A DNA stretch of 64,000 nucleotides from Erinaceus europaeus (lineage: Eukaryota > Chordata > Mammalia > Eulipotyphla > Erinaceidae), in NCBI RefSeq assembly GCF_950295315.1, contig NC_080175.1:71240609-71304608 (forward strand). Direction: 5' to 3'. Positions 1 through 64,000 of the stretch are shown here, in pieces. Below the pieces are notes generated by a model that was given only the letters and a program-made list of their open reading frames with translations, had not been told where the DNA came from and made no database searches. A program made the position numbers and the translations under genes. How positions within the stretch are numbered: position 1 is the first letter of the stretch; every line of letters starts with the position of its first letter.

Positions 1-595
1 AAAAAATAAGCACTCACACAGAGATGCCCTTTAGGAAGCCCCTGATTCAGCTACTGATGGGAATTTGACAGAGCACAGTGGGAAGTAATAATTGGGGAAA
101 ATGAAAGTTGTACTTTAGTCAAACCAGTCATGTGATCTCATTTGATTTCACAGCATGGTGTACATGTTTTAATATTATCTCCATTTTCTGGGCAAGAAAG
201 CTTAGACTCAGAGAAAGTTATGCATGGTAATAAATGAACTAGTTAGTATACAAACTAACATCTTCCAAGTTCAGATAATATGTTCTATTGTGACTGATTA
301 AAAAAAATTACTTGCAGTGCCATTCACATCATTGTAAACACAATAAAATTTGCTACATCCTTATGTTTTAAAGTCCTTTTTAAAAAAAGATCTTTAAGCA
401 CTAATTTTAAACTTTTTTTTTCCTTGTTGCTGTTGTTGTCAATGAATGTCACCAGGCCTTCTCTGCTCTAGTCAGACTTTCACAAATAAAAAGAGACAAA
501 AGACACCATAGCACCGTAGTATCTTCCAATGGAGTTGTAGCAGTGCTGGAAACTCAACTGTACACATGGTAAACTCGGTGTCTTTCCAGGTGAAC
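1..595. other. AT-rich sequence without recognisable feature
   Basis: No open frame, RNA gene or young repeat can be supported here. A stretch near 605-660 weakly resembles the antisense head of an old tRNA-derived SINE, but it is too diverged to call. Confidence 0.5.
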
Positions 596-697
596 TGTCT
601 TTTTGGTTATACTGGGGATTAAACTTGGGACATCTGGTCACAAATTCATGCAAATCATGTGCTCCTAATATATTGAAGTCTCTCCTTGGTTGCCACT

Positions 698-1415
698 TCT
701 TCTTCTAGCGTTTGCCCTTCTTCCATAGCCAGTCAACAGTGTCAGGTTGAGCCTGATGTAAAGTTTCGAGACCTCCTTTGAATCTGGAGAGGTGGCAGTC
801 GTTGACTGTGTGGGTCATAGTCTGTCTGTAGCGGCAGGGGCAGTTCGGGTCGTCTCTGGCTCCCCAGCGATGGAACATAGTGGCACACTGGCCATGGCCT
901 GTTCGATAGCAATTGAGGAGGGCCCAATCATAACGTGCTAGGTCAAAGCCGGGTTGATGCTTGCAGGGGTCTGTGACGAGCATGTTCTTTACCTCAGCTG
1001 ACTGCCAGCTCTGTTTCCAAGAGACTGGAACAGAGAAGTTCAGTGTAGGCGTAGGGGACCAGATTGGGTGACGAGACGTCAAGCGTTGGACAGGGTGGGC
1101 AAAGATATCCGCGTATATTGGTAGGTCCGGTCGAGTGTAGACGTGGGAAATGAACTTAGATAATGCTGCATCCCGACGAATATCTGGCGGGGCGATGTTG
1201 CTAAGAACTGGCAGCCGTGGAACCGGGGTGGAACGGATGGTTCCAGAAATTATCCTCATGGAGGAATATAATTTGGAATTGACCAAGTGGACATGGGGGC
1301 TACGGAACCATACTGGGGCACAGTATTCTGCAGTGGAATAGCATAATGCCAGGGATGATGATCGTAGTGTGGAAGTGCTCGCGCCCCATGAGGAGCTGGC
1401 CATGGTTCAGTGGCT
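698..1415 (-). mobile_element. Vingi-type non-LTR retrotransposon, 5'-truncated 3' end
   Basis: The copy is flanked by a perfect 12-bp target duplication, ttggttgccact, at 686-697 and 1416-1427, which fixes both ends. Read on the minus strand it ends with the stop codon TAG and a short GAA-repeat tail (seen as tcttcttct on the plus strand) rather than poly(A). The encoded protein matches the C-terminal third of Ingi-related Vingi elements, a clade known from hedgehogs. The copy is cut at its 5' end, so endonuclease and the reverse-transcriptase core are missing. The intact duplication and open frame suggest a young insertion. Confidence 0.88.
705..1403 (-). pseudogene. Vingi ORF, C-terminal fragment (232 residues open)
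   Basis: This open frame is the end of the Vingi polyprotein downstream of the catalytic reverse-transcriptase motifs. It starts in the conserved stretch with LCYSTAEYCAPVW and ends in VDWLWKKGKR. About 40-60 residues before the end lies a C-x-C-x8-H-x4-C pattern (CPCRYRQTMTHTVNDC), a zinc-knuckle-like signature common at the C termini of jockey/I/ingi-type elements. The M at the listed start is only internal, because the element is truncated by the insertion process. It carries substitutions relative to the other copies here (CPCR where the others have CPCG). No endonuclease or RT active site is present, so it is not a working gene. Clade assignment comes from remembered similarity. Confidence 0.8.
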
Positions 1416-1427
1416 TTGGTTGCCACT

Positions 1428-2085
1428 GAACATTTGTAGAACTTATTTTTAGTTCATTTATATTATTGCTTATATGCCTGTATTAGTAGGTGTCTTAGCA
1501 ATGAAAGCTTGGCCTAATTCTTCCTTACATGGCTCATATTACACAGTACAGTATTTTGTACCTAGTAAATGTTCAACTTGTCTTGAATTAAATAGCATTA
1601 ATTTTGAAGCTTTGTTTAAGTATCTTAAAAATGAGGGTATGGAATACCTAATCTACATTTGATCCTCAGCGTCTTGTGCACAAATTTATTATCAAGTAAG
1701 CTATTTATTTTGAAGAATAAATTGGTACTAAATATTAAAGAACTTAAGGGTAGAAAAACAGCATAAATATTCATGTAGTAAATGGAATAAATTCTACTGA
1801 ACCACAGGAAAACTTTGGAACTTTCATTCCCTGCCTTGAGGTGAACATTGTTTAATGCAGATTAATGGGAAAAGCCTAGCATCTTCATGAAGATAGGCAT
1901 TTGCTATTTCTTGTAGGGGTTAATTTACACATCCTCTTGACTGGGACACACAGAAGTTAGACATTACTCTGGGTCTGTTATGAGAATGTTTCTGGATGAG
2001 ATTAACTTTTGAGTTAGTAGCCCTACTAAAGTAGATTGCATTCCCATGACATGTAAATTGGCTTTTTTTAAAAAAAAAATATCTA
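1428..2085. other. AT-rich sequence, no feature seen
   Basis: No repeat family, RNA gene or coding frame is recognised between the Vingi copy and the L1 fragment. The short open frame near 1474 has no recognisable composition or similarity. Confidence 0.5.
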
Positions 2086-2094
2086 TTTCTACTG

Positions 2095-2722
2095 GGGGGG
2101 ATTAATAGTTTACAATAAGTACAGTTGTTGGTACATGTTTAAACTGTTTTGAGTTTTCTGCACAACACTTTCACCCTGAGCCTAGGTCCTCTGTTACCAT
2201 CATGTATCAACACCTGAAAGCTCATCAGCCCCCCTGCCCCAGAATCCTTTACTTTTGTGCAATACACCAAAGCCAGTCCAAATTCTACTTTGCATTTCCT
2301 CTTTATGTTCTTATTTCTCAACTTTTGTCCATGAGCGAGATCATCCCATAGTCATCTTTCTCTTTCTGGTTTATCTCACTTAACATGATTCCTTAAAGCT
2401 TCATCTATGATGAGGTGAAGGTAACTTCATCATTTTTAATAGCTAAGTTGTATTCCATTGTGTATATACATCACAACTTTCTATTCATCTACTGTTGGAC
2501 ACCTGGGTTGCTTCCAAGTTTGGCTATTAAAATTTGTGCTGCTATGAACATAAGTATACACACTTTTTGGAGGGTTGTGTTTGGTTTGTTGGGATATATC
2601 CTCAGGAGAAGAATTGCAGGGCCTTAGGGTAAGTCCATTTCTAGCTTTCTGAGAGTTTTCCAGACTGCTCTCCATAGAGGTTGGATCAATTTATATTCCC
2701 ATCAGTAAGTGGGCTTTATCTC
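2095..2722 (-). mobile_element. LINE-1 3' end (ORF2 tail and 3' UTR)
   Basis: Read on the minus strand this follows the order of mammalian L1 3' ends: two-sided bracketing sequence with ggagagcagtctggaaaact, then a segment with acaatggaatacaacttagc, then the 3' UTR, with the A-rich end at 2095. The element is strongly 5'-truncated. It serves here as the uninterrupted reference for the rearranged L1 at 37.7-38.8 kb. Confidence 0.8.
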
Positions 2723-2724
2723 TC

Positions 2725-3160
2725 TAAGGGCTGAGCACAACAACAAAAATTGAGACAAAGAGAAGGTGCTCCTTCTGACTCTTTTAAAGCCAGGATATCA
2801 TCTTCTCTTTTGGCTTTTAACTAGAGCATAGGCAAGAATTTGTCATCTCTCCTGAAATCTTGTAGATCTTTTCATTATCCATAACTACATGAGTCTATTC
2901 CTTATAATATGTACCTTTCCTTCCCCAATCTCTTATTAGTTCATTTTTTCTGAAAACTTAGATTTCTGGTTTGAATTTTCTATTGGTATAAACAAATCAT
3001 TACAGCTGTTTCAGCTTAAAACAGTGCGCAGTTCATCTTTTTAGGCAGTCTACACACAGCTGAGTTACATGCACCACTAAGATGTCCGCAGTCTGTAATA
3101 AAATATCAGTCAGGTTTGTGGTCATATTTGAGGTTTGGAGCCTTTTCTAATTTCACATAG
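2725..3160. other. sequence without recognisable feature
   Basis: AT-rich stretch between an L1 fragment and an HCR copy. I see no repeat, RNA or coding signal. Confidence 0.45.
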
Positions 3161-3162
3161 TT

Positions 3163-3965
3163 GTTAATTTCCTTTATTTTATTTTATTTGTAAAAATGAA
3201 ACACTGACAAAACCATAGGATAAGAGGGGTACAACTCCACATAATTCTCACCATCAGAACTCCATATCCCATCTCCTCCCTTGATAGCTTTCCTATTCTT
3301 TAACTCTCTGGGAGTATGGACCCAAGATGATTGTGGGATGCAGAAGGTTGAAGGTCTGGCTTCTGTAATTGCTTCCCCGCTGAACATGGGGGTTGACAGC
3401 TCTATCCATACTCCCAGTCTGTCTCTGTCTCTTTCCCTAGTGGGGTGGGGCTCTGGTGAGTCAGAGCTCCAAGACACATTGGTGGGGCTGTCTGTCCAGG
3501 GAAGTCTGTTTGGCATCATGCTAGCCTCTGGAACCTGTTGGCTGAAAAGAGAGTTAACATATAAAGCCAAAGAAGTTGTTGACTAATCATGAACCTAAAG
3601 GCTGGACTAGTGCTGATGAAGAGTTGCGGGGGGTGGGGGAGGGGTCTCTGTTCTGTAGATAGCTAGTAGGCATATTTTAGTTATATTCCAAAGGGCCTGT
3701 GGCTATACTAGTTTTTTTGTTTTCTTTTTTTCTCTGAGCCTGAAATCTGATATGCAGGTGGATCCAAGTTATTGTCTGGGGAGATGATGTAATGGCTAGA
3801 AAAAGGACCAGAAAGCTGGATGAGGGAAGAGAGTAGCTCCCAAATATGGGAAAGGTGTATAAATATTGTCGACTGTAAAATAAACCCCATCAATTTGATG
3901 TTATCTGGGGCCCATATTCAGCTTAGGAGCCTATGTGACCTCTATACCCCTGTAACTGACAGCAG
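3163..3965 (-). mobile_element. HCR composite repeat, 5'-truncated
   Basis: HCR is my name for a family with at least twelve copies here. Its 3' end reads on the sense strand as ctggtggtgggaattgtgtgg followed by an A-rich tail, which lies at about 3163-3200 on the plus strand. This copy keeps the tactagggaaagaga-type segment and extends 5' to a stretch containing a TATA-like ataaatatt near 3860. HCR 3' ends resemble an older L1 3' terminus, so L1-driven mobility is likely. Confidence 0.75.
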
Positions 3966-4044
3966 AAAAAAAATAATCTCTGAACTCAAAGACTAATCTT
4001 TTATTTATTTTTCTTCCAACAGCAATGTCACCTTATAAAGAAAA

Positions 4045-4745
4045 TGTTGATTGACAGGGTTGATGTTGTCACACGGGTACATTTTTGCACTTATCCAAAT
4101 AGGTGCCAGTACCCCTCACCTTCCACAAAACCATTATCCTCCTCTCCTTTACATAGGCCATTGGATTCCCAGTCCCCACCCTCTTAGCACTTTGTCCCTG
4201 TTTTGAGAATTTGAATCTGCTGCAACAGACCACAGTTTGTTGAGGATTCACCCTGTATTGTCCTTTGCTTTGCTAATTAGTTTCCATGTATGAGTGGGAT
4301 CAGGTAGTGTCTGTCCTTTTCCTGCTTTACTTCACACAAAATGACTCCCTGCAGTTCTGTATTTTAGAAAACAGAATATTTCATGATTTCTTGTAGCTGA
4401 GTTGTGTATGAATATAGCACAATGTCCTTAGCTGCTCTTCTGTCCTTGGATACACAGTCTGGTTATACTTTTTGATTACTACCTATAGAGAGAGATGCCA
4501 TAAACAGAGGTGTGCACAGATCTTGCTGAACACATATTTTTGTATTCTTTGGATAGATGTTTAAAATAAGAGAATTATGTCATATGATAAGTCTATTTTT
4601 AATCTTCTGTGGAATTTCCAGCCTATTTTTTTTCACAGCACTATACCAGTGCACATTCCCACCGACTACATAAAGGGACCTTTTCTTTCCTAGTCTTCAC
4701 CAGCAGCTATTTTTGTCCTTTCTGATTGTGAGAGATGGTTAGGTC
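4045..4745 (-). mobile_element. LINE-1 3' end, older subfamily (3' part)
   Basis: On the minus strand the sequence follows an L1 3' UTR and ORF2 end: the plus strand shows the antisense landmarks gtatgagtgggatcaggtag, then a ggatacacagtctggt segment, then cagtgcacattcccaccgac. It is more diverged than the 2.1-kb copy. It continues at 5105-5470 after an unrelated stretch. Confidence 0.72.
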
Positions 4746-5104
4746 TTCTCTTCAAAAGTACATGAATACAACAACTGTTTAGTACAAAGATTATTTATAC
4801 ATTGTTATCTGTGACCACCTGTGGCCAGTAGTTTTATATTCTTTAGGCCAGCTCCTTGCAGTGCTTGCTAATCCTCCAGCAGAGACCCTCAGACTCTTGC
4901 TCCTTTCCTTATTTAGGCAACTGGGAAATTGTGAGCTCTGAAGCCCAGCCCAGGGTTGGAGGAGACAGTTATGCATCAGGTATAAAAGATGGGAGAAGGG
5001 TGAAGGAGGCGCACTGCTGCCTGATGGCCATTCTTGAAAAAGAACAAATGCCTTACTTCAACTCCTTATTTTTTCCTTGACAAGTAATTTTAATTGGACA
5101 ACAC
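4746..5104. other. unknown insert splitting an L1 fragment
   Basis: L1 sequence stops near 4745 and resumes near 5105, so about 350 bp interrupts it. The insert holds a TATA-like tataaaag at about 4981 and no SINE head. A short repeat acaacactgat at 5099 and 5113 lies at its right edge. I cannot name it; an old LTR fragment is possible. Confidence 0.35.
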
Positions 5105-5470
5105 TGATTTACAACACTGATGTAGACCACTCTCACAGGAGTGAAGTGGTATCTCATTCTTGTCTTGACTAGTGTTTCTCTGATAAATCAGTGACATTTA
5201 TCCAAATATTTGTTGGCCATCTGAATATCCTATTCAATGAAATATCTGTTTAGATCTATTTATTAATGGAGTTGTTTGGTTTTTGTTGTTGCTGAGTTTT
5301 GTAAGTTAATCATGTACACATTTTTATTACTAACCTTCTGTTGGACTTGTGGGATGTAATGTAATTATCTTCCATTTTGCTTTGGTGATGACTCCTTTTA
5401 ATGTGTAGAGGTTTTTCAATTTGATCCAATCCTTTGTATTACTTTTTCTTTAGTTTTCCTTGTTTGGGAG
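5105..5470 (-). mobile_element. LINE-1 ORF2 C-terminal region (5' part of the split copy)
   Basis: Antisense L1 landmarks such as gaagtggtatctcattcttg and the following segment on stepwise search-primer order match the ORF2 end of L1 in minus orientation. It is the continuation of the 4045-4745 fragment. Confidence 0.65.
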
Positions 5471-5474
5471 GTTC

Positions 5475-6035
5475 TAATCTCTCTTTCAAATGACTCACTT
5501 CATAGACCACAAGGGATGATCTCTTTTTTGATTAAATGAAAGTAGAACTGATTTGATTCCTTCTTTGTCATGTAATGTAACTAGTCAGAGGGATTGCATC
5601 CATTCTATTCACACTCTTGTGCCTACATGTGTATATTATTGGGTAAAGATTTTTGAGGTCACCTTTAGAATTTAGCTTGTCTGACCTAGATAATTACTTC
5701 AGATTTATCTCTGGCATATTATTAGCTCTGGCATATTATTTTTCTTTCTCCTAGAGTGTGAAGACTCATAGACAAAGAACATTAGTGTCTAAGAATTTCA
5801 AAACTGAAATGGTCCACAAAAATTAGAGCTCCATAGAGGTACTGAGAACTGAACTAGAAATGTCAGAAAGAAAATAAGACCTCAGAAAACAAAGATTTTA
5901 GGGATTTGCCTCTACTAGTCATTAGAATCAAAAGTGTTTCTGTGGTCTATCTAAACTAGGGTCAAGATATTTTCCTTTGGAACAGGCTGGGAATATCTCA
6001 GTGCTCTTTTGCAAAATTTCTCTGGGTTTCATCAA
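5475..6035. other. sequence without recognisable feature
   Basis: No gene or young repeat. A small local duplication of agctctggcatattatt occurs at about 5707-5740. Confidence 0.45.
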
Positions 6036-6037
6036 GG

Positions 6038-6038
6038 T

Positions 6039-6071
<33 letters not shown>

Positions 6072-6105
6072 GTATATATAACATATATATATATATATAC
6101 CATAT
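6038..6105. repeat. AT-dinucleotide microsatellite
   Basis: Alternating ta/at runs with a few interruptions, directly beside the A-rich end of a minus-strand SINE, from whose tail it probably grew. Confidence 0.85.
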
Positions 6106-6302
6106 ATTTATTACTAAATAGAGACAAAGAGAAATTCAGAGGGGAGCAGGAGATAGAGAGGGAAAGAGATAAGGAGACACACCTGCAGCCCTGCTTTAAC
6201 ACTTGTGAAGCTTTCCCTTTTCACGTGGGGACCAGGGGCTTGAACCTGGGTCCTTGACAGTATAATGTGTCCACTTAACCAGGTGCACCACTGTCTGGCT
6301 CC
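6106..6302 (-). mobile_element. SINE-A copy
   Basis: tRNA-derived SINE in reverse orientation: A-rich tail on the left, conserved cacctgcagccctgct, antisense B box with cttgaacctgggtcc, and the head at about 6290-6302. Confidence 0.85.
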
Positions 6303-6454
6303 TCAGATATATATAATTTTTTAAGTCCCTCTGAAGTTAACAATTTTCTGGCTATTTTCATCCCTCTGGGATATAAGTACAGAATATATTTAACATATTC
6401 TGCCAAATTAATTAATCCCTGTTTAAAGTATAAAGCATGTTTAATGCTTCCCAG

Positions 6455-6620
6455 GAGGGGATGCAGTGGGGGTAGATAAAACATCTCACCTGCAGATATG
6501 AGTTCCCAAGTTCAGTCTTCAGAATGTGAGGAAGTGATACTCTGGTTTTCTCTCTCTCTGTTTCCCTTCCTTGCTCCCTTCCTCCTTGCCTCCCTGTCTC
6601 CTTCATTAATAAATACATAA
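6455..6620 (+). mobile_element. old SINE copy, interrupted by a younger SINE
   Basis: A degraded plus-strand tRNA-type SINE with a CT-rich middle and the tail attaataaatacataa. A SINE-B inserted in its tail at 6629. Confidence 0.6.
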
Positions 6621-6628
6621 TTTTTTTT

Positions 6629-6987
6629 TGCCTCCAGGGTTATTGTTGGGGCTCAGTACCTGCACCATGAATCCACTGCTCCTGTTGGCCTTTTCTTTTC
6701 TTTTTTTTTTTCCTTTTTCCCCTTTTGTTGCCCTTGTTGTTGTAACCTTGTTGTGGTTATTATTGTTGTTGTTGATGTCATTCGTTGTTGCATAGGACAG
6801 AGAGAAATCGAGAGAGGAGGGGAAGACAAAAGGGGGAGAGAAAGATAGACACCTACTGACCTGCTTCGCAGCCTGTGAAGCAACTCCCCTGCAGGTGGGG
6901 AGCCTGGGCTCGAACCAGGGTCTCTTACGCAGGTCCCTGCACCTTGCGTCATATGCGCTTAACCCTCTGTGCTACTGCCCGACCCCC
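6629..6987 (-). mobile_element. SINE-B copy, full length, nested
   Basis: Reverse-oriented SINE with all parts: the 3' extension (gcctccagggttattgttgg), TTG-rich segment (antisense of the CAA-rich part), pyrimidine block, B box antisense ctcgaacc, and head ending ccgaccccc. The duplication aaatacataatttt / aaatacataaatttt flanks it, so it landed in the tail of the older SINE. Confidence 0.88.
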
Positions 6988-6989
6988 AA

Positions 6990-8360
6990 ATACATAAATT
7001 TTAAAAGAATACAGTTAAGACATTTAAAAAGCACATGTATTCTTCTATTTTATATAATACAGAGTGTATGAAAACAACTTTGTAGTATATGGATTTGTGT
7101 CTCATGTTGAACTGTGTATATTTTTTAACATTAAGAAAAGTGGCTACACAAGATACTCATACAGACAAACATATAATTCAAACAATTCCCATAATTTCCA
7201 CTTTGTTAATAACAATAACTTCCATGACAAACAATGCTTTTCATTATCTTACAGTGTTTATGAAGAATTGTAGTTCCTCCAATTTCGAGTAAAAGCAATT
7301 TTTCAACTGAAATCTTCATTCTTTGCTCTGCATGTGACATACATTCGTAATTTCAGAGTAGCAGCCATTTATCAATTTCCTCTTAATTTATTATTTTGAG
7401 AGTCTTATGCAGAAAACTATGTAAAACATGTTAGTTAATAAGTTAGATCTTCTGTAGGAAGCTTGTTTGAGAATTGCCATTTCCTCCCCGTCTCCCTCCC
7501 TCTCCTGTTACAGAAATGCTGGGCATTGTGAATGTTTGTCCAGAAGAAAATCAGTCCCTTAGCTCTCGGTTTATCTTTGACAGTATTTCTGGCTACAGAG
7601 GGTTTCTTCTTAGTTCAATACTTATCAGCAATGACCAAAGAGAACCTTTTAGAAATTTGAGTGAGATTAGTAGTAAAGACATGTTAACTAGATGGATTTT
7701 GAACTGTTTTATTACCAACAAGATTTTTGTCTTGCTGCTAAAAGGAGAGAAGAAAAATGGAAATGAAAAAGGAAATAAATGGGAGAATGAGGAAAAGTAT
7801 AAGTGAAAAGTGATAGTGGATTGATTGTTTTCAGTTATTGTTCACTCAGGGACTACCACAGTAGGTGTGACATTTTCAGTTGTATGTGGGAGTAGATACT
7901 TGGAGAAAATTTATCCCCCCTCCAATTCATTGTCACTTGTATATTATATAAATCTTTACATATAGCAATAGTCAGAAACCCAAGCAGTCTATCATATTTG
8001 ATCAAGACAAGCATAAATCATTTATTCATGATTTACTATTCTTAACTTGATTCATTGATACATCTTCAGACAAGACAAGGTCAGTACAAAAAAAAATAAA
8101 ATAAAATGATTAAACTTCTTGCCCTTAGGAAAGAGCAGCTTAACCAACAAATTTATCTTCACATCTGACCTCATGAATCTTGACACTGGAAGTAAAAATA
8201 GAAAAAACCCTTAGAGATGACTGTTGAAATAGAAATATCTACATGAGTGAAAATAATGGAACAATTAAGGATGAAAATGTGGTGGTGTGTCACAACCACC
8301 CTGTCCTCATGAAAAAAAATCTAATATGAAATTAGTTGGTAATATTATTTGCAATATTTC
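6990..8360. other. AT-rich sequence, no feature supported
   Basis: No repeat family recognised. A pyrimidine run ending ttacag at about 7500-7511 precedes an open stretch to about 7803 and looks like a 3' splice site, but no matching donor or recognisable protein supports an exon. Confidence 0.4.
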
Positions 8361-8365
8361 TTTGC

Positions 8366-8635
8366 AATTTCTTATTTATTTATTTCAACCAGGGTTATCC
8401 CTGGGGCTTGGTGCCTACAGTGTGAATACACTACTCCCAGAGACCATTTTTTCCCCATTTTTTTCTTTCTAATTTGATTTGACAAAACAGAAAAAACATT
8501 AAGAGGACTAGGGGCTATAGGAAGGGAGAGAGAAAGAGACACCTGCAGCCCTGATTCACCACTTGTGAAGCTTCCCCCTGCAGGTGAGGAGGAGGGGGGA
8601 GCTCTAATTCAGACTTTCAGTCACAGGTCACTCTT
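8366..8635 (-). mobile_element. SINE-A/B copy, diverged
   Basis: Starts with the antisense 3' extension (accagggttatccctggg), then cacctgcagccctgattcac and a degraded head. Divergence suggests an older insertion. Confidence 0.7.
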
Positions 8636-8759
8636 TTACTTTATGTTTCTATTCATAAAAATTGAAAAAAAAGATGAAAATAAATAATTAAATGATTAGG
8701 TATATGAATTGACTTTTCATGGAGTTCAGGATATTTTCCAAGTTTCTTAGCATAAGACA

Positions 8760-9080
8760 CATTTGCTACTTATTTGATCTCTAAATATCCTCCCCTCTGG
8801 CAATCTGCTCTCTAGCCCCAAAGCGATTCTTTCATCATAATACCTCCTCCTTCCAGTGGCTGTACATCTGTGGATACCTCTGTCCTCTGTCCCTTTGTGT
8901 TAAGATAAGCTCTTACTTAGTCTTCAAATTCCACTGAAGTCTTTCCAACCTTTCCTTTTGCACGATAGTTAATTGGTCTTTTCTCGGCTTTCCTCTCATT
9001 TTATTTGTACAGAGATCCCTCAAGTAACATCATTTACTTTGTCATCCTTTTGTAACTACATTGATGAGAAGAAAAATAAT
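8760..9080. other. possible L2-like ancient LINE remnant
   Basis: The order cttcaaattccactgaagtc followed by a CTTCC-rich segment recalls the conserved part of mammalian L2. The match is weak and by memory only; no gene is seen. Confidence 0.25.
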
Positions 9081-9310
9081 TAATTCCCTGCTATGATTAC
9101 TGTTGGATTTTGCAAATTATCCTCAGATCTGTCTGGGTTTTGTCTGTATACACTGATTTCATCCTCTAGCTATACTAAAAAAATATGACCAGTTAGTATT
9201 ATTTTTGTTGTCGGATGGACCTCAGTATTCTTCCTCTGATTTCAACTACAGGAAATACATACTTTTAAACCAAATTTGTGGGAATACTCTAATCCCCCCC
9301 ACACACTCTC

Positions 9311-9593
9311 TCTCTGCCTCCAGGGTTATCGCAGGAGCTAGGTACCAGCACTATGAATCCACTGCTCCTGGAGGCCATTTTGTTGTTGTTGTTGTTGTTT
9401 TTCTCTTAAGTTGGATAGGACAGAGAGAAATTAAGAGGAGGTAGAGATGGAGAGAGACAGACACCTGCAGATCTACTTAACTACTTGTGAAGCACCCCCA
9501 CCCCTGCAGAGGTGGGGAGCTGGGGGATCCTTGAGCAGGTCCTTGCACTTCGTACTATGTGTGCTTAACCCTGTGTGCCACCGTCTGCCCCCC
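9311..9593 (-). mobile_element. SINE-B copy
   Basis: Reverse-oriented with 3' extension, a TTG run at about 9381-9402, cacctgcagatc, and a head ending ccgtctgcccccc. The flanks aatactctaat and aataccctatt look like an aged target duplication. Confidence 0.82.
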
Positions 9594-10064
9594 AATACCC
9601 TATTTCTCTAAACAAGTTTACGTACTTGAATGTGTTTTGATTAAGCAGGAAGTATGGAAGTGCTGGGCTGACATAATTTTTTTTCTGTTTTTCAAAAAAA
9701 AAATGCATCATGACTTTTCCAACAACCAAATATAATCAGCAATCAGCTTTTTTTTTTAAATGGAATGCAGTCACTCAAGGTGTTTAATTCACAACATTCA
9801 GTTGGTTTTGATGAACCACTGGGCATATTGACATTTTAAGAACACATTCATGAACACCATGTATTGTCACTTTTATTAGTAAATTCCTACTGTGTAAAAA
9901 AATATCACTCAAAAATCCTAGGATCTTAAAGTTACCACTACTTACTTTTCTTATAAATCATTGTATTGTCTAGGTTGTTTGATTTAGGCTGAAGTTCACT
10001 GGTATAAGCTGAGTCACTGAATGGCTTTGTTGCATCCATAGATTTGTTTTGTTGTTGTTTGCTT

Positions 10065-10215
10065 GTTTGTTTTTCCTTAAGATAGAGACAAAGGCAGAGA
10101 AAGGGCATAAAAGACCGCAGCAACAAAACTTCTTTTAATGCAGTGGGGGCCGGGCTTGAACCTGAGTCACACATGACAAATCAGTGCACTACCCAAGTGA
10201 GCCATTTCACTGGTT
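10065..10215 (-). mobile_element. SINE-C copy
   Basis: An older tRNA-like SINE family in reverse: gagacaaaggcagagaaag, then cttgaacctgagtcacacat, then the head gagccatttcactgg. The same order recurs near 30.6, 51.8 and 56.7 kb in reverse and near 46.5 kb forward. Confidence 0.7.
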
Positions 10216-10721
10216 CCTGTATAGTCTTTATCGTCAGCCTGGAAACACCTTTTGAATGTTTTGTGATAGAAAAAAAATGGGGGGTTGTTAAAGCAATTAC
10301 ACAGTGGGACTAAGTTTATAATATATGCACATGTGTGTATGGACCATATTTTTATAATCTAAGTTACTGTAAGTAATTCTAACTTTCGTATACATTTAGT
10401 ATATATTCCAGGTATTGTTGATTCTTTGAAACTCCATGACCAACATGCTACCATTTAAAGACCTCACGCCACTGTAAATATCACAGTTCCTTTCTTCACC
10501 TAATGGCAGCTATAATATTGAGGAGTTCCTGGGTTGTCCACAAGAATGATTCATAGGACAACAAAAGTATTGCAAAGAAAGAAAAGACATGTGCTCTAGT
10601 AAGAGTATGATCTCCAAAAAGAAAAGGGCAAATACTGAATGATCTTGCTTAGAAATAGGACTTAATAAATAGCAACAGTGAGGGAGAAATGTTGATTGGG
10701 CATGATGTATTGCATGATGTA

Positions 10722-11040
10722 TGGCAGTCAGCTGAGGTAAAGAACAAACACCTCATCACAGACCCCTGCAAGCGTCAACCCGGCTTTGACCTAGCACGTT
10801 ATGATTGGGCCCTCCTCAATCGCTATCAAACAGGCCATGGCCGGTGCGCCGCTATGTTCCATCACTGGGGAGCCAGAGACGACCCGAACTGCCCCTGCGG
10901 CTACAGACAGACTATGACCCACATAGTCAACGACTGCCACCTCTCCAGATTCAAAGGAGGTCTCGAAACTTTACATCAGGCTCAACCTGACGCTGTGGAC
11001 TGGCTATGGAAGAAGGGCAAACGCTAGAAGAAGAAGAAGA
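10722..11040 (+). mobile_element. Vingi 3' end, 5'-truncated
   Basis: Forward Vingi copy beginning inside the ORF at tggcagtcagctgagg and ending with TAG and a GAA-repeat tail. The flanks attgcatga (10,709) and attgcatca (11,041) look like a slightly mutated target duplication. It is the shortest of the three coding 3' ends. Confidence 0.85.
10724..11027 (+). pseudogene. Vingi ORF, last ~100 residues
   Basis: The open frame runs in from the truncation point and carries the intact zinc-knuckle-like CPCGYRQTMTHIVNDC and the conserved C terminus VDWLWKKGKR. It is open throughout but lacks endonuclease and reverse transcriptase, so it is a dead 3' fragment. The ATG at 10,689 lies in flanking DNA and is not a Vingi start. 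Confidence 0.8.
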
Positions 11041-11044
11041 ATTG

Positions 11045-11805
11045 CATCAATGCAAAGGACTCTGGAGAAGGAAGGTGAAGGCAGGGTAAAAGAAAACTTT
11101 CGGGTTCTGGTGCTTGATGAAGTTGTACCCATGTATCAATGGTCAATGACTACAAGGTATTATCCCCCTCAATAAAGAGATTAAAAAACAAGGAGTATGG
11201 ACTTCACTCAGAGTGAGGAAATGCTGCACACAGAGTAGAAATATACATTTAGTCAAATGTGTGGAACACTCCAGAATGGAAGATCAGGTAAGAGGTAAGT
11301 CTGCAACCAGGTCAAGGGCTTCCAGGTTTATAGACTTTCTTACTCCCACCCCTGTTATTACCCATCAATTCTGACTTACATGGGATGCTTCAGTCCTTGT
11401 GCTTTGCACAGGTAAAGGTGGCTAGCACTGCATAAAGTCTTAGGTCATAGGTAGGTAGTTATATATCATTTAGGTATCTGCCATCTTGTCTCTTTTCTGA
11501 ATGGTTGGTCATGGTCTCTTCCCTAGTAGCTGTTGTCATATCCGGCCTTTCATGACTGCATACACTGTCATTAACTAGTACCACTTTGTCTGTGATTCTT
11601 ATTAGGGAATTCATTTAAACAGGCTCATTTCTTTTGTGTCTATAGTTCTGATTTAAAAAAAAAGTTAAAATATATTAAATCACTTTTCAAAGAAATTGGC
11701 ATACACTTCATGACCTTTACTGAGGTATCTGAGAACACAGTGCAACTGTACAATATGGAACCTAGTCCTCTTTGCATTAGGGGAATTCTGTCTCCCCACT
11801 GCCTC
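11045..11805. other. sequence without recognisable feature
   Basis: A polyadenylation-like aataaa lies near 11,171, but no transcript structure, coding frame or repeat is recognisable. Confidence 0.45.
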
Positions 11806-11810
11806 CTCCA

Positions 11811-11848
<38 letters not shown>

Positions 11849-11850
11849 TT

Positions 11851-11919
<69 letters not shown>
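11811..11919. repeat. compound microsatellite (CT)n(TA)n(TG)n
   Basis: Three dinucleotide tracts run back to back: CT to about 11,857, TA to 11,880 and TG to 11,919. Such compound tracts are highly length-variable. Confidence 0.95.
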
Positions 11920-11921
<2 letters not shown>

Positions 11922-12007
11922 CTGTCTTTAAAAGTCAGTCAAGAGGAGTGAAGCCTTGGCAATGAAAAGCAAACTCTAGAACACAAATAATATGTATGCA
12001 TATATAT

Positions 12008-12258
12008 ATAATTAATGGTTTACAGTCAACAGTAAAATACAGCAGTTTGTACATGTGTAACATTTATTTCTTAGTTTTCCACATAACAATCCACATTTTC
12101 CACATTTCTTAGTTTTTCCTCTAGGTCCTCCTCTGCCATCAAGTTCTAGGACCTGAACCTTCCCCCTGACCCTGGAGTCTTTTTTTTTTTTTTTTTTTTT
12201 TTTTGGTGCAATACATCAAACCCAGTCCAAGTTCAGCTTTGTGTTTTCTTCTTTTTCA
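12008..12258 (-). mobile_element. LINE-1 3' UTR fragment
   Basis: Antisense L1 3' terminus with tggtttacagtcaacag, gttttccacataacaatcc and caatacatcaaacccagtcc in the same order as the 2.1-kb copy. A 24-bp T run at 12,181 interrupts it. Confidence 0.75.
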
Positions 12259-12574
12259 TCTTTTTTTTTTAATTAGTGATTTAATAATGATCAACAAGAT
12301 TATGGGATAGTAAGGATACAATTCCATACAATTCTTGACTTCTTCAGGTCTACAACTATAATTGCTAGAAGATCATGAAAACCTGGGAGGTTTCAGACTG
12401 TGCATTGAAAATATAGAGATTTAAGCTTGCAGTTTTCCTCCTTTTAAGCTGTTTGTTGCCCTAAAAATAGCCAACCAACTACATATTTCTGAAATTCCTC
12501 TTTTTTTTTCTTTACTGTTCCAAAGAGAGGTAACTCTGTTTGACAAAGCATTACTTTCAAAGGATATTTTACTC

Positions 12575-12615
12575 TAATTAAAGGATTTTTTACTCTAATT
12601 AAATTATAAATTTAA
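12575..12615. repeat. short direct repeat
   Basis: ttttactctaattaa occurs twice, at about 12,567 and 12,588, inside the HCR copy. It looks like replication slippage. Confidence 0.7.
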
Positions 12616-13938
12616 TTAGAAAATCCACCTTTGCAAGTCACAGCCTGCCAGAATCTTTCCTGAAAACCTGCAGGATTTGTTTAACTTCTGACCCAGATAA
12701 GCAAAGATAACCAGTTCCTGATTTGAGTATCTCTTGTCTGTCCTGCTCTCATGGTACTTGTCAGTAGTCTGAACTATGAACAACAGACAATACAGAAGCA
12801 CATATATTTAGTGACTATAAGGTGGTAAAAATATCAATGGAAAGCTGAGAACAAGCTTTCAGAATGAGCAGAGCTCACAAAAGAGAAGTTTAGTGGAGTC
12901 TAAGTTAACCTTAAGTTTTACTGCCTTTACATGTTTAATGATTCCGATAAAGGTTATCATAGGGAAAATGATTACCCTTTAGTTGATTTTTTTTTTTTTG
13001 CCAGTGTATCTCCTGACCAATTGTATACAGTGCTTCTTCTAAAGGTTATCAAGGGGTGACAGTAATACTGATGCTGTCAGAAGAGACTAGGAGGTACATG
13101 TTACTTTCTTTTGTGCTGAGTAGATAGAGTGATTGGGGGAAGTCAAGTAGGGGGTATGAGAGGAGGGTGTCTAAGCTTAAGTAGTAAATATTTGATTAGA
13201 CAATTTATGGTACTTTCTTTAGGCCTTTTTTTACCTGCTGTCAAGCTTATTAGGTCTAAGTCTAGTCACCGTGAACTATAAAGCCCTTGTGCTATGGGGC
13301 ATATAGTTGTCTCTAATTTATGGATATGTGTGTAGATGTACCCAGTATCCTAGGCCTTAGCCTATATCTAGGGTCTGTGACTTTGTTAGAAAGTGTGCCA
13401 TTTGAAACTAGGTATTCCCATGTATTAGGAAAAGTCTCATCAGATTATTGGAGTTAGAAGGTTCACATATATTGGAGTCAGAAGGCTTGGCTTTTCAAGA
13501 TACAATACTAAGTGAAAAGGCAGTGGTAGCATAATGTGGCACTGGTCACACTGATTTAGTTGAAGTCCATAAAAGCATCAGGAAATACAAGCAAAATTCC
13601 AGATTCTAGGACTGAGAGAAATATGGATTTTAAAGAGAACCAGGAAAGTTCCTATAGTCTTAGAGTTTAAGAAGCCAATAGATTGCTGTTATTATTATAA
13701 CCAAGTTACTTGGGAGCTTAGTTTACTGTCAATATCTCATGGTTGGGATTTACTGTACTATACTTGACCCTACCATAATTTAATTAATGCTATTTACTAC
13801 TAACTATATCTTAGAAACTGACAGGACCGGATGATTCTGATGTATCTCACCGAAGTTTTAGGCAAATTAGTATTTGGAAAAAAAAAAGTTAATTTTAAAA
13901 AATGCTTTAACAGTTTAAGCCCAGTATTAGAATTCAAT

Positions 13939-14161
13939 CAGTTTACAAAACTGAAACATTTAAGTGTTAAGGGATATATGCTCAGAACTGAAATCTAGGC
14001 AGTTAAAAGAGCTTGGGATATTCAATCTCTTTCCTTGACACATTGAATACCAGTTTACAAAACTGAAACATTTAAGTGTTAAGGGATATATGCTCAGAAC
14101 TGAAATCTAGGCAGTTAAAAGAGCTTGGGATATTCAATCTCTTTCCTTGACACATTGAATA
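13939..14161. repeat. perfect tandem duplication, 112-bp unit
   Basis: Two adjacent copies, 13,939-14,050 and 14,051-14,161, show no difference over 111 bases by eye. They lie inside an old, diverged HCR copy, so the duplication is far younger than its host or is an assembly error. Confidence 0.95.
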
Positions 14162-14360
14162 AATAGTGATTTATAATATTATAAGTTAATAGGAGTATAG
14201 TTTAACACTGTTTCCACCACCAAAAAGTCTGTGTCCCCACTCTTACTCCCCTGTAGTGGACTTGAAAATCCACCAATGTTAGTTTTTAAATCGTTATAAT
14301 GAACCTATGGGAACAAAATCACTAGATTGTAGGGTAGTGAATTACTTAAAAAACTTAAAA

Positions 14361-14625
14361 GTGGGCAGTAGGGTGGTAGCTCAGCGGGTTAAGCACAGGT
14401 AGTGTAAAGTGCAAGGATCCTGGTTTGAACCCCTGGTCCCCACCCGCAGGGAGTCGCTTCACAAGTGGTGAAGCAGGCCTGCAGGTGTCTTTCTCTCCCC
14501 TTCTCTGTCTCCCCCTCCTGTCTCCATTTCTCTCAGTCCTATCTGACAACGACATCACTGACAACATTAATAACTACAACAATAAAACAACAAAGGCAAC
14601 AAAAGGGAATAAATAAATATTTTTT
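14361..14625 (+). mobile_element. SINE-B copy
   Basis: Forward SINE with head gtgggcagtagggtggtagc, B box ggtttgaaccc, gaagcaggcctgcaggtgtc and a CAA-rich tail. The duplication aaaaacttaaaa flanks it (14,349-14,360 and 14,626-14,637). Confidence 0.9.
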
Positions 14626-14771
14626 AAAAACTTAAAAATTGCTTTTCAGCGTGGCTGTGACATTTTATATTCCCATCAGAACTATATGAATGTGCTAACT
14701 TTAGAATCCATTAGTGTTTCTCTTTGTAGGTTTTTGAGGTGACAATTTGTAATTTGAGAGCATTTTATTTT

Positions 14772-14983
14772 ATTTTTATTTTTATTACCTTTATTGGATA
14801 GAGAAAGTCAGAAATTGAGAGGAAAGGGGGAGATAAAGAGGGAGAGAAACTGAGAGACACCTGCAGATCTGCTTCACCACTTGCAAAGCTCTCCCCCTGC
14901 AGGTAGGGACTGGGGGCTTGAACCTGCGTCCTTAGGCATGGTAACATGTGTGCTCAACCAAATGTGATGCCACCCAGCCCCTC
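14772..14983 (-). mobile_element. SINE-A copy
   Basis: Reverse SINE with acacctgcagatctgcttca and head ccacccagcccct. The 11-bp duplication cattttatttt lies at 14,761-14,771 and 14,984-14,994. Confidence 0.9.
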
Positions 14984-15202
14984 CATTTTATTTTCAAATA
15001 TATGTATTTTAATACTAAAACTGCCCTTTTGGGCAGTGTATCTGAATTCTGCAAATATTTTATGTGGTATTTATTTTCATTCAGTTTAGCTCATTTATAA
15101 ATATGCTGTTTAGTTACTGAGTGTTCAGAGGTTTTGCTGTTATTCTTAATTTTATTTCTTTATTCCAGAATGATTAGCCTATAGAATTACAGTTCTTTAG
15201 TT

Positions 15203-15285
15203 TTTCCTTCCTTCCTTCCTTCCTTCCTTCCTTCCTTCCTTCCTTCCTTTCTTTCTTTCTTTCTTTCTTTCTTTCCTTCCTTCCC

Positions 15286-15349
<64 letters not shown>

Positions 15350-15351
15350 TC
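15203..15351. repeat. (CCTT)n/(CTTT)n microsatellite
   Basis: Pure pyrimidine tetranucleotide arrays of about 150 bp, directly at the A-tail side of the minus-strand SINE that follows. Probably grown from that tail. Confidence 0.95.
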
Positions 15352-15500
15352 ATAGAAACAGAAAAGCAGGTGGTGGGGAGAGGGAGAGGAAGAAGGAGAG
15401 GGAGAGAGAGAGAGAACACCACCAAAGCTTCCTCAATTTGTTTAGGGTACAGCTTGAACTTGGGATCATGCATATAAGAAAGTGAGCTTTTTCCCAGCCC
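15352..15500 (-). mobile_element. SINE copy (C-like), reverse
   Basis: Purine-rich gagagggagagagagag, then caccaccaaagcttcctcaa, cttgaacttgggatcatgc and a degraded head. Family assignment is uncertain. Confidence 0.6.
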
Positions 15501-15814
15501 AAATTCTGATACTTTTATATCTGTTGAGTTTTGTCTTGTGGATCATTACACTGGTTAGTTTAGTGTGTGTTCCAAGTGTATTTGAAAGTAATGTGTTTTG
15601 ATGAAATATTTTGTATATCTCCACTAGACCCTATTGTTGTATTGCATTGTTGTATGCTCCTAAACCTTTATTCTGTTGTTTCTATTTGTTCTATCACTGA
15701 TGAAACAGGGATTTTGAAACATACAACAAGAATTTCAGATTTTATGTTTTTTTTTTCTTTCAAGTCTGTTGGTTTTTGCCCAAAGTAATTAACAGCTTTG
15801 TTGTTTGGTGATTT

Positions 15815-15958
15815 TGCAGGCAGGATCACCACAATGGGGAATGGCACAATGGTTGTGGTAAAGACTACCTCACTTGAGACTCCACAATCCCAGTTCAATC
15901 CCACTCACCACTGGAGACCAGAACTGAGAAATGCTTAAAATCAATCAATAAATAAAAT
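15815..15958 (+). mobile_element. old tRNA-like SINE
   Basis: ggcacaatggttgtggtaaa, a B-box-like cagttcaatccc and the A-rich end tcaatcaataaataaaata support a plus-strand SINE remnant. Confidence 0.55.
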
Positions 15959-16381
15959 ATGGGGGGCAGAATTACATTTATTTGGTTAACTAGCTCTTTG
16001 ATTATTGTTAGCTCTGATGTCTACTTTGATGTTAATTATAAACATTATTCTTTTCCTTTAACATTTGTATGATATATATTCTATCCATCTTTTTAAATTT
16101 CAACCAGTCTGTATTCTTATATTTGAAGTTACCTGTGGGAACTTTAGTGTTAGGTCTTGCCTTTTTAAACTGCTTTAAGGGGCTGGGTAGTGGTGCACCT
16201 GATTGAGTGCACATGTTACAGTGCACAAGCACCCAGGTTCAAGTCCCCAGTCCTCACCTGCAGGGGGAAAACTGTTGTTTTCAACAGGTTATGTTGTTTT
16301 TGCTAGGCTGGCTTCACGGGCGCAGCACAATCTAAGACGAGCTAAGCTAAACTCAAGTACCCTAAAACTCACAATGCTGTC

Positions 16382-16390
16382 TTTATATAT
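16382..16390 (-). promoter_or_regulatory. TATA-like box of the solo LTR
   Basis: tatataaag on the minus strand inside the LTR, about 110 bp before its 3' end, a normal U3/R position. Confidence 0.5.
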
Positions 16391-16483
16391 ACTTGCCAAG
16401 TAGGGTGGAAACAGGATGTGACATAGAGAGGGTGGAGAGAAAAGTGACTGGTGACAATCAGAGTGTGACAAGGAGGGGGCAGA

Positions 16484-16517
16484 GCAGGCGAGAATCCTAT
16501 CACTGAACCACCAATGC
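16484..16517 (-). other. tRNA-Gly-like 5' half embedded in LTR
   Basis: On the minus strand this reads gcattggtggttcagtga then taggattctcgcctgc, which matches the 5' half of tRNA-Gly(GCC) at 32 of 34 positions by memory, including the A-box region. No 3' half, B box or acceptor stem follows, so it is not a tRNA gene. Confidence 0.75.
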
Positions 16518-17081
16518 CCTGGAGTGCTTTATGTAAATGTAAAAGTGATTTATGTAAATAGACCAAAGCTTTGAATGGGATTAAATCTATCCCTATACAG
16601 GTATATGGTTAAGCAGAAGCCAGGGGGAGCTGGCATACTATCCAACAGAAAACTTTGCAAGTGATGAAGCAGTGCTGCAGATGTCTCTCTCTCTCCCTCT
16701 CTGTCTCCCCCTTGGTTTCTATCTCTTCTTGGTTTCTGGCTGTCTATATCCAATAAATAAAGATAATTAAAAATAAATAAATAAACTGCTTTACTATTTT
16801 CTACCTTTGTTTGCTATACCTAGGCCATTTAATTGTTTATATTTACTGTGATTATTTGTATGTCAAGGTTTTAGTCTGCCATTTATTTTTTTATTTATAG
16901 TTTATGCTATATTTTTCATTTTTCTTTTTTTTAACCTTCCTTTGTATTACCTCAATTTGATTTATAACCCAATTTTTATTTATTGACAATAGGCTTGCTT
17001 TTGCATATATCTTTCCGTACGACTGTTTTATTCAAACTCAGTATTAATGTTTCAAGATAAGTGCATAAATTTTACCTTTTT

Positions 17082-17423
17082 TTTTGTCTCCAGGGTTATT
17101 GCTGGGGCTGGGTACCTGCACCAAGAACCCACTGCTCCTGGAGGTCATTTTTCCCCCTTTTGTTGCCCTTGTTGCTTATCATTGTTGTTATTATTGTTGT
17201 TATTGCTGTCATTGTTGTTGGATAAGACAGAGAGAAATCAAGAGAGGATGGGAAGACAGAGGGGGAGAGAGAAAGACATCCGCAGACCTGCTTCACCGAT
17301 TATGAAGTGACAACCCCCCCACCCCCGCAGGTGGGGAGACTGAGGCTTGAACCCGGATCCTTATGCTGGTCCTTGCACTTTGCGCCATGTGCGCTTAACC
17401 TGCTGTGCTACCACCCGGCCCCC
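17082..17423 (-). mobile_element. SINE-B copy, full length
   Basis: All parts present in reverse, from the 3' extension (ctccagggttattgctgggg) to the head ccacccggccccc. The 18-bp duplication cataaattttaccttttt lies at 17,064-17,081 and 17,424-17,441, so this is a young copy. Confidence 0.93.
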
Positions 17424-17734
17424 CATAAATTTTACCTTTTTATCTCTCTAACATCTACTCATAATATAATCACCATAAATACATGTATAATCGCATTAGA
17501 CTGTTCCAGTTTTTCTTTGTCAAACTTAATTTAGGTAATAAAAATAATTTATTTACTCATACAGATTTTTGCAGTTTTTCCCTTCTCTGAACCATGAGTT
17601 TCCTACTTTACGGCTGGGTTTTCTAGGGACAAAGTGCATCAGTTTTCCTGCAGCTGAGAATGTTTTAAATTTCTCTCTACTGTGAGAAACATCCCATGGT
17701 TCCCTAATTAATGAATTCATGATGTTTGGTCTAT

Positions 17735-17740
17735 TTCTTT

Positions 17741-17800
<60 letters not shown>

Positions 17801-18017
17801 TTTCTCTCTCTCTCTCTCTCTTTATTTCTTTCTTCCTCCCTCCCTTTCTTTTCTTTTCTTTTCCTTTCCTTCCCTTTCCTTTTCCTTCCCTCTTGCCCCT
17901 CCCCTCCTTCCTCCTCCCCTCCCCTTCTGTTCCCTTTCCTTTTGTTTTCTTTTTTTTCCTGCCTTATCACCTTCCTTCCTTCCTTCCTTCCTTCCTTCCT
18001 TCCTTCCTTCCTTCTTC
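17735..18017. repeat. 280-bp polypyrimidine tract
   Basis: Arrays of (CTTT)n, (CT)n, mixed C/T and (CTTC)n with only a few purine breaks. It abuts the A-tail side of the next SINE. Mirror-symmetric parts could form triplex DNA. Confidence 0.93.
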
Positions 18018-18219
18018 TTCCTATTTTTATTAGATTAGACAGAATTTGAGAGGGGAGAGAATGATGTGGGGGGGAGAGACACCTGCAGACTTGCTTTACC
18101 ACTCATGAAGCACTCCCCCCCACCCCCACAGGTGGAGAACAGGATCTCAAACCCAGGTCCTTGTGTGGACCCTTGCACATTTTAACACTTATGCACTACC
18201 AGGATCGTCACCACCCAGC
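18018..18219 (-). mobile_element. SINE-A copy
   Basis: Reverse SINE with tttttattagattagacag, gacacctgcagacttgcttt, ctcaaacccaggtcctt and head caccacccagcc. Confidence 0.85.
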
Positions 18220-18261
18220 CTATCTTTCTTTTGTCCTTTCCTCCTTTCTTCCTATGTCCGT

Positions 18262-18335
18262 TTTATCTGTCTATCTATCTATCATCTATCTTTCTTCTGT
18301 CTGTCTGTCTACCTATTTATCATCTATCTATTTTG
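18262..18335. repeat. (CTAT)n/(CTGT)n microsatellite
   Basis: Interrupted tetranucleotide arrays based on ctat, with a ctgt patch at about 18,296-18,310. Confidence 0.85.
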
Positions 18336-18496
18336 TAAAGGTTAAACATTCACTGTCTCCTTTCCTTAATATGAGGGACATAGTGTCATGGTGCTATTAA
18401 TTTATACTTAACCAAGTTTTCTATGTTTAAGCAGCATAGGGGAAACATTTATTATTATTATAATTATTATTGTGAATATACATATCCATTACATTT

Positions 18497-18650
18497 CTTT
18501 ATTTTTAATTCTTATTTATAAAAAGGAAACATTGACAAAAACCATAGGGTAGGGGGCCGGGTGGTAGCACAGGGACACAACTCCACACAATTCTCACCAC
18601 CAGAACTCCGTATCCCATCCCGTTCCCTGACTAAGATATGCAGGGTTCTT
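18497..18650 (-). mobile_element. HCR 3'-end fragment
   Basis: Antisense HCR terminus (aaaccatagggtaggggg ... ccacacaattctcaccacca). A 20-bp piece like a SINE head (gccgggtggtagcacaggg) is embedded at about 18,557. Confidence 0.7.
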
Positions 18651-18684
18651 TTTTGCCATCGAGTTTATTTATTTATTTAGTTAA

Positions 18685-18982
18685 CTTTTTCCATCAGAGC
18701 TATTGGAAACCAGAGGCTTGGTGCTGGCTCTATGAATAACCAATCCCCTCTGATATTTTTCCTTTTTTTTTCTTTCTTTCTTTCTATTTTTATTAGATAG
18801 GACAGAGAGAAAATGGCAGGGGAAGAGAGACAAAGAGGAAGAGCAAAACATAGACACCTGCAGATATGCTTCATCACTGTGAAGCTTACAGCCCCTGCAG
18901 GTGGTGAAAAGATGCTCAAACCCAGGTCCTTGTGCATGGTAACCTGTGCACTCAACTGCGTGTGCCCCTGCCTGGCTCCTCT
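18685..18982 (-). mobile_element. SINE-A copy with 3' extension
   Basis: Begins with a degraded antisense 3' extension (ggcttggtgctggctctatg), then a TTTC run, acacctgcagatatgcttca, ctcaaacccaggtcctt and head. Confidence 0.82.
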
Positions 18983-19249
18983 TTTACTCACTTCTATGGT
19001 TTCATTAAGGGAATAATGATTTACAAAGTAGTTGTCATATGAGTGTGATTTCTCATTGACCAGCACTAGGTGTCTGCATTACCACCACCACATCTCCATC
19101 ACCAATTTAAGTCATCCTCTACCACCATGTGTTGAGTTCCCAGTATCCCCTCAACTCACTCTTGTCAAACTGCCCCTGCCTCTGCCTGAAGTCCTTGATT
19201 TGCTGGAACTCCATACCTGCATGAGCCCTACTCATCTGTTGGGCAGTTG

Positions 19250-19410
19250 CCTTCTTATTATTTATTTTAGAAAGAGGGTGACACAGAAAGGGGGAGAGGA
19301 GTAGACAGGACAGAGACACTGAGAGATAAAGAAACTTCACAGCACTGCTCTACTTCCCATGATGCTTCTCATGCAGGAGGGACCAGATCTGAAGTTCTCA
19401 CAGATATTTT
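19250..19410 (-). mobile_element. degraded SINE-A copy
   Basis: Weak but ordered similarity: ttattttagaaagagggtga, cacagcactgctctacttcc, catgatgcttctcatgcagg. The head is missing. Confidence 0.5.
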
Positions 19411-19890
19411 ACCAGAGCTACTTTAAAAATAACATTTTTTGCAACTGTTAAAAAAACAAATATTCCTTATTCAGTCATTCTCAACTATCACTCCAAATGC
19501 ATGCATTTAAAATGGGATGAAATTGAAAATACTTATGTCACGCAGTGACTTAAATTGACTATCTGTAGATAATCTGTACCATTATTACACATTTTTTCTT
19601 GAAATGACTCTTCTTGATATTTTAAGTAAAATTATCACTTATTGATTGACATCAACACAGTGACTTAACAACTAATTTTTTCATATTTCTAAAAAGAAAT
19701 AAAAAACTTGAATCTCATTGCTGCTACATCAAATATTATATCACCTGATAACTTGAAAAAGAAGCTCTCATCTGTCTAAACCCAAAATTTCTATATATGG
19801 AATACAAAATCTATACTCACTTAAATCTTAAGAATAAATTTATTCACTCTTTAGAGTGGTGATTGAGTTAGAAATTACTGCATGAGAGAT
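19411..19890. other. AT-rich sequence, no feature seen
   Basis: No gene, RNA or repeat recognised. Confidence 0.45.
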
Positions 19891-19894
19891 AACC

Positions 19895-20422
19895 TTCATC
19901 AGTGTGTCCTGGAGCCTTACCTCTCCAGAGCCCTACTAGGGAAAAACAAAAACATTCTGGGGGTATGGATCGAACTGCCAATACCTGAATCCAGTGGAGA
20001 AGTAACTATAGAAGTCAGAATTCCTACCTTCTGCACCCCGAAAAAACTTTGACTCATACTCTGGGGGTGGGGGATGATAGGAGAAAAAGGATAAGAGGGC
20101 TCTGAACTTCAGCTCCAACAGGTCCCAGAGAGAACATGAAAAGGGGAGAGATATTTGGATGTAGTAATAGGGTTATATGTGGCTTGGAGAGAAAGAAAGG
20201 TTTGGACCTGGAAGAAAAAGGGGGGAATTATGTACAAATGTAGACAGATAGTTATAGAGATGACAGTTAACCCATCTCTGGAATCTTGGGAAAACCAAGG
20301 TGGTTTGCAATGGAGGGATTAGGGATTCAAAACTCTGTTGGTGGGAACGATGTGGAATTATAGCCCTGTTGACACATAATTTTGTAAATCAATATTGACT
20401 TGCTAATAAAATTTTAAAAATT
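19895..20422 (+). mobile_element. HCR copy with an older L1-like 3' end
   Basis: Forward HCR from gtgtcctggagcc through ctactagggaaaa, ending ctgttggtgggaacgatgtg and attgacttgctaataaaatt. It keeps about 250 bp between body and terminus that the other copies lack, so the family has 3' variants. Confidence 0.65.
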
Positions 20423-20764
20423 AATTTTACTGCGTGGGCATTAAATTGTGACAGGTTAATATATAAAGTCTCTTGCAGTTAATAGTACTTGACTTTGTGT
20501 CTTGTCTGTACAACAAACTACATTGTTTTAGTGGACATAGATGTAAGTTACTTGTCACTTTATAAGGTTTAATGAGTAACTAGTGTAAACTAGTATTGGA
20601 AAAAAATGTACTGCCTCAATTTTATGCTATTTTACAACAAAAGTGATGTCCAAAAGTCAATTCATGACCTTGAAAATTAATATTTTATTCATAGGAAATT
20701 TATAAAATGTACAAAGAGCTCTATAAGTGATAGTAAATGATAAATACTTTAAGAAGCTTAGAAA

Positions 20765-20885
20765 CAGTGGTGGAGTATATCAGCTGGTAGAGCACAGAAA
20801 TAACATGACCCCAGCTTGATCCCTGTGTATAGGAGTGAGTGGTATTCTAACTGAAATTCTCCCATGATTTTTATAATAAAATAAA
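20765..20885 (+). mobile_element. old tRNA-like SINE
   Basis: Head-like agctggtagagcacagaaat, B-box-like cagcttgatccct and the A-rich end aataaaataaat support an ancient forward SINE. Confidence 0.5.
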
Positions 20886-22167
20886 TCATTCAGGGAAAGT
20901 TAAATAGAATCTGCTGTAAAAGAGATCAGTATATATCTCATTATTGACTGAAGTAGGCTTTAACAAAGTCTTCCTATGACATAAGTCTCAATCAAGTTAA
21001 AATTTTAAAGCACAGAGATGAAGAGAGCCATTTATACATGAGAAAACAAAAGTTAAGTGTAGAAATATGTTTAGAAACTTTTGAGAGAGTCCGCATATCA
21101 AATACACAGCCTATATATTAAAAAGACTCAGTCTATGTTTTAAAAACTTCTAGACATACAATTAATTTTCCCCCTCTCATATTAATTAACTAGTGATTTA
21201 TATGACTACACTTCACTAGGAGTGTACATAAACACCATTCCCACCACCAAAAGACTGTAACCCATCCCTCTCACCCACTCCCACCCCCCACTGGCCCAGG
21301 AAGCTGCATGTCTACCCCTCACCACAGGGTTTTTACTTTGGTGCCTCAAAAGCCTAGACCAAGTAGATCAGAAGCAACCAATAGCACAGCTATATACAAG
21401 ATACTGGGTACTGTAGAGCAGACCCTAACAAAAGGACTTTTCAAAGTTAACCGAAGTGCCAAATAATGTGATGATAACATTAACTATCAATTGTCTTTTT
21501 GAACCCTAAGACAGCAGGAACCTCACATCACCACTATAGAGCCTCTACTTCCCCCAGTCCTGGAACCTTTGGATAGGGCCCACTTTCCTGTATGCCTCTC
21601 CCAATCCATATCAAATAATATTGGATCTGCCGATCGCAACCTAATCAACACAATTGCCACCTCAACATGCTTCAGCTCAGACTGTGTCCAGAGACTTCAC
21701 GTGTGGAATGACAACCCTTCAGCTTCATTACTCGGGTGAGACCTTTCCTTTCATAGTATTCTCTAATTCCATCCCAGGTGGTTCACTTTCTAAGAGTCCC
21801 AAAACCTAGATATACACCAGTTTCTGTGAAAGAGAGTGCATGTTCACTCGTATCCATAAACTACTGCAAAATATATACCTGAAAGCAGAAGTACACTAGA
21901 GTTTGCAGTGAGTACCCCCCTAACACTTCCTCTCCACTATTCCAAGCTTTGGGTCCATGATTGCTCAACAATTTGTTTGGCTTTGTATGTTAACTCTCTT
22001 TTCAGTCACCAGGTTTCAGATTCCATCAGGATGCCAGCCAGGCTTCCCTGGACTGAAGACCCCACCAATGTGGCCTGGAGCTCCGCTTCCCCCGAGACCC
22101 ACCCTACTAGGGAAAGAGAGAGGCAGACTGGGAGTATGGATGGACCAGTCAACGCCCATGTTCAGCG

Positions 22168-22237
22168 GGGATGCATTGGATCAACCTTCTCCTGGTGCAT
22201 CCCGTGAGTACCCATTCATTGGGGAAACTGAGGATCC
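22168..22237 (+). ncRNA. candidate HDV-like self-cleaving ribozyme (copy 1)
   Basis: By hand folding, P1 is gggatgc (22,168-22,174) with gcatccc (22,197-22,203). P2 is ggatc (22,178-22,182) with gatcc (22,233-22,237). P3 is acc (22,184-22,186) with ggt (22,194-22,196), closing a 7-nt loop ttctcct. P4 is ccca (22,211-22,214) with tggg (22,220-22,223). J4/2 contains ctga, with a candidate catalytic C at 22,228. The order P1, P2, P3, L3, P3', P1', P4, J4/2, P2' is that of the HDV family, and self-cleavage would fall just before G 22,168, the element's first base. One L3 base differs from copy 2. No folding program was run. Confidence 0.62.
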
Positions 22238-22258
22238 TTCCTAGCTGACTGAATCCAC

Positions 22259-22354
22259 ATGGATCCCAGTCACTTTCAAAGCCAGCAACAAGCAGCTCCT
22301 GACAGCTTTCAACCTGACGCTGTTGACTGGCTATGGAAGAAGGGCAAATGCTAG
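22259..22354 (+). pseudogene. 31-codon in-frame remnant of the Vingi ORF
   Basis: An ATG lies 21 nt after the ribozyme. The frame MDPSHFQSQQQAAPDSF runs in frame into the Vingi C terminus QPDAVDWLWKKGKC and the native stop. The first half is probably the Vingi ORF N terminus. In the sister copy the frame is shifted, so there is no sign that a peptide is kept. Confidence 0.6.
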
Positions 22355-22595
22355 AAGAAGAAGAAGAAGCGGGGAAGCAATTACAGAAGCCAGACCTTCC
22401 ACCTTCTACAACCCACAATGACCGTGGGTCCATACTCCCAGAGGGATAGAGAATGGGAAAACTATCAGGGGAGGGGGTGGGATATGGAGATTAGGTGGTG
22501 GGAATTGTGTGGAGTTGTACCCCTCCTACCCTATGGATTTATTAATTTATCCTTTCTTAAATAAAAAATAAATTAAAAAAAGAAATATGTTTAGA

Positions 22596-23540
22596 GAATG
22601 TTCAGTAAACAGTGCATTGACTTGGTTATAGCACAAGTACTATGAATTGACTCACCAGTCTGTCAAGGTAAAATGGGAACAGATTAATTTCACATTGTTT
22701 GTTAGTGAGAAGACATGCATGTGACCTTTAATTCAGAGTGGTAGCCTGGTGATTTATGGCAGTTTTTCTAGATGGACATGCATTATATATTAGAAGGGCA
22801 AAAAGGGAGGAGGCAGGGAGTTAAAAATTGTAACTTTGGAATTTAACGGGATTATTTGTAATTTCTGCAGAAGATTTAAAGCAACGATGGTCAAAATTAA
22901 TAGCATTAACACTAATTTGTAAAAATAAGACAGCAAATCTGTATCTTTAGCATTGACTTCTTTCAGTTTCCACACTTCAAATGATGTTGAAATCCAATCC
23001 AATCCATTTTAATTTTAGTCAGTTTTATTAGTTGATTTATTCTCTACCTTAATATGAGCAGCTAATAATCTCCATGTTCTAATATTCTGGATATTTTATT
23101 TGGTACTAAGATGATGAGGCATAGTTCTTCTGCATGTGTGTAAACGTTTTTGTGTACTTCCGTTGACAATTGTACAACTCTCTTTACCACACTGGGAAAG
23201 ATTTGAAAGAAGATTATGGCTCAGTATTGGTGAGACAATACAATGGTGATGATTTCACTAATGCATTGAAGAAATATTAACTTTTTAGCTATATCAAATT
23301 TATTTTAATAAGGTGCTACGTATTATAATTTCTTTTAGATTTCATGCATCTGCAATGCCTCTGGTCATGTAATTGTGTATCTTCTTTGACCCTTCAATAT
23401 ACATACCCTCTATGATCCCTTTATAGAGGGAAGAATGGTAACCTAGTTCTGAGAAAACCCCACCATAAAATGATGGATTTTTTTTTTAAATGATACCCTG
23501 GCCTAAACACGTTGGTCCTTTAAATTTTAATTTCGTTTGT
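22596..23540. other. AT-rich sequence, no feature seen
   Basis: Looks single-copy. No repeat, coding frame or RNA gene recognised. Confidence 0.45.
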
Positions 23541-23544
23541 TTTC

Positions 23545-23797
23545 TTTTTCTGCCATCAGAGTGATTTCGCAGTTCAGTGTCTGCACTGCTCTTGGTTGCT
23601 ACTCACCCATCTCCTTTGTTACAGAGACAGAGAAAACAGAGAAAAGTGGAGAGACAAGAGAGAAAGAGAGACACCTGCAACACTGCTTCAACAAAAGCAA
23701 AGATTTCCCCCTGCAGGTAGGGACCAGAGGCTCAAACCTGGGTCCTTATAGTTGTAACTTGTGTGCTCAACCAAGTGCACTATTGTTCACTCCCCTC
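23545..23797 (-). mobile_element. SINE-A copy with 3' extension
   Basis: Reverse SINE: ctgccatcagagtgatt, acacctgcaacactgcttca, ctcaaacctgggtcctt and a degraded head. The TTG part is absent. Confidence 0.8.
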
Positions 23798-23999
23798 CCC
23801 TCACATTCTCAACAGCTCTTACGTGGAAAAAAAAAAAAAAGTGGGAGTTGTTTTTTTTTTTTCTGCCCTGTAATTTGAAGCAAAATAATGGCTTGCTGGG
23901 TAAATAATTAAAAAGGGAGTTTAAATTAGGAGAGAAAGGGTTAAGAAACAGCCACAATGAGGGTTAAGAAGAAGTGCAGGAAGTACAAAGTGTGGGAGT

Positions 24000-24278
24000 T
24001 GGGTGGGGCGGTAGCGCAGAGGGTTAAGCACATGTGGCAGGAAGTAAGGACTGGGCCTAAGGATCCCAGTTCGAGCCCAAGGATTCCAATTTGAGCCCCA
24101 GATCCCCAGCTATAGGGGAGCCCCTTCACAGGCGGTGAAGCAGATCTGCAGGTGTCTATCTTTCTCTCCCCTTCTCTCCATTTCTCTCAGTCCTATCTAA
24201 CAATGACAATAATAACTACAATAACAGTGAAAAAACAACAAGGGCAACAAAAGGGAAAATAAATATTTAAAAAAAAGA
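24000..24278 (+). mobile_element. SINE-B copy with duplicated B-box region
   Basis: Forward SINE with head gggcggtagcgcagagggtt and CAA-rich tail. The B-box part occurs twice: aaggatcccagttcgagccc and aaggattccaatttgagccc (24,059-24,098). Flanking gaagtacaaagtg and gaagtaagtg may be an aged duplication. Confidence 0.85.
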
Positions 24279-24559
24279 AGTAAGTGTGAGAGAATTTGAA
24301 GACTTTGATCAAGATGTAGTGTCTGGAATGAAAGGGTGTCATGGTTAGTGGGTATAAATACCACTAAATCAATGTTCAAATGATGTTCATTGAAACTGAG
24401 CCATTGTCAGCATGAGTTTTGAAGTAATCTACAACAATGTCAGGAGTGAGGGATAATGATTACTATCCTGTTGCCAAATCTTTCTTAGGTAAGCAACATA
24501 TGAGCAGAATATTACAAGTTGTTTGGATCTGAAAGAAGAATGGCATATGAATACTTTGC

Positions 24560-24905
24560 AGCCAGCCCTCTGCCCAAATTCACATGTTGAAGTTCTATCC
24601 TGCAATACCTCTAAAAGTGACTTTACTTAGAGATAGACTTTAATAATGTCATTAATTTAAGATGACATCTTTAACTGTGAACATTAGCCCAATATGACGG
24701 CTCTTCTTTTAAGTGATTATAGAGACACAGGGAAGGGCATAGGGAGGCACAAACATAAAAAAAAAGTTGTTAACATGTTAAAGAGGGAACACCCCAAGAA
24801 GCCAATATCTAGGACATCTAGCCTCTATAATGATGAAAAATAAATTTCTGTGGTTGAAGTCACCACGTATGTGGCATTATTATGGCAACTTTCTAAATCA
24901 ACACA
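24560..24905 (+). mobile_element. MaLR-type LTR (MLT1-like)
   Basis: The order caaattcacatgttgaagtt, a gatagactttaataatgtca segment, taagtgattatagagacac, ctagcctctataatgatgaa, aataaatttctgtggttgaa and ggcattattatggcaact follows MLT1-type LTRs, which end with 'tttctgttgtttaagccac'-like sequence. These are ancient and shared by mammals. The aataaa at 24,839 is the LTR polyadenylation signal. Confidence 0.75.
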
Positions 24906-24909
24906 AGGA

Positions 24910-25385
24910 GTAAGAATACTGGGTGATAGGCCAGAGTATTATGAACTAACATTTGCCTTTTGGCTAATCTCATTCATTCTTGATTGTCACACTTGCACAT
25001 AAGGAACTGATCAACAGTAGAGATGTGACTGTAAAGACTACAGCCTGGTTAGATCCTGCTTTAGTCTCCTCTGATCTTTTTTTTTCCTTTGTAAATGAGC
25101 TGTCCCTTTATACTAATGGGTCATTTATTTTGGTGTAGTGTTAGAGAGAGGAAACTTTAGCCTCCTTCCCAGAATCCCTACCGCCATATTTCATCAAGAA
25201 AACACAAGTAGATGTAGATGACTGAGGATATGGACACAATAATTATTTCAAAGTAGGATTTTTTAAATACGCAAAAGTTGTTGTTTTAGGGGAAGCTAAG
25301 AAAATTCAGCGAGATAAATTCCATTCACTATTGTGACAAAATCCATGAAGATTCTATCAGTCTAAATGCCCTTTGCAATCCTAAA
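24910..25385. other. sequence without recognisable feature
   Basis: No gene or repeat recognised. Confidence 0.4.
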
Positions 25386-25397
25386 ACCATACCACCC

Positions 25398-25558
25398 AGG
25401 GCCGGGGTTCACTTAACTGAACTTTTGCATTGCCATTTGCAAGGACCTGGGTTGAAACAGGGCTGCAAGTTATCTCTCTTTACCTTTTCTTTTCTCCCTC
25501 TTTCCCTCTCCTCTCATTCCTCTCTCAATCTATCTTTGTCTTATCAAATAAAAAAGAG
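25398..25558 (+). mobile_element. SINE-A copy, short
   Basis: Head ggccggggttcacttaac, ggacctgggttgaaacagg, CT-rich part and tail tcttatcaaataaaaaag. Flanks ataccaccc and ataccaacc suggest an aged duplication. Confidence 0.72.
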
Positions 25559-25704
25559 AAGAATACCAACCAATAACTATCCTGACATTTTTTTCAAGCT
25601 GGCTCCTGGGTTTTTTTGCAATTCTGAAAGGAAAGATTTTCCCCTCAAATAAATTCTTTTTTTATATATATGTAACTGGTTTGTTTTAGAATAGATTATA
25701 TATA

Positions 25705-25963
25705 TATATTTTTTAAATATTTATTTCCTTTTTATTGCCCTTGTTTTTATTGTTGCTGTAGTTATTATTGTTGTTGAAATTGTCATTGTTGGATAGGACA
25801 GAGAGAAATGGAGAGAGGAGGGGAAGACCTGGAGGGAGAGAGCTGAAGACAAACACCTGCAGACCTGCTTCACTGCTTGTGAAGCGACTCCCCTACAGGT
25901 GGGGAGCTAGGGGTTTGAACCTGGATCCTTACGCTGGTCCTTGCACTTTGTACCACACGTAGA
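25705..25963 (-). mobile_element. SINE-B copy, head truncated
   Basis: Reverse copy with ttgcccttgtttttattg, gataggacagagagaaatgg, cacctgcagacctgcttcac, then the B-box region. It stops before the terminal head bases. Confidence 0.82.
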
Positions 25964-25969
25964 TTCTTT

Positions 25970-26405
25970 TTTCTGATCTTTGTCACTATGACTTGAAGTC
26001 AGAATAATGCCTCTGAATAGAGGAACCCAAAAAATTTAAAATGAGAGATATTTTTATTGAGAGGAAAATGAGTTGAAAAAAAAAGAATAACTACAGTTAG
26101 TGTTTAAAATTATGTGATAAGAATAAAATCTGAGAGGATTACTCAGAAGTTTCCTGGAAACTTTTGTTTGTGAATATATAAGCCCATACACATTCATTAT
26201 AATATGTATATTGGGTCATAATGTTAAGTATATTTATATAAGAATTTGTTAGAAGTCTCATGTAGAAAAGGAAAACAAGTTTCTTCAATTAAAGAAGCTC
26301 ATTATAAAGATGTACAACAGGGCCTTAAGTTGGAAAGTGTGGATAAATATATCAATTTATAATAATAGATGATATTATCCAAAGGAGGTGTTTTTAAAAA
26401 AACAA
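25970..26405. other. AT-rich sequence, no feature seen
   Basis: No gene or repeat recognised. Confidence 0.45.
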
Positions 26406-26410
26406 AGTTG

Positions 26411-26669
26411 TTTTTTCTCCATCAGGGTTATTGCTGGAGCTTGCTGCCTCTATGGTTCAACTGCTCTAGGTGGTCATTTGTTTTCCTTTTCCATTTTTTC
26501 CCTTTCTTTTTCTTATTTCTTGATAGAGGTTAGAGACAGAGAGGGAAAGAGAGGCAAGATATCTGCAGCACTGCTCCAATTTCCTCTGCAGGTGGAGACT
26601 GGGATTTCGAACCTAGTTCCGGACAGTGGTAGCTTGTGTGCTCTGCCAGGTGAGCCACCACCCAGCCCT
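26411..26669 (-). mobile_element. SINE-A copy with 3' extension
   Basis: Reverse copy from ctccatcagggttattgctg to head caccacccagccc; the antisense B box is tttcgaacc. Flanks acaaagttg and gcaaagttt may be an aged target duplication. Confidence 0.83.
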
Positions 26670-26934
26670 TAAAAGCAAAGTTTGAAAGGAGATAACAAGA
26701 CTGACTATGACCTTTGAACCTATTGCCATTAGCCATAAAGGTCAGTAAAAGGTTTCATTCTTTCCTTGGAAGGGCACATTGCAGTCTCAATCTCCCCTCT
26801 CAAATACACTTAGGGAAGATCTGAAGTTTTGTGTGTTGTTAAGGAAGATAACTAGATCTCAGTGCACAACTGCAGTTTTCCCTTGACACTAGGATCTTAT
26901 TCATGCATAATTTCTCTTTCTGTAATGATGTTTT

Positions 26935-27048
26935 TATTTTTTTTCCAGAGAGAGAGGGAAGAGAAAGAGTGATAAACAGTGAAGGAGACGCCACAAAAAG
27001 TCCATGTGCTGTTTAACCAGATAACCACCTACAGGGGTGAAATGAAGG

Positions 27049-27079
<31 letters not shown>

Positions 27080-27190
27080 GCCTTTCACCTCTATAGAAAA
27101 AAAAGTGGGGTGGGGGAAGGCCACCAGGAGTAATAGAGTCCTTGTGCAGACACCATCTCCTTGTTTCAAAAAAAAAAAAAAAGAGGAAAA
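26935..27190. mobile_element. jumbled old SINE remnants
   Basis: Contains a (CT)n run at about 27,047-27,074 and a plus-strand 3' extension-like piece (ggccaccaggagtaatagag). Boundaries are unclear. Confidence 0.4.
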
Positions 27191-27399
27191 TGAGAGGTGA
27201 GGAAGGGAAGGGGGGAGGAGGAGGGGAAGGGAGGATCCCAGAACCGTCCTTGGCTTCACTGTGACACTCACATATGATGCTAGAATTTGGCAAAGGCACA
27301 AACCCAAGCAGGTATTTTGACCTCTCTAACTTCACTTCAGTGACAGGTCAAATGTTAATGATTTAGGAGAACTGATTATAAATTCCAGTCTGGAGTAAT

Positions 27400-27668
27400 T
27401 TTTTTTATTGCCACCTGAGTTATTGCTGAAGTCAGTGCCTGCACAACAAATCCTTTGTGCCTGGTGGCCTTTCTCTCCCCACCCCCTTCCTTTCCTTCCT
27501 TTCCTTTGACAGGATAGAGAGAAATTGAAATTGAGAGGGATAGGATAAAGAGGGAGAGAAAAAACTCTGCTTGTGAAGCTCCCCTCCTACAGGTGGAGAG
27601 TGGGTCTAGAACTGGGGTCCTTGTGTGTGGTAACCTGTGTGTTCAACCTGGTACACCAGTGCCTAATC
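27400..27668 (-). mobile_element. SINE-A copy with 3' extension
   Basis: Reverse copy: attgccacctgagttattgc, gataggataaagagggagag, gaagctcccctcctacaggt, then degraded B box and head. gagtaa at both flanks may be the duplication. Confidence 0.78.
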
Positions 27669-27698
27669 TCTTTGAGTAACTTTTAAAAATCTAGAGGA

Positions 27699-27968
27699 GG
27701 GAGTTGGGCAGTAGCGCAGCGGGTTAAGTGCACATGGCACAAAGTGCAAGGACTGGAGTAAGGATCCTCGTTCGAGCCCCCCCCCCCACCTGCAGGGGAG
27801 TCTCTTCACAAGCAGTGTCTGTCTTTGTCTCTCCCTCTCTGTCTTCCCCTCCTCTCTCAGTTTCTCTCTGTCCTATCCAACAATGAAGACATCAATAACA
27901 ACAACAATAATAACTAAAACAATCAAACAACAAGGGCAACAAAAGGGGAAATCAATAAATAATAAAAA
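27699..27968 (+). mobile_element. SINE-B copy
   Basis: Forward copy with head gagttgggcagtagcgcagc, B box cgttcgagccc and CAA-rich tail. Perfect 14-bp duplication aaaaatctagagga at 27,685-27,698 and 27,969-27,982. Confidence 0.92.
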
Positions 27969-27984
27969 AAAAATCTAGAGGAAC

Positions 27985-28390
27985 CTTCAGTGAGCTATGG
28001 ATGTATATACAATTGGGAGAAGAAGTTGAGAAAATGATGCTAGTGGCCAGTTTAAAGATATGTCCTGTTTATATACAGAGTCATAGAGAGACTCAATCAG
28101 AAAAGTCTCCTGCAAATTGACAAAGTGCACCCATGTTAAGGGTCTGTTTTAAATATTGCCAGCCCAGAGAAAATGAAATCCTCTGACAATGATACCTCAA
28201 TTGTAGGTCAATAAATATGAGCATAAATAATGAACCCTGGTGGCAACAGTAAATAAGAAAGAAACAGATTATAGATCCCCAAAGTCCATTTACCTAAGTA
28301 ACTAATAAGCTAGCCAAATGCACTGAAATGATATAACTCTGTTAATAGAATTTCTCTTTATGCATGATTCTTTCTATGACTGATGTGGAT
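27985..28390. other. sequence without recognisable feature
   Basis: No gene or repeat recognised. Confidence 0.4.
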
Positions 28391-28392
28391 AT

Positions 28393-28512
28393 CTTATGAG
28401 AGAGAGAGAGAGACCAGACTTCATCTTGGTATATGTGGTGCCTGGGATTGAACCCAGTGCTTCATGCATGCAAATCCTGCATGTTCCATGCTGAGCTATT
28501 TCTAGGGCTCCA
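28393..28512 (-). mobile_element. old tRNA-like SINE (D-like)
   Basis: GA run, then tgtggtgcctgggattgaac, ttcatgcatgcaaatcctgc and tgctgagctatttct. This is the antisense order of an old tRNA-derived SINE. Confidence 0.55.
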
Positions 28513-28514
28513 AC

Positions 28515-28905
28515 ATAAGATTCTTAACCTTGCAAACAGGAAAGCAATTGAGAACTATTTGTATAGGCTGAGATTTAAAATCTGGCTACAAACTGTAAGT
28601 GACAGTGGACACTCTCCTGAGGGTCAGGAATTTCACTATATTTTTTTCTTGCCCTGTCATTTCAAATATTATACTCCATTTCTTCCTAAAGATAAAAACA
28701 AAAAAGTGATATGACAGAAAACCAGAGTCCCTCAGGTCCCCATCTGCTCTAACATTTAATCATTCTCATAGATCAAGTAAATGAAGCTTGTGCCTTACAG
28801 AACTGACAATCTGGTTTTAGGTCAATTTTAAAGTCAGAAATCTCCTTGTCCACAGTTCTACTCTTGTGAAATTGTGTGATCATAAGTTAACACAATAAAG
28901 ATCAC
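28515..28905. other. sequence without recognisable feature
   Basis: No gene or repeat recognised. Confidence 0.4.
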
Positions 28906-28907
28906 AG

Positions 28908-28910
<3 letters not shown>

Positions 28911-28968
<58 letters not shown>
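28911..28968. repeat. compound microsatellite (CA)n(GA)n
   Basis: About 28 bp of alternating CA followed by about 29 bp of GA. Confidence 0.95.
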
Positions 28969-28969
<1 letters not shown>

Positions 28970-29525
28970 AAATGCACATATTACTGTAGGAGGAACAAAA
29001 AGACTTCCATGGGTAAAGTATCTTATGACATGCAACTCTTTGATAACTTCACCTTGTGTGCTCTTTCCAGGGCTGCCCACACAGATTCCTTAATTAAGCC
29101 TGGCCTTGACTTGTCTGATGTACAAGTAACTTTAGTTTGTGACTGAAGATAGCTCAACACCCCTCTCTGTCACCTACCCACAGTCTTGCTTCTTATTTTT
29201 AAGCAGTGACTTCTGGTTCTAGGAAATACTCTTTTTGCAGCTCTGTTTGGATTTGACAGCTTGGCTTCCTTGTGCCATGGAGTTGTTGAAGTGCTTCCTC
29301 CACCCCCTTTCTGCAAGGACTGCCGAATTAAAAAGTTTGAGGCACTGGAGCCTCATTCTGTCTGGCCTCAGGGATCTTGCAGGGATTTTAAAAGTGTAGT
29401 TTAAAGCACTCCTTCTTGCATTCTTTTTTCAGAAACTGGCAGTCATTAAAGAAATAATTTGGTGGGAAGTGATGACATTTTGGAATCAACCAGTTGAGTC
29501 ATAAAAAAAAATTAACAATTTGGGA
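28970..29525. other. less AT-rich sequence, no feature seen
   Basis: No open frame or repeat recognised in this stretch. Confidence 0.4.
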
Positions 29526-29529
29526 AGTG

Positions 29530-29712
29530 GGGGGTGGGTCTGGTTGGTGGCACACCTGGTTAAGTGCACATGTTACCATGTATAAGGACAGAGTTCAAGC
29601 CCCCATCCCCATATGGGATGCAAGGGGGAAAGCTTCAGAAACAGTGAAGCAGGACTGCAGGTGCCTCTTCAATTTCTCTCTGTCCTATAAAATCAAATAA
29701 TCAATAAATATA
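29530..29712 (+). mobile_element. SINE-A copy
   Basis: Forward copy with tggtggcacacctggttaag, cagagttcaagccccc, gaagcaggactgcaggtgcc and the tail aatcaataaatata. Confidence 0.85.
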
Positions 29713-29714
29713 TA

Positions 29715-30588
29715 CTTTGAGGAAAAAAATAATTCCCAGGAAATTGTTTATGGTAGTCTACCTAGATATCAAGAGAGGTGCTTGGGTTTGGTACTGTGGA
29801 AAGGCCTGGTGTAGTATAACAAAAAGGGCCAAAATCTTGACGAAATATGACACATGTAAATCAGTGCTTGAAAAATAAGACGAGAGTATGCTGTTGAGTG
29901 GTGCTACTAACAAGCAGAAAAAGAGAAATAGAGGAACAAGCAGCAAACTAATTCTAAATTATTATAGCGGCTGTGGTTTAATTAGGTCAAGGACATTTAT
30001 GCTTATTTCCAACCTGAATTTTTTTTTCCTTATGTGATTGGACTTCATAACCAATTTTCAGCGTAATGCATTTGCAAAAATGTACTTTGCACTGCCTTCA
30101 TTATTTTATTTTCTTGACACTTGAAAAATTAGAGTACTGCCATCATTTTAAATACAAAATTCATTTTTATTCCAGTACTATGCAAATCTTTCTTGCACAT
30201 TCTGAACCTGTGTTATGTTCTAAACTTCTGCCGACATCATGGAAAGATTCACACTCGGCATATACAATGTAGGTCAGCGTGGCTTCTGAGCTATTCAAAG
30301 TGCAGATCAGACAATTGTGCTCTTTGGGAATACATCTGAAACAAAGTTTGAAAGGTCTGGAGGGTTTATTTATTTATTTATTTATTTATTTTGGCAAAGA
30401 ATTGTACAGGAAGTCTCTTGGGCTTCCTTTCAGGAATTTTTCTGAAGAAATTTCCTTTCATGTGTGTATATGACATTTAGAAATAAAAGTCAAACAGTGA
30501 ACCTGTGGTAAGGAAGGTCCACATTCTTCTTTGCATGGATTAGTTCATAATCAGACCATCTGAAAGATGCATAGGCAGAATGTATATT
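29715..30588. other. AT-rich sequence with (TTTA)n run
   Basis: Contains a short (ttta)n array at about 30,366-30,391. Nothing else is recognised. Confidence 0.45.
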
Positions 30589-30589
30589 T

Positions 30590-30772
30590 TCTTTTCTCTC
30601 TCTTCTCTCTCTCTTTCTCCAGATAGAGACAGGCAGAGAAGAGGAAGCGAGAGTGAAAAAGACCACAGCAGTGAAGTTTCCTTTAACGTGGTGGAAGCCA
30701 GACTTAAACTTGGGTTACACACATGGCAAAGTGTCACACTATCTGCATGAGCTATTTCTCCAGCTCAACAAT
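30590..30772 (-). mobile_element. SINE-C copy
   Basis: Reverse copy: gatagagacaggcagagaag, gaccacagcagtgaagtttc, cttaaacttgggttacacac, then head gagctatttctccagct. Confidence 0.72.
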
Positions 30773-30779
30773 GTATGTT

Positions 30780-32200
30780 TTAGAAAAAAAAAAAGCAGCA
30801 CAAGTATGCTAATACCTTAATATGAAAGTGTTCTTCTGACATGACAGTACGAGTTATAATTCATAATAGTAATAATAATAGCAATTCCTCAAATGTGTAG
30901 TGTGCTCCAACAGTCCTATAATTCGCACAATAAAAATATCTTTTGTTTTTTTGCATCACAGAACACAAGAATTTAAAACAATAACAAAATACCCTTCATT
31001 CTTTTGTACTGCCAAGCTAAATTGCTGTTTTTAGAAGTTAAAAAAAATGAACAAGTATCATTTTCAATTTCAGATGAAATTGAAAGAGCAATTTCAGATG
31101 ATTCAACTTCACTCTTAATGGGAGGTTAGCAACAGTAAATCCACAAGGATTTTTCCCTTTACTTCATTTTGTTTCAAGTCTAAATGGGTCATTATTTACA
31201 CACTGACTACTAGTCTTATTAAAACCACATATCACATCATAATGGTAATTTTAATAGCTAAAGAGATAAATTGTCTCCTTATTTTTATATTTAACCTTTA
31301 GTTTAAATGTTTAATAATTGAAACCCCATTTGCATGTGGTTTCTACCATAGGTGATTATTTTTTTTATCTGAAGAAAGTACAGTGTAATGGAGGAAAGTT
31401 AAAAACATGATACACTTTATTTTATACTAATGGATATCAAGAGCTCCATAACTTTTGATTATGTTTATTAATGACTGTTAATATACAGTTATGTTAAAGA
31501 CTTTCTGCATTAGAAATAGATGCCGCACATTTGTATCCAAAATATATTTATTAATATCCCAATGCAAAATGCATCACTACACATACATGGCTCTGTATTT
31601 GATCCACACATAAAGCTACTCATCAGCTCATAAAAACATCCATTAACATTCCAGTCACAATGATTGGAGAAACAAAAAAAAAAGTAAGTCAGTTCCTACC
31701 CTTTGTGTACTGAAATAACTTTTAAGGACAAATTTAGTTTAGTACACTTTCTAGTGACAGAAAACTTGGAACATTTAAAACTCTATGGACATAGAACTGA
31801 AAGTGGGTCAGACAGGAATCATTTTGCTATGGAAATCCTGCCTTATTTCATTCATGTTACTCTTTCAATAAAATTCCAAATGAATATCTGTAAGTTCATA
31901 AAGCTCCATTTTAGGTGATAGTGAAACTAACACAAGCACACACTGATGTTTGATGTTTACCCAGGTTGTGCTTTTCTGGGAAATATAGCCGAATGCTGTG
32001 AAAAGAACATAAAATTGGAGTCAAATAGGTCTAAGTCTGAATCTCAGTTGCTCCACATATAAACCATAGGTCACTAGATAAATTCTTCTTTGAGCCTTTG
32101 CATGATGGCACTAAGATGGAAGTAGTAACACTGCAGAATTGACAGGTTTTTTTTCTTATTTTTTTGTTTAAAACAATGATATTTTTTTTCCTGTTAAACA
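30780..32200. other. AT-rich sequence, longest stretch without a recognised element
   Basis: No repeat family, coding frame or RNA gene recognised over 1.4 kb. It may be ancient unique sequence; conservation cannot be judged from one genome. Confidence 0.5.
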
Positions 32201-32202
32201 TT

Positions 32203-32768
32203 TTTAAAAATTTTATTAGTGGTTTAATAATGATTGACAAGATTGTGGAATAAGAGGGGGTGCAATCCCATACAATTCCCACCACCAGAGTTTCATATCC
32301 CATTCCCTCCACTGGAAGTTTTCCTATTCTTTATCTCTGGGAGTGTGGACCAAAGATATTTATGGGGGAGCAAAAACTGGGAGGTCTGGCATCTGTAATT
32401 GGTTCTCTACTGGACATGGACATTGGCAGGTCAGCCCATACCCCCAGCCTATTTCTATCTTTTCCTAGCGGGATAGGGCTCTGGGGAGGTAGGGCTCTAG
32501 GACACACTGGTGAGGTTGTCTGCCCAGGAAAGTTCAGTTTGGTGTCATGATAACATTTGCAACTTGGTAGCTGAAGAACATTAAGATATAAAGCATAACA
32601 GTTGCTTAATAATCAGAAACCTAAATGTAAGAGTATAGAAGATGAAATTTGGAGTATTCGTGTTAGAAGAAGCTAAGGAGTCTATTTTAGGCATATTCCA
32701 AAGGGACCATGAGTTTATTAATTTTTGCCTGAACCCAACAGCTAACATGCAGGTGGGTTAAGAGTAAC
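32203..32768 (-). mobile_element. HCR copy, 5'-truncated
   Basis: Antisense L1-like terminus (tagtggtttaataatgattg ... caattcccaccaccagag) on the left. The body contains ctgggagtgtggaccaaaga and extends to about 32,768. Confidence 0.75.
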
Positions 32769-32769
32769 A

Positions 32770-33050
32770 ATTAGATTTTTTATCATTTTATCTGAAGGTT
32801 AATAGCTTGCAGCACATTGTTGACACATGGGTATAAATTCTCATCTCCCCATGATGGGTGTCTGCAAATCAAGTTCACCTCCAACGTAGTCTTTTCTCCA
32901 TTATCAATTCATTTACCATGTCAGAGCAAATATTGTTTCAAAGGCAGGGTGATATAATGGCATCCATCTGATAATACCTATATTCTGTTATTTTTTACAT
33001 TTTTTAAAAAATGAATTTGAATGCCTTACTTGCACTATGAAATAGATGGA
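32770..33050. other. possible L1 3' UTR remnant
   Basis: gttgacacatgggtataaat at about 32,819 resembles the antisense L1 3' end seen at 37.2 kb (gttgacacatgggtacaatt). The rest is unrecognised. Confidence 0.35.
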
Positions 33051-33071
33051 TTTAAAAAAAATTGTTATCTT

Positions 33072-33405
33072 GGGAGTCGGCGGTGGCGCAGTGGGTTAAG
33101 CGCATGTGGCGCAAAGCACAGGGACCGGCGTAAGAATCCCGGTTCGAGCCCCCGGCTCCCCACCTGCAGGGGAGTCGCTTCACGGGCGGTGAAGCAGGTC
33201 TGTAGGTGTCTATCTTTCTCTCCTCCTCTCTGTCTTCCCCTCCTCTCTCCATTTCTCTCTGTCCAACAACAAAGCAACGTCAACATTGGCAATAATGACC
33301 GTATCAAGGCTGCAACAACTAGGGCAACAAAAAGGGGAAAAAATGGCCTCCAGGAGCGGTGGATTCATGGTGCAGGCACCGAGCCCAGCAATAACCCTGG
33401 AGGAA
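33072..33405 (+). mobile_element. SINE-B copy, full length and near-intact
   Basis: Head gggagtcggcggtggcgcag, A box within it, B box ggttcgagcc at 33,141-33,150, gaagcaggtctgtaggtgtc, CAA-rich part, and 3' extension ending ataaccctggagg. CpGs are well kept in the head. An 18-bp duplication (aaaaaaaattgttatctt) flanks it. The Pol III boxes look usable. Confidence 0.94.
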
Positions 33406-33423
33406 AAAAAAAATTGTTATCTT

Positions 33424-33618
33424 TATTAATTTATTGGATAGAGACAGATAGAAACTTATTGGGAAGGGGGTAATAGAGAGGGAGAGACACAGACACCTGC
33501 AGCCCTGCTTCACCACTCATAAAACTTTCCCCCTGCAGGTGGGGACCTGGGATTGAAACTGAGTCCTTATGCACTGTAATGTTAGTGCTTAAGCAGATGT
33601 GCTACCCCCTGACCCTAA
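33424..33618 (-). mobile_element. SINE-A copy
   Basis: Reverse copy: ttattggatagagacagata, cacctgcagccctgcttcac, gggattgaaactgagtcctt, head. The SINE-B above landed at its tail. Confidence 0.83.
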
Positions 33619-33749
33619 AATAAATTGATTCTATTGGTATGTCCAGGAGATAGTTTTGTTAGGCAGCTACCTGCTTGTCACCTTTTTAAAATGCCATAAA
33701 AACTATGACTAAAGCATGTACATTTTCTTTATTCTTTTAAGTTTTTTTA

Positions 33750-34027
33750 TATTCATTTATATTCCCTTTTGTTGCCCTTGTTTTTATTGTTGTAGTTATT
33801 ATTGTTGTTGTTGTTATTGATGTCATCGTTGTTAGATATGACAGAGAGAAATGAAGAGAGAAGGGGAAGAGATGTGGATAGAAAGATAGATACCTGTAGA
33901 CCTGCTTCACCGCCTGTGAAGTGACTCCCCTGCAGGTGGGAACCAGAGGCTCCAACAAGAATCCTTAGGTGGTCCTTGTGCTTTGTGGCACGTGCGCTTA
34001 ACCCGCTGCACTACCGCCCAACTCTCT
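33750..34027 (-). mobile_element. SINE-B copy
   Basis: Reverse copy: ttttgttgcccttgttttta, TTG run, gacctgcttcaccgcctgtg, head ctaccgcccaactc. Confidence 0.87.
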
Positions 34028-34044
34028 CTAACATATTTTAACCT

Positions 34045-34248
34045 TTTTTATTACTACTATTGGATAAAAACAGAGACATATTGAGAGGTACCAGGGAGAT
34101 GCGGAGATGGAAAGAGACAGAGATACCCGCAGCACTGCTTCACCACTCATGAAACTTTTTCCCTGCAGGTGGGGACCAGGGGCTTGAACCCAGGCCTTTG
34201 CACTCTGTAATGTGTGTGCTTAACCAGGAGCATCAACACCTGGCCTCC
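34045..34248 (-). mobile_element. SINE-A copy
   Basis: Reverse copy: attactactattggataaa, cagcactgcttcaccactca, cttgaacccaggcctttg, head caacacctggcc. Confidence 0.83.
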
Positions 34249-34308
34249 TCTCTTCCTCTTTTTCATATGCATTAATTAGAATATGCATCATTTAAAATAG
34301 AGTATTTC

Positions 34309-34545
34309 GTGGGCTAAGCACATGTGGCGCAAAGCGCAAGGACCTGCTTAAGGATCCTGATTGAGCCCTGGGCTTCCCACTTGCAGGGGAGTCACTTCAC
34401 AGGTGGTGAAGCAGGTCTATCCTTCTCTCCCCTCTCTGTCTTCCCCTCCTATCTCCATTTCTCTCTGTCCTATCCAACAATGACAATAACAACAATAATA
34501 AACAACAAAGGCAACAAAAGGGAAAATAATTTTAAAAATTTTACA
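34309..34545 (+). mobile_element. SINE-B copy, slightly head-truncated
   Basis: Starts at gtgggctaagcacatgtgg and runs through gaagcaggtctatccttctc to a CAA-rich tail. Confidence 0.83.
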
Positions 34546-34549
34546 AAAA

Positions 34550-35125
34550 AATTATAGTAATTTGAAAAACTATAACAGCAAACTTTTTAATTTCAAGTAT
34601 TGTTCCATTTTCAGTTTTACCTTTCCCTATGAGCATATTCTCTGTGTGTTCTGTTTGATGACATGCCTTCTATTAAGTGTATTTCAGTCTCTATATATTT
34701 AATATATTTTTACCCTATCCTGTCATAAATCCTTTCTTTGATGAACTGAATCCAGAGATTAACAATTGAGAAAATCAAACATAATTTTTAATGAAATCTT
34801 GATGTCATAACAAAGAGATCAATTTTTGTTATAACAAGTGTCTTCCTGTGTGTCTGTGCCATATTTCGTTCACCAAAGACTTGTTTGTAAGAACAGGTGT
34901 TAAAAGTGTGACATGGGTAAACTTCATAGCTATTCAATGAGTGCTTTGTACATAGTATCTTTAAAAACTGCCAATACTTGTTAAGTACTATTTCATGTGC
35001 TATATAATGTATTCTTGGTTTCATGCATGCTGCTAATTTTTCAGCTTATAAATGTTGTATCGATTATAACAACCATTCCATGAGATGAATCTTGTATAAG
35101 TCCCCTGTATAGTAGTTAAGAAAAT
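34550..35125. other. AT-rich sequence, no feature seen
   Basis: No gene or repeat recognised. Confidence 0.45.
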
Positions 35126-35127
35126 AG

Positions 35128-35382
35128 GAGGCTGGGCGTTGGTGCACCTGGTTCAGTGCACATAGTACAAAGTGCAAGGACCTGCACAAGGATCCATGTT
35201 CGAGCCCCCATTTCCCAACTGCAGGTGACTTTCTTTTTACCTCTTTGCCTCTCCCTTATCTCTCAATATCTTTCTTTCCTATCCCATAAAATAGGAGAGG
35301 AAAAAAAGGCCGACAGGAGTATATTTGTAGTGCTGGAGCCATGTTCCAGCAATAACCCTGGAGGCAAAAAAAAAAAAAAAAT
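35128..35382 (+). mobile_element. SINE copy with 3' extension but no CAA part
   Basis: Head aggctgggcgttggtgcacc, B box tgttcgagccc, short CT-rich part, then the 3' extension ending caataaccctggaggc and an A run. Confidence 0.82.
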
Positions 35383-35384
35383 GA

Positions 35385-35778
35385 AGCTAGTAAAGATTAA
35401 GATTATAGAGCTAAGAAGCAAGTTAAGTAGAATAAACAAAATCTAAAATTGACCTTAACAAGTTTTCTGCTTCAATCAGCTACTTCTAGGTAAACCTATT
35501 TTCTGGCTTCAATTAGTGTGAAATGACAATTATGCTTAAGTTGTAAACAAGTCTTGTTTTAACAGAAGGGAGTTACATTTGAAAGTCTTCATGTAGGATT
35601 TAAAATGCTCTTTATTGGTTCTATGTTATTGACAATTAAGGTGGTGTGGATCTTATTCATACTCAACTACCAGGAGGGACTATTCAGCACAGTGGATTTA
35701 TGCTGGCTTCTATTCCACAGCAACTCTGTGCTGCTTTACTATGTCTGGTAAGGTTGTAAGATAGTCTTATAAGGATTT
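35385..35778. other. sequence without recognisable feature
   Basis: No gene or repeat recognised. Confidence 0.4.
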
Positions 35779-35781
35779 TTT

Positions 35782-36218
35782 TTATTATTAGTGATTTTAT
35801 AATGATCAATAAAATTGTGGGATAAAAAGGGTAAAATTCCATATAATTCCCAGCACTAGAGTTCTGTATCTCATCCCCACCATTGGAAGTTTCCCTATTT
35901 TTTTTTTTTCCTTCTGGGAGTAAGGACCAAAGATTGTTATGGGATGAAAAAGGTGGAAGGTCTGGCTTCTGTAAATTGCTTCTCCACTGGACATGGGTGT
36001 TGAGAGGTTATTCCATACTCCCAGGCTGTCTCTATCTTTCCCTAGTGGGGTAGGTGAGGTTCCAGGACACAGAAGTAAGGTCATCTGCCCAGTGAAGGCA
36101 TGTTGGCATCATGGTAGCATCTGCAAGCTGGTGACTGAAAAGCATGAAGATATAAAGCAGGACAGTTTGTTTAATAATCAGAACCTAAAAAGTAAAGTTA
36201 AGCCTTGACAATGACACA
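35782..36218 (-). mobile_element. HCR copy, 5'-truncated
   Basis: Antisense L1-like terminus (gtgattttataatgatcaat) on the left and HCR body with ctgggagtaaggaccaaaga. It ends near aaagttaagccttgac. Confidence 0.75.
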
Positions 36219-36219
36219 C

Positions 36220-36760
36220 AGAAAAGGAGAGAGGGAGAGAAAGAAAAAAAGGATATAATAAACAATATAGAGATTTGAACTGTTTTTTAATTTTGTGGTG
36301 GGTTGTGCAATATTATATTTTATTTTTCCTGATGACTTTTGTAGGCACTGATGCCTGCATTTGCAATTACTGTGTCAGCAGGATTGGGAAGGGGAAGGGC
36401 AATGTCTAGCTGCTTTTGTGAATTGTTAGATGGGGATTGTATCTAAGCTTTGTGGCAGAATCAATATCATTCCTCTCTGGGGACCTATGTCTGATATTCA
36501 GCAATGGAAACATACTCAGTGTTCACAACATAGTTGGTCTTAATCTTGAAGGGCAAGGGAGTACTCTTGATCTTTTGTATGTACCTATAGTCAGTGTTAG
36601 GAGGTATGAAAAGTCATCTTTAAAATTCTGATAATTTTAAACCAGTTTCTAAGCAAGCATTGAAAAGTGAAGATATATGTGCATAGGGTGAGAAAAACAC
36701 CACACATTTTGTTCAGAAATTGACACTTGGGGCTAGCCCCTTAAACAGTAAAATGTATTT
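36220..36760. other. sequence without recognisable feature
   Basis: No gene or repeat recognised. Confidence 0.4.
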
Positions 36761-36763
36761 AAA

Positions 36764-36905
36764 AGAAGAAGGAGAAGGAGGAGGAAGAGGAGGGGAAGAA
36801 GCAGAAGGAGAAAGAGGAGAAGAAGGAGAAGGAGAAGAAGAGGAAAAGGAAGAGGAAGAAGAAGATGATGATGACGAAGAAGAAGAAGAAGAAGGAGAAG
36901 AGGGA
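36764..36905. repeat. polypurine GAA/GGA tract
   Basis: About 140 bp of nearly pure purine with mixed gaa, gga and gaag units and a gatgatgat patch, directly before a SINE head. Open frames on both strands here come from the repeat. Confidence 0.93.
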
Positions 36906-37098
36906 TAGTGGGCTGCGGCACACTTTCCAGTGCACAAGGACACAAGTTCAAGCCTTCAGTACCCACCTTCAGGAGGGAAGACTCATGAGTTGTGAAATAG
37001 TGTTGCAGGTGTCTGTCTGTCTCCCTCTCAGTCTCCTCTTCTCTCTAGACTTCTTTCTGACTCAGTCTGAAATAACTAATAATAAAAAAAGAAAGAAG
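36906..37098 (+). mobile_element. SINE-A copy
   Basis: Forward copy: tagtgggctgcggcacac, acacaagttcaagccttc, agtgttgcaggtgtctgtct and the A-rich tail at about 37,078. Confidence 0.75.
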
Positions 37099-37199
37099 AT
37101 AAATGATACATCAAATAGTGATGTGGAAATAGATGAATTAAAATAAATAATGATACATAATATAAAGACTTTTAGTAACAACCTAGATCCAAAAATCTC

Positions 37200-37386
37200 T
37201 GAACTTTAAAAAAGACATGGGTTGACACATGGGTACAATTTCTCATCTCCCTGTAAATCGTGCAACAGGTCTCAAGATTCTCTCTTCCCCTTTCCTCCCT
37301 CTCTTTCCCCATAGTCCTTTGCTTTGGTGTAATACCCAGCACCCAGTCCAAATTTCACTTTGTGATTTCCCTTTCTTTTTCCCAAT
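37200..37386 (-). mobile_element. LINE-1 3' UTR fragment
   Basis: Antisense L1 terminus: gttgacacatgggtacaatt, then tttggtgtaatacccagcac and cccagtccaaatttcacttt. Confidence 0.65.
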
Positions 37387-37387
37387 A

Positions 37388-37448
37388 AAACCCTGGTCCT
37401 TGTGCATGGTAATGTGCACATTTCTACCAGCATACCACTGACCAGTCC
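37388..37448 (-). mobile_element. SINE-A head fragment
   Basis: ccctggtccttgtgcatggt followed by a degraded head in reverse; the rest of the SINE is missing. Confidence 0.6.
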
Positions 37449-37689
37449 CTTTTCAATAATTCTCTATTTATTATTATCCATCAAAGTATGGAGGTAGATT
37501 TTTTTAACTATAAATATGTACATAAAATACTATGGTATTATATACTGCTGTGCTAAGATTATATTAAAACAAGATTGATTATTTTGTTATATCACAAATC
37601 ATTTAGCATAAAAATGAAAAGTTGTGTTATACAAATAACACTATACATAAATTTAATGAATTTAGTTTAGAAAGCGTAAATATTGAGTT

Positions 37690-38815
37690 TCCATGATTTC
37701 CCCATAGGAAGAAAATGGTTGATTTAAAATTAAGGACAGAGCGAAGTTGAAACATTCAACTCTCTAAAAAATAGCTAATTCTCAATGATATGAATCCAAT
37801 TACAAACAAGACTAGAGCAAAAATAGACCAATTGGACTACATCAAATTATAAAGCTAATGCACAGTGAAAGAAACCACTACCCAAACAGACCCCCTACAG
37901 AATGGGAGATCGTTACATGCCATACATCAGGTAAGAGGCTAATAACCAGAATATATAGAGCTCAGCAAGCCCAGCAACAACAACAAAAACAAAAAACAAA
38001 CAAATGATCCTATTCAAAAATGAGGAGAGGATATGAACAGAATATTCACCACAGAAGAGATTCAAAAAGACAACAAGCATATGAAAAAAATGTTCCAAGT
38101 CATTGATTGTCAGAGAAATGCAAATAAAGACAACAATGAGATACCATTCTTTACTCCTGTGAGAATGTCATACTCATCAGAAAAGGTAGCAGCAACAAAT
38201 GTTGGGGAGGTTGTGGGGACAAAGGAATCCTTCTGCACTGCTGGTGACAATGTAAATCAGTTCAACCCCTGTGGAGAGCAGTCTGAAGAACTGAAGGCTA
38301 GAAATGGACCTACCCTATGACCATGCACTTCCTCTGTTGTTGGACACCTGGGTTCCTTCCAGGTTTTGGCAACTACAAATTGTGCTTGCACCAAAGGAAA
38401 AAGACTCTGGGGTCAGTAGGGGAGGGTTCAGGTCCTGGATCATGATGGCAGAGGTGGACCTAGTGGGTATTGAATTGTTATGTGGAAAACTGAGAAAGGT
38501 TACAGATGTACAAACTATTGTATTTTTTTATTGTTGTAGTTATTATTGTTGTTGATGTCGTTGTTGTTGGATAGAACAGAGAGAAATGGGCAGAAGAGGG
38601 GAAGACAGAGAGGGGGAGAGAAAGATAGACACCCACAGACCTTCACCACCTGTGAAGCGACTTCCCTGTAGGTGGGGAGCCAGGGGCTTCTACTCCAGTC
38701 CTTGTGCTTTGCGCCACCTGCGCTTAACCCACTGTGTTAACGCCCGACTCCCACAAACTATTGTATTTTACTGTTAACTGTAAACCACTAATTGCCCGAT
38801 AAAGAAAAATTAAAA
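37690..38815 (+). mobile_element. LINE-1 3' end with internal deletion and small inversion, split by a SINE
   Basis: Forward L1: agactagagcaaaaatagac, ORF2 end with agagattcaaaaagacaaca, agaaatgcaaataaagacaa, then the 3' UTR. Compared with the uninterrupted copy at 2.1-2.7 kb, about 360 bp is missing after 38,330. A ~52-bp piece from that span (38,334-38,386, gttggacacctgggttcctt) is present in reverse. The 3' end resumes at gcaccaaagg and ends at about 38,815. A SINE-B sits at 38,527-38,752. Confidence 0.85.
38527..38752 (-). mobile_element. SINE-B copy nested in L1
   Basis: Reverse copy with TTG-rich part, gaagacagagagggggagag and head cgcccgactccc. The 17-bp duplication acaaactattgtatttt lies at 38,510-38,526 and 38,753-38,769. 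Confidence 0.92.
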
Positions 38816-38819
38816 AATA

Positions 38820-39385
38820 AAAACAGATAATTCTAGTGGAAAATTAGGAACCTGCTTCGATCAAAATAAAATGCACAGAACAGCTAACTATCACATTTCA
38901 TACTCCGAGATTTCAAAAAAAAAAACAAAAAAAAACACATGCAGCTGTGTGTGTGTTTTTTTTTTTTTTGTTATATATTGTTGTGTAACAAATTAGGCCA
39001 AACATTTGCAGTTTAAAGCAATGATGATAGACTGTTTCTCATAAATGTTTGAGTTGGATATACATTGGTTTGGGTGATTATACTGGTGATCACACCTGAG
39101 GTGATTCTTTACCTGTAGATGTCTGGTGGCTTGTTTATGGCCGAAAATCTAAATCTCACTAAGTATCTCAAGTTTTGCTACTGGCTGTTGACTGCTCTCT
39201 CTTTCTAAAGAAAGTCACCAACTGGGAGTCTAACCATTATGTGGAAAACAGCATTCTACTAGGACAAGGGTGGAGTTGGGGGTGTAGCGATCTAGAAATC
39301 TGATGATAAACAAGACTGATAGATGGGGAGACATACATTAGATAACTCTTCAGTTAAAATGACCACGGAATTGTCAGAAGCAGCT
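38820..39385. other. sequence without recognisable feature
   Basis: Contains an A-rich/T-rich pair near 38,916-38,970; no gene or repeat recognised. Confidence 0.4.
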
Positions 39386-39394
39386 TTTGGTGGA

Positions 39395-39677
39395 AGTCAA
39401 GCAGTAGTACAGCGGGTTAAGCGCAGATGGCACCAAAAGCAAGTACTGGCTTAAGGATCTGGATTTGAGCCTTAGGCTCCCTCCCCACCTTCAGAGGAGT
39501 CTCTTCATAGGCAGTAAAGCAGGTTGCAGGTGTTTATCTTTCTATCCCCTTCTTTGTCTTCCCCTCCTCTCTACATTTCTCTCTGTCCTATCCAACAACG
39601 ACATCAATAACAACAATAACTACAACAATAAAAAAAACAAGGGCAACAAAAGGGAAAAAATAGATATTTAAAAAAAA
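39395..39677 (+). mobile_element. SINE-B copy
   Basis: Forward copy: aagcagtagtacagcgggtt, degraded B box atttgagcc, CAA-rich tail. agaagcagctttt and agaagcaatttt flank it. Confidence 0.85.
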
Positions 39678-39679
39678 GA

Positions 39680-40215
39680 AGCAATTTTAGGATCAGCAAA
39701 ATTCTTCATCCAGGAGTATGCTTCCTTTGCTAAGTAAACTACTCAGACCAGAGCCCCCACTGCACTGGGGGGGGGGGATTATTTATTTATTTATTTGCTC
39801 TGTGATGTTTTTCCCTCTATTTGTGTCTCTGCTCTGTCTCCACCTGAGTGGTAAAGTCCAAGTAACAACAATAGCAAAAATAAAAGCAAACAAACATCTG
39901 TAGTTTGTCCTAGTAGTGTAGGGAGACAGTGTGAGAACTCGGTCTACTACCAGGGAGAGGGATTTCAGTTGGTGGTGAGGATGGGGTGCTGATGCCTAGC
40001 AGAGGGAGCTAAGAAACTGCATATATGTGACAACTGTTTTGGAAATAATCATTCCCTCAATAAAGTGACTAAATAAATAATAATGAGGTTCTGAATCAGT
40101 GTCATCTTTGATGCCATCCAGCATTCCCTCCAATCTGCTAGTGGGTTTACCTGGAAATTCTGACTGTCACATTATGTCTGTCTTCATAAGACGTAAATAT
40201 CCCACCATTTTTGTC
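39680..40215. other. sequence without recognised gene, possible old SINE
   Basis: A (ttat)n run at about 39,779-39,796 follows a G10 run. The part near 39,930-40,075 ends in a short A-rich tail and may be an old retroposon end. Confidence 0.35.
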
Positions 40216-40228
40216 ATGTGATTTTTTT

Positions 40229-41389
40229 TTTAATTTAAGAAAGGATTAATTAACAAAACCATAGGGTAGGAGGGGTATAACTCCACACAATTCCCAACAC
40301 CCAAATCTCCATAACCCACCCCCTCCCATGATAGCTTTCCCATTCTCTATCCCTCTGGGAGCATGGACCCAGGGTCATTGAGGGTTGCAGAAGGTAGAAG
40401 GACAGGCTTCTGTAATTGCTTCCCCGCTGAACATGGGCGTTGACTGGTCTGTCCATACTCCCAGTCTGCCTCTTTCTTTCCCTCTCTCTGTGGGGAAGCT
40501 GAGCTCCAGGCCACATTGGTGGGGTCTTCAATCCAGGGAAGCCTGGCCAGCATCCTGGTGGCATCTGGAACCTGGTGATTGAAAAGAGAGTTAACATACA
40601 AAGCCAAACAAATTGTTGAGCAATCATGGACCCAAAGCTTGGAATAGTGGAGAGGAAGTATTAGGGAGGTACTCACTGCAAACTCTAGTGTACTTCTGCT
40701 TTCAGGTATATATTTTGCAGTAGTTTATGGATACGTGTGAACATATGCTCTCTCTCACAGAAACTGGTGTATATCTAGGTTTTGGGACTTTGTTAGAAAG
40801 TGAACCACCTGAGATGAAATTAGAGTGTACTATAAAAGGAAAGGTCTCACCGGAGTAATGAAGCTGAAGGGTTGTCATTCCACACTTTAAGTCTCTGGAC
40901 ACAGTCTGAGGTGAAGCATGTTGAGGTGGCAATCGTTGCGTTGGTTAGGTTGTGATTGGCGGATGCAATATTATTTGGTATGGATTGGGAGAGGCATACT
41001 GGAAAGTGGGCCCTACCCAAGGGTTCCAGGACTGGGGGAAGTAGGGGCTCTATAGTGGAGATGTGAGGTTCCTGCTGTCTTAGGGTTCAAAAAGACAATG
41101 GATAGTTAATGTTATCATCACATTATTTGGTAATTGGGTTAACTTTGAAAAGTCCTTTTGTTATGGTTTGCTGTACAGTACCTAGTATCTTGTATATAGC
41201 TGTGCTATTGGAAGCTTCTAATCTACTTGGTCTAGGCTTTTGAGAGAGTCCGCATATCAAATACACAGCCTATATATTAAAAAGATTCAGTTTGTGTTTT
41301 GAGAAACTTTGAGACATACAATTGATTTTCCCCCTCTCATATTAATTAACTACTGATTTATATGTCTACATTTTGCTAGGAGTGTACAC
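40229..41389 (-). mobile_element. HCR copy bounded by an 11-bp duplication
   Basis: gtgattttttt lies at 40,218-40,228 and 41,390-41,400. The A-tail and L1-like 3' end are on the left, the body is in reverse, and the 5' end reaches the segment with gagagagtccgcatatcaaa at about 41,240 and the L1-like antisense piece to 41,389. It has the same order as the 12.3-kb copy and serves as reference for the inverted 21-kb copy. Confidence 0.86.
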
Positions 41390-41474
41390 GTGATTTTTTT
41401 ACTGGTGATACTCTAGACTTAATGATAGCTTTGTTATACTTGAATTTTTTATTATATATATGTATTTTTTTTGT

Positions 41475-41605
41475 TATTTTTTTTTTAACCAGAGCACTGC
41501 TCAGCTCTGGCTTATGGTAGTACAGGGGATTGAACCTGGGACTTTGAAATCTCAGACAAGACAGTCTCTTTCTATAACCATTATGCTTTCGATCACTGCA
41601 CTATT
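41475..41605 (-). mobile_element. SINE-D copy
   Basis: Reverse order: taaccagagcactgctcagc, tctggcttatggtagtacag, gattgaacctgggactttg, aaccattatgctttc. The same order recurs at 54.65 and 55.39 kb. Confidence 0.7.
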
Positions 41606-41802
41606 ATTTTAATTTATTATTAGATAGAGAAAATTGAGGGGGAAGGGGGGAAGATAGAGATGAAGAGAAAGACCTGCAACAGTGCTTCACCACTCACAAA
41701 GCTCTCCTCCTGCAAGTGGGGGCCGGGGGCTCGAACCTGGGTCTTTTTGCATTGTAACATGTGTGGTGAACCAGGTACAAAACCACCCAACCCCACATTG
41801 TC
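41606..41802 (-). mobile_element. SINE-A copy
   Basis: Reverse copy: ttattattagatagagaaaa, cagtgcttcaccactcacaa, gctcgaacctgggtc, head accacccaacccc. Confidence 0.85.
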
Positions 41803-41973
41803 ATATTTTTAAAAATATAAATCACTTAAGGAAGTTTAAGAAGATAAAAGAATAATTTGCATAACCAAACCCAGATGATCAGATTCATACTATAATGATC
41901 TGCATAAAATCCCCATTCATTGAAAAAAAAAAAAAGCACTAGTATACTCATAGGCCCTTTGGAATATAACTAA

Positions 41974-43076
41974 GAGGTGTAGCCAAGATGGCGACTTGGA
42001 AACAATAGCTGCCTTGAGCTCCAAACAGAAGCAGCTTACAACCTGGGATTCTCTGGATAGGGCAGGAGATTGGGCTGTATATAGGTGGATGAACAAGTGG
42101 TGGTCAGGGTGACACCAAAAAAGAGTCCTATAACCCGCTCTTGGGCTGGCAAACAGAGGCCAAAAGGACAAACAAAAGAAAATCTTTTTGGCTTGATTAT
42201 TTCTGAACTCACTTCTCCTCCCCACCTCAGAAACAGAGCCCAGGGGCTGGGCAGCCACTAGTAGTAGTTTTCCCACTGAACTATTTTCTTTACCAAGATT
42301 CCTGGCTCACCAGGAGTATCATTCCAAGCCTTTTTCTTTTTGTTTTCCTCCACTTTTTTTTTAGGTGGCTGGAGCTCTATTTGAGTGACAAAATACCTGA
42401 CCAATCAGAGCCTCAGCACTGTCTGAGAAAGTCTACTTGGAGGTTTGGATTTTTTTTTTTTTTGTTACTTATTATAATTACCTGTCTTTGCTCAGGCTAC
42501 CTGCAGCTAATCCAGAACAGTTCAAGCAGCATACTGAGTGTTAGGGTTTTTACTCTATTTTATTTTATTATTATTACTATTACTACTATTACTATTACTA
42601 TATACATGTGTCCCTTTTCCCTCCTCCTTCTTCAGGTTGTCAAAATTAACTGTTGCTTTTTGTCATCATTCAATAAGTGACTGGGTGTCCTATCCATTGG
42701 GAGAGGAATGCATTTCTCTCCCTCTTCCCTCCCTTTTCCTTTTTCTATCCTACTAGCTAATTAAAAAAAAAAAACTCCTTTCACTGCTTTTTTTTTTTTT
42801 TTTTGTTCTTTGTCTTTGCTTCCTTCTTTTGATTTCTGAATTTATTTATACTCATTTGGGAACAATTTTGTGGAAGAAATCTGACTTGGTGTGGACTCTG
42901 TGTGTGTGCATATCTCTCCTTTCTACTTCCCTTTCTCCTCTTGCTATCCCTAGAATTTACAGTGGACAGTAGATTTGCATAATTATCTATTCTTGCTTTC
43001 TCTTTTTTCATTTCTCTTTTTTCTTTTGGTTTTGGTTGTTATTTTTTCTTAGACTGGTGGTACTGTTTTGCTGTTG
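41974..43076 (+). mobile_element. orphan L1 5' UTR insertion, 1.1 kb, no poly(A) tail
   Basis: A 15-bp duplication, ttggaatataactaa, at 41,959-41,973 and 43,077-43,091 flanks it; uninterrupted HCR copies have it once. It begins gaggtgtagccaagatggcg, like the 5' end of mammalian L1, where a YY1 site sits in the first bases. The rest is T-rich without open reading frame and ends tggtactgttttgctg with no A-tail in either orientation. I infer an L1 5' UTR cut off before ORF1. An LTR is unlikely (no TG...CA). Confidence 0.68.
41983..41995 (+). promoter_or_regulatory. YY1-type motif at L1 5' end
   Basis: ccaagatggcgac matches the YY1 core (aagatggc) about 10 bp from the start of the L1 5' UTR piece. 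In primate L1 the equivalent site sets the transcription start. Confidence 0.6.
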
Positions 43077-43708
43077 TTGGAATATAACTAAAATAGGCCT
43101 ACTATCTACAAAATGGAGACTCCCCAACTCTTCATCTGAACTATTCCAGTCTATAGGTTCATTATTAGTCAAAAATTTGTTTGGCTTTATTTGTTTAACT
43201 TATTTGTTTTTGAGCCACCAGGTTCCAGATGCTAACATGATGCCAGCCGGAATTCCCTGGGCAGACGACCCCACTAATGTGTCCTAGGAAGCTTTGCTTC
43301 CCTAGTTCTCTGCCCCACTAGGGAAAGAGAGAGACAGGCTGGGAGTGTGGATCGACCTGTCAATGCCCATGTTCAGTGGGGAAGCAATTACAGAAGCCAG
43401 ACCTTCCATCTTCTGCACCCCATAATGACCCTGGGTCCATTCTTGCAGAGGGATAAAGAACAGGAAAACTATCAGGGCATGGGATAGCTTAGGGAGTTCT
43501 GGTGGTGGGAATTGTGTGGAGTTGTACCCTTTTTATCCTATGGTTTTTGTCAGTGTTTCCTTTTTATAAATAAAAATTGAAAAATAAATCCCCATTCATT
43601 CAAATTCTTGATTCTAGAAATTCAGAAGTGGATATTTTCTTCCCTTGAAGCCTCTTTGAGACCGTTTTTATAGGTTTTGTATACAGTCTAATTAACTGTG
43701 CTTCAATT

Positions 43709-43926
43709 GGCCAGGTGGTACACCTGATTAAGTGCATGTATTATCATGCAGAAGGACCCAGGTTCAAACCCCTGGTCCCCACCTGCAGGGGAAAAGCTTC
43801 ATGGGTATTGAAGGAAAGCTGCAGTTGTCTCTCTGTTTTTCTTTCCTCATTCTCCTCCCATGCCTGTCAATTTCTATCTGTTCTATCAGATTAAATAGTT
43901 TTTAAATAAAAATAAATAAATAAACA
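43709..43926 (+). mobile_element. SINE-A copy
   Basis: Forward copy: ggccaggtggtacacctgat, caggttcaaacccctggtc, gaaggaaagctgcagttgtc, tail aaaataaataaataaac. Confidence 0.87.
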
Positions 43927-43927
43927 A

Positions 43928-44530
43928 ATGGTTTTCAAATTTTTCTTCCTTAAAAGAATATGTGCCTTTAATCCTTTTAAAAAAATGTGTGTTACAATGT
44001 TTTAACCTGAATCTTTTTCAAACTCAGAATCTGTTTATTTGTCATGAGAAATACCTGACCTGAGCTTTGCAAGTGGTCTTTAAAAATTCAATTAACTTTC
44101 TTTAATGTGTTTCATGCATTTATAGCTTCAAAGAGCCACATTTCAACAAATTAATTTTGGTGATGGTCTTTTCAGCTCTTATTTCTAGGAATGATAAAAA
44201 GTCAATTTCAACTCAGTTGGATTTTGTATGTTTCAGAGAATGTTTTATTCTTAAAACTAAGAAAATAATGCATACATAGCCATACTCTAAGTGAAGATAA
44301 GCAAATGAAATAGATTTAAAATCTTATGCTGTATTGTGATTTAGTAATGCAGACATATTACTTCTCTCTCACTTAGTTCTATTTTTAACTCTTAGTATTT
44401 GATAAATACCATGTCCTAGTAGTAAGAATTAACAAGACTCTTTTGTTTCTTGTGTGTTGATTATTAGAGTGATTATTGGGGATTGAGCTTCTAGACTGCA
44501 TATTTTACCACTCTAGAATCGGTTTTAAAA
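43928..44530. other. AT-rich sequence, no feature seen
   Basis: No gene or repeat recognised. Confidence 0.45.
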
Positions 44531-44534
44531 TGAC

Positions 44535-44745
44535 GCAGCAGGGGTTCTATGGTGTCACAGGTGTTTGAGCACACACGTTACGTTACTATGCACAAGAGCC
44601 TGGGTTCAGTCCCCTGGCCCCACCAGCAAGAAGGAAACTTCACAAGTGGTGAAATGGTGCTGTAAGTGTTTCTCTTTCCTCTCTATGTCTCCATTCCCTT
44701 CTCAGTTTTACTCTTCCCTATCAACTTTAAATAAATAAACATTTC
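44535..44745 (+). mobile_element. SINE-A copy, diverged
   Basis: ctatggtgtcacaggtgttt, cctgggttcagtcccctgg, gaaatggtgctgtaagtgtt, tail tttaaataaataaac. Confidence 0.78.
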
Positions 44746-44849
44746 TAAAAGACTCAACACAAATCTTTCCATTCACTGTTCTGTTTCTATCACAAACTTA
44801 GCATTTCACTTATGGTTATAGACATTCAATTTTATTTGGGGATGGAGAA

Positions 44850-45415
44850 CACAGCTGGATATTTTGGTAGATATGATTTGCCCCATCTTATCAGACTTCC
44901 TGCCTCACAAAGCACCCTTCATTTTTCTGCCCCCAAGAGCCTGGCATTCATTAAGCCAGCTCCCCCTGCTCCATCCTGCATTCCTGATACTATGGCCTAT
45001 CTACATAATCATTGTTTTGCCTGAAAGATCCCCACTCATTCCATTCCTTTGATCTATCTTCTTTCTACTCTGAAGATCCTCCCTGCCTGCAGGGTATTAT
45101 TAATCCTACCAGTTAAAACCTTAGTTGCTAAGGAAGTTTCTACCTTCCCAGTCCCCTTTTGCTTTTCTCTGCCCCTTTCCTAGCCATTTCTGTTTTCCAC
45201 TTGCCACTTCTGGGTTGGACCTTTAAAAGCTTTGGCTCTCTAATCAATAAAGACATTACATTGCCTCGAGCCACATGTTTGGTTCCTGAGTCATCTCCCT
45301 TGCATTGATGAGTGAGCAGCAGCCCAGGCTGGCTCTGTCCATGTTCTTTCCAACCCAGAGAGTATGCACCTGGGGAGAGGCACCCCAGCGCTAGCCCGGA
45401 ATATCTATATCCAAT
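44850..45415 (+). mobile_element. probable class I-type LTR remnant
   Basis: A C/T-rich, GC-richer block contains a TATA-like ctttaaaagc (45,220) and aataaa (45,247), followed by cattgcctcgagccacatg and ggttcctgagtcatctccc, an arrangement like U3-R-U5 of a gammaretrovirus-like LTR. I could not find clean TG...CA ends or a target duplication, so boundaries are rough. Confidence 0.42.
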
Positions 45416-45539
45416 AATAAATAAATAGAATTATTTTTTTAAAGAAAGAAAATGCAGATAACAGAATGAGAAAAATAAATCCTAAGTAGGTTAACAACAA
45501 GTCAGGGACTAACTCAATCACATAAAAGCAAACATAATT

Positions 45540-45735
45540 TTTATTTTTAATAAATTATCTATTTACTTATTAGATAGAGACAGAAACTGAGAGGGAAGGG
45601 GAGATAGAGAGGGAGAGAGACTGAGAGACACCTGCAGCCCTGTTTCACCATTTGTGAAGCTTTTTCCCCACTTGAACCCAGGTCTGTGCACATTGTAATA
45701 TGTGTGCTTAACCGGGTGTTCCTCTGCCTGGTCCC
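45540..45735 (-). mobile_element. SINE-A copy
   Basis: Reverse copy: acttattagatagagacaga, acacctgcagccctgtttca, acttgaacccaggtctg, head tctgcctggtccc. A ~20-bp piece before the B box is deleted. Confidence 0.85.
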
Positions 45736-45889
45736 AATAATTTTTAAAATATCAGGGACCATTGAAAGTTCCTACTTTTCTTTCCATCTTGTTTAGGGGG
45801 AGTATAGTAAAGACTGCTGTGTAATAAGATAGAATCTGATTGATAATCTCTTTTGGTAGACAAAAATATATAACATACTGATATAGCAT

Positions 45890-46318
45890 CTCAGACAGGG
45901 AAATGAGGCACACTGAGCCTTTCTAGCAGGAAGAAGATTTTATTATGCTGGCAAACCCAGTAGACTCACATCTGGAAAACTGGGCCATGAAAAATGTGGG
46001 GTTTTGCTTTTATAAAGTTATCTTTTCTCATGCCAAGTCATAACAATACATTTAAAAGATTGTTTTTCTTTTCGACATAAAGAGATTATACTTTGTTTTA
46101 TCAGCAGGGTCTGCTAACAGAGCCTATTAGCAGGAAGGGTAGGTGATTCACTGGCAGCTGGCCAAGGTCATGTTGATGACATTGAGGGGAAAAATCTTGT
46201 CTATGTTGAGGGGAGGATGAAGGTTGCCTCCAGCTGTGTTCTAATTCAACTTAAGAAGCCAACCCTTGGCATCTCTTTTGAGAAGTGAACCCTTAACTTC
46301 TCTGCCTCAATACATAAT
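45890..46318 (-). mobile_element. possible LTR remnant, antisense
   Basis: Reverse-strand features recall an LTR: a TATA-like tttataaagt near 46,010 and an AATAAA-type signal (ttttatta at 45,941) with tctggaaaactgggcc between. No bounds or family could be fixed. Confidence 0.35.
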
Positions 46319-46419
46319 AGTAGTATATCTGCTGAGTTTGTTCTAATATACTCCAGTGGAATAGATTTGTTTATTCCGAACACACACTGCTCATGACTTT
46401 ATGTCACTAAGACACTGAT

Positions 46420-46523
46420 TCTTCTAGCGTTTGCCCTTCTTCCGTAGCCAGTCAACAGCGTCAGGTTGGGCCTGATGTAAAGTTTCAAGACCTCCTTTGA
46501 ATCTGGAGAGGTGACAGTCATTG
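46420..46523 (-). mobile_element. Vingi 3'-end fragment (about 100 bp)
   Basis: ttcttctagcgtttgccctt followed by the antisense Vingi C-terminal codons to gaggtgacagtcattga. It encodes the last ~30 residues (HLSRFKGGLETLHQAQPDAVDWLRKKGKR). The right end abuts a SINE-C; no target duplication was found. Confidence 0.8.
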
Positions 46524-46529
46524 AAAATA

Positions 46530-46690
46530 ACATATAGGGCCAGTGAAATAGCTCACTTATATAGTATGCTACTTTGCCACATGTGTGACCCAGATTCAAG
46601 TCTTGCTTCCAACACACGGAAGGAGGCTTCAGTGCTCTGGTGTCTTTCTCTGCCTGTCTGTCACTACTAAAACAAAATGAAACAAAATTT
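46530..46690 (+). mobile_element. SINE-C copy
   Basis: Forward copy: agggccagtgaaatagctca, tgtgacccagattcaagtct, ctttctctgcctgtctgtc and the A-rich end aacaaaatgaaacaaaat. Confidence 0.72.
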
Positions 46691-46694
46691 CATA

Positions 46695-47880
46695 ACTTAA
46701 GTTTTAGAAATGCTTACCAGTGAAGCACATTCCAAGGGAGTATGTTGCCCACAGTTGAAACAATAAACTCGATTGTCAGCCATGCACTCTTCTGTGTTGC
46801 TGCTGCCAGGGACATACCAAGTGCTAAACTTTCCCAGTTTTGCCTCTTTCCACATGGACAGTCATTATGGCAATTAGCATTTCTCATTAGAAGGAGCCTG
46901 GCTCTATATAGCATATATTTGCTTATGAAAAAAAATCTGGCTCTTTTTATGTGCTCATATAATTTTACATATTCTGTAAAATACTTGATGAAATTATCTT
47001 TTGTGCTTGAGACTGGTAACCATGAAGCTAGTTGATAAAATGCCTTATAAGTCCTAAATCATCCTTTAATATCACTGCCTTATCAGCTGTGTTCTATAGG
47101 CTTTCCAAGCCCTTGAGGGATGAGAAGACAGAAGAGAATTAAAAAGTAAAACCTCTGGCTTCAGGTCTTGCTTTTCCATGCATTGAGGTTTTAGGCTAAA
47201 AGTTTTAGGGATTGAAAAAAAAAGGATAATGCTCCCCCCACACACAGGAAACACCTTTAAGTGTGTTCACAGTTTCTACTGAAATAAAAATACCTTAACA
47301 GGAATAGTTTGATCACATTGGACATTGGATGCCACAAAATAAGAAAATCTAACAGTCTGTCAATTTTAATGTCAAGTAAGATATTTAAGGCTTTTGATTT
47401 GTTTTGTGGGTTTTGTAAACAAGTAGAAGATAAAATACTAAGAGAACAGTTGTTGACTAAGCAGCTAATATTTGCATTCTGTCAAAACTTTAAATTTGAT
47501 CAGTTATATTCATTTCTAGGGAATTCAAGACCAAGTAACCTAAATTGGGTAGATAATACAAAAGAGATCCGCTTTCCCACAGTTCAAAACTAGAAGTCTG
47601 AATCAGGTTGTCATCCTTAAATCTTCCCAGCTCTTGGTGATTTACAGCCAAACTTTGATAGCCCTTGGCTCAAATCCTAGACATAATCTAAATTTTGCCT
47701 TCATTGTCATGTGGTGCTTTTCCCAGGTCTGTATCTTTTCATAGCAATCTCTTTTTTCTTCCCTTTGTCCTCCTTTTTCTCCTTCTTCTCCTCCCTCTCG
47801 TGCTGCTCCTCCTTCTCCTTATTCTACTGTAGAGCCTTGCACATGCACTACTTCACAAATCTGGGACTAACTTTTACATT
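46695..47880. other. sequence without recognisable feature
   Basis: Contains a 3' splice-like pyrimidine tract at 47,740-47,830 (ctcc/cttc repeats) but no supported exon, repeat family or RNA. Confidence 0.4.
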
Positions 47881-47884
47881 ATTT

Positions 47885-48030
47885 TTACTTAAGGGAGGGA
47901 GAAAAAGAGAAGGAAACAGAGGACAGCATTAGAGTTTCTACCAGTGCTGCAGAACTCCCATGTGATGTCAGGGTTAGAATCAATGGCAAGTCAAGTTGCA
48001 CTCCGGATGAGCTACCCTTCACTCCCCATG
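47885..48030 (-). mobile_element. old SINE remnant (C-like)
   Basis: gggagggagaaaaagagaag, agtgctgcagaactcccatg and the head-like gatgagctaccc suggest a degraded reverse SINE. Confidence 0.5.
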
Positions 48031-48034
48031 ACCA

Positions 48035-48638
48035 TCACCTGTCATACTGAATTAGCAACTCACCCTATTTCAGCGCAACTTCACTTTCAAGTCTCACGAC
48101 TTAAGTAGCAAATATCATAAGGTTGTAGTTACCATAGATAGTCATTTCTCTGTTAAGGAAAGTTAAACAGAGAGAATTACATACCTATCTTGGTTTCTCA
48201 GTGCATAATGAAATCAAGTTTACAGTATATTCTTGTCAATTAAGTGCACAATAGCATATGCGTAAAAAAAAAGTGTAAATACCTAAATTAAAAAAAAAAA
48301 ACCTTATTGGCCAAAATGCTAACTTTCCTTAACTGCCAATGGGCAATAATCTTTTGCATTACTAGAGGTCTTACTCTGATGTTGCTGAGTGGCTGATTAG
48401 AGAGCTGGTTGCTGGTGGTTGGAGTGACTATAGCAACTAAAGTGTTTGTAAAACTAAACACTTTATTGCTGTGATCTGGACCTGAACCCAGATATATCTC
48501 CCAGTTGTGCCTGTAAAGTTTTATTGTTATACAACCAACCAACTAACCAATCATTTTATTGGTTATTTTATTTCCAAAATATATTGTAGCTCCTTCCACC
48601 AAAATATGGGGAAAAAAAACCTACCCACACCTTAAATC
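48035..48638. other. AT-rich sequence, no feature seen
   Basis: No gene or repeat recognised. Confidence 0.45.
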
Positions 48639-48642
48639 TGGA

Positions 48643-49330
48643 CTGACTTTTTTTTTTTTTTAAGAAAGGAGACATTAACAAAATCATAGGATGGGGGGTA
48701 CAACTCCACACAATTCCCGCCACCCAATCTCTATATCCCGTCCTCTCCCCACTAGCTTTCCCATTCTCTATCCCTCATGGACCCAGGGTCGTTGTGGGAT
48801 GCAGAAGGTGGAAGGTCTGGCTTCTGTAACTGCTTCCCCACTGAACATGGGCGTTGACTGGTCGACCCATACTCCCAGTCTGCCTCTCTCTTTCCCTAGT
48901 AGGGTAGGTCTCTGGGGAAGCGGAGCTCCAGGATGCATTGGTGGGGTCTTCAATCCAGGGAAGCCTGGCCGGCATCCTGATGGCCTCTGGAACCTGGGGG
49001 CTGAAAAGAGAGTTAACATACAAAGCCAAACAAATTGTTGAAGAATCATGGACGCAAAGGATGGAATAGTGCAGATAAAGTGTTGGGGGGTACTCAGTGC
49101 AAACTCTAGAGTACTACTGCTTTCAGGTATATATTTGCCCTGGTTTATGGATACGTGTGGACATATGCTGTATCTCCTGGAACCTGGTCTATATCTAGGT
49201 TTTGGGACTTTGTCAGGAAGTGAACCACCTGGGATGGAATTAGAGAATACTATGAAAGGAAAGGTCTCACCCGAGTGATGAAGCTGAAGGGTTGTCATTC
49301 TACACCTGAAGTCTCTGGACACAGTCCAGA
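48643..49330 (-). mobile_element. HCR copy with long open frames
   Basis: Reverse HCR from the A-tail at 48,645 to the segment ending at cacagtcc (49,330). The sense strand has an open frame of 184 codons (48,768-49,322) and a second overlapping frame of 84 codons (48,775-49,029). Related frames recur in the 21-kb and 40-kb copies. No known protein family is recognised. Confidence 0.8.
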
Positions 49331-49334
49331 CTTT

Positions 49335-49980
49335 ACCTCTTTCTGACTAACAGAATATGATAGTGGATGCTATCTTGAGCAAATTAATGTTATAATGTTA
49401 TTTGCTACCCTGTGGCAAATGCCTCCCATCTATAATACTAGTTCATTTCCTCAAATTCTGTAATCTCTCTTTGTGCCATCTCCCAAGCTGTAAAGCCTTT
49501 TCCATTTATTTATTTATTTATTAGTGCTGGTCTTCCTTGTAGTCCAGATCATATGACAGACTTTCTCAGGACACTCACAAAGAAAGACTGGTTCTATCGT
49601 TAAATGCTGTTCACTTAATCTTCATTACAGGATCAAATATCTCTTCTAGGGTAGTTAAGTACCTCTTTCAGTTAGTTTCAACAACAAACCAACCAGACTG
49701 CAAGCACTTCAGTCTGTGCCACAGGGAGAAGATATAAGTGGAATCAATTCGCCTAGTTGAATGCTATGTTTTCAGTGCTGCTGTTTCAGAGGTCCATAAA
49801 ACTCCTCCTCCACCCCAATTCCCCTTTTAGAACTTCCTGCTCTTTTTTTTTTCAGTTTAAAAAGCATGAATGGTTCCTAAAGTATTTTATGTGTGGATAA
49901 ATTGTTACAGTTTGGTGAAAGGGTAAAGTTTAAACATTCTGTCTCTGGCATGGTTTTTGGATTTTATTTATTTTTACTTT
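49335..49980. other. sequence without recognisable feature
   Basis: A (ttta)n run at about 49,507-49,522; nothing else recognised. Confidence 0.4.
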
Positions 49981-49984
49981 TAAA

Positions 49985-50510
49985 TTTATATTTATTAGTG
50001 ATTCAATAGTAATTTATAAGAATATAAAGTAATAGGAGAAGTTCCACACCACTCCTACTACCAAAGTTCTGTGTCCTTCCCCCAAGGATGACTGCCATAG
50101 TTTTCCCAAAGTCTTAGAAATGGGTTAGGTACTATTGTTCTTTTTCTTGTTTGTATGTTTCAATTCTCTATATTGCTCATGTGAATGAAACCTTCTGGTA
50201 ATTGTTTTTCATATCTGTACTGACTCCACTGAGTATAATCACCTTCAAATTCATTCATTTGGTTCCAGAGGACACTGTATCAACTTCTTCACTTAATGAA
50301 TTTTTCAGTGGGTATATGTTCCATAACTTATTTATCCAATCATTTTTTTGATGAACACTTAGGTTCTTACATATCTTGGCTATGTGAATAATGCAGCTAT
50401 GAATATGAAGGTGCATATGCCCCTTGGTGTTTTCATGTCTTCTGAATAAATAAACTGGATGATAAGGTCTTTCCATTTTTTATAGAAGAGGACAAGTTCA
50501 ATAAGGTTGC
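49985..50510 (-). mobile_element. LINE-1 3' end, older subfamily
   Basis: Antisense terminus tagtgattcaatagtaattt and ccacaccactcctactacca, then the L1 3' UTR and ORF2 end with tcatttggttccagaggaca and cttaggttcttacatatctt. It shows that the HCR 3' terminus is of L1 type. Confidence 0.72.
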
Positions 50511-50514
50511 TATG

Positions 50515-51225
50515 CTCAAGTCCAGATGCTCCCAAGGATGAACTTTGTTTAGACATAACTTAATTTGGTAGTATATTGTCTTGTGTTTTATATATATTGA
50601 CTATAAGGAAATGCTACAAACATTTTTGTAGGCATGCTAAATAATGGAAATAAAGAAAGTAGCAAACAAATATCCTAGGAAGCAGTGGTGAAGGGGGAAG
50701 TAGCAATCACAATAAATTAATTAGACAAATGATAATTCTCTAATAGAAAAGAATAAATTTTCATTTCTAGCAGGTGAAGAGGATATGCCTACTGAGAACA
50801 TAAATAAGGAAAATTGAATATCAAAAACTGAGTCTGAGGAATATTTGTTCTTATCAAATAATGAACTCGATCTTGGTTATGAGAATAATAATGACTCTCT
50901 TACTACACAAAGAAAACAGAAGTTAGATTGCAAATAATTTCATCAAATGACTGCCATGAGAGAGAAGGAATCCATGAATAGTTAAGTAGGTAATGCTAAG
51001 GACAAAAAATCATTAGAAACTACATTATATCTTGAGAGATACACTGATCATTTTTCTACTTATTTTATTTTGTAGGCAGTAGAGTGTTTCACAGGAGAGA
51101 AGGAATTCCCATACACACAGTGCTGGTGTTAATGTAATGTTAAGGTAATAGTAATGTTAATGTAATGTTAAGGTAAAAAGCCTACTCCCATGCAGTGGGT
51201 AGACTTTAAGAAAAAAAAAAAAATT
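50515..51225. other. AT-rich sequence, no gene
   Basis: A short tandem duplication of gttaatgtaatgttaaggta occurs at about 51,128-51,177. Confidence 0.45.
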
Positions 51226-51228
51226 AAG

Positions 51229-51530
51229 GGGCTGGCAGTAGCCACTGGGTTAAGTGCACATAATACGAAGCGCAAGGACCGACTCAAAAATCTGAGTTTG
51301 AGCCCCTGGCTCCCAACTGCAGTGGTGTCCTTTTGCAAGTAGTGAAGCAGGTCTAAAAGTGTCTATCTTTCTCTCCCCCTTTCTGTCCTCCTCTTCTCTC
51401 TCAACTTCTCTCTGTCCTATCCAACAACGACAAAAATGGAAAGGGTGGCCACCAGGAGAGCTGGATTCATGGTGTAGGCACCAAGCCCAAGTGATAACCC
51501 TGGAGGCAATAAATAAATAAATAAATAAAT
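51229..51530 (+). mobile_element. SINE-B type copy with 3' extension
   Basis: Head aggggctggcagtagccact, gagtttgagcccctggctcc, shortened CAA part, 3' extension ending tgataaccctggaggcaa, then (aaat)n. Confidence 0.87.
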
Positions 51531-51532
51531 AG

Positions 51533-51735
51533 AAATTATCTTTATTTATATACTGGATAGAGAAAGCCAGAAATCAATGGGGGGGGGTGTATATAGAGAG
51601 GGATAGAGACAGAAAAAACACCTGCAACCCTGCTTTACCACTTGAGAAGCTTTCAAGTGGGAACTAGGGTTTTCTACTCCATTCCTTGCACACTGTAACA
51701 TGTGCAGTCAAATAGGTTCACCACCACCTGCCCTC
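51533..51735 (-). mobile_element. SINE-A copy
   Basis: Reverse copy: tttatatactggatagagaa, acacctgcaaccctgcttta, head ccaccacctgccc. The B-box part is partly deleted. Confidence 0.8.
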
Positions 51736-51739
51736 CCGA

Positions 51740-51900
51740 TCTCTTCTCTTTGTTTTTAGATAGAGATGGAGGGGTAGAGATACAGATAGTCAAAGAGACC
51801 ACAGCACAGGATTTACAATGTGGTAAGGCCAAACTCAGACCTGAGTCACACTCATGGCAAGGCAGTGCGCTATCCAAGTGAGCTATGTAACTAGATCTTG
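51740..51900 (-). mobile_element. SINE-C copy
   Basis: Reverse copy: gatagagatggaggggtaga, accacagcacaggatttaca, acctgagtcacactcatgg, gagctatgtaactagatc. Confidence 0.72.
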
Positions 51901-51904
51901 GATA

Positions 51905-53080
51905 GATTATCCTGAAATAGCACAATGGAAATGACTGTGCTGAAAGCTACATTAGTCAAACCCCTCAGCAAAGCAACGTTCTTGGGGTGGACTAGCAATT
52001 AAAATAGCACCAAACAGAAAAATCAATTCAGCAAAGTACATAATAGAGGATTTATATGGCTTTAACACTCTAAAGAAAACTGCACAGATCATTTGCCAGG
52101 AGACCTATAATTCAGTGAGAGCGGGGAGAGACTAAACCCCTCAGAGAGGAGTTATGTCCTGATTATTCTCAAAGTTAAAGTTAGATGGCCTGTTAAAGAG
52201 GTCATGTTTACACATAAATGAAAATAAAGAAAAATACATAGTGCCTCTGCCTCCAAAACACATTCTTCTAGGTCATACAAGTGGGGAGAGGCAATGGTTG
52301 CTTCTATTATTAGAAAAAGGCCAAAGGACTGAGAGGACAGTATCTTCTTCTTAGCCTCCAGGATCCTCATTACTTAAAAAAAAAAAAAAACTACACTTTT
52401 TAAAAGTATGAAAATAAACATCCCAAATCTCACAGGGTCCAAACTGGTTTTTGGTTCACCCAAATATCAAAATGACATTTACTGGCAGAGGCCTACTCCA
52501 GGCATATCGAGAAAATCTTGTCTAACGCTATAGTTAGTAGCATTAGTACTATCATGACTATAAGAATAACACAAGAAAGAGTGAAGGCACAGATGAAAGG
52601 AAATTTAAGATAGAATATTTGAATTCATGTAGTCAGTAAAATAACCCTTTTAGGAATAAAGAAACTGACTAGTTGAAAAGTGAAAGTTAAAAAAATAGTA
52701 CTTTGAGATCAAATTAGGATTTTAGATGAATTCAAATTGGGATTTAGATCATAGATTAAAAAGAAAATAAACTGAAAAGATGAGAAGTGAAAGGTTAGAG
52801 ATTTAGAAATATATTCAGAAGGTCTAATGTCTTCTAAAAGTTTTCAGAGAAAAGTGAGATTTAGAAATTCTAGGGGAGAAAAGTTTGCTACCCTAGCCAA
52901 ATTTTTTTTTTCTAAATATGGATTTCAGGGGACTTCTATTGGGTGAGGATAAAATCAAGATACCCTCCACGTGGTTTTAGATTTGTCATATACAAATTCA
53001 ACAAGGAACTGAGGAGAAAACCCATGATCTTCTGCAATTTTAAGATTTATTCTGGAAAATTGAGAACATACATGCTGGAG
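51905..53080. other. AT-rich sequence, no feature seen
   Basis: Over 1.1 kb without recognised repeat, coding frame or RNA. Confidence 0.45.
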
Positions 53081-53083
53081 AGG

Positions 53084-53151
53084 GAGGGGGGCAAAGAGAG
53101 AAAGGGACAGAGAGGGAGAGAGAGAAAAAGAAAGAGAAAGAGAGAATGAGA
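53084..53151. repeat. purine-rich GAGA/GAAA tract
   Basis: About 65 bp of almost pure purine directly before a SINE head. Confidence 0.85.
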
Positions 53152-53440
53152 GGGGCCCATCAGTGGTGCATCCAGCTAAGCACACATAGTTTTAACTGCA
53201 AGGACCCTTACAAAGATCCTGGTTTGAGCACCTGGCTGCTCACGTGCTGGGGGATCATTTCACAAGCAATGAAACAGGTCTGTAGGTGTCTTTCTCTCTC
53301 CTTCTTTATTTCTCTCTCCTCTCTAGCCTGTCCAATAAAATGGCAAAAAAAAAAAAAAAAAGGTCACCAGGAGCAGCAGCAGATTCATAGTGTAGGGACC
53401 AACACTGGAGGCCAAAAAGAAAAAAAAAAAAAGATAGAAA
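53152..53440 (+). mobile_element. SINE-B type copy with 3' extension
   Basis: Forward copy: gcccatcagtggtgcatcca, ctggtttgagcacctggc, gaaacaggtctgtaggtgtc, A run, then the extension with accaggagcagcagcagatt and a second A run. Confidence 0.83.
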
Positions 53441-53459
53441 GAAAAGAAGACAGGAGAGG

Positions 53460-53745
53460 GCCCAGACCTCTGACCTACTAGGGAAAGAGAAAGACAGGCT
53501 GGGAGTATGGATTGACTTGTCAACACCGATGTTCATTGAGGAAACCATTACAGCAACCACCTTCTGCATCCCATAATGACCTTGGGTCCATACTCCCAGA
53601 GGCTTAAAGAATAGGAAAGCTATCAGGGGAGGGGATGGGTTATGGAGGTCTGGTGGTGGGAATTGTGTGGAATTACACCCCTGTTATCCTATGGTTTTGT
53701 CAGTGTTTCTTTTTTATAAGTAAAAATTAAAAAGAAAAAATAAAG
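53460..53745 (+). mobile_element. HCR 3'-end copy
   Basis: Forward copy from cctactagggaaagag to ggtggtgggaattgtgtgg and the A-rich tail. Confidence 0.78.
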
Positions 53746-53906
53746 AAACTGAAGTAGTTCCCCCAAGATCACAAATATAGGTTGACTATCATTTCTTTTC
53801 TCTTTTTCTATAACTGTCTATACTATCTATCTATCTAATTGCCCATTTTTTCTATTGCATTCCTTTACTTTCTAAGTCACACCTATTACTTTTGAGCATC
53901 CTTCCT

Positions 53907-53976
53907 GGGATGCATTGGATCGACCTTCTCGTGGTACATCCCGTGAGTACCCATTTATTGGGGAAACTGACGATCC
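53907..53976 (+). ncRNA. candidate HDV-like self-cleaving ribozyme (copy 2)
   Basis: P1 gggatgc (53,907-53,913) with acatccc (53,936-53,942), one C:A mismatch at the last pair; P2 ggatcg (53,917-53,922) with cgatcc (53,971-53,976), 6 bp; P3 acc (53,923-53,925) with ggt (53,933-53,935); L3 ttctcgt, like the UCCUCGC loop of HDV; P4 ccca (53,950-53,953) with tggg (53,959-53,962); J4/2 with ctga and candidate catalytic C 53,967. The target duplication shows the first base of P1 is the first base of the element, as expected for a 5'-processing ribozyme such as those of R2 and L1Tc. Hand-folded only. Confidence 0.65.
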
Positions 53977-53997
53977 TTCCTAGCCGACTGAATCCAC

Positions 53998-54072
53998 ATG
54001 GATCCCAGTCACTTTCAAAGCCAGCAACAAGCAGACATCAGGCTCAACCTGATGCTGTTGACTGGCTACTGA
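53998..54072 (+). pseudogene. Vingi start codon with shifted frame
   Basis: The ATG lies 21 nt after the ribozyme, as in copy 1, and begins MDPSHFQSQQQA. After the deletion joint the frame differs from the Vingi C terminus and stops after 24 residues. It marks the probable Vingi ORF start. Confidence 0.55.
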
Positions 54073-54222
54073 AGAAGGGTAAACGCTAGAAGAAGAAGCA
54101 TCCTTCCTTTAAAAAAATTAATTTAATTTTTTGAAGTTTATTTATTTATGAGGTATTAGTGTTGTTGTGCGGGCCGCAGAGAAGAGATAGAGGAGGTCCG
54201 GAGCGAAGAGGGAACACAAATC

Positions 54223-54228
54223 TTTATT
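54223..54228 (-). terminator. LTR polyadenylation signal
   Basis: aataaa on the minus strand, about 65 bp before the 3' end of the LTR and about 150 bp after the TATA box. Confidence 0.7.
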
Positions 54229-54376
54229 TGCACTGGCACCTCAGAGTTGGGTGCTAGAGAAGCAGGTTGGGCCACGTGGAGGTAGCGAAAATGGCTGCCT
54301 CACGCAGTAACCTTTCCTGCGTCTGAACACTGAAGTGAAGTGCTGGCAAGAGAGAGAGGTGCGGAAGAAGAAGGGC

Positions 54377-54383
54377 TTTTTAT
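54377..54383 (-). promoter_or_regulatory. LTR TATA box
   Basis: tataaaa on the minus strand, in the expected U3 position. Confidence 0.72.
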
Positions 54384-54759
54384 AGAAGAAGGGCTTTCGC
54401 GAGAATGGGAAGAGGGAGGAGTAACCATAGCACTCCAGGATAGGATAATAACTCTCATGAGAATGGGAGGGGGGAGGAGTAAACAAAGCACTCCAACTAT
54501 CGTGGGGAATTGACAGTGCCCTGAGGGCACAACATGGCGGATCAGGCACTCTGAGGATGTCCCAACTCTCGCGGGAACTAGCAGTAGTCTGAGGGGACAA
54601 CATGGCAGATGTGACTGCATCTGCACAATTTCCCAGCATATTAGGAGAGGCAGAACAGAGCACTGATCAGCTCTGACTTAAAGTGACTCCTGGGGTTGAA
54701 CCTGGGATAACTGAGACCTCAGGCATGCAAGTCTGGTACACTGCCAGCCTAGAAGCACA

Positions 54760-55380
54760 TCTTTTAAGCTAAGGATGGAGTCCATGGCATGACAATTAAC
54801 TTTAGCATAAATAAGACAAACGGTAAATAGCATCTTTTGCCTCAGCTGACATCACTCAGTTGTTAGTGCTCTTCTGCTCTGATGTGAAATTGACTCCTAT
54901 CCCTTTCGACTGAGCCTCCCCTGTGCCAGATGCATTTTTCTGTTACAGTAGAGTGCTGGTGGTTTAGTACTTTTATTTGCAGACCATTATCCTCCTTTAA
55001 GACTCTAATTGCTTGAAGTTAACTTTAATTACTTTGACCTAAAATTAATTGATTTCCTTGGAGGTTAGCTTCTCCCAATAATGTACTTTTCTGACTGAGA
55101 ACCCAGGCTTAATTGCTGCAGTTTGACTCTCTGTGTTTTCTACTAAGGCAAGAGGTTGTTCCAGGACAGGAAAGCCATTTGATCCTGCTATCAAATCACA
55201 AGATCAAACATAACGGCATTTGATTTTGTCTTTAATACAAATCTATCATTTATTTAGTGAAAAACAAAATTTTATTTTCCTTTGTATTTCCGTGTCTAGG
55301 AAAACACATGATTATACAAAGTATAAAATTTATGCTTTGCATTTATATTCCACTTATTTATTATTATTATTTATTTACTT
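54760..55380. other. sequence without recognisable feature
   Basis: No gene or repeat recognised. Confidence 0.4.
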
Positions 55381-55384
55381 TTTA

Positions 55385-55500
55385 GTTTTTCACCAGAGTA
55401 TTGTGCAACTTTGGCTTATGGTGGGACTGAGATTGAACATGAGACATTAGAACCTAAGGCATAAAAGTTTTTGCAGAACCATTATATTATCTCCACAACT
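55385..55500 (-). mobile_element. SINE-D copy
   Basis: Reverse order: caccagagtattgtgcaact, ttggcttatggtgggactga, gattgaacatgagacatt, aaccattatattatctcc. Confidence 0.68.
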
Positions 55501-55504
55501 CCTT

Positions 55505-56045
55505 CCTTTCCTTTTGTTTGTTTTATTTTGCTCTATTTATTTATTTATTTAATTTTATTAGCCACCTCTAGCTGACACTAATTACCTTCATGTCACAAAT
55601 GCTCCCTGTTTTTTTTGGTGTGTCCTTGCCTGTAATTCAGTAGGGTATTATCCCTGAGGTCATGGATTAAAAGGTCCTAAATTCCCACTGCTCACAGCCA
55701 GCACTGTGTGTCGCCTTGGCCACTGCTGAGCATACAGGGAACACGGTGCCTTGGCTCTAAATTCTTTGTGCTTGGTTTGGTTTCCGTTCCACACCTCTTC
55801 TCCCCCAACCATAAGTGCGAGCACCCACTGAGGCTATGGTGTTCCTGTGGATGCCTCAGCTGTAGTTGGTGAATTTTGTTAAGTGTGATAGCTGTTTTGG
55901 GAAAGATTCTGACCTGGTTGCTGTTACTCCATGGCGGCACCTCCCTGGAGTCTTCCCTATATTCCTTCTTGTAATATTTTCACTCTTCAATTTCCAGAAA
56001 TCTAAGAATCAAGCACATATGTGCTTTCTCAACTGTAAAGAGACT
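55505..56045. other. GC-richer block of unknown origin
   Basis: 55,680-55,960 is richer in GC than its surroundings and has ccatggcggcacctccctgg near 55,930. It could be an antisense L1 5' UTR or old LTR; neither could be shown, and no convincing coding frame is present. Confidence 0.3.
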
Positions 56046-56046
56046 T

Positions 56047-56322
56047 TCTGGGAGCCAGGTGGCAGTGTACTCAGTTAAAAGTACACAGTATCAAGTGCAA
56101 GGACCCAGGTTTGAGGCCCTGCTTCCCACCTGCAGGGGGCCTGTTTCAGGAGCAAGTGGTGAGGCAGCTTTGCAGGTGTCTATCCTTCTTTTCTTCTCTC
56201 CCCATCCTTTCTAAATTTCTCTGTACTATCAAATAAAAATTTGAAAGGAAAAAATGTCCTCTGGGAGTGGTGGATTCATAGTGCCAGCACTGAGCCCCAA
56301 AGATAATGCTGGTGACAGAGAA

Positions 56323-56354
<32 letters not shown>

Positions 56355-56355
56355 T
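56047..56355 (+). mobile_element. SINE copy with 3' extension and (GA)n end
   Basis: Forward copy: ggagccaggtggcagtgtac, caggtttgaggccctgcttc, extension gtcctctgggagtggtggat to gataatgctggtgacaga, then a GA microsatellite to 56,355. Confidence 0.82.
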
Positions 56356-56429
56356 CAGTCTTTCTGTGATCCTTATTTGTGCTTCTTGTCATAAACTTCA
56401 ATATATTACTCTGAGGAAAAAAAGGTAGG

Positions 56430-56610
56430 TTTAGATGGTGGCAAATATGGTAGAGTATACACATTACAGTATGCAAGGACCCAGGTTCAAGCCCCAAGTT
56501 ACCACCTGCACAGGGGATGCATCATAAACTGTGAACCTGTGTTGCAGGTGTCTCTCTATCTCCCCCTTCCCTTTCAACTCCCCTGTTCCTATCCAAAATA
56601 AATAAAAAAT
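56430..56610 (+). mobile_element. SINE-A copy, diverged
   Basis: agatggtggcaaatatggta, caggttcaagccccaagtt, gtgttgcaggtgtctctcta, A-rich tail. Confidence 0.78.
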
Positions 56611-56654
56611 ATATTAGAAAAAAAGTTTTAGCACATATTCTCCCCAGTCCTGCT

Positions 56655-56790
56655 TTCTTTTTTGGTAGAGACAAGGTGAAGAACACCACAGCACTGAAAC
56701 TTCATCCAATGCAGTGGATTTACCAGGCTCAAATCTGTGTTGTGCACATGGCAAAGCGGCAGACTAAGGGAGCTATCTCACTAGCTCCAT
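56655..56790 (-). mobile_element. SINE-C copy
   Basis: Reverse copy: ggtagagacaaggtgaagaa, caccacagcactgaaacttc, gggagctatctcactagctc. Confidence 0.7.
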
Positions 56791-57088
56791 TATATCCATT
56801 TAAGTGAGAAATATGACTTCTTGTTTGAATCTGTCTCGTAAAAGTTTTGCTGTTTAACATTATAACTACACTCCCTGAAACCTGTATACATCTGACTCCA
56901 TTTCAGGAGTAACTGAAGGGTTTCCTGCCTGACTAGTTTGTTCAGTGTTTGGGCAGCAGAGGAATTGGAATTGTTCACATCCATTTTTGCATACCTTTTG
57001 CCTGGCTAAAATAAAAAAGAAAGAAAGAGAGAGGGAAAGAAAGAAAGAAAAGACAAAAATGCCTGTATATATTAGAAAAGAATGAATG

Positions 57089-57297
57089 GGGGGTGCCAGT
57101 TGGTGGCACACTTGGTTGAATGCACATGTTACAATACAGAAGGACCCAGGTTCAAGCATCTGGTCCCCACCTGCAGAGGGAAAGCTTTGCAAGTGGTGAA
57201 GCAGTGCCACAGGTGTCCTCTGTCTCTTTCTGTATCACCACCTTCCTTCTAGATTTCTGGCTGTCCAGTAAACACATAAAGATAATTTTTTAAAAAA
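57089..57297 (+). mobile_element. SINE-A copy
   Basis: Forward copy: gccagttggtggcacacttg, caggttcaagcatctggtcc, gaagcagtgccacaggtgtc, tail ataaagataattttttaaaa. Confidence 0.86.
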
Positions 57298-57391
57298 GGA
57301 GTAAAGCCCAACATAGAGATTATTTAATTCTTTTTCATAGGATTTATATAAATTTAAAAAATCACATAAATTTTAGTGTGTATGTAAATTT

Positions 57392-57598
57392 TAAAAAATA
57401 ATTATTTTTATTTATTAGATAGAAACAGCCAGAAATCAATAGAGAAGGGGTGATAGGGAGAGAGACAGAGAGATACCTGCAACACTGTATCACCACTTGC
57501 AAAGCTTTCCCCCTGCAGGTGGGGACCAGGGGCTCAAACTTTTGTCCTTGACACTACAACATGTGGGCTCAACCAGGTGTGCCACCACCCGGCCCCTC
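57392..57598 (-). mobile_element. SINE-A copy
   Basis: Reverse copy: tttatttattagatagaaac, acctgcaacactgtatcacc, head caccacccggcccct. The 13-bp duplication tgtatgtaaattt lies at 57,379-57,391 and 57,599-57,611. Confidence 0.91.
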
Positions 57599-57611
57599 TG
57601 TATGTAAATTT

Positions 57612-58548
57612 ATATGTATAAATTCAGAGAAGTAAGCAAGTCGAAAGATAATTCATATTTATACAGTCAATTCCATTTTAACATATCACTTGATTCTATA
57701 TTTTGGTCCTTCCATATCATTGTGTCATTCTTTTCTTTTAGTACTTCTATAATCAAATTATTGATATCTGATCTTTCTCTTTTGTTGTGCCACAATACAT
57801 CTGGTGTTTTCCAATTCATGGCAAAGAGCAAGCAAGGAGAACTTTTGTTTCCAAACATTCAGTGTGTTAGGTCCTTCAGTGATAAATTTCCACAATACTA
57901 ATACGCATCAGATTCTTTGATTGTTGTCTTTAAATGAAAGAAACTTAGGTATAAATTTCTTATTATTTCATTTAACTTTAATGTTTTGTGGACAATTATC
58001 CAATAATTTTTCATTTCTTACTTTTATTCTGCTTCTCGTGGATTATTACTGACATTACTCCCAAAGTTCAGTCTCATTTTAGGATGATTACTTATATTTG
58101 ATGAACATGTATATATGTATGCATGTACTAATATAAAACAAATAATTTTTCTCTTTAAGGTCAAGCTCTTATTTCAGGAAAAGTTCCCTCTAATGTATTT
58201 TGAATTTATGTTCTCTTATTTATTTTTATATTCTTGTTTCAGTAACACAATTATGCATGGGTCAGAATTTATTTGCCTAGCCTTATATATCACTGCCTAC
58301 ATTTTTATATCTGCATTCTTTGTCCCTTAATATTTTCCTTGCTTCCTCTAGCTGGTTATTTATCTTCCATTTGTATCCTTTTATGTAACTCCTGATATGA
58401 CTATTTTCCTAATTATTCCCTGACCAACAGAGTCTTATCTGATTTTTTTGCTTTGTTTTATGACATTAATGTTTGTCCCCTGTCCTCTTTGTCTCCAGTT
58501 ATCATGGAGGGCTATTTGCATTTCTTTCCTTTGTTCTGTAAAATCAGT
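57612..58548. other. AT-rich sequence, no feature seen
   Basis: About 940 bp; open frames here are short and of chance composition. Confidence 0.45.
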
Positions 58549-58551
58549 AAT

Positions 58552-58802
58552 GTGGGCTGGGCAATGGTATACCTCCTTGGAGAATACATACATTATAATG
58601 CACAATGACCCTGTTTCCACCTGCAGGGTGGGGAAGCTTCATGAGTAGTGGTACAGTATTAGATCTATTTCTCTTTCTCTCTATCCACTCCCCAATTTCT
58701 CTTTGTCTCTATCAAAAAATAAAGAAAAAAAATGGCCACAGAAGCAGTGGATTTTGAATGTTGACACTGAACCCCCAAAACAATCTTAGTGGCAAAATAA
58801 AA
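58552..58802 (+). mobile_element. SINE copy with 3' extension
   Basis: gtgggctgggcaatggtata, gaccctgtttccacctgcag (B box partly deleted), extension gaagcagtggattttgaatg to aatcttagtggcaaa. Confidence 0.8.
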
Positions 58803-58804
58803 CT

Positions 58805-59370
58805 AGTAACTCATATATGTTGGTTTCTCAATTTATATTCTCAAATAGAAATTTTTAATTCCTCTAGATAAATTACATAATATTCAACATAAAACTATGA
58901 AGATAACTACAATTATTATGCTATATTTTTACAGGTGAATAAAACTACCTTATAACTTAGTCATATCTAAGGGTCTTTCTACTGGATTTTCTATTTGTTT
59001 AGTAATATAGTGGAAAGGAAAAAAGAATGAGCTGGTGTAGTCACAGTTTCATTTAGGCACTAAGGTGCAAGCTTTCTCATGTGAATTGTCATTTTCACTG
59101 AAGGTACATTTCTTCAATTTGGTACTTAGCACCTGAAAGCAAAAAAATCAAACACACAGGAAAACACACAGTAGATGTTCTCACTGTTTCAGTTTCTTGG
59201 CAGCTGTCTCTCCTTCATCCTTTTTCTGTTTCCATATGATACTGGTTCATAAATAAACAAAAAATAAATAAAAACCGTATGTCAGCTTGTTTCAAGGAAA
59301 CAAAGTGAAACTAGTAAAGGGGAAGGGTAAGGAGGAGAAATTCTGTATGTAGCCAAATCCAAACTTTCTT
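58805..59370. other. AT-rich sequence, no feature seen
   Basis: No gene or repeat recognised. Confidence 0.45.
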
Positions 59371-59374
59371 TAAA

Positions 59375-60062
59375 TTTTTTTATTATTGATTTAATAATAA
59401 TCAACAAGATTGTGGGATAAGAGGAGTACAATTCCAAACACCAGAGTTCTGTATCCCATTACCTCCGTTGGAAAGTTTCCTATTCTATTATTTTTAATAA
59501 ATCTTTTTTCCCCTTTTATTGCCCTTTTTTTTATTGCTGTCGTAATTATTGCTGTTGTTATTGGTGTTGTCGTTGTTGGATAGGACAGAAAGAAATGGAG
59601 AGAGGAGGGGAAGACAGAGAGGGGGACAGAAAGATACATACTTGCAGACCTGCTTCACCACTTGTTGGAGCCAGAGGCTCCAACTGGAATCCTTACACTG
59701 GTCCTTGCACTTGGCGCTATGTGTGCTTAACCCACTGCACTACCACCTGACACCTCCCCCCCATTCTTTATCCTTGTGGAGTGTGAACCAAAATTCTTAA
59801 TGGGGTACAGAAGGTGGGAGGTCTGGCTTCTGTAATTGATTCTCCACTGGACATGGGCATTGATAGGCAGATCCATACCCCAGCTTATTTCTATCTTTCC
59901 CTAGTGGAGTAGGGGAGGTGGGATTCCAGGACAGACTGGTGAGTCGTCTGGCCAGGGAAGTCAGGTTGGCATCATGGTAGCATCTGCAACTTGGTGGCTG
60001 AAAAACATCAAGATACAAAGCAGGAAAAATTGTTTAATAACCAGGAACCCAAAGGTAAGGCT
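59375..60062 (-). mobile_element. HCR copy split by a SINE-B
   Basis: Left part 59,375-59,490 carries the antisense L1-like terminus; the right part resumes at attctttatccttgtggag and runs to about 60,062. Confidence 0.8.
59493..59760 (-). mobile_element. SINE-B copy nested in HCR
   Basis: Reverse copy: ttttattgccctttttttta, gataggacagaaagaaatgg, acctgcttcaccacttgttg (part of the B-box region deleted), head ctaccacctgacacc. Confidence 0.86.
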
Positions 60063-60210
60063 ATATTATAGCAGATGAGACGCCAAACCAAGCAGAATCT
60101 TGTAAACTCTTTCCTTCACAGAAATAGGCCCCAGATTCCTAAATAGTGATGTGGAAGAGGTAGGAGAAGAAAAACAATGCTGTATTTTCGCATTGTAACA
60201 GTTTGACATG

Positions 60211-60463
60211 GGGAGCGGGCGGTAGCACATCAGGCTAAGTGCAGGTGGCAAGGACCAGCTCAAGGATCCTGGTTCTAGACCCTGGATCCCCTCCTGCAGG
60301 GCGCAGGGGTGGGGGGCGGCGCTTCACAAGCAGTGAAGCAGGTCTGCAGGTGTCTATCTTTCTCTCTCCCTTCTGTCTTGCCCTCCTCTCTCCATTTCTC
60401 TCTGTCCTATCTAACAACGATGACATCAATAACAACAATGATAATAACCACAACAATAAATAA
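60211..60463 (+). mobile_element. SINE-B copy
   Basis: Head ggagcgggcggtagcacatc, B box region cctggttctagaccctgg, gaagcaggtctgcaggtgtc and CAA-rich tail. Confidence 0.87.
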
Positions 60464-60464
60464 T

Positions 60465-61685
60465 TCCACATGTAATGTGATACAAAAATTTATGAACGTT
60501 ATTTTAATGGGAAAAGTGGGTTTTTTTTACACAGAAATAAAAGGTATAAAAATGTGAGGCAGTCATATTTTGAGTGAATGCAGCTTTGCTTTCTCATGAT
60601 ATTTGTATTTTAGGTGAGGAAGAGAGTTAACATCTGTTTTCTTTTTCATATATACTTAAAAGTCTGCATGAGTCCTGCCAGGAAGAATACAGGACAGTAG
60701 TCAGTCATAATTTAAGACTCAAGTATAATGAGAAAGGGAGAGATTACAGTTATGAAAATCATTTAAAGTCACTATGGCGACATCTATTTATAATGAACAT
60801 ATAACTGGTATGACCCTTGGATGTCTTATCTGTTTTTCCTGGTTATTGCAGAAGGTTTGTGACATTAAGCAGACCTGTGCTTGAATGAAATTGCTGAATC
60901 AGTTATGTTGTTTTAATAGCACATCTAGTGAACTGAACAATTGCCAGAGCGGGTTAGTTCCTTAGGAAAATGATAAATATTCATCTTAGACGAAGTCTTT
61001 GCACACAAGCAAAATCGAAAGATTTAGATTACTACCTGATATTTCAGGTCAGAAAATAAAATAAAATAGATGATTCGCTTGAGATATTCAGGTAATATGA
61101 ACCAAGGGAAATATGTTCTCTTGAATTATCTTGGTATTTTCTCTTATCCTCTATTTTAGATTCAGGTCAATTCAGCAAAGATCTGTCTATTCTACAAGCA
61201 TTTAACTGCAAATATTTTTTGGAGATAGAAAAGACCCAGAGAGATGAGAGTAGAAATGCAGTAAAAAGAGCTAATTTACTGAGCACACTAAGAATCTATA
61301 GGTATAAGCAACCCCACTTTATAGTCTTACATTTGTTTCTACTTTCTTCTAAAGGCCATTATTATTTTTTCTGCTATCCAGAGCAGAAATATGAGAACCA
61401 GAAAATTTCTGTAGTGAAACTAAGAAACTTATATTGAAATTATTAAGATTCAAGAACTGACAACGGACATTTAATATCAATAAATGAACAAGCCAGTTAT
61501 ATGTAGATGTGGATTAAAGAGTAATCCACACATTGGACAGATATTCAGTATGAGTTCATTACTCCAGCCTCTCCTAAGTTATGTAACTTTGAAAGATTAT
61601 TAATTTACTTATTTGCAGAAGGTGGGATCTTATGCATATACAATCTCACCACATGAAACTTCTTATTTTTGTTCAATGAGACACT
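60465..61685. other. AT-rich sequence, no feature seen
   Basis: 1.2 kb without recognised repeat or gene. Confidence 0.45.
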
Positions 61686-61689
61686 GAAA

Positions 61690-61825
61690 CAGAAAAGGAA
61701 AGGCAATATAGCAGTAGAGCACCCCTGGCCCATGCTGAGATGGCATGTGTGGTGCTGAGACTCGAACCTCGTCCATAAACAAAGCTAGGCATGCACTCTG
61801 CTTGCTGAGCAATCTTCCCAACATT
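61690..61825 (-). mobile_element. old tRNA-like SINE (D-like)
   Basis: tgtggtgctgagactcgaac, aagctaggcatgcactctgc and tgctgagcaatcttccc are the reverse order of an old SINE. Confidence 0.55.
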
Positions 61826-62051
61826 ATGTACAGCATCTACAATATTCTATTATTTTATGACAGTATTATTGAAAACTGTTTACATTTCATTAATGTATGA
61901 TTTTTGTGAGCAATATATCAGTTAATGTTGTTCCCTAGCTGTGTTATATTTTTTACATTTATTCTCACAGACAGTATGAATAGCAAATATCATAATGAAT
62001 AAATTGTGATTTTAGGTAAGTGTATTAAAAAAAGAATGATCTCAACAAGCC

Positions 62052-62052
<1 letters not shown>

Positions 62053-62104
<52 letters not shown>
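62053..62104. repeat. (AT)n microsatellite
   Basis: About 50 bp of uninterrupted alternating AT. Confidence 0.95.
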
Positions 62105-62106
<2 letters not shown>

Positions 62107-62218
62107 AAGAGAGAGAACCAGAGGGTTACTCTGACATATGCTATGCCAGGATTGAACTTAGGACCTCATGCTTGAACGTTCACTGAATTTATCCACTGTT
62201 TAATCTCTTGCACTGCTA
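62105..62218 (-). mobile_element. old SINE remnant (D-like)
   Basis: gagagaaccagagggttact, ccaggattgaacttaggacc, tcatgcttgaacgttcac in the reverse order of SINE-D, with the microsatellite at its tail side. Confidence 0.55.
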
Positions 62219-62313
62219 GATATGCAAATTTTAAGAAATTTAAAGTGGACATCATGGGCCTAGCGACAAATACTGTAGACTTCATGTGAGTTCTATCAAA
62301 ATGTATTACCCAA

Positions 62314-62602
62314 GGGGTGGGGTGGTCGAGCTTCAGGTTGAGCTCAAGGGCTGCCATGCTCAAGGACTTGAGTTTGAGTCCCCGCCCCCCATCTGCAGGT
62401 GGAATGTTCACAAGTAGTGAGTCAGGTCTATAGTATTTATCTTTCTCTCTTTCTCCTACACCCTTATCAGTATCTGTCTCTGTGTGTCTGGTTTTAAAAA
62501 AAGGAAAAAAATGACCATTGGAAATGGTACATTTGGAGTTCTGACACCAAGCCTCAGTGATAGCCCAGGAGGCAATAAAATAAATGAATAAATAAATAAG
62601 AC
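62314..62602 (+). mobile_element. SINE-A copy with 3' extension
   Basis: aaggggtggggtggtcgagc, cttgagtttgagtccccgcc, extension gaccattggaaatggtacat to gtgatagcccaggaggc, tail (aaat)n. Confidence 0.8.
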
Positions 62603-62604
62603 AT

Positions 62605-63180
62605 ATTACGTAACAAATGAATGCACATGAAGGAGTGGAGACCAAATGAATCTAGACATAGCTTACTTTCCCCTATTGTGTAATTGTTGTGCAGCTATTC
62701 CTATCTCTTTAACATCAATTGGTTATAGCCTTAGAAGCCACATGCAAGCAATTATCTGATTATAAACTCAAATTTATTGCTGATAGGGTTTTTATCATAA
62801 AACAAAACATTATAAAGAATCACTAATAGAAAAGGAGAGATATAAGTAACACATTCATCTGATAGTGATTCACAATAGTCCTTTCTCACCATGGCTATCA
62901 AATAAAATGGTTCCCATAAGCACACATATGGAACTTTTTTTTTTAACTTTGGTAAGTGATGTGGATGTTAGCGATAGATAAAAATCCCTTGAATAAATTT
63001 ATCTTACTTATCCACATGATGTTCTGGATGCATATTAAGTATGTTTTGTTTTATGTGTCTATTTTTAACACACACAAAATGTCAACGACAATATTACTCC
63101 TAACTAGATTAAGTTGTCTATCAAACAGTTTTGACAGACACAATGATTTTATTTTGAGAAAACTCAGTAGAAAACATGTA
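62605..63180. other. AT-rich sequence, no feature seen
   Basis: No gene or repeat recognised. Confidence 0.45.
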
Positions 63181-63308
63181 ACATTGGGGCTTGGTGGTGG
63201 TGCAATCAGTAAGTAAAGCACACACATTACCAAGGGCAAGAATGGTGGTTACAGTCCCCAGTGCCCACCAGCAGGGGGCGAGGGGAAATTTATCAGTGTT
63301 GGAGGAGG

Positions 63309-63873
63309 TTGCTACTGTCACGTATTTCTCCTCTTACAGAGAAATTCCTATCACCCTGGTTCCATGGCTGCCAGTTCTTAGCAACATCGCCCCACCAGAT
63401 ATTCGTTGGGATGCGGCATCATCTAAGTTCATTTCCCACGTCTACGCTCGACCGGACCTGCCAATATACGCGGATATCTTCGTCCACCCTGTCCAACGCT
63501 TGACGTCTCGTCACCCAATCTGGTCCCCTACACCTACACTGAACTTCTCTGTTCCAGACTCTTGGAAACAGAGTTGGCAGTCAGCTGAGGTAAAGAACAA
63601 ACACCTCATCACACACCCCTGCAAGCGTCAACCCGGCTTTGACCTAGCTCGTTATGATTGGGCCCTCCTCAATCGCATGGCCTGTGCGCCGCTATGTTCC
63701 ATCGCTGGGGAGCCAGAGACGACCTGAACTGCCCCTGCGGCTACAGACAGACTATGACCCACATAGTCAACCACTGTCACCTCTCCAGATTCAAAGGAGG
63801 TCTCGAAACTTTACATCAGACTCAACCTGACGCTGTTGACTGGCTACGGAAGAAGGGCAAACGCTAGAAGAAG
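63309..63873 (+). mobile_element. Vingi 3' end, 5'-truncated, nested in a SINE
   Basis: The 12-bp duplication tgttggaggagg at 63,297-63,308 and 63,874-63,885 bounds it. It ends with TAG and a GAA tail. Relative to the 10.7-kb copy, 13 bp are missing after cctcaatcgc, shifting the frame. Confidence 0.87.
63330..63867 (+). pseudogene. Vingi ORF fragment with frameshift
   Basis: The frame carries LPVLSNIAPPDIRWDAASSK and continues through SWKQSWQSAEVKNK to DWALLNR at about 63,675, closely matching the 0.7-kb copy. The 13-bp deletion then moves the rest (MFHRWGARDDLNCPCGYRQ through VDWLRKKGKR) to another frame. The zinc-knuckle-like motif is intact in that frame. The coding capacity is dead, both by truncation and by frameshift. 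Confidence 0.82.
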
Positions 63874-63943
63874 TGTTGGAGGAGGCTACAGAAGTCTCTT
63901 CTCTTGTTCTATGTCTCGCTGTCTCTGTAATAATAATTTAAAA

Positions 63944-64000
63944 AGGGGGTGGGAGAGTGGGTGGGTGGCACATTGCCTTAAGCTCACAAAGCACAGAAAC
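63944..64000 (+). mobile_element. SINE-A copy, cut by window end
   Basis: Head gggtgggtggcacattgcc followed by ttaagctcacaaagcacag; the rest lies outside the window. Confidence 0.65.

Follow-up and report, generated by a model that had tools for sequence, protein, structure and literature searches.

A predicted HDV-like ribozyme at the 5' end of a Vingi-type LINE and its short derivatives

The element and its relatives in the window

The window (the whole 64,000-nucleotide stretch of DNA analysed) carries a 192-bp element, copy A, at 53,907-54,098 (+), the borders of which are read from the sequence. A 12-bp target-site duplication, AGCATCCTTCCT, stands immediately before G53907 (53895..53906) and again after an AAG-repeat tail (54097..54108), its initial AG being common with the GAAGAAGAAG tail. 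This duplication makes G53907 base 1 of the insert, a position that is therefore independent of any ribozyme layout. Copy A is a short non-autonomous Vingi-derived element in which a predicted 5' ribozyme part is joined to the 3' end of a Vingi LINE. The LINE-derived part (54035..54098, +) consists of the end of the coding region, a stop and the AAG-repeat tail, and comparison with longer copies identifies the ATG at 53998..54000 (+; element nt 92) as the one that opens their ORF.

The first 70 nt follow the strand order of the HDV ribozyme, P1-P2-P3-P1'-P4-P2', with J1.1/4 between P1' and P4. On the forward strand, the 5' strand of P1 (GGGATGC, 53907..53913) is separated by J1/2 (ATT) from the 5' strand of P2 (GGATCG, 53917..53922), which is followed by P3 (ACC/GGT) with its loop L3, TTCTCGT (53923..53935), the 3' strand of P1 (ACATCCC, 53936..53942), P4 (CCCA/TGGG with a 5-nt loop, 53950..53962) and the 3' strand of P2 (CGATCC, 53971..53976). 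P4 is placed by the fold layout, and both strands of P2 by the layout together with the strict descriptor described below. P1 comprises six pairs and a C.A mismatch at the seventh, P2 has all six of its pairs, and L3 contains C22 as well as U20 and G25, the two partners of the reverse wobble. The G at 53943 (+) may form the sole Watson-Crick pair of P1.1, with C53928. The putative catalytic C lies in J4/2, GAAACTGA, at 53967 (C61; +), an assignment made by its place in the layout, not by function, and cleavage is predicted immediately before G53907. An earlier sequence-only reading had proposed this layout, including a P1 with one mismatch, P2, P3, L3, P4 and C53967, and had placed the start of P1 at base 1 of the element behind a 12-bp duplication; all of this can be read directly from the DNA.

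Around 20 nt downstream, a possible second P2' (ATCCA after CTGA) at 53988-53996 could pair with 53916-53920 in both window copies and thereby compete with P2. In L1Tc, the region downstream of the ribozyme attenuates it (excerpt of PMC4035085). Directly beyond the 3' flank of copy A, at 54140-54760, two overlapping stop-to-stop frames of 125 and 141 codons lie on the reverse strand.

A second copy, copy B (22168..22363, +), is absent from the earlier reading. It is 90% identical to copy A and has a different internal deletion junction. Its ribozyme part occupies 22168-22237 (+) with the putative catalytic C at 22228; P1 is a complete 7 bp, while G25 (here C25) and the sixth P2 pair are missing. 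Copy B is inserted in a repeat whose empty form also occurs in the window, where four empty paralogues were found. Reading its exact 5' junction is ruled out, the GGGA of the element repeating the target, which is TTCAG[C/T]GGGGAAGC in the four empty paralogues. The host repeat family has several copies (22048-22483, 48735-48958, 40315-40536, 3266-3499 and 43257-43483, among others) and provides empty-site paralogues usable for dating the insertion.

The two junctions differ, with copy A keeping about 9 more bases of the LINE 3' end and copy B about 14 more of the 5' part; the latter recur in the longer copies L010, L012 and L047. Simple deletion thus cannot turn either copy into the other, and the pair implies a longer parent that had this 5' end as well. 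Four LINE fragments in the window have 3' ends that match the last 60-64 bp of the element at 92-93% identity. One of these, at 696..1425 (-), is 5'-truncated, is flanked by a target duplication and has its last 64 bp in common with the element, and the others are 3' fragments at 10668..11036 (+), 46419..46642 (-) and 63212..63873 (+). A Pfam search of three of the window's LINE 3' fragments gave no match at E<=1, RNase H included; their LINE nature is drawn from protein relatives (98 found, 8 with RVT_1) and from the longer copy L063 described below. Searches of viral and prokaryotic collections for relatives of the LINE protein confirmed none. A tRNA- or 7SL-type SINE head was rejected for the short element, as its 5' part is common with the LINE's own 5' end, and coding sequence was rejected as a reading of the ribozyme stretch, which precedes the ATG. 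The short element shares both ends with a longer element and has target duplications, as a non-autonomous short partner should. We take the LINE and the element to be Vingi and the host to be a likely hedgehog, names that come from the earlier reading and the literature rather than from comparison with a named Vingi sequence.

Fit to the HDV fold

The strict descriptor, which was written after the candidate was known, specifies a Watson-Crick P1 of seven pairs with one mismatch permitted only in the last two, a P2 of 5-7 pairs, a P3 of 3, an L3 of 6-8 nt and C.RA preceding P2'. When both strands of the window are searched it matches exactly twice, at 22168 and 53907, each of them base 1 of an element, whereas 40 dinucleotide-shuffled windows contain 0.325 matches on average. 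When the 75 nt from base 1 were shuffled 500,000 times for each copy and the descriptor was anchored at base 1, none of the copy A shuffles fitted and one of the copy B shuffles did. A looser descriptor admitting G-U pairs was set aside in favour of the strict one, its 191 and 97 window matches leaving it without power. The P3-L3 core, ACCTTCTCGTGGTA, differs at one base from a primer for the catalytic region of the Drosophila R2 ribozyme (excerpt of PMC3414825); it has a single match in the window, where 0.01 would be expected. With two mismatches the primer core also matches copy B, at a level where 0.36 such matches are expected by chance. The exact ribozyme pattern has no match in the viral_contigs collection. 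Nested folds of the first 74-80 nt reach about -22 and -27 to -29 kcal/mol and are more stable than the P1+P3+P4 subset (-15.0 and -19.4 kcal/mol), P2 being uncounted in both figures.

Conservation was examined in 78 oriented genomic copies, 41 of them distinct, at loci picked by similarity; L031 (the same place as copy A), L061, L079 and L080 (indels that shift the numbering) and L062-L064 were left out. C61, U20, C22 and A64 are invariant, and G25 occurs in 70 of the 78 rows; the strict descriptor fits 62 rows at base 1 and fails on 16. Paired cells amount to 257/287 in P1, 235/246 in P2, 123/123 in P3, 164/164 in P4 and 38/41 in P1.1, exceeding all six slid versions of the layout except for P1.1 at shift +2 (40/41). 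P1.1 would consist of a possible C22-G37 pair beside U21.U38; this is present in 38 of the 41 distinct rows, a number that rises to 40 when the partner is taken two bases further along. In HDV-like ribozymes P1.1 is one or two pairs (excerpt of PMC4908430).

Pair 16/65 is the only one with standard-pair changes on both sides, occurring as G-C, G-T and A-T and also as A-C, A-G and G-G. Pair 2/35 changes from G-C to G-T. In 7 of 20 fetched copies that extend into the start of the ORF (L066, L068, L070, L073, L075, L076 and L083), C35 is replaced by T, and the P1 pair is kept as G2-U35. Subfamilies differ at 16/65 and 7/30. A complete set of 20 pairs plus U20, G25 and C61 occurs in 8 of 18 ORF-start copies; among the 60 other rows, which are mostly short copies, it occurs once. 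If one unpaired position is tolerated while G25 is kept, the numbers rise to 15 of 18 and 49 of 60, respectively. The short subfamilies therefore mostly carry one weakened pair. Since most copies are dead and the loci were picked by similarity, this conservation reflects roughly the sequence of the source copies and is no proof of selection.

The sequence-only reading had looked to a covariance model for support, and the outcome is a weak match in the right place. Rfam RF00094 (HDV_ribozyme) matches both window copies with the right start and strand, at 20.2 bits (A) and 23.0 bits (B). Their E-values, 1.1 and 0.31 in a search of 401 bases with 4,227 families, do not reach significance by themselves. 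A scan of the window at Rfam gathering scores gave no match, and because copies of the element score 19.9-32.3 bits, below the RF00094 gathering score of 50, the element is not filed under that family. RF00094 is absent at E<=10 from two 3.6-kb control stretches, in which other families reach lower E-values by chance. The alignment is out of register at J4/2 of copy A, so the match supports mainly P1, P3 and L3. RF00094 also finds 10 of the 20 fetched ORF-start copies at E<=10, on the sense strand and at their 5' end, with scores from 19.9 to 25.4 bits.

Across the 2.72-Gb genome, where 86 of 48,892 candidates were scored, RF00094 has one listed match at E<=10, namely L061 (32.3 bits, E 8.16). 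This is another copy of the element, matched at base 1 and flanked by an 11-base target duplication with one mismatch. The same search also gives matches in 4 of 14 control genomes; with an E-value of 8.16 the match is therefore not significant alone and, as few candidates were scored, its place outweighs its score. The CPEB3 ribozyme (RF00622), chosen as a positive control, had no match in the genome (59 of 91,904 candidates scored) or in the 14 control genomes. This silence does not show absence of the CPEB3 ribozyme; it indicates that the genome-wide covariance searches are insensitive here and prove neither a mammalian host nor a best-in-genome rank for the element.

Genomic copies and the longer LINE

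Queries with the first 100 bases of copies B and A yielded 1,127 and 190 first-look candidates, and the best 40 of each were kept, window copy B being L001 and window copy A L031 among these loci. Of the best 80 rows, which are 97-100% identical across the 100-base query, 78 reach base 1. Judged from these similarity-chosen rows, young copies often have a complete 5' end. A target duplication is detectable in 48 of 61 copies, the same test giving none in 13. The duplications are mostly 10-13 bp long, at scattered sites, and matches of just 7-8 bases may be chance. Among the 48, the duplication stops immediately before G1 in 17, extends 1-6 bases into the element in 12, falls 1-3 bases short of G1 in 15 and lies farther off in 4; those that extend into the element represent short homology with its start.

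A 350-base query covering the leader and the first coding part returned 1,695 candidates, of which the best 40 begin at query base 1 (7), 2 (26), 3 (4) or 5 (3), and 20 were fetched with flanks. The 16-nt upstream flanks of the 18 ORF-start copies that have no internal shifts show a mean identity of 0.28 and a maximum of 0.50. Full-length copies that extended 5' of the GGG would have contradicted the sequence-only reading. What is found instead is that 44 of the 48 duplications end within -3 to +6 of G1 and that the upstream flanks are unlike one another.

The longer copies L062, L063 and L064 are extended cuts of L012, L047 and L010, respectively. L063 (G000:C97:8762500-8768500, -) is a 3.1-kb LINE copy with endonuclease and reverse transcriptase domains and with the same 5' sequence as the element, except that base 1 is T. 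Its ORF opens at the nt-92 ATG, and the tail of the element recurs about 3.1 kb later. Searched in separate pieces, it matches Exo_endo_phos_2 (PF14529, 2.4e-12), Exo_endo_phos (PF03372, 6.5e-11) and RVT_1 (PF00078, 5e-31). The frame is broken by one stop and one frame change, and by its sequence L063 itself is not a working copy. A missing RNase H domain is taken to separate Vingi from Ingi, and a 234-aa C-terminal piece of this one LINE copy gave no Pfam match at 0.01. L064 is a copy of about 630 bp with an internal deletion; L062 has the 5' coding part, and the stretch taken contains no LINE 3' end. The link to a Vingi-type LINE that had been drawn from the sequence alone thus holds at both termini, through the 92-93% 3'-end identity to the four window fragments and through the 5' end shared with the 3.1-kb EN/RT LINE.

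The AAG tail of L063 is followed directly by part of a short element (about its nt 56-192), with a single target duplication, AACAGAAAATAG, enclosing both. This tandem has the appearance of a template jump from one element RNA to another during a single insertion. The 5' end is itself repeated in tandem in two copies, over the first 10 bases in L021 and about 19 in L080, possibly by slippage or jumping of reverse transcriptase at the RNA end.

Proposed mechanism, rival readings and known systems

The anatomy of the first 70 nt, in the short element and in the 3.1-kb LINE copy alike, makes it very probable that they form an HDV-like ribozyme, whose predicted cut immediately ahead of base 1 would release the element RNA from host read-through. 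The facts in the earlier reading are correct, and so, very likely, is the meaning it gave them. All steps beyond the sequence anatomy are inference. The element would be transcribed by read-through from upstream host sequence, its RNA would fold into the double pseudoknot, and attack at the bond before G1 would be helped by C61 (53,967). The released RNA would begin with a 5'-OH, and the ribozyme would make up most of its 91-nt leader; working long copies would be translated from the nt-92 ATG. Target-primed reverse transcription would then proceed up to the cut end, and the second strand would be joined by short homology, so that every complete copy would again possess the ribozyme. Joining of this kind has been modelled for R2 copies cut at the 5' junction (excerpt of PMC3774820) and fits the spread of duplication offsets around G1. 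What the short copies retain, namely the ribozyme, a little additional 5' sequence and the 3' end, probably suffices for mobilisation by Vingi proteins.

The lesions in the two window copies differ in their probable consequences. About a quarter of R2 elements have one or two mismatches atop P1 and about a third have P2 mismatches (excerpt of PMC3774820), so the C.A of copy A need not be fatal. For L3, the G-to-A change in the jewel wasp R2 abolishes detectable cleavage, whereas in HDV it does not (excerpt of PMC3774820), and U with C at the two L3 positions falls outside the active combinations given for HDV (excerpt of PMC3386971). By this analogy the ribozyme of copy B is likely weak or dead.

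Such lesions, namely the C.A in P1 of copy A and the G25C change and lost P2 pair of copy B, would also be expected of a ribozyme that once worked, with the short copies spreading otherwise or by a weak ribozyme from few active source copies. That only 1 of 60 rows besides the ORF-start copies keeps every pair and signature base, and that subfamilies differ at 16/65 and 7/30, agree with such decay. It is nevertheless very unlikely, given that 8 of 18 ORF-start copies are intact, that no more than one position is unpaired, with G25 present, in 15 of 18 and that 78 of the best 80 rows, similarity-picked and 97-100% identical, cover base 1. A chance resemblance, in which a 70-nt leader happens to fit a pseudoknot descriptor, is scarcely credible. 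It would accommodate the unremarkable Rfam E-values (1.1, 0.31 and, genome-wide, 8.16) and the lower ones attained by unrelated families in control stretches, but not a fit that begins at a base 1 set independently by the target duplication, that 0 and 1 of 500,000 anchored shuffles reproduce, that includes a P3-L3 core one mismatch from R2 and whose single genome-wide RF00094 match listed is a copy of the element.

It is also unlikely that the leader, though descended from an HDV-like ribozyme, now acts chiefly as an internal promoter and/or translation leader, with the transcription start setting the 5' ends. Trypanosomatid Pr77 is both promoter and ribozyme (excerpts of PMC4035085 and PMC4748587), a fixed transcription start would likewise give 5' ends at G1, and the leader is just 91 nt long and ends at the ATG. 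A promoter, however, needs no fold of the kind retained here: all 78 rows keep C61, U20, P3 and P4, G25 survives in 70 of them, and 8 of 18 ORF-start copies have every pair.

If release by an HDV-like ribozyme is the correct reading, Vingi joins the ribozyme-ended clades. Release of this kind would let a LINE whose leader is 91 nt long regain its complete 5' end with no need of an upstream promoter, and a mammalian LINE and short-element pair would provide many natural ribozyme variants within one genome. The HDV-like type of ribozyme is known, and Vingi would be a new clade for its predicted members. The chances are about even for a wider proposition. According to it, the 5' ends of a mammalian LINE family with recent activity, and of all its short parasites, are defined by an HDV-like ribozyme occupying almost the whole 91-nt leader, the genome holds hundreds or more self-cutting RNAs, and ribozyme release is ancestral to Ingi and Vingi and was kept across the split of trypanosomes and animals. 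The ancestral reading is drawn because trypanosome ingi and L1Tc do likewise, and direct comparison of the Vingi, ingi/L1Tc and R2 ribozyme cores makes the question of ancestry testable.

In a literature search for a report of a Vingi ribozyme, no title or abstract start names one, most subscription papers lying beyond reach. The 2011 list of Ruminski reportedly comprises R2, R4, R6, SART, Baggins and RTE, Vingi being absent, and Kojima is said to have described, also in 2011, eleven short Vingi families in the European hedgehog. The Vingi-1N families of the European hedgehog are short non-autonomous Vingi derivatives like copies A and B, a correspondence made by description only. Vingi-1N3_EE has 311 copies at <1% divergence according to an excerpt of PMC3183009 that mentions no ribozyme. 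Vingi is an Ingi-related clade that has expanded in hedgehogs (excerpts of PMC3183009 and PMC5753468).

The closest parallel is offered by the trypanosomatid L1Tc/NARTc and ingi/RIME pairs, in which an EN/RT LINE and its shortened partners have, like the Vingi element, a 5'-terminal HDV-like ribozyme, theirs being an active 77-nt one with the Pr77 hallmark (excerpt of PMC4035085). The hosts differ, being trypanosomatids in one case and an animal, very likely a mammal, in the other, and the likeness is one of layout and position. L1Tc has an RNase H (excerpt of PMC4035085), whereas none was found in the examined Vingi LINE copy, L063. Drosophila R2 has its ribozyme at the 5' end, as the element does, with a P3-L3 core one base apart, and the R2 SIDEs resemble the short Vingi copies in combining the ribozyme with the 3' end (excerpt of PMC3414825). 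In contrast to the Vingi copies, which occupy scattered sites with target duplications, R2 inserts into 28S rRNA genes. In mammals, the HDV-like family has been placed in the CPEB3 gene; the CPEB3 ribozyme is intronic and lies outside mobile elements (excerpt of PMC4908430). The human LINE-1 ribozyme is, like the one predicted here, a self-cleaving RNA within a mammalian LINE, but it is twister-sister-like rather than HDV-like (excerpt of PMC11620745).
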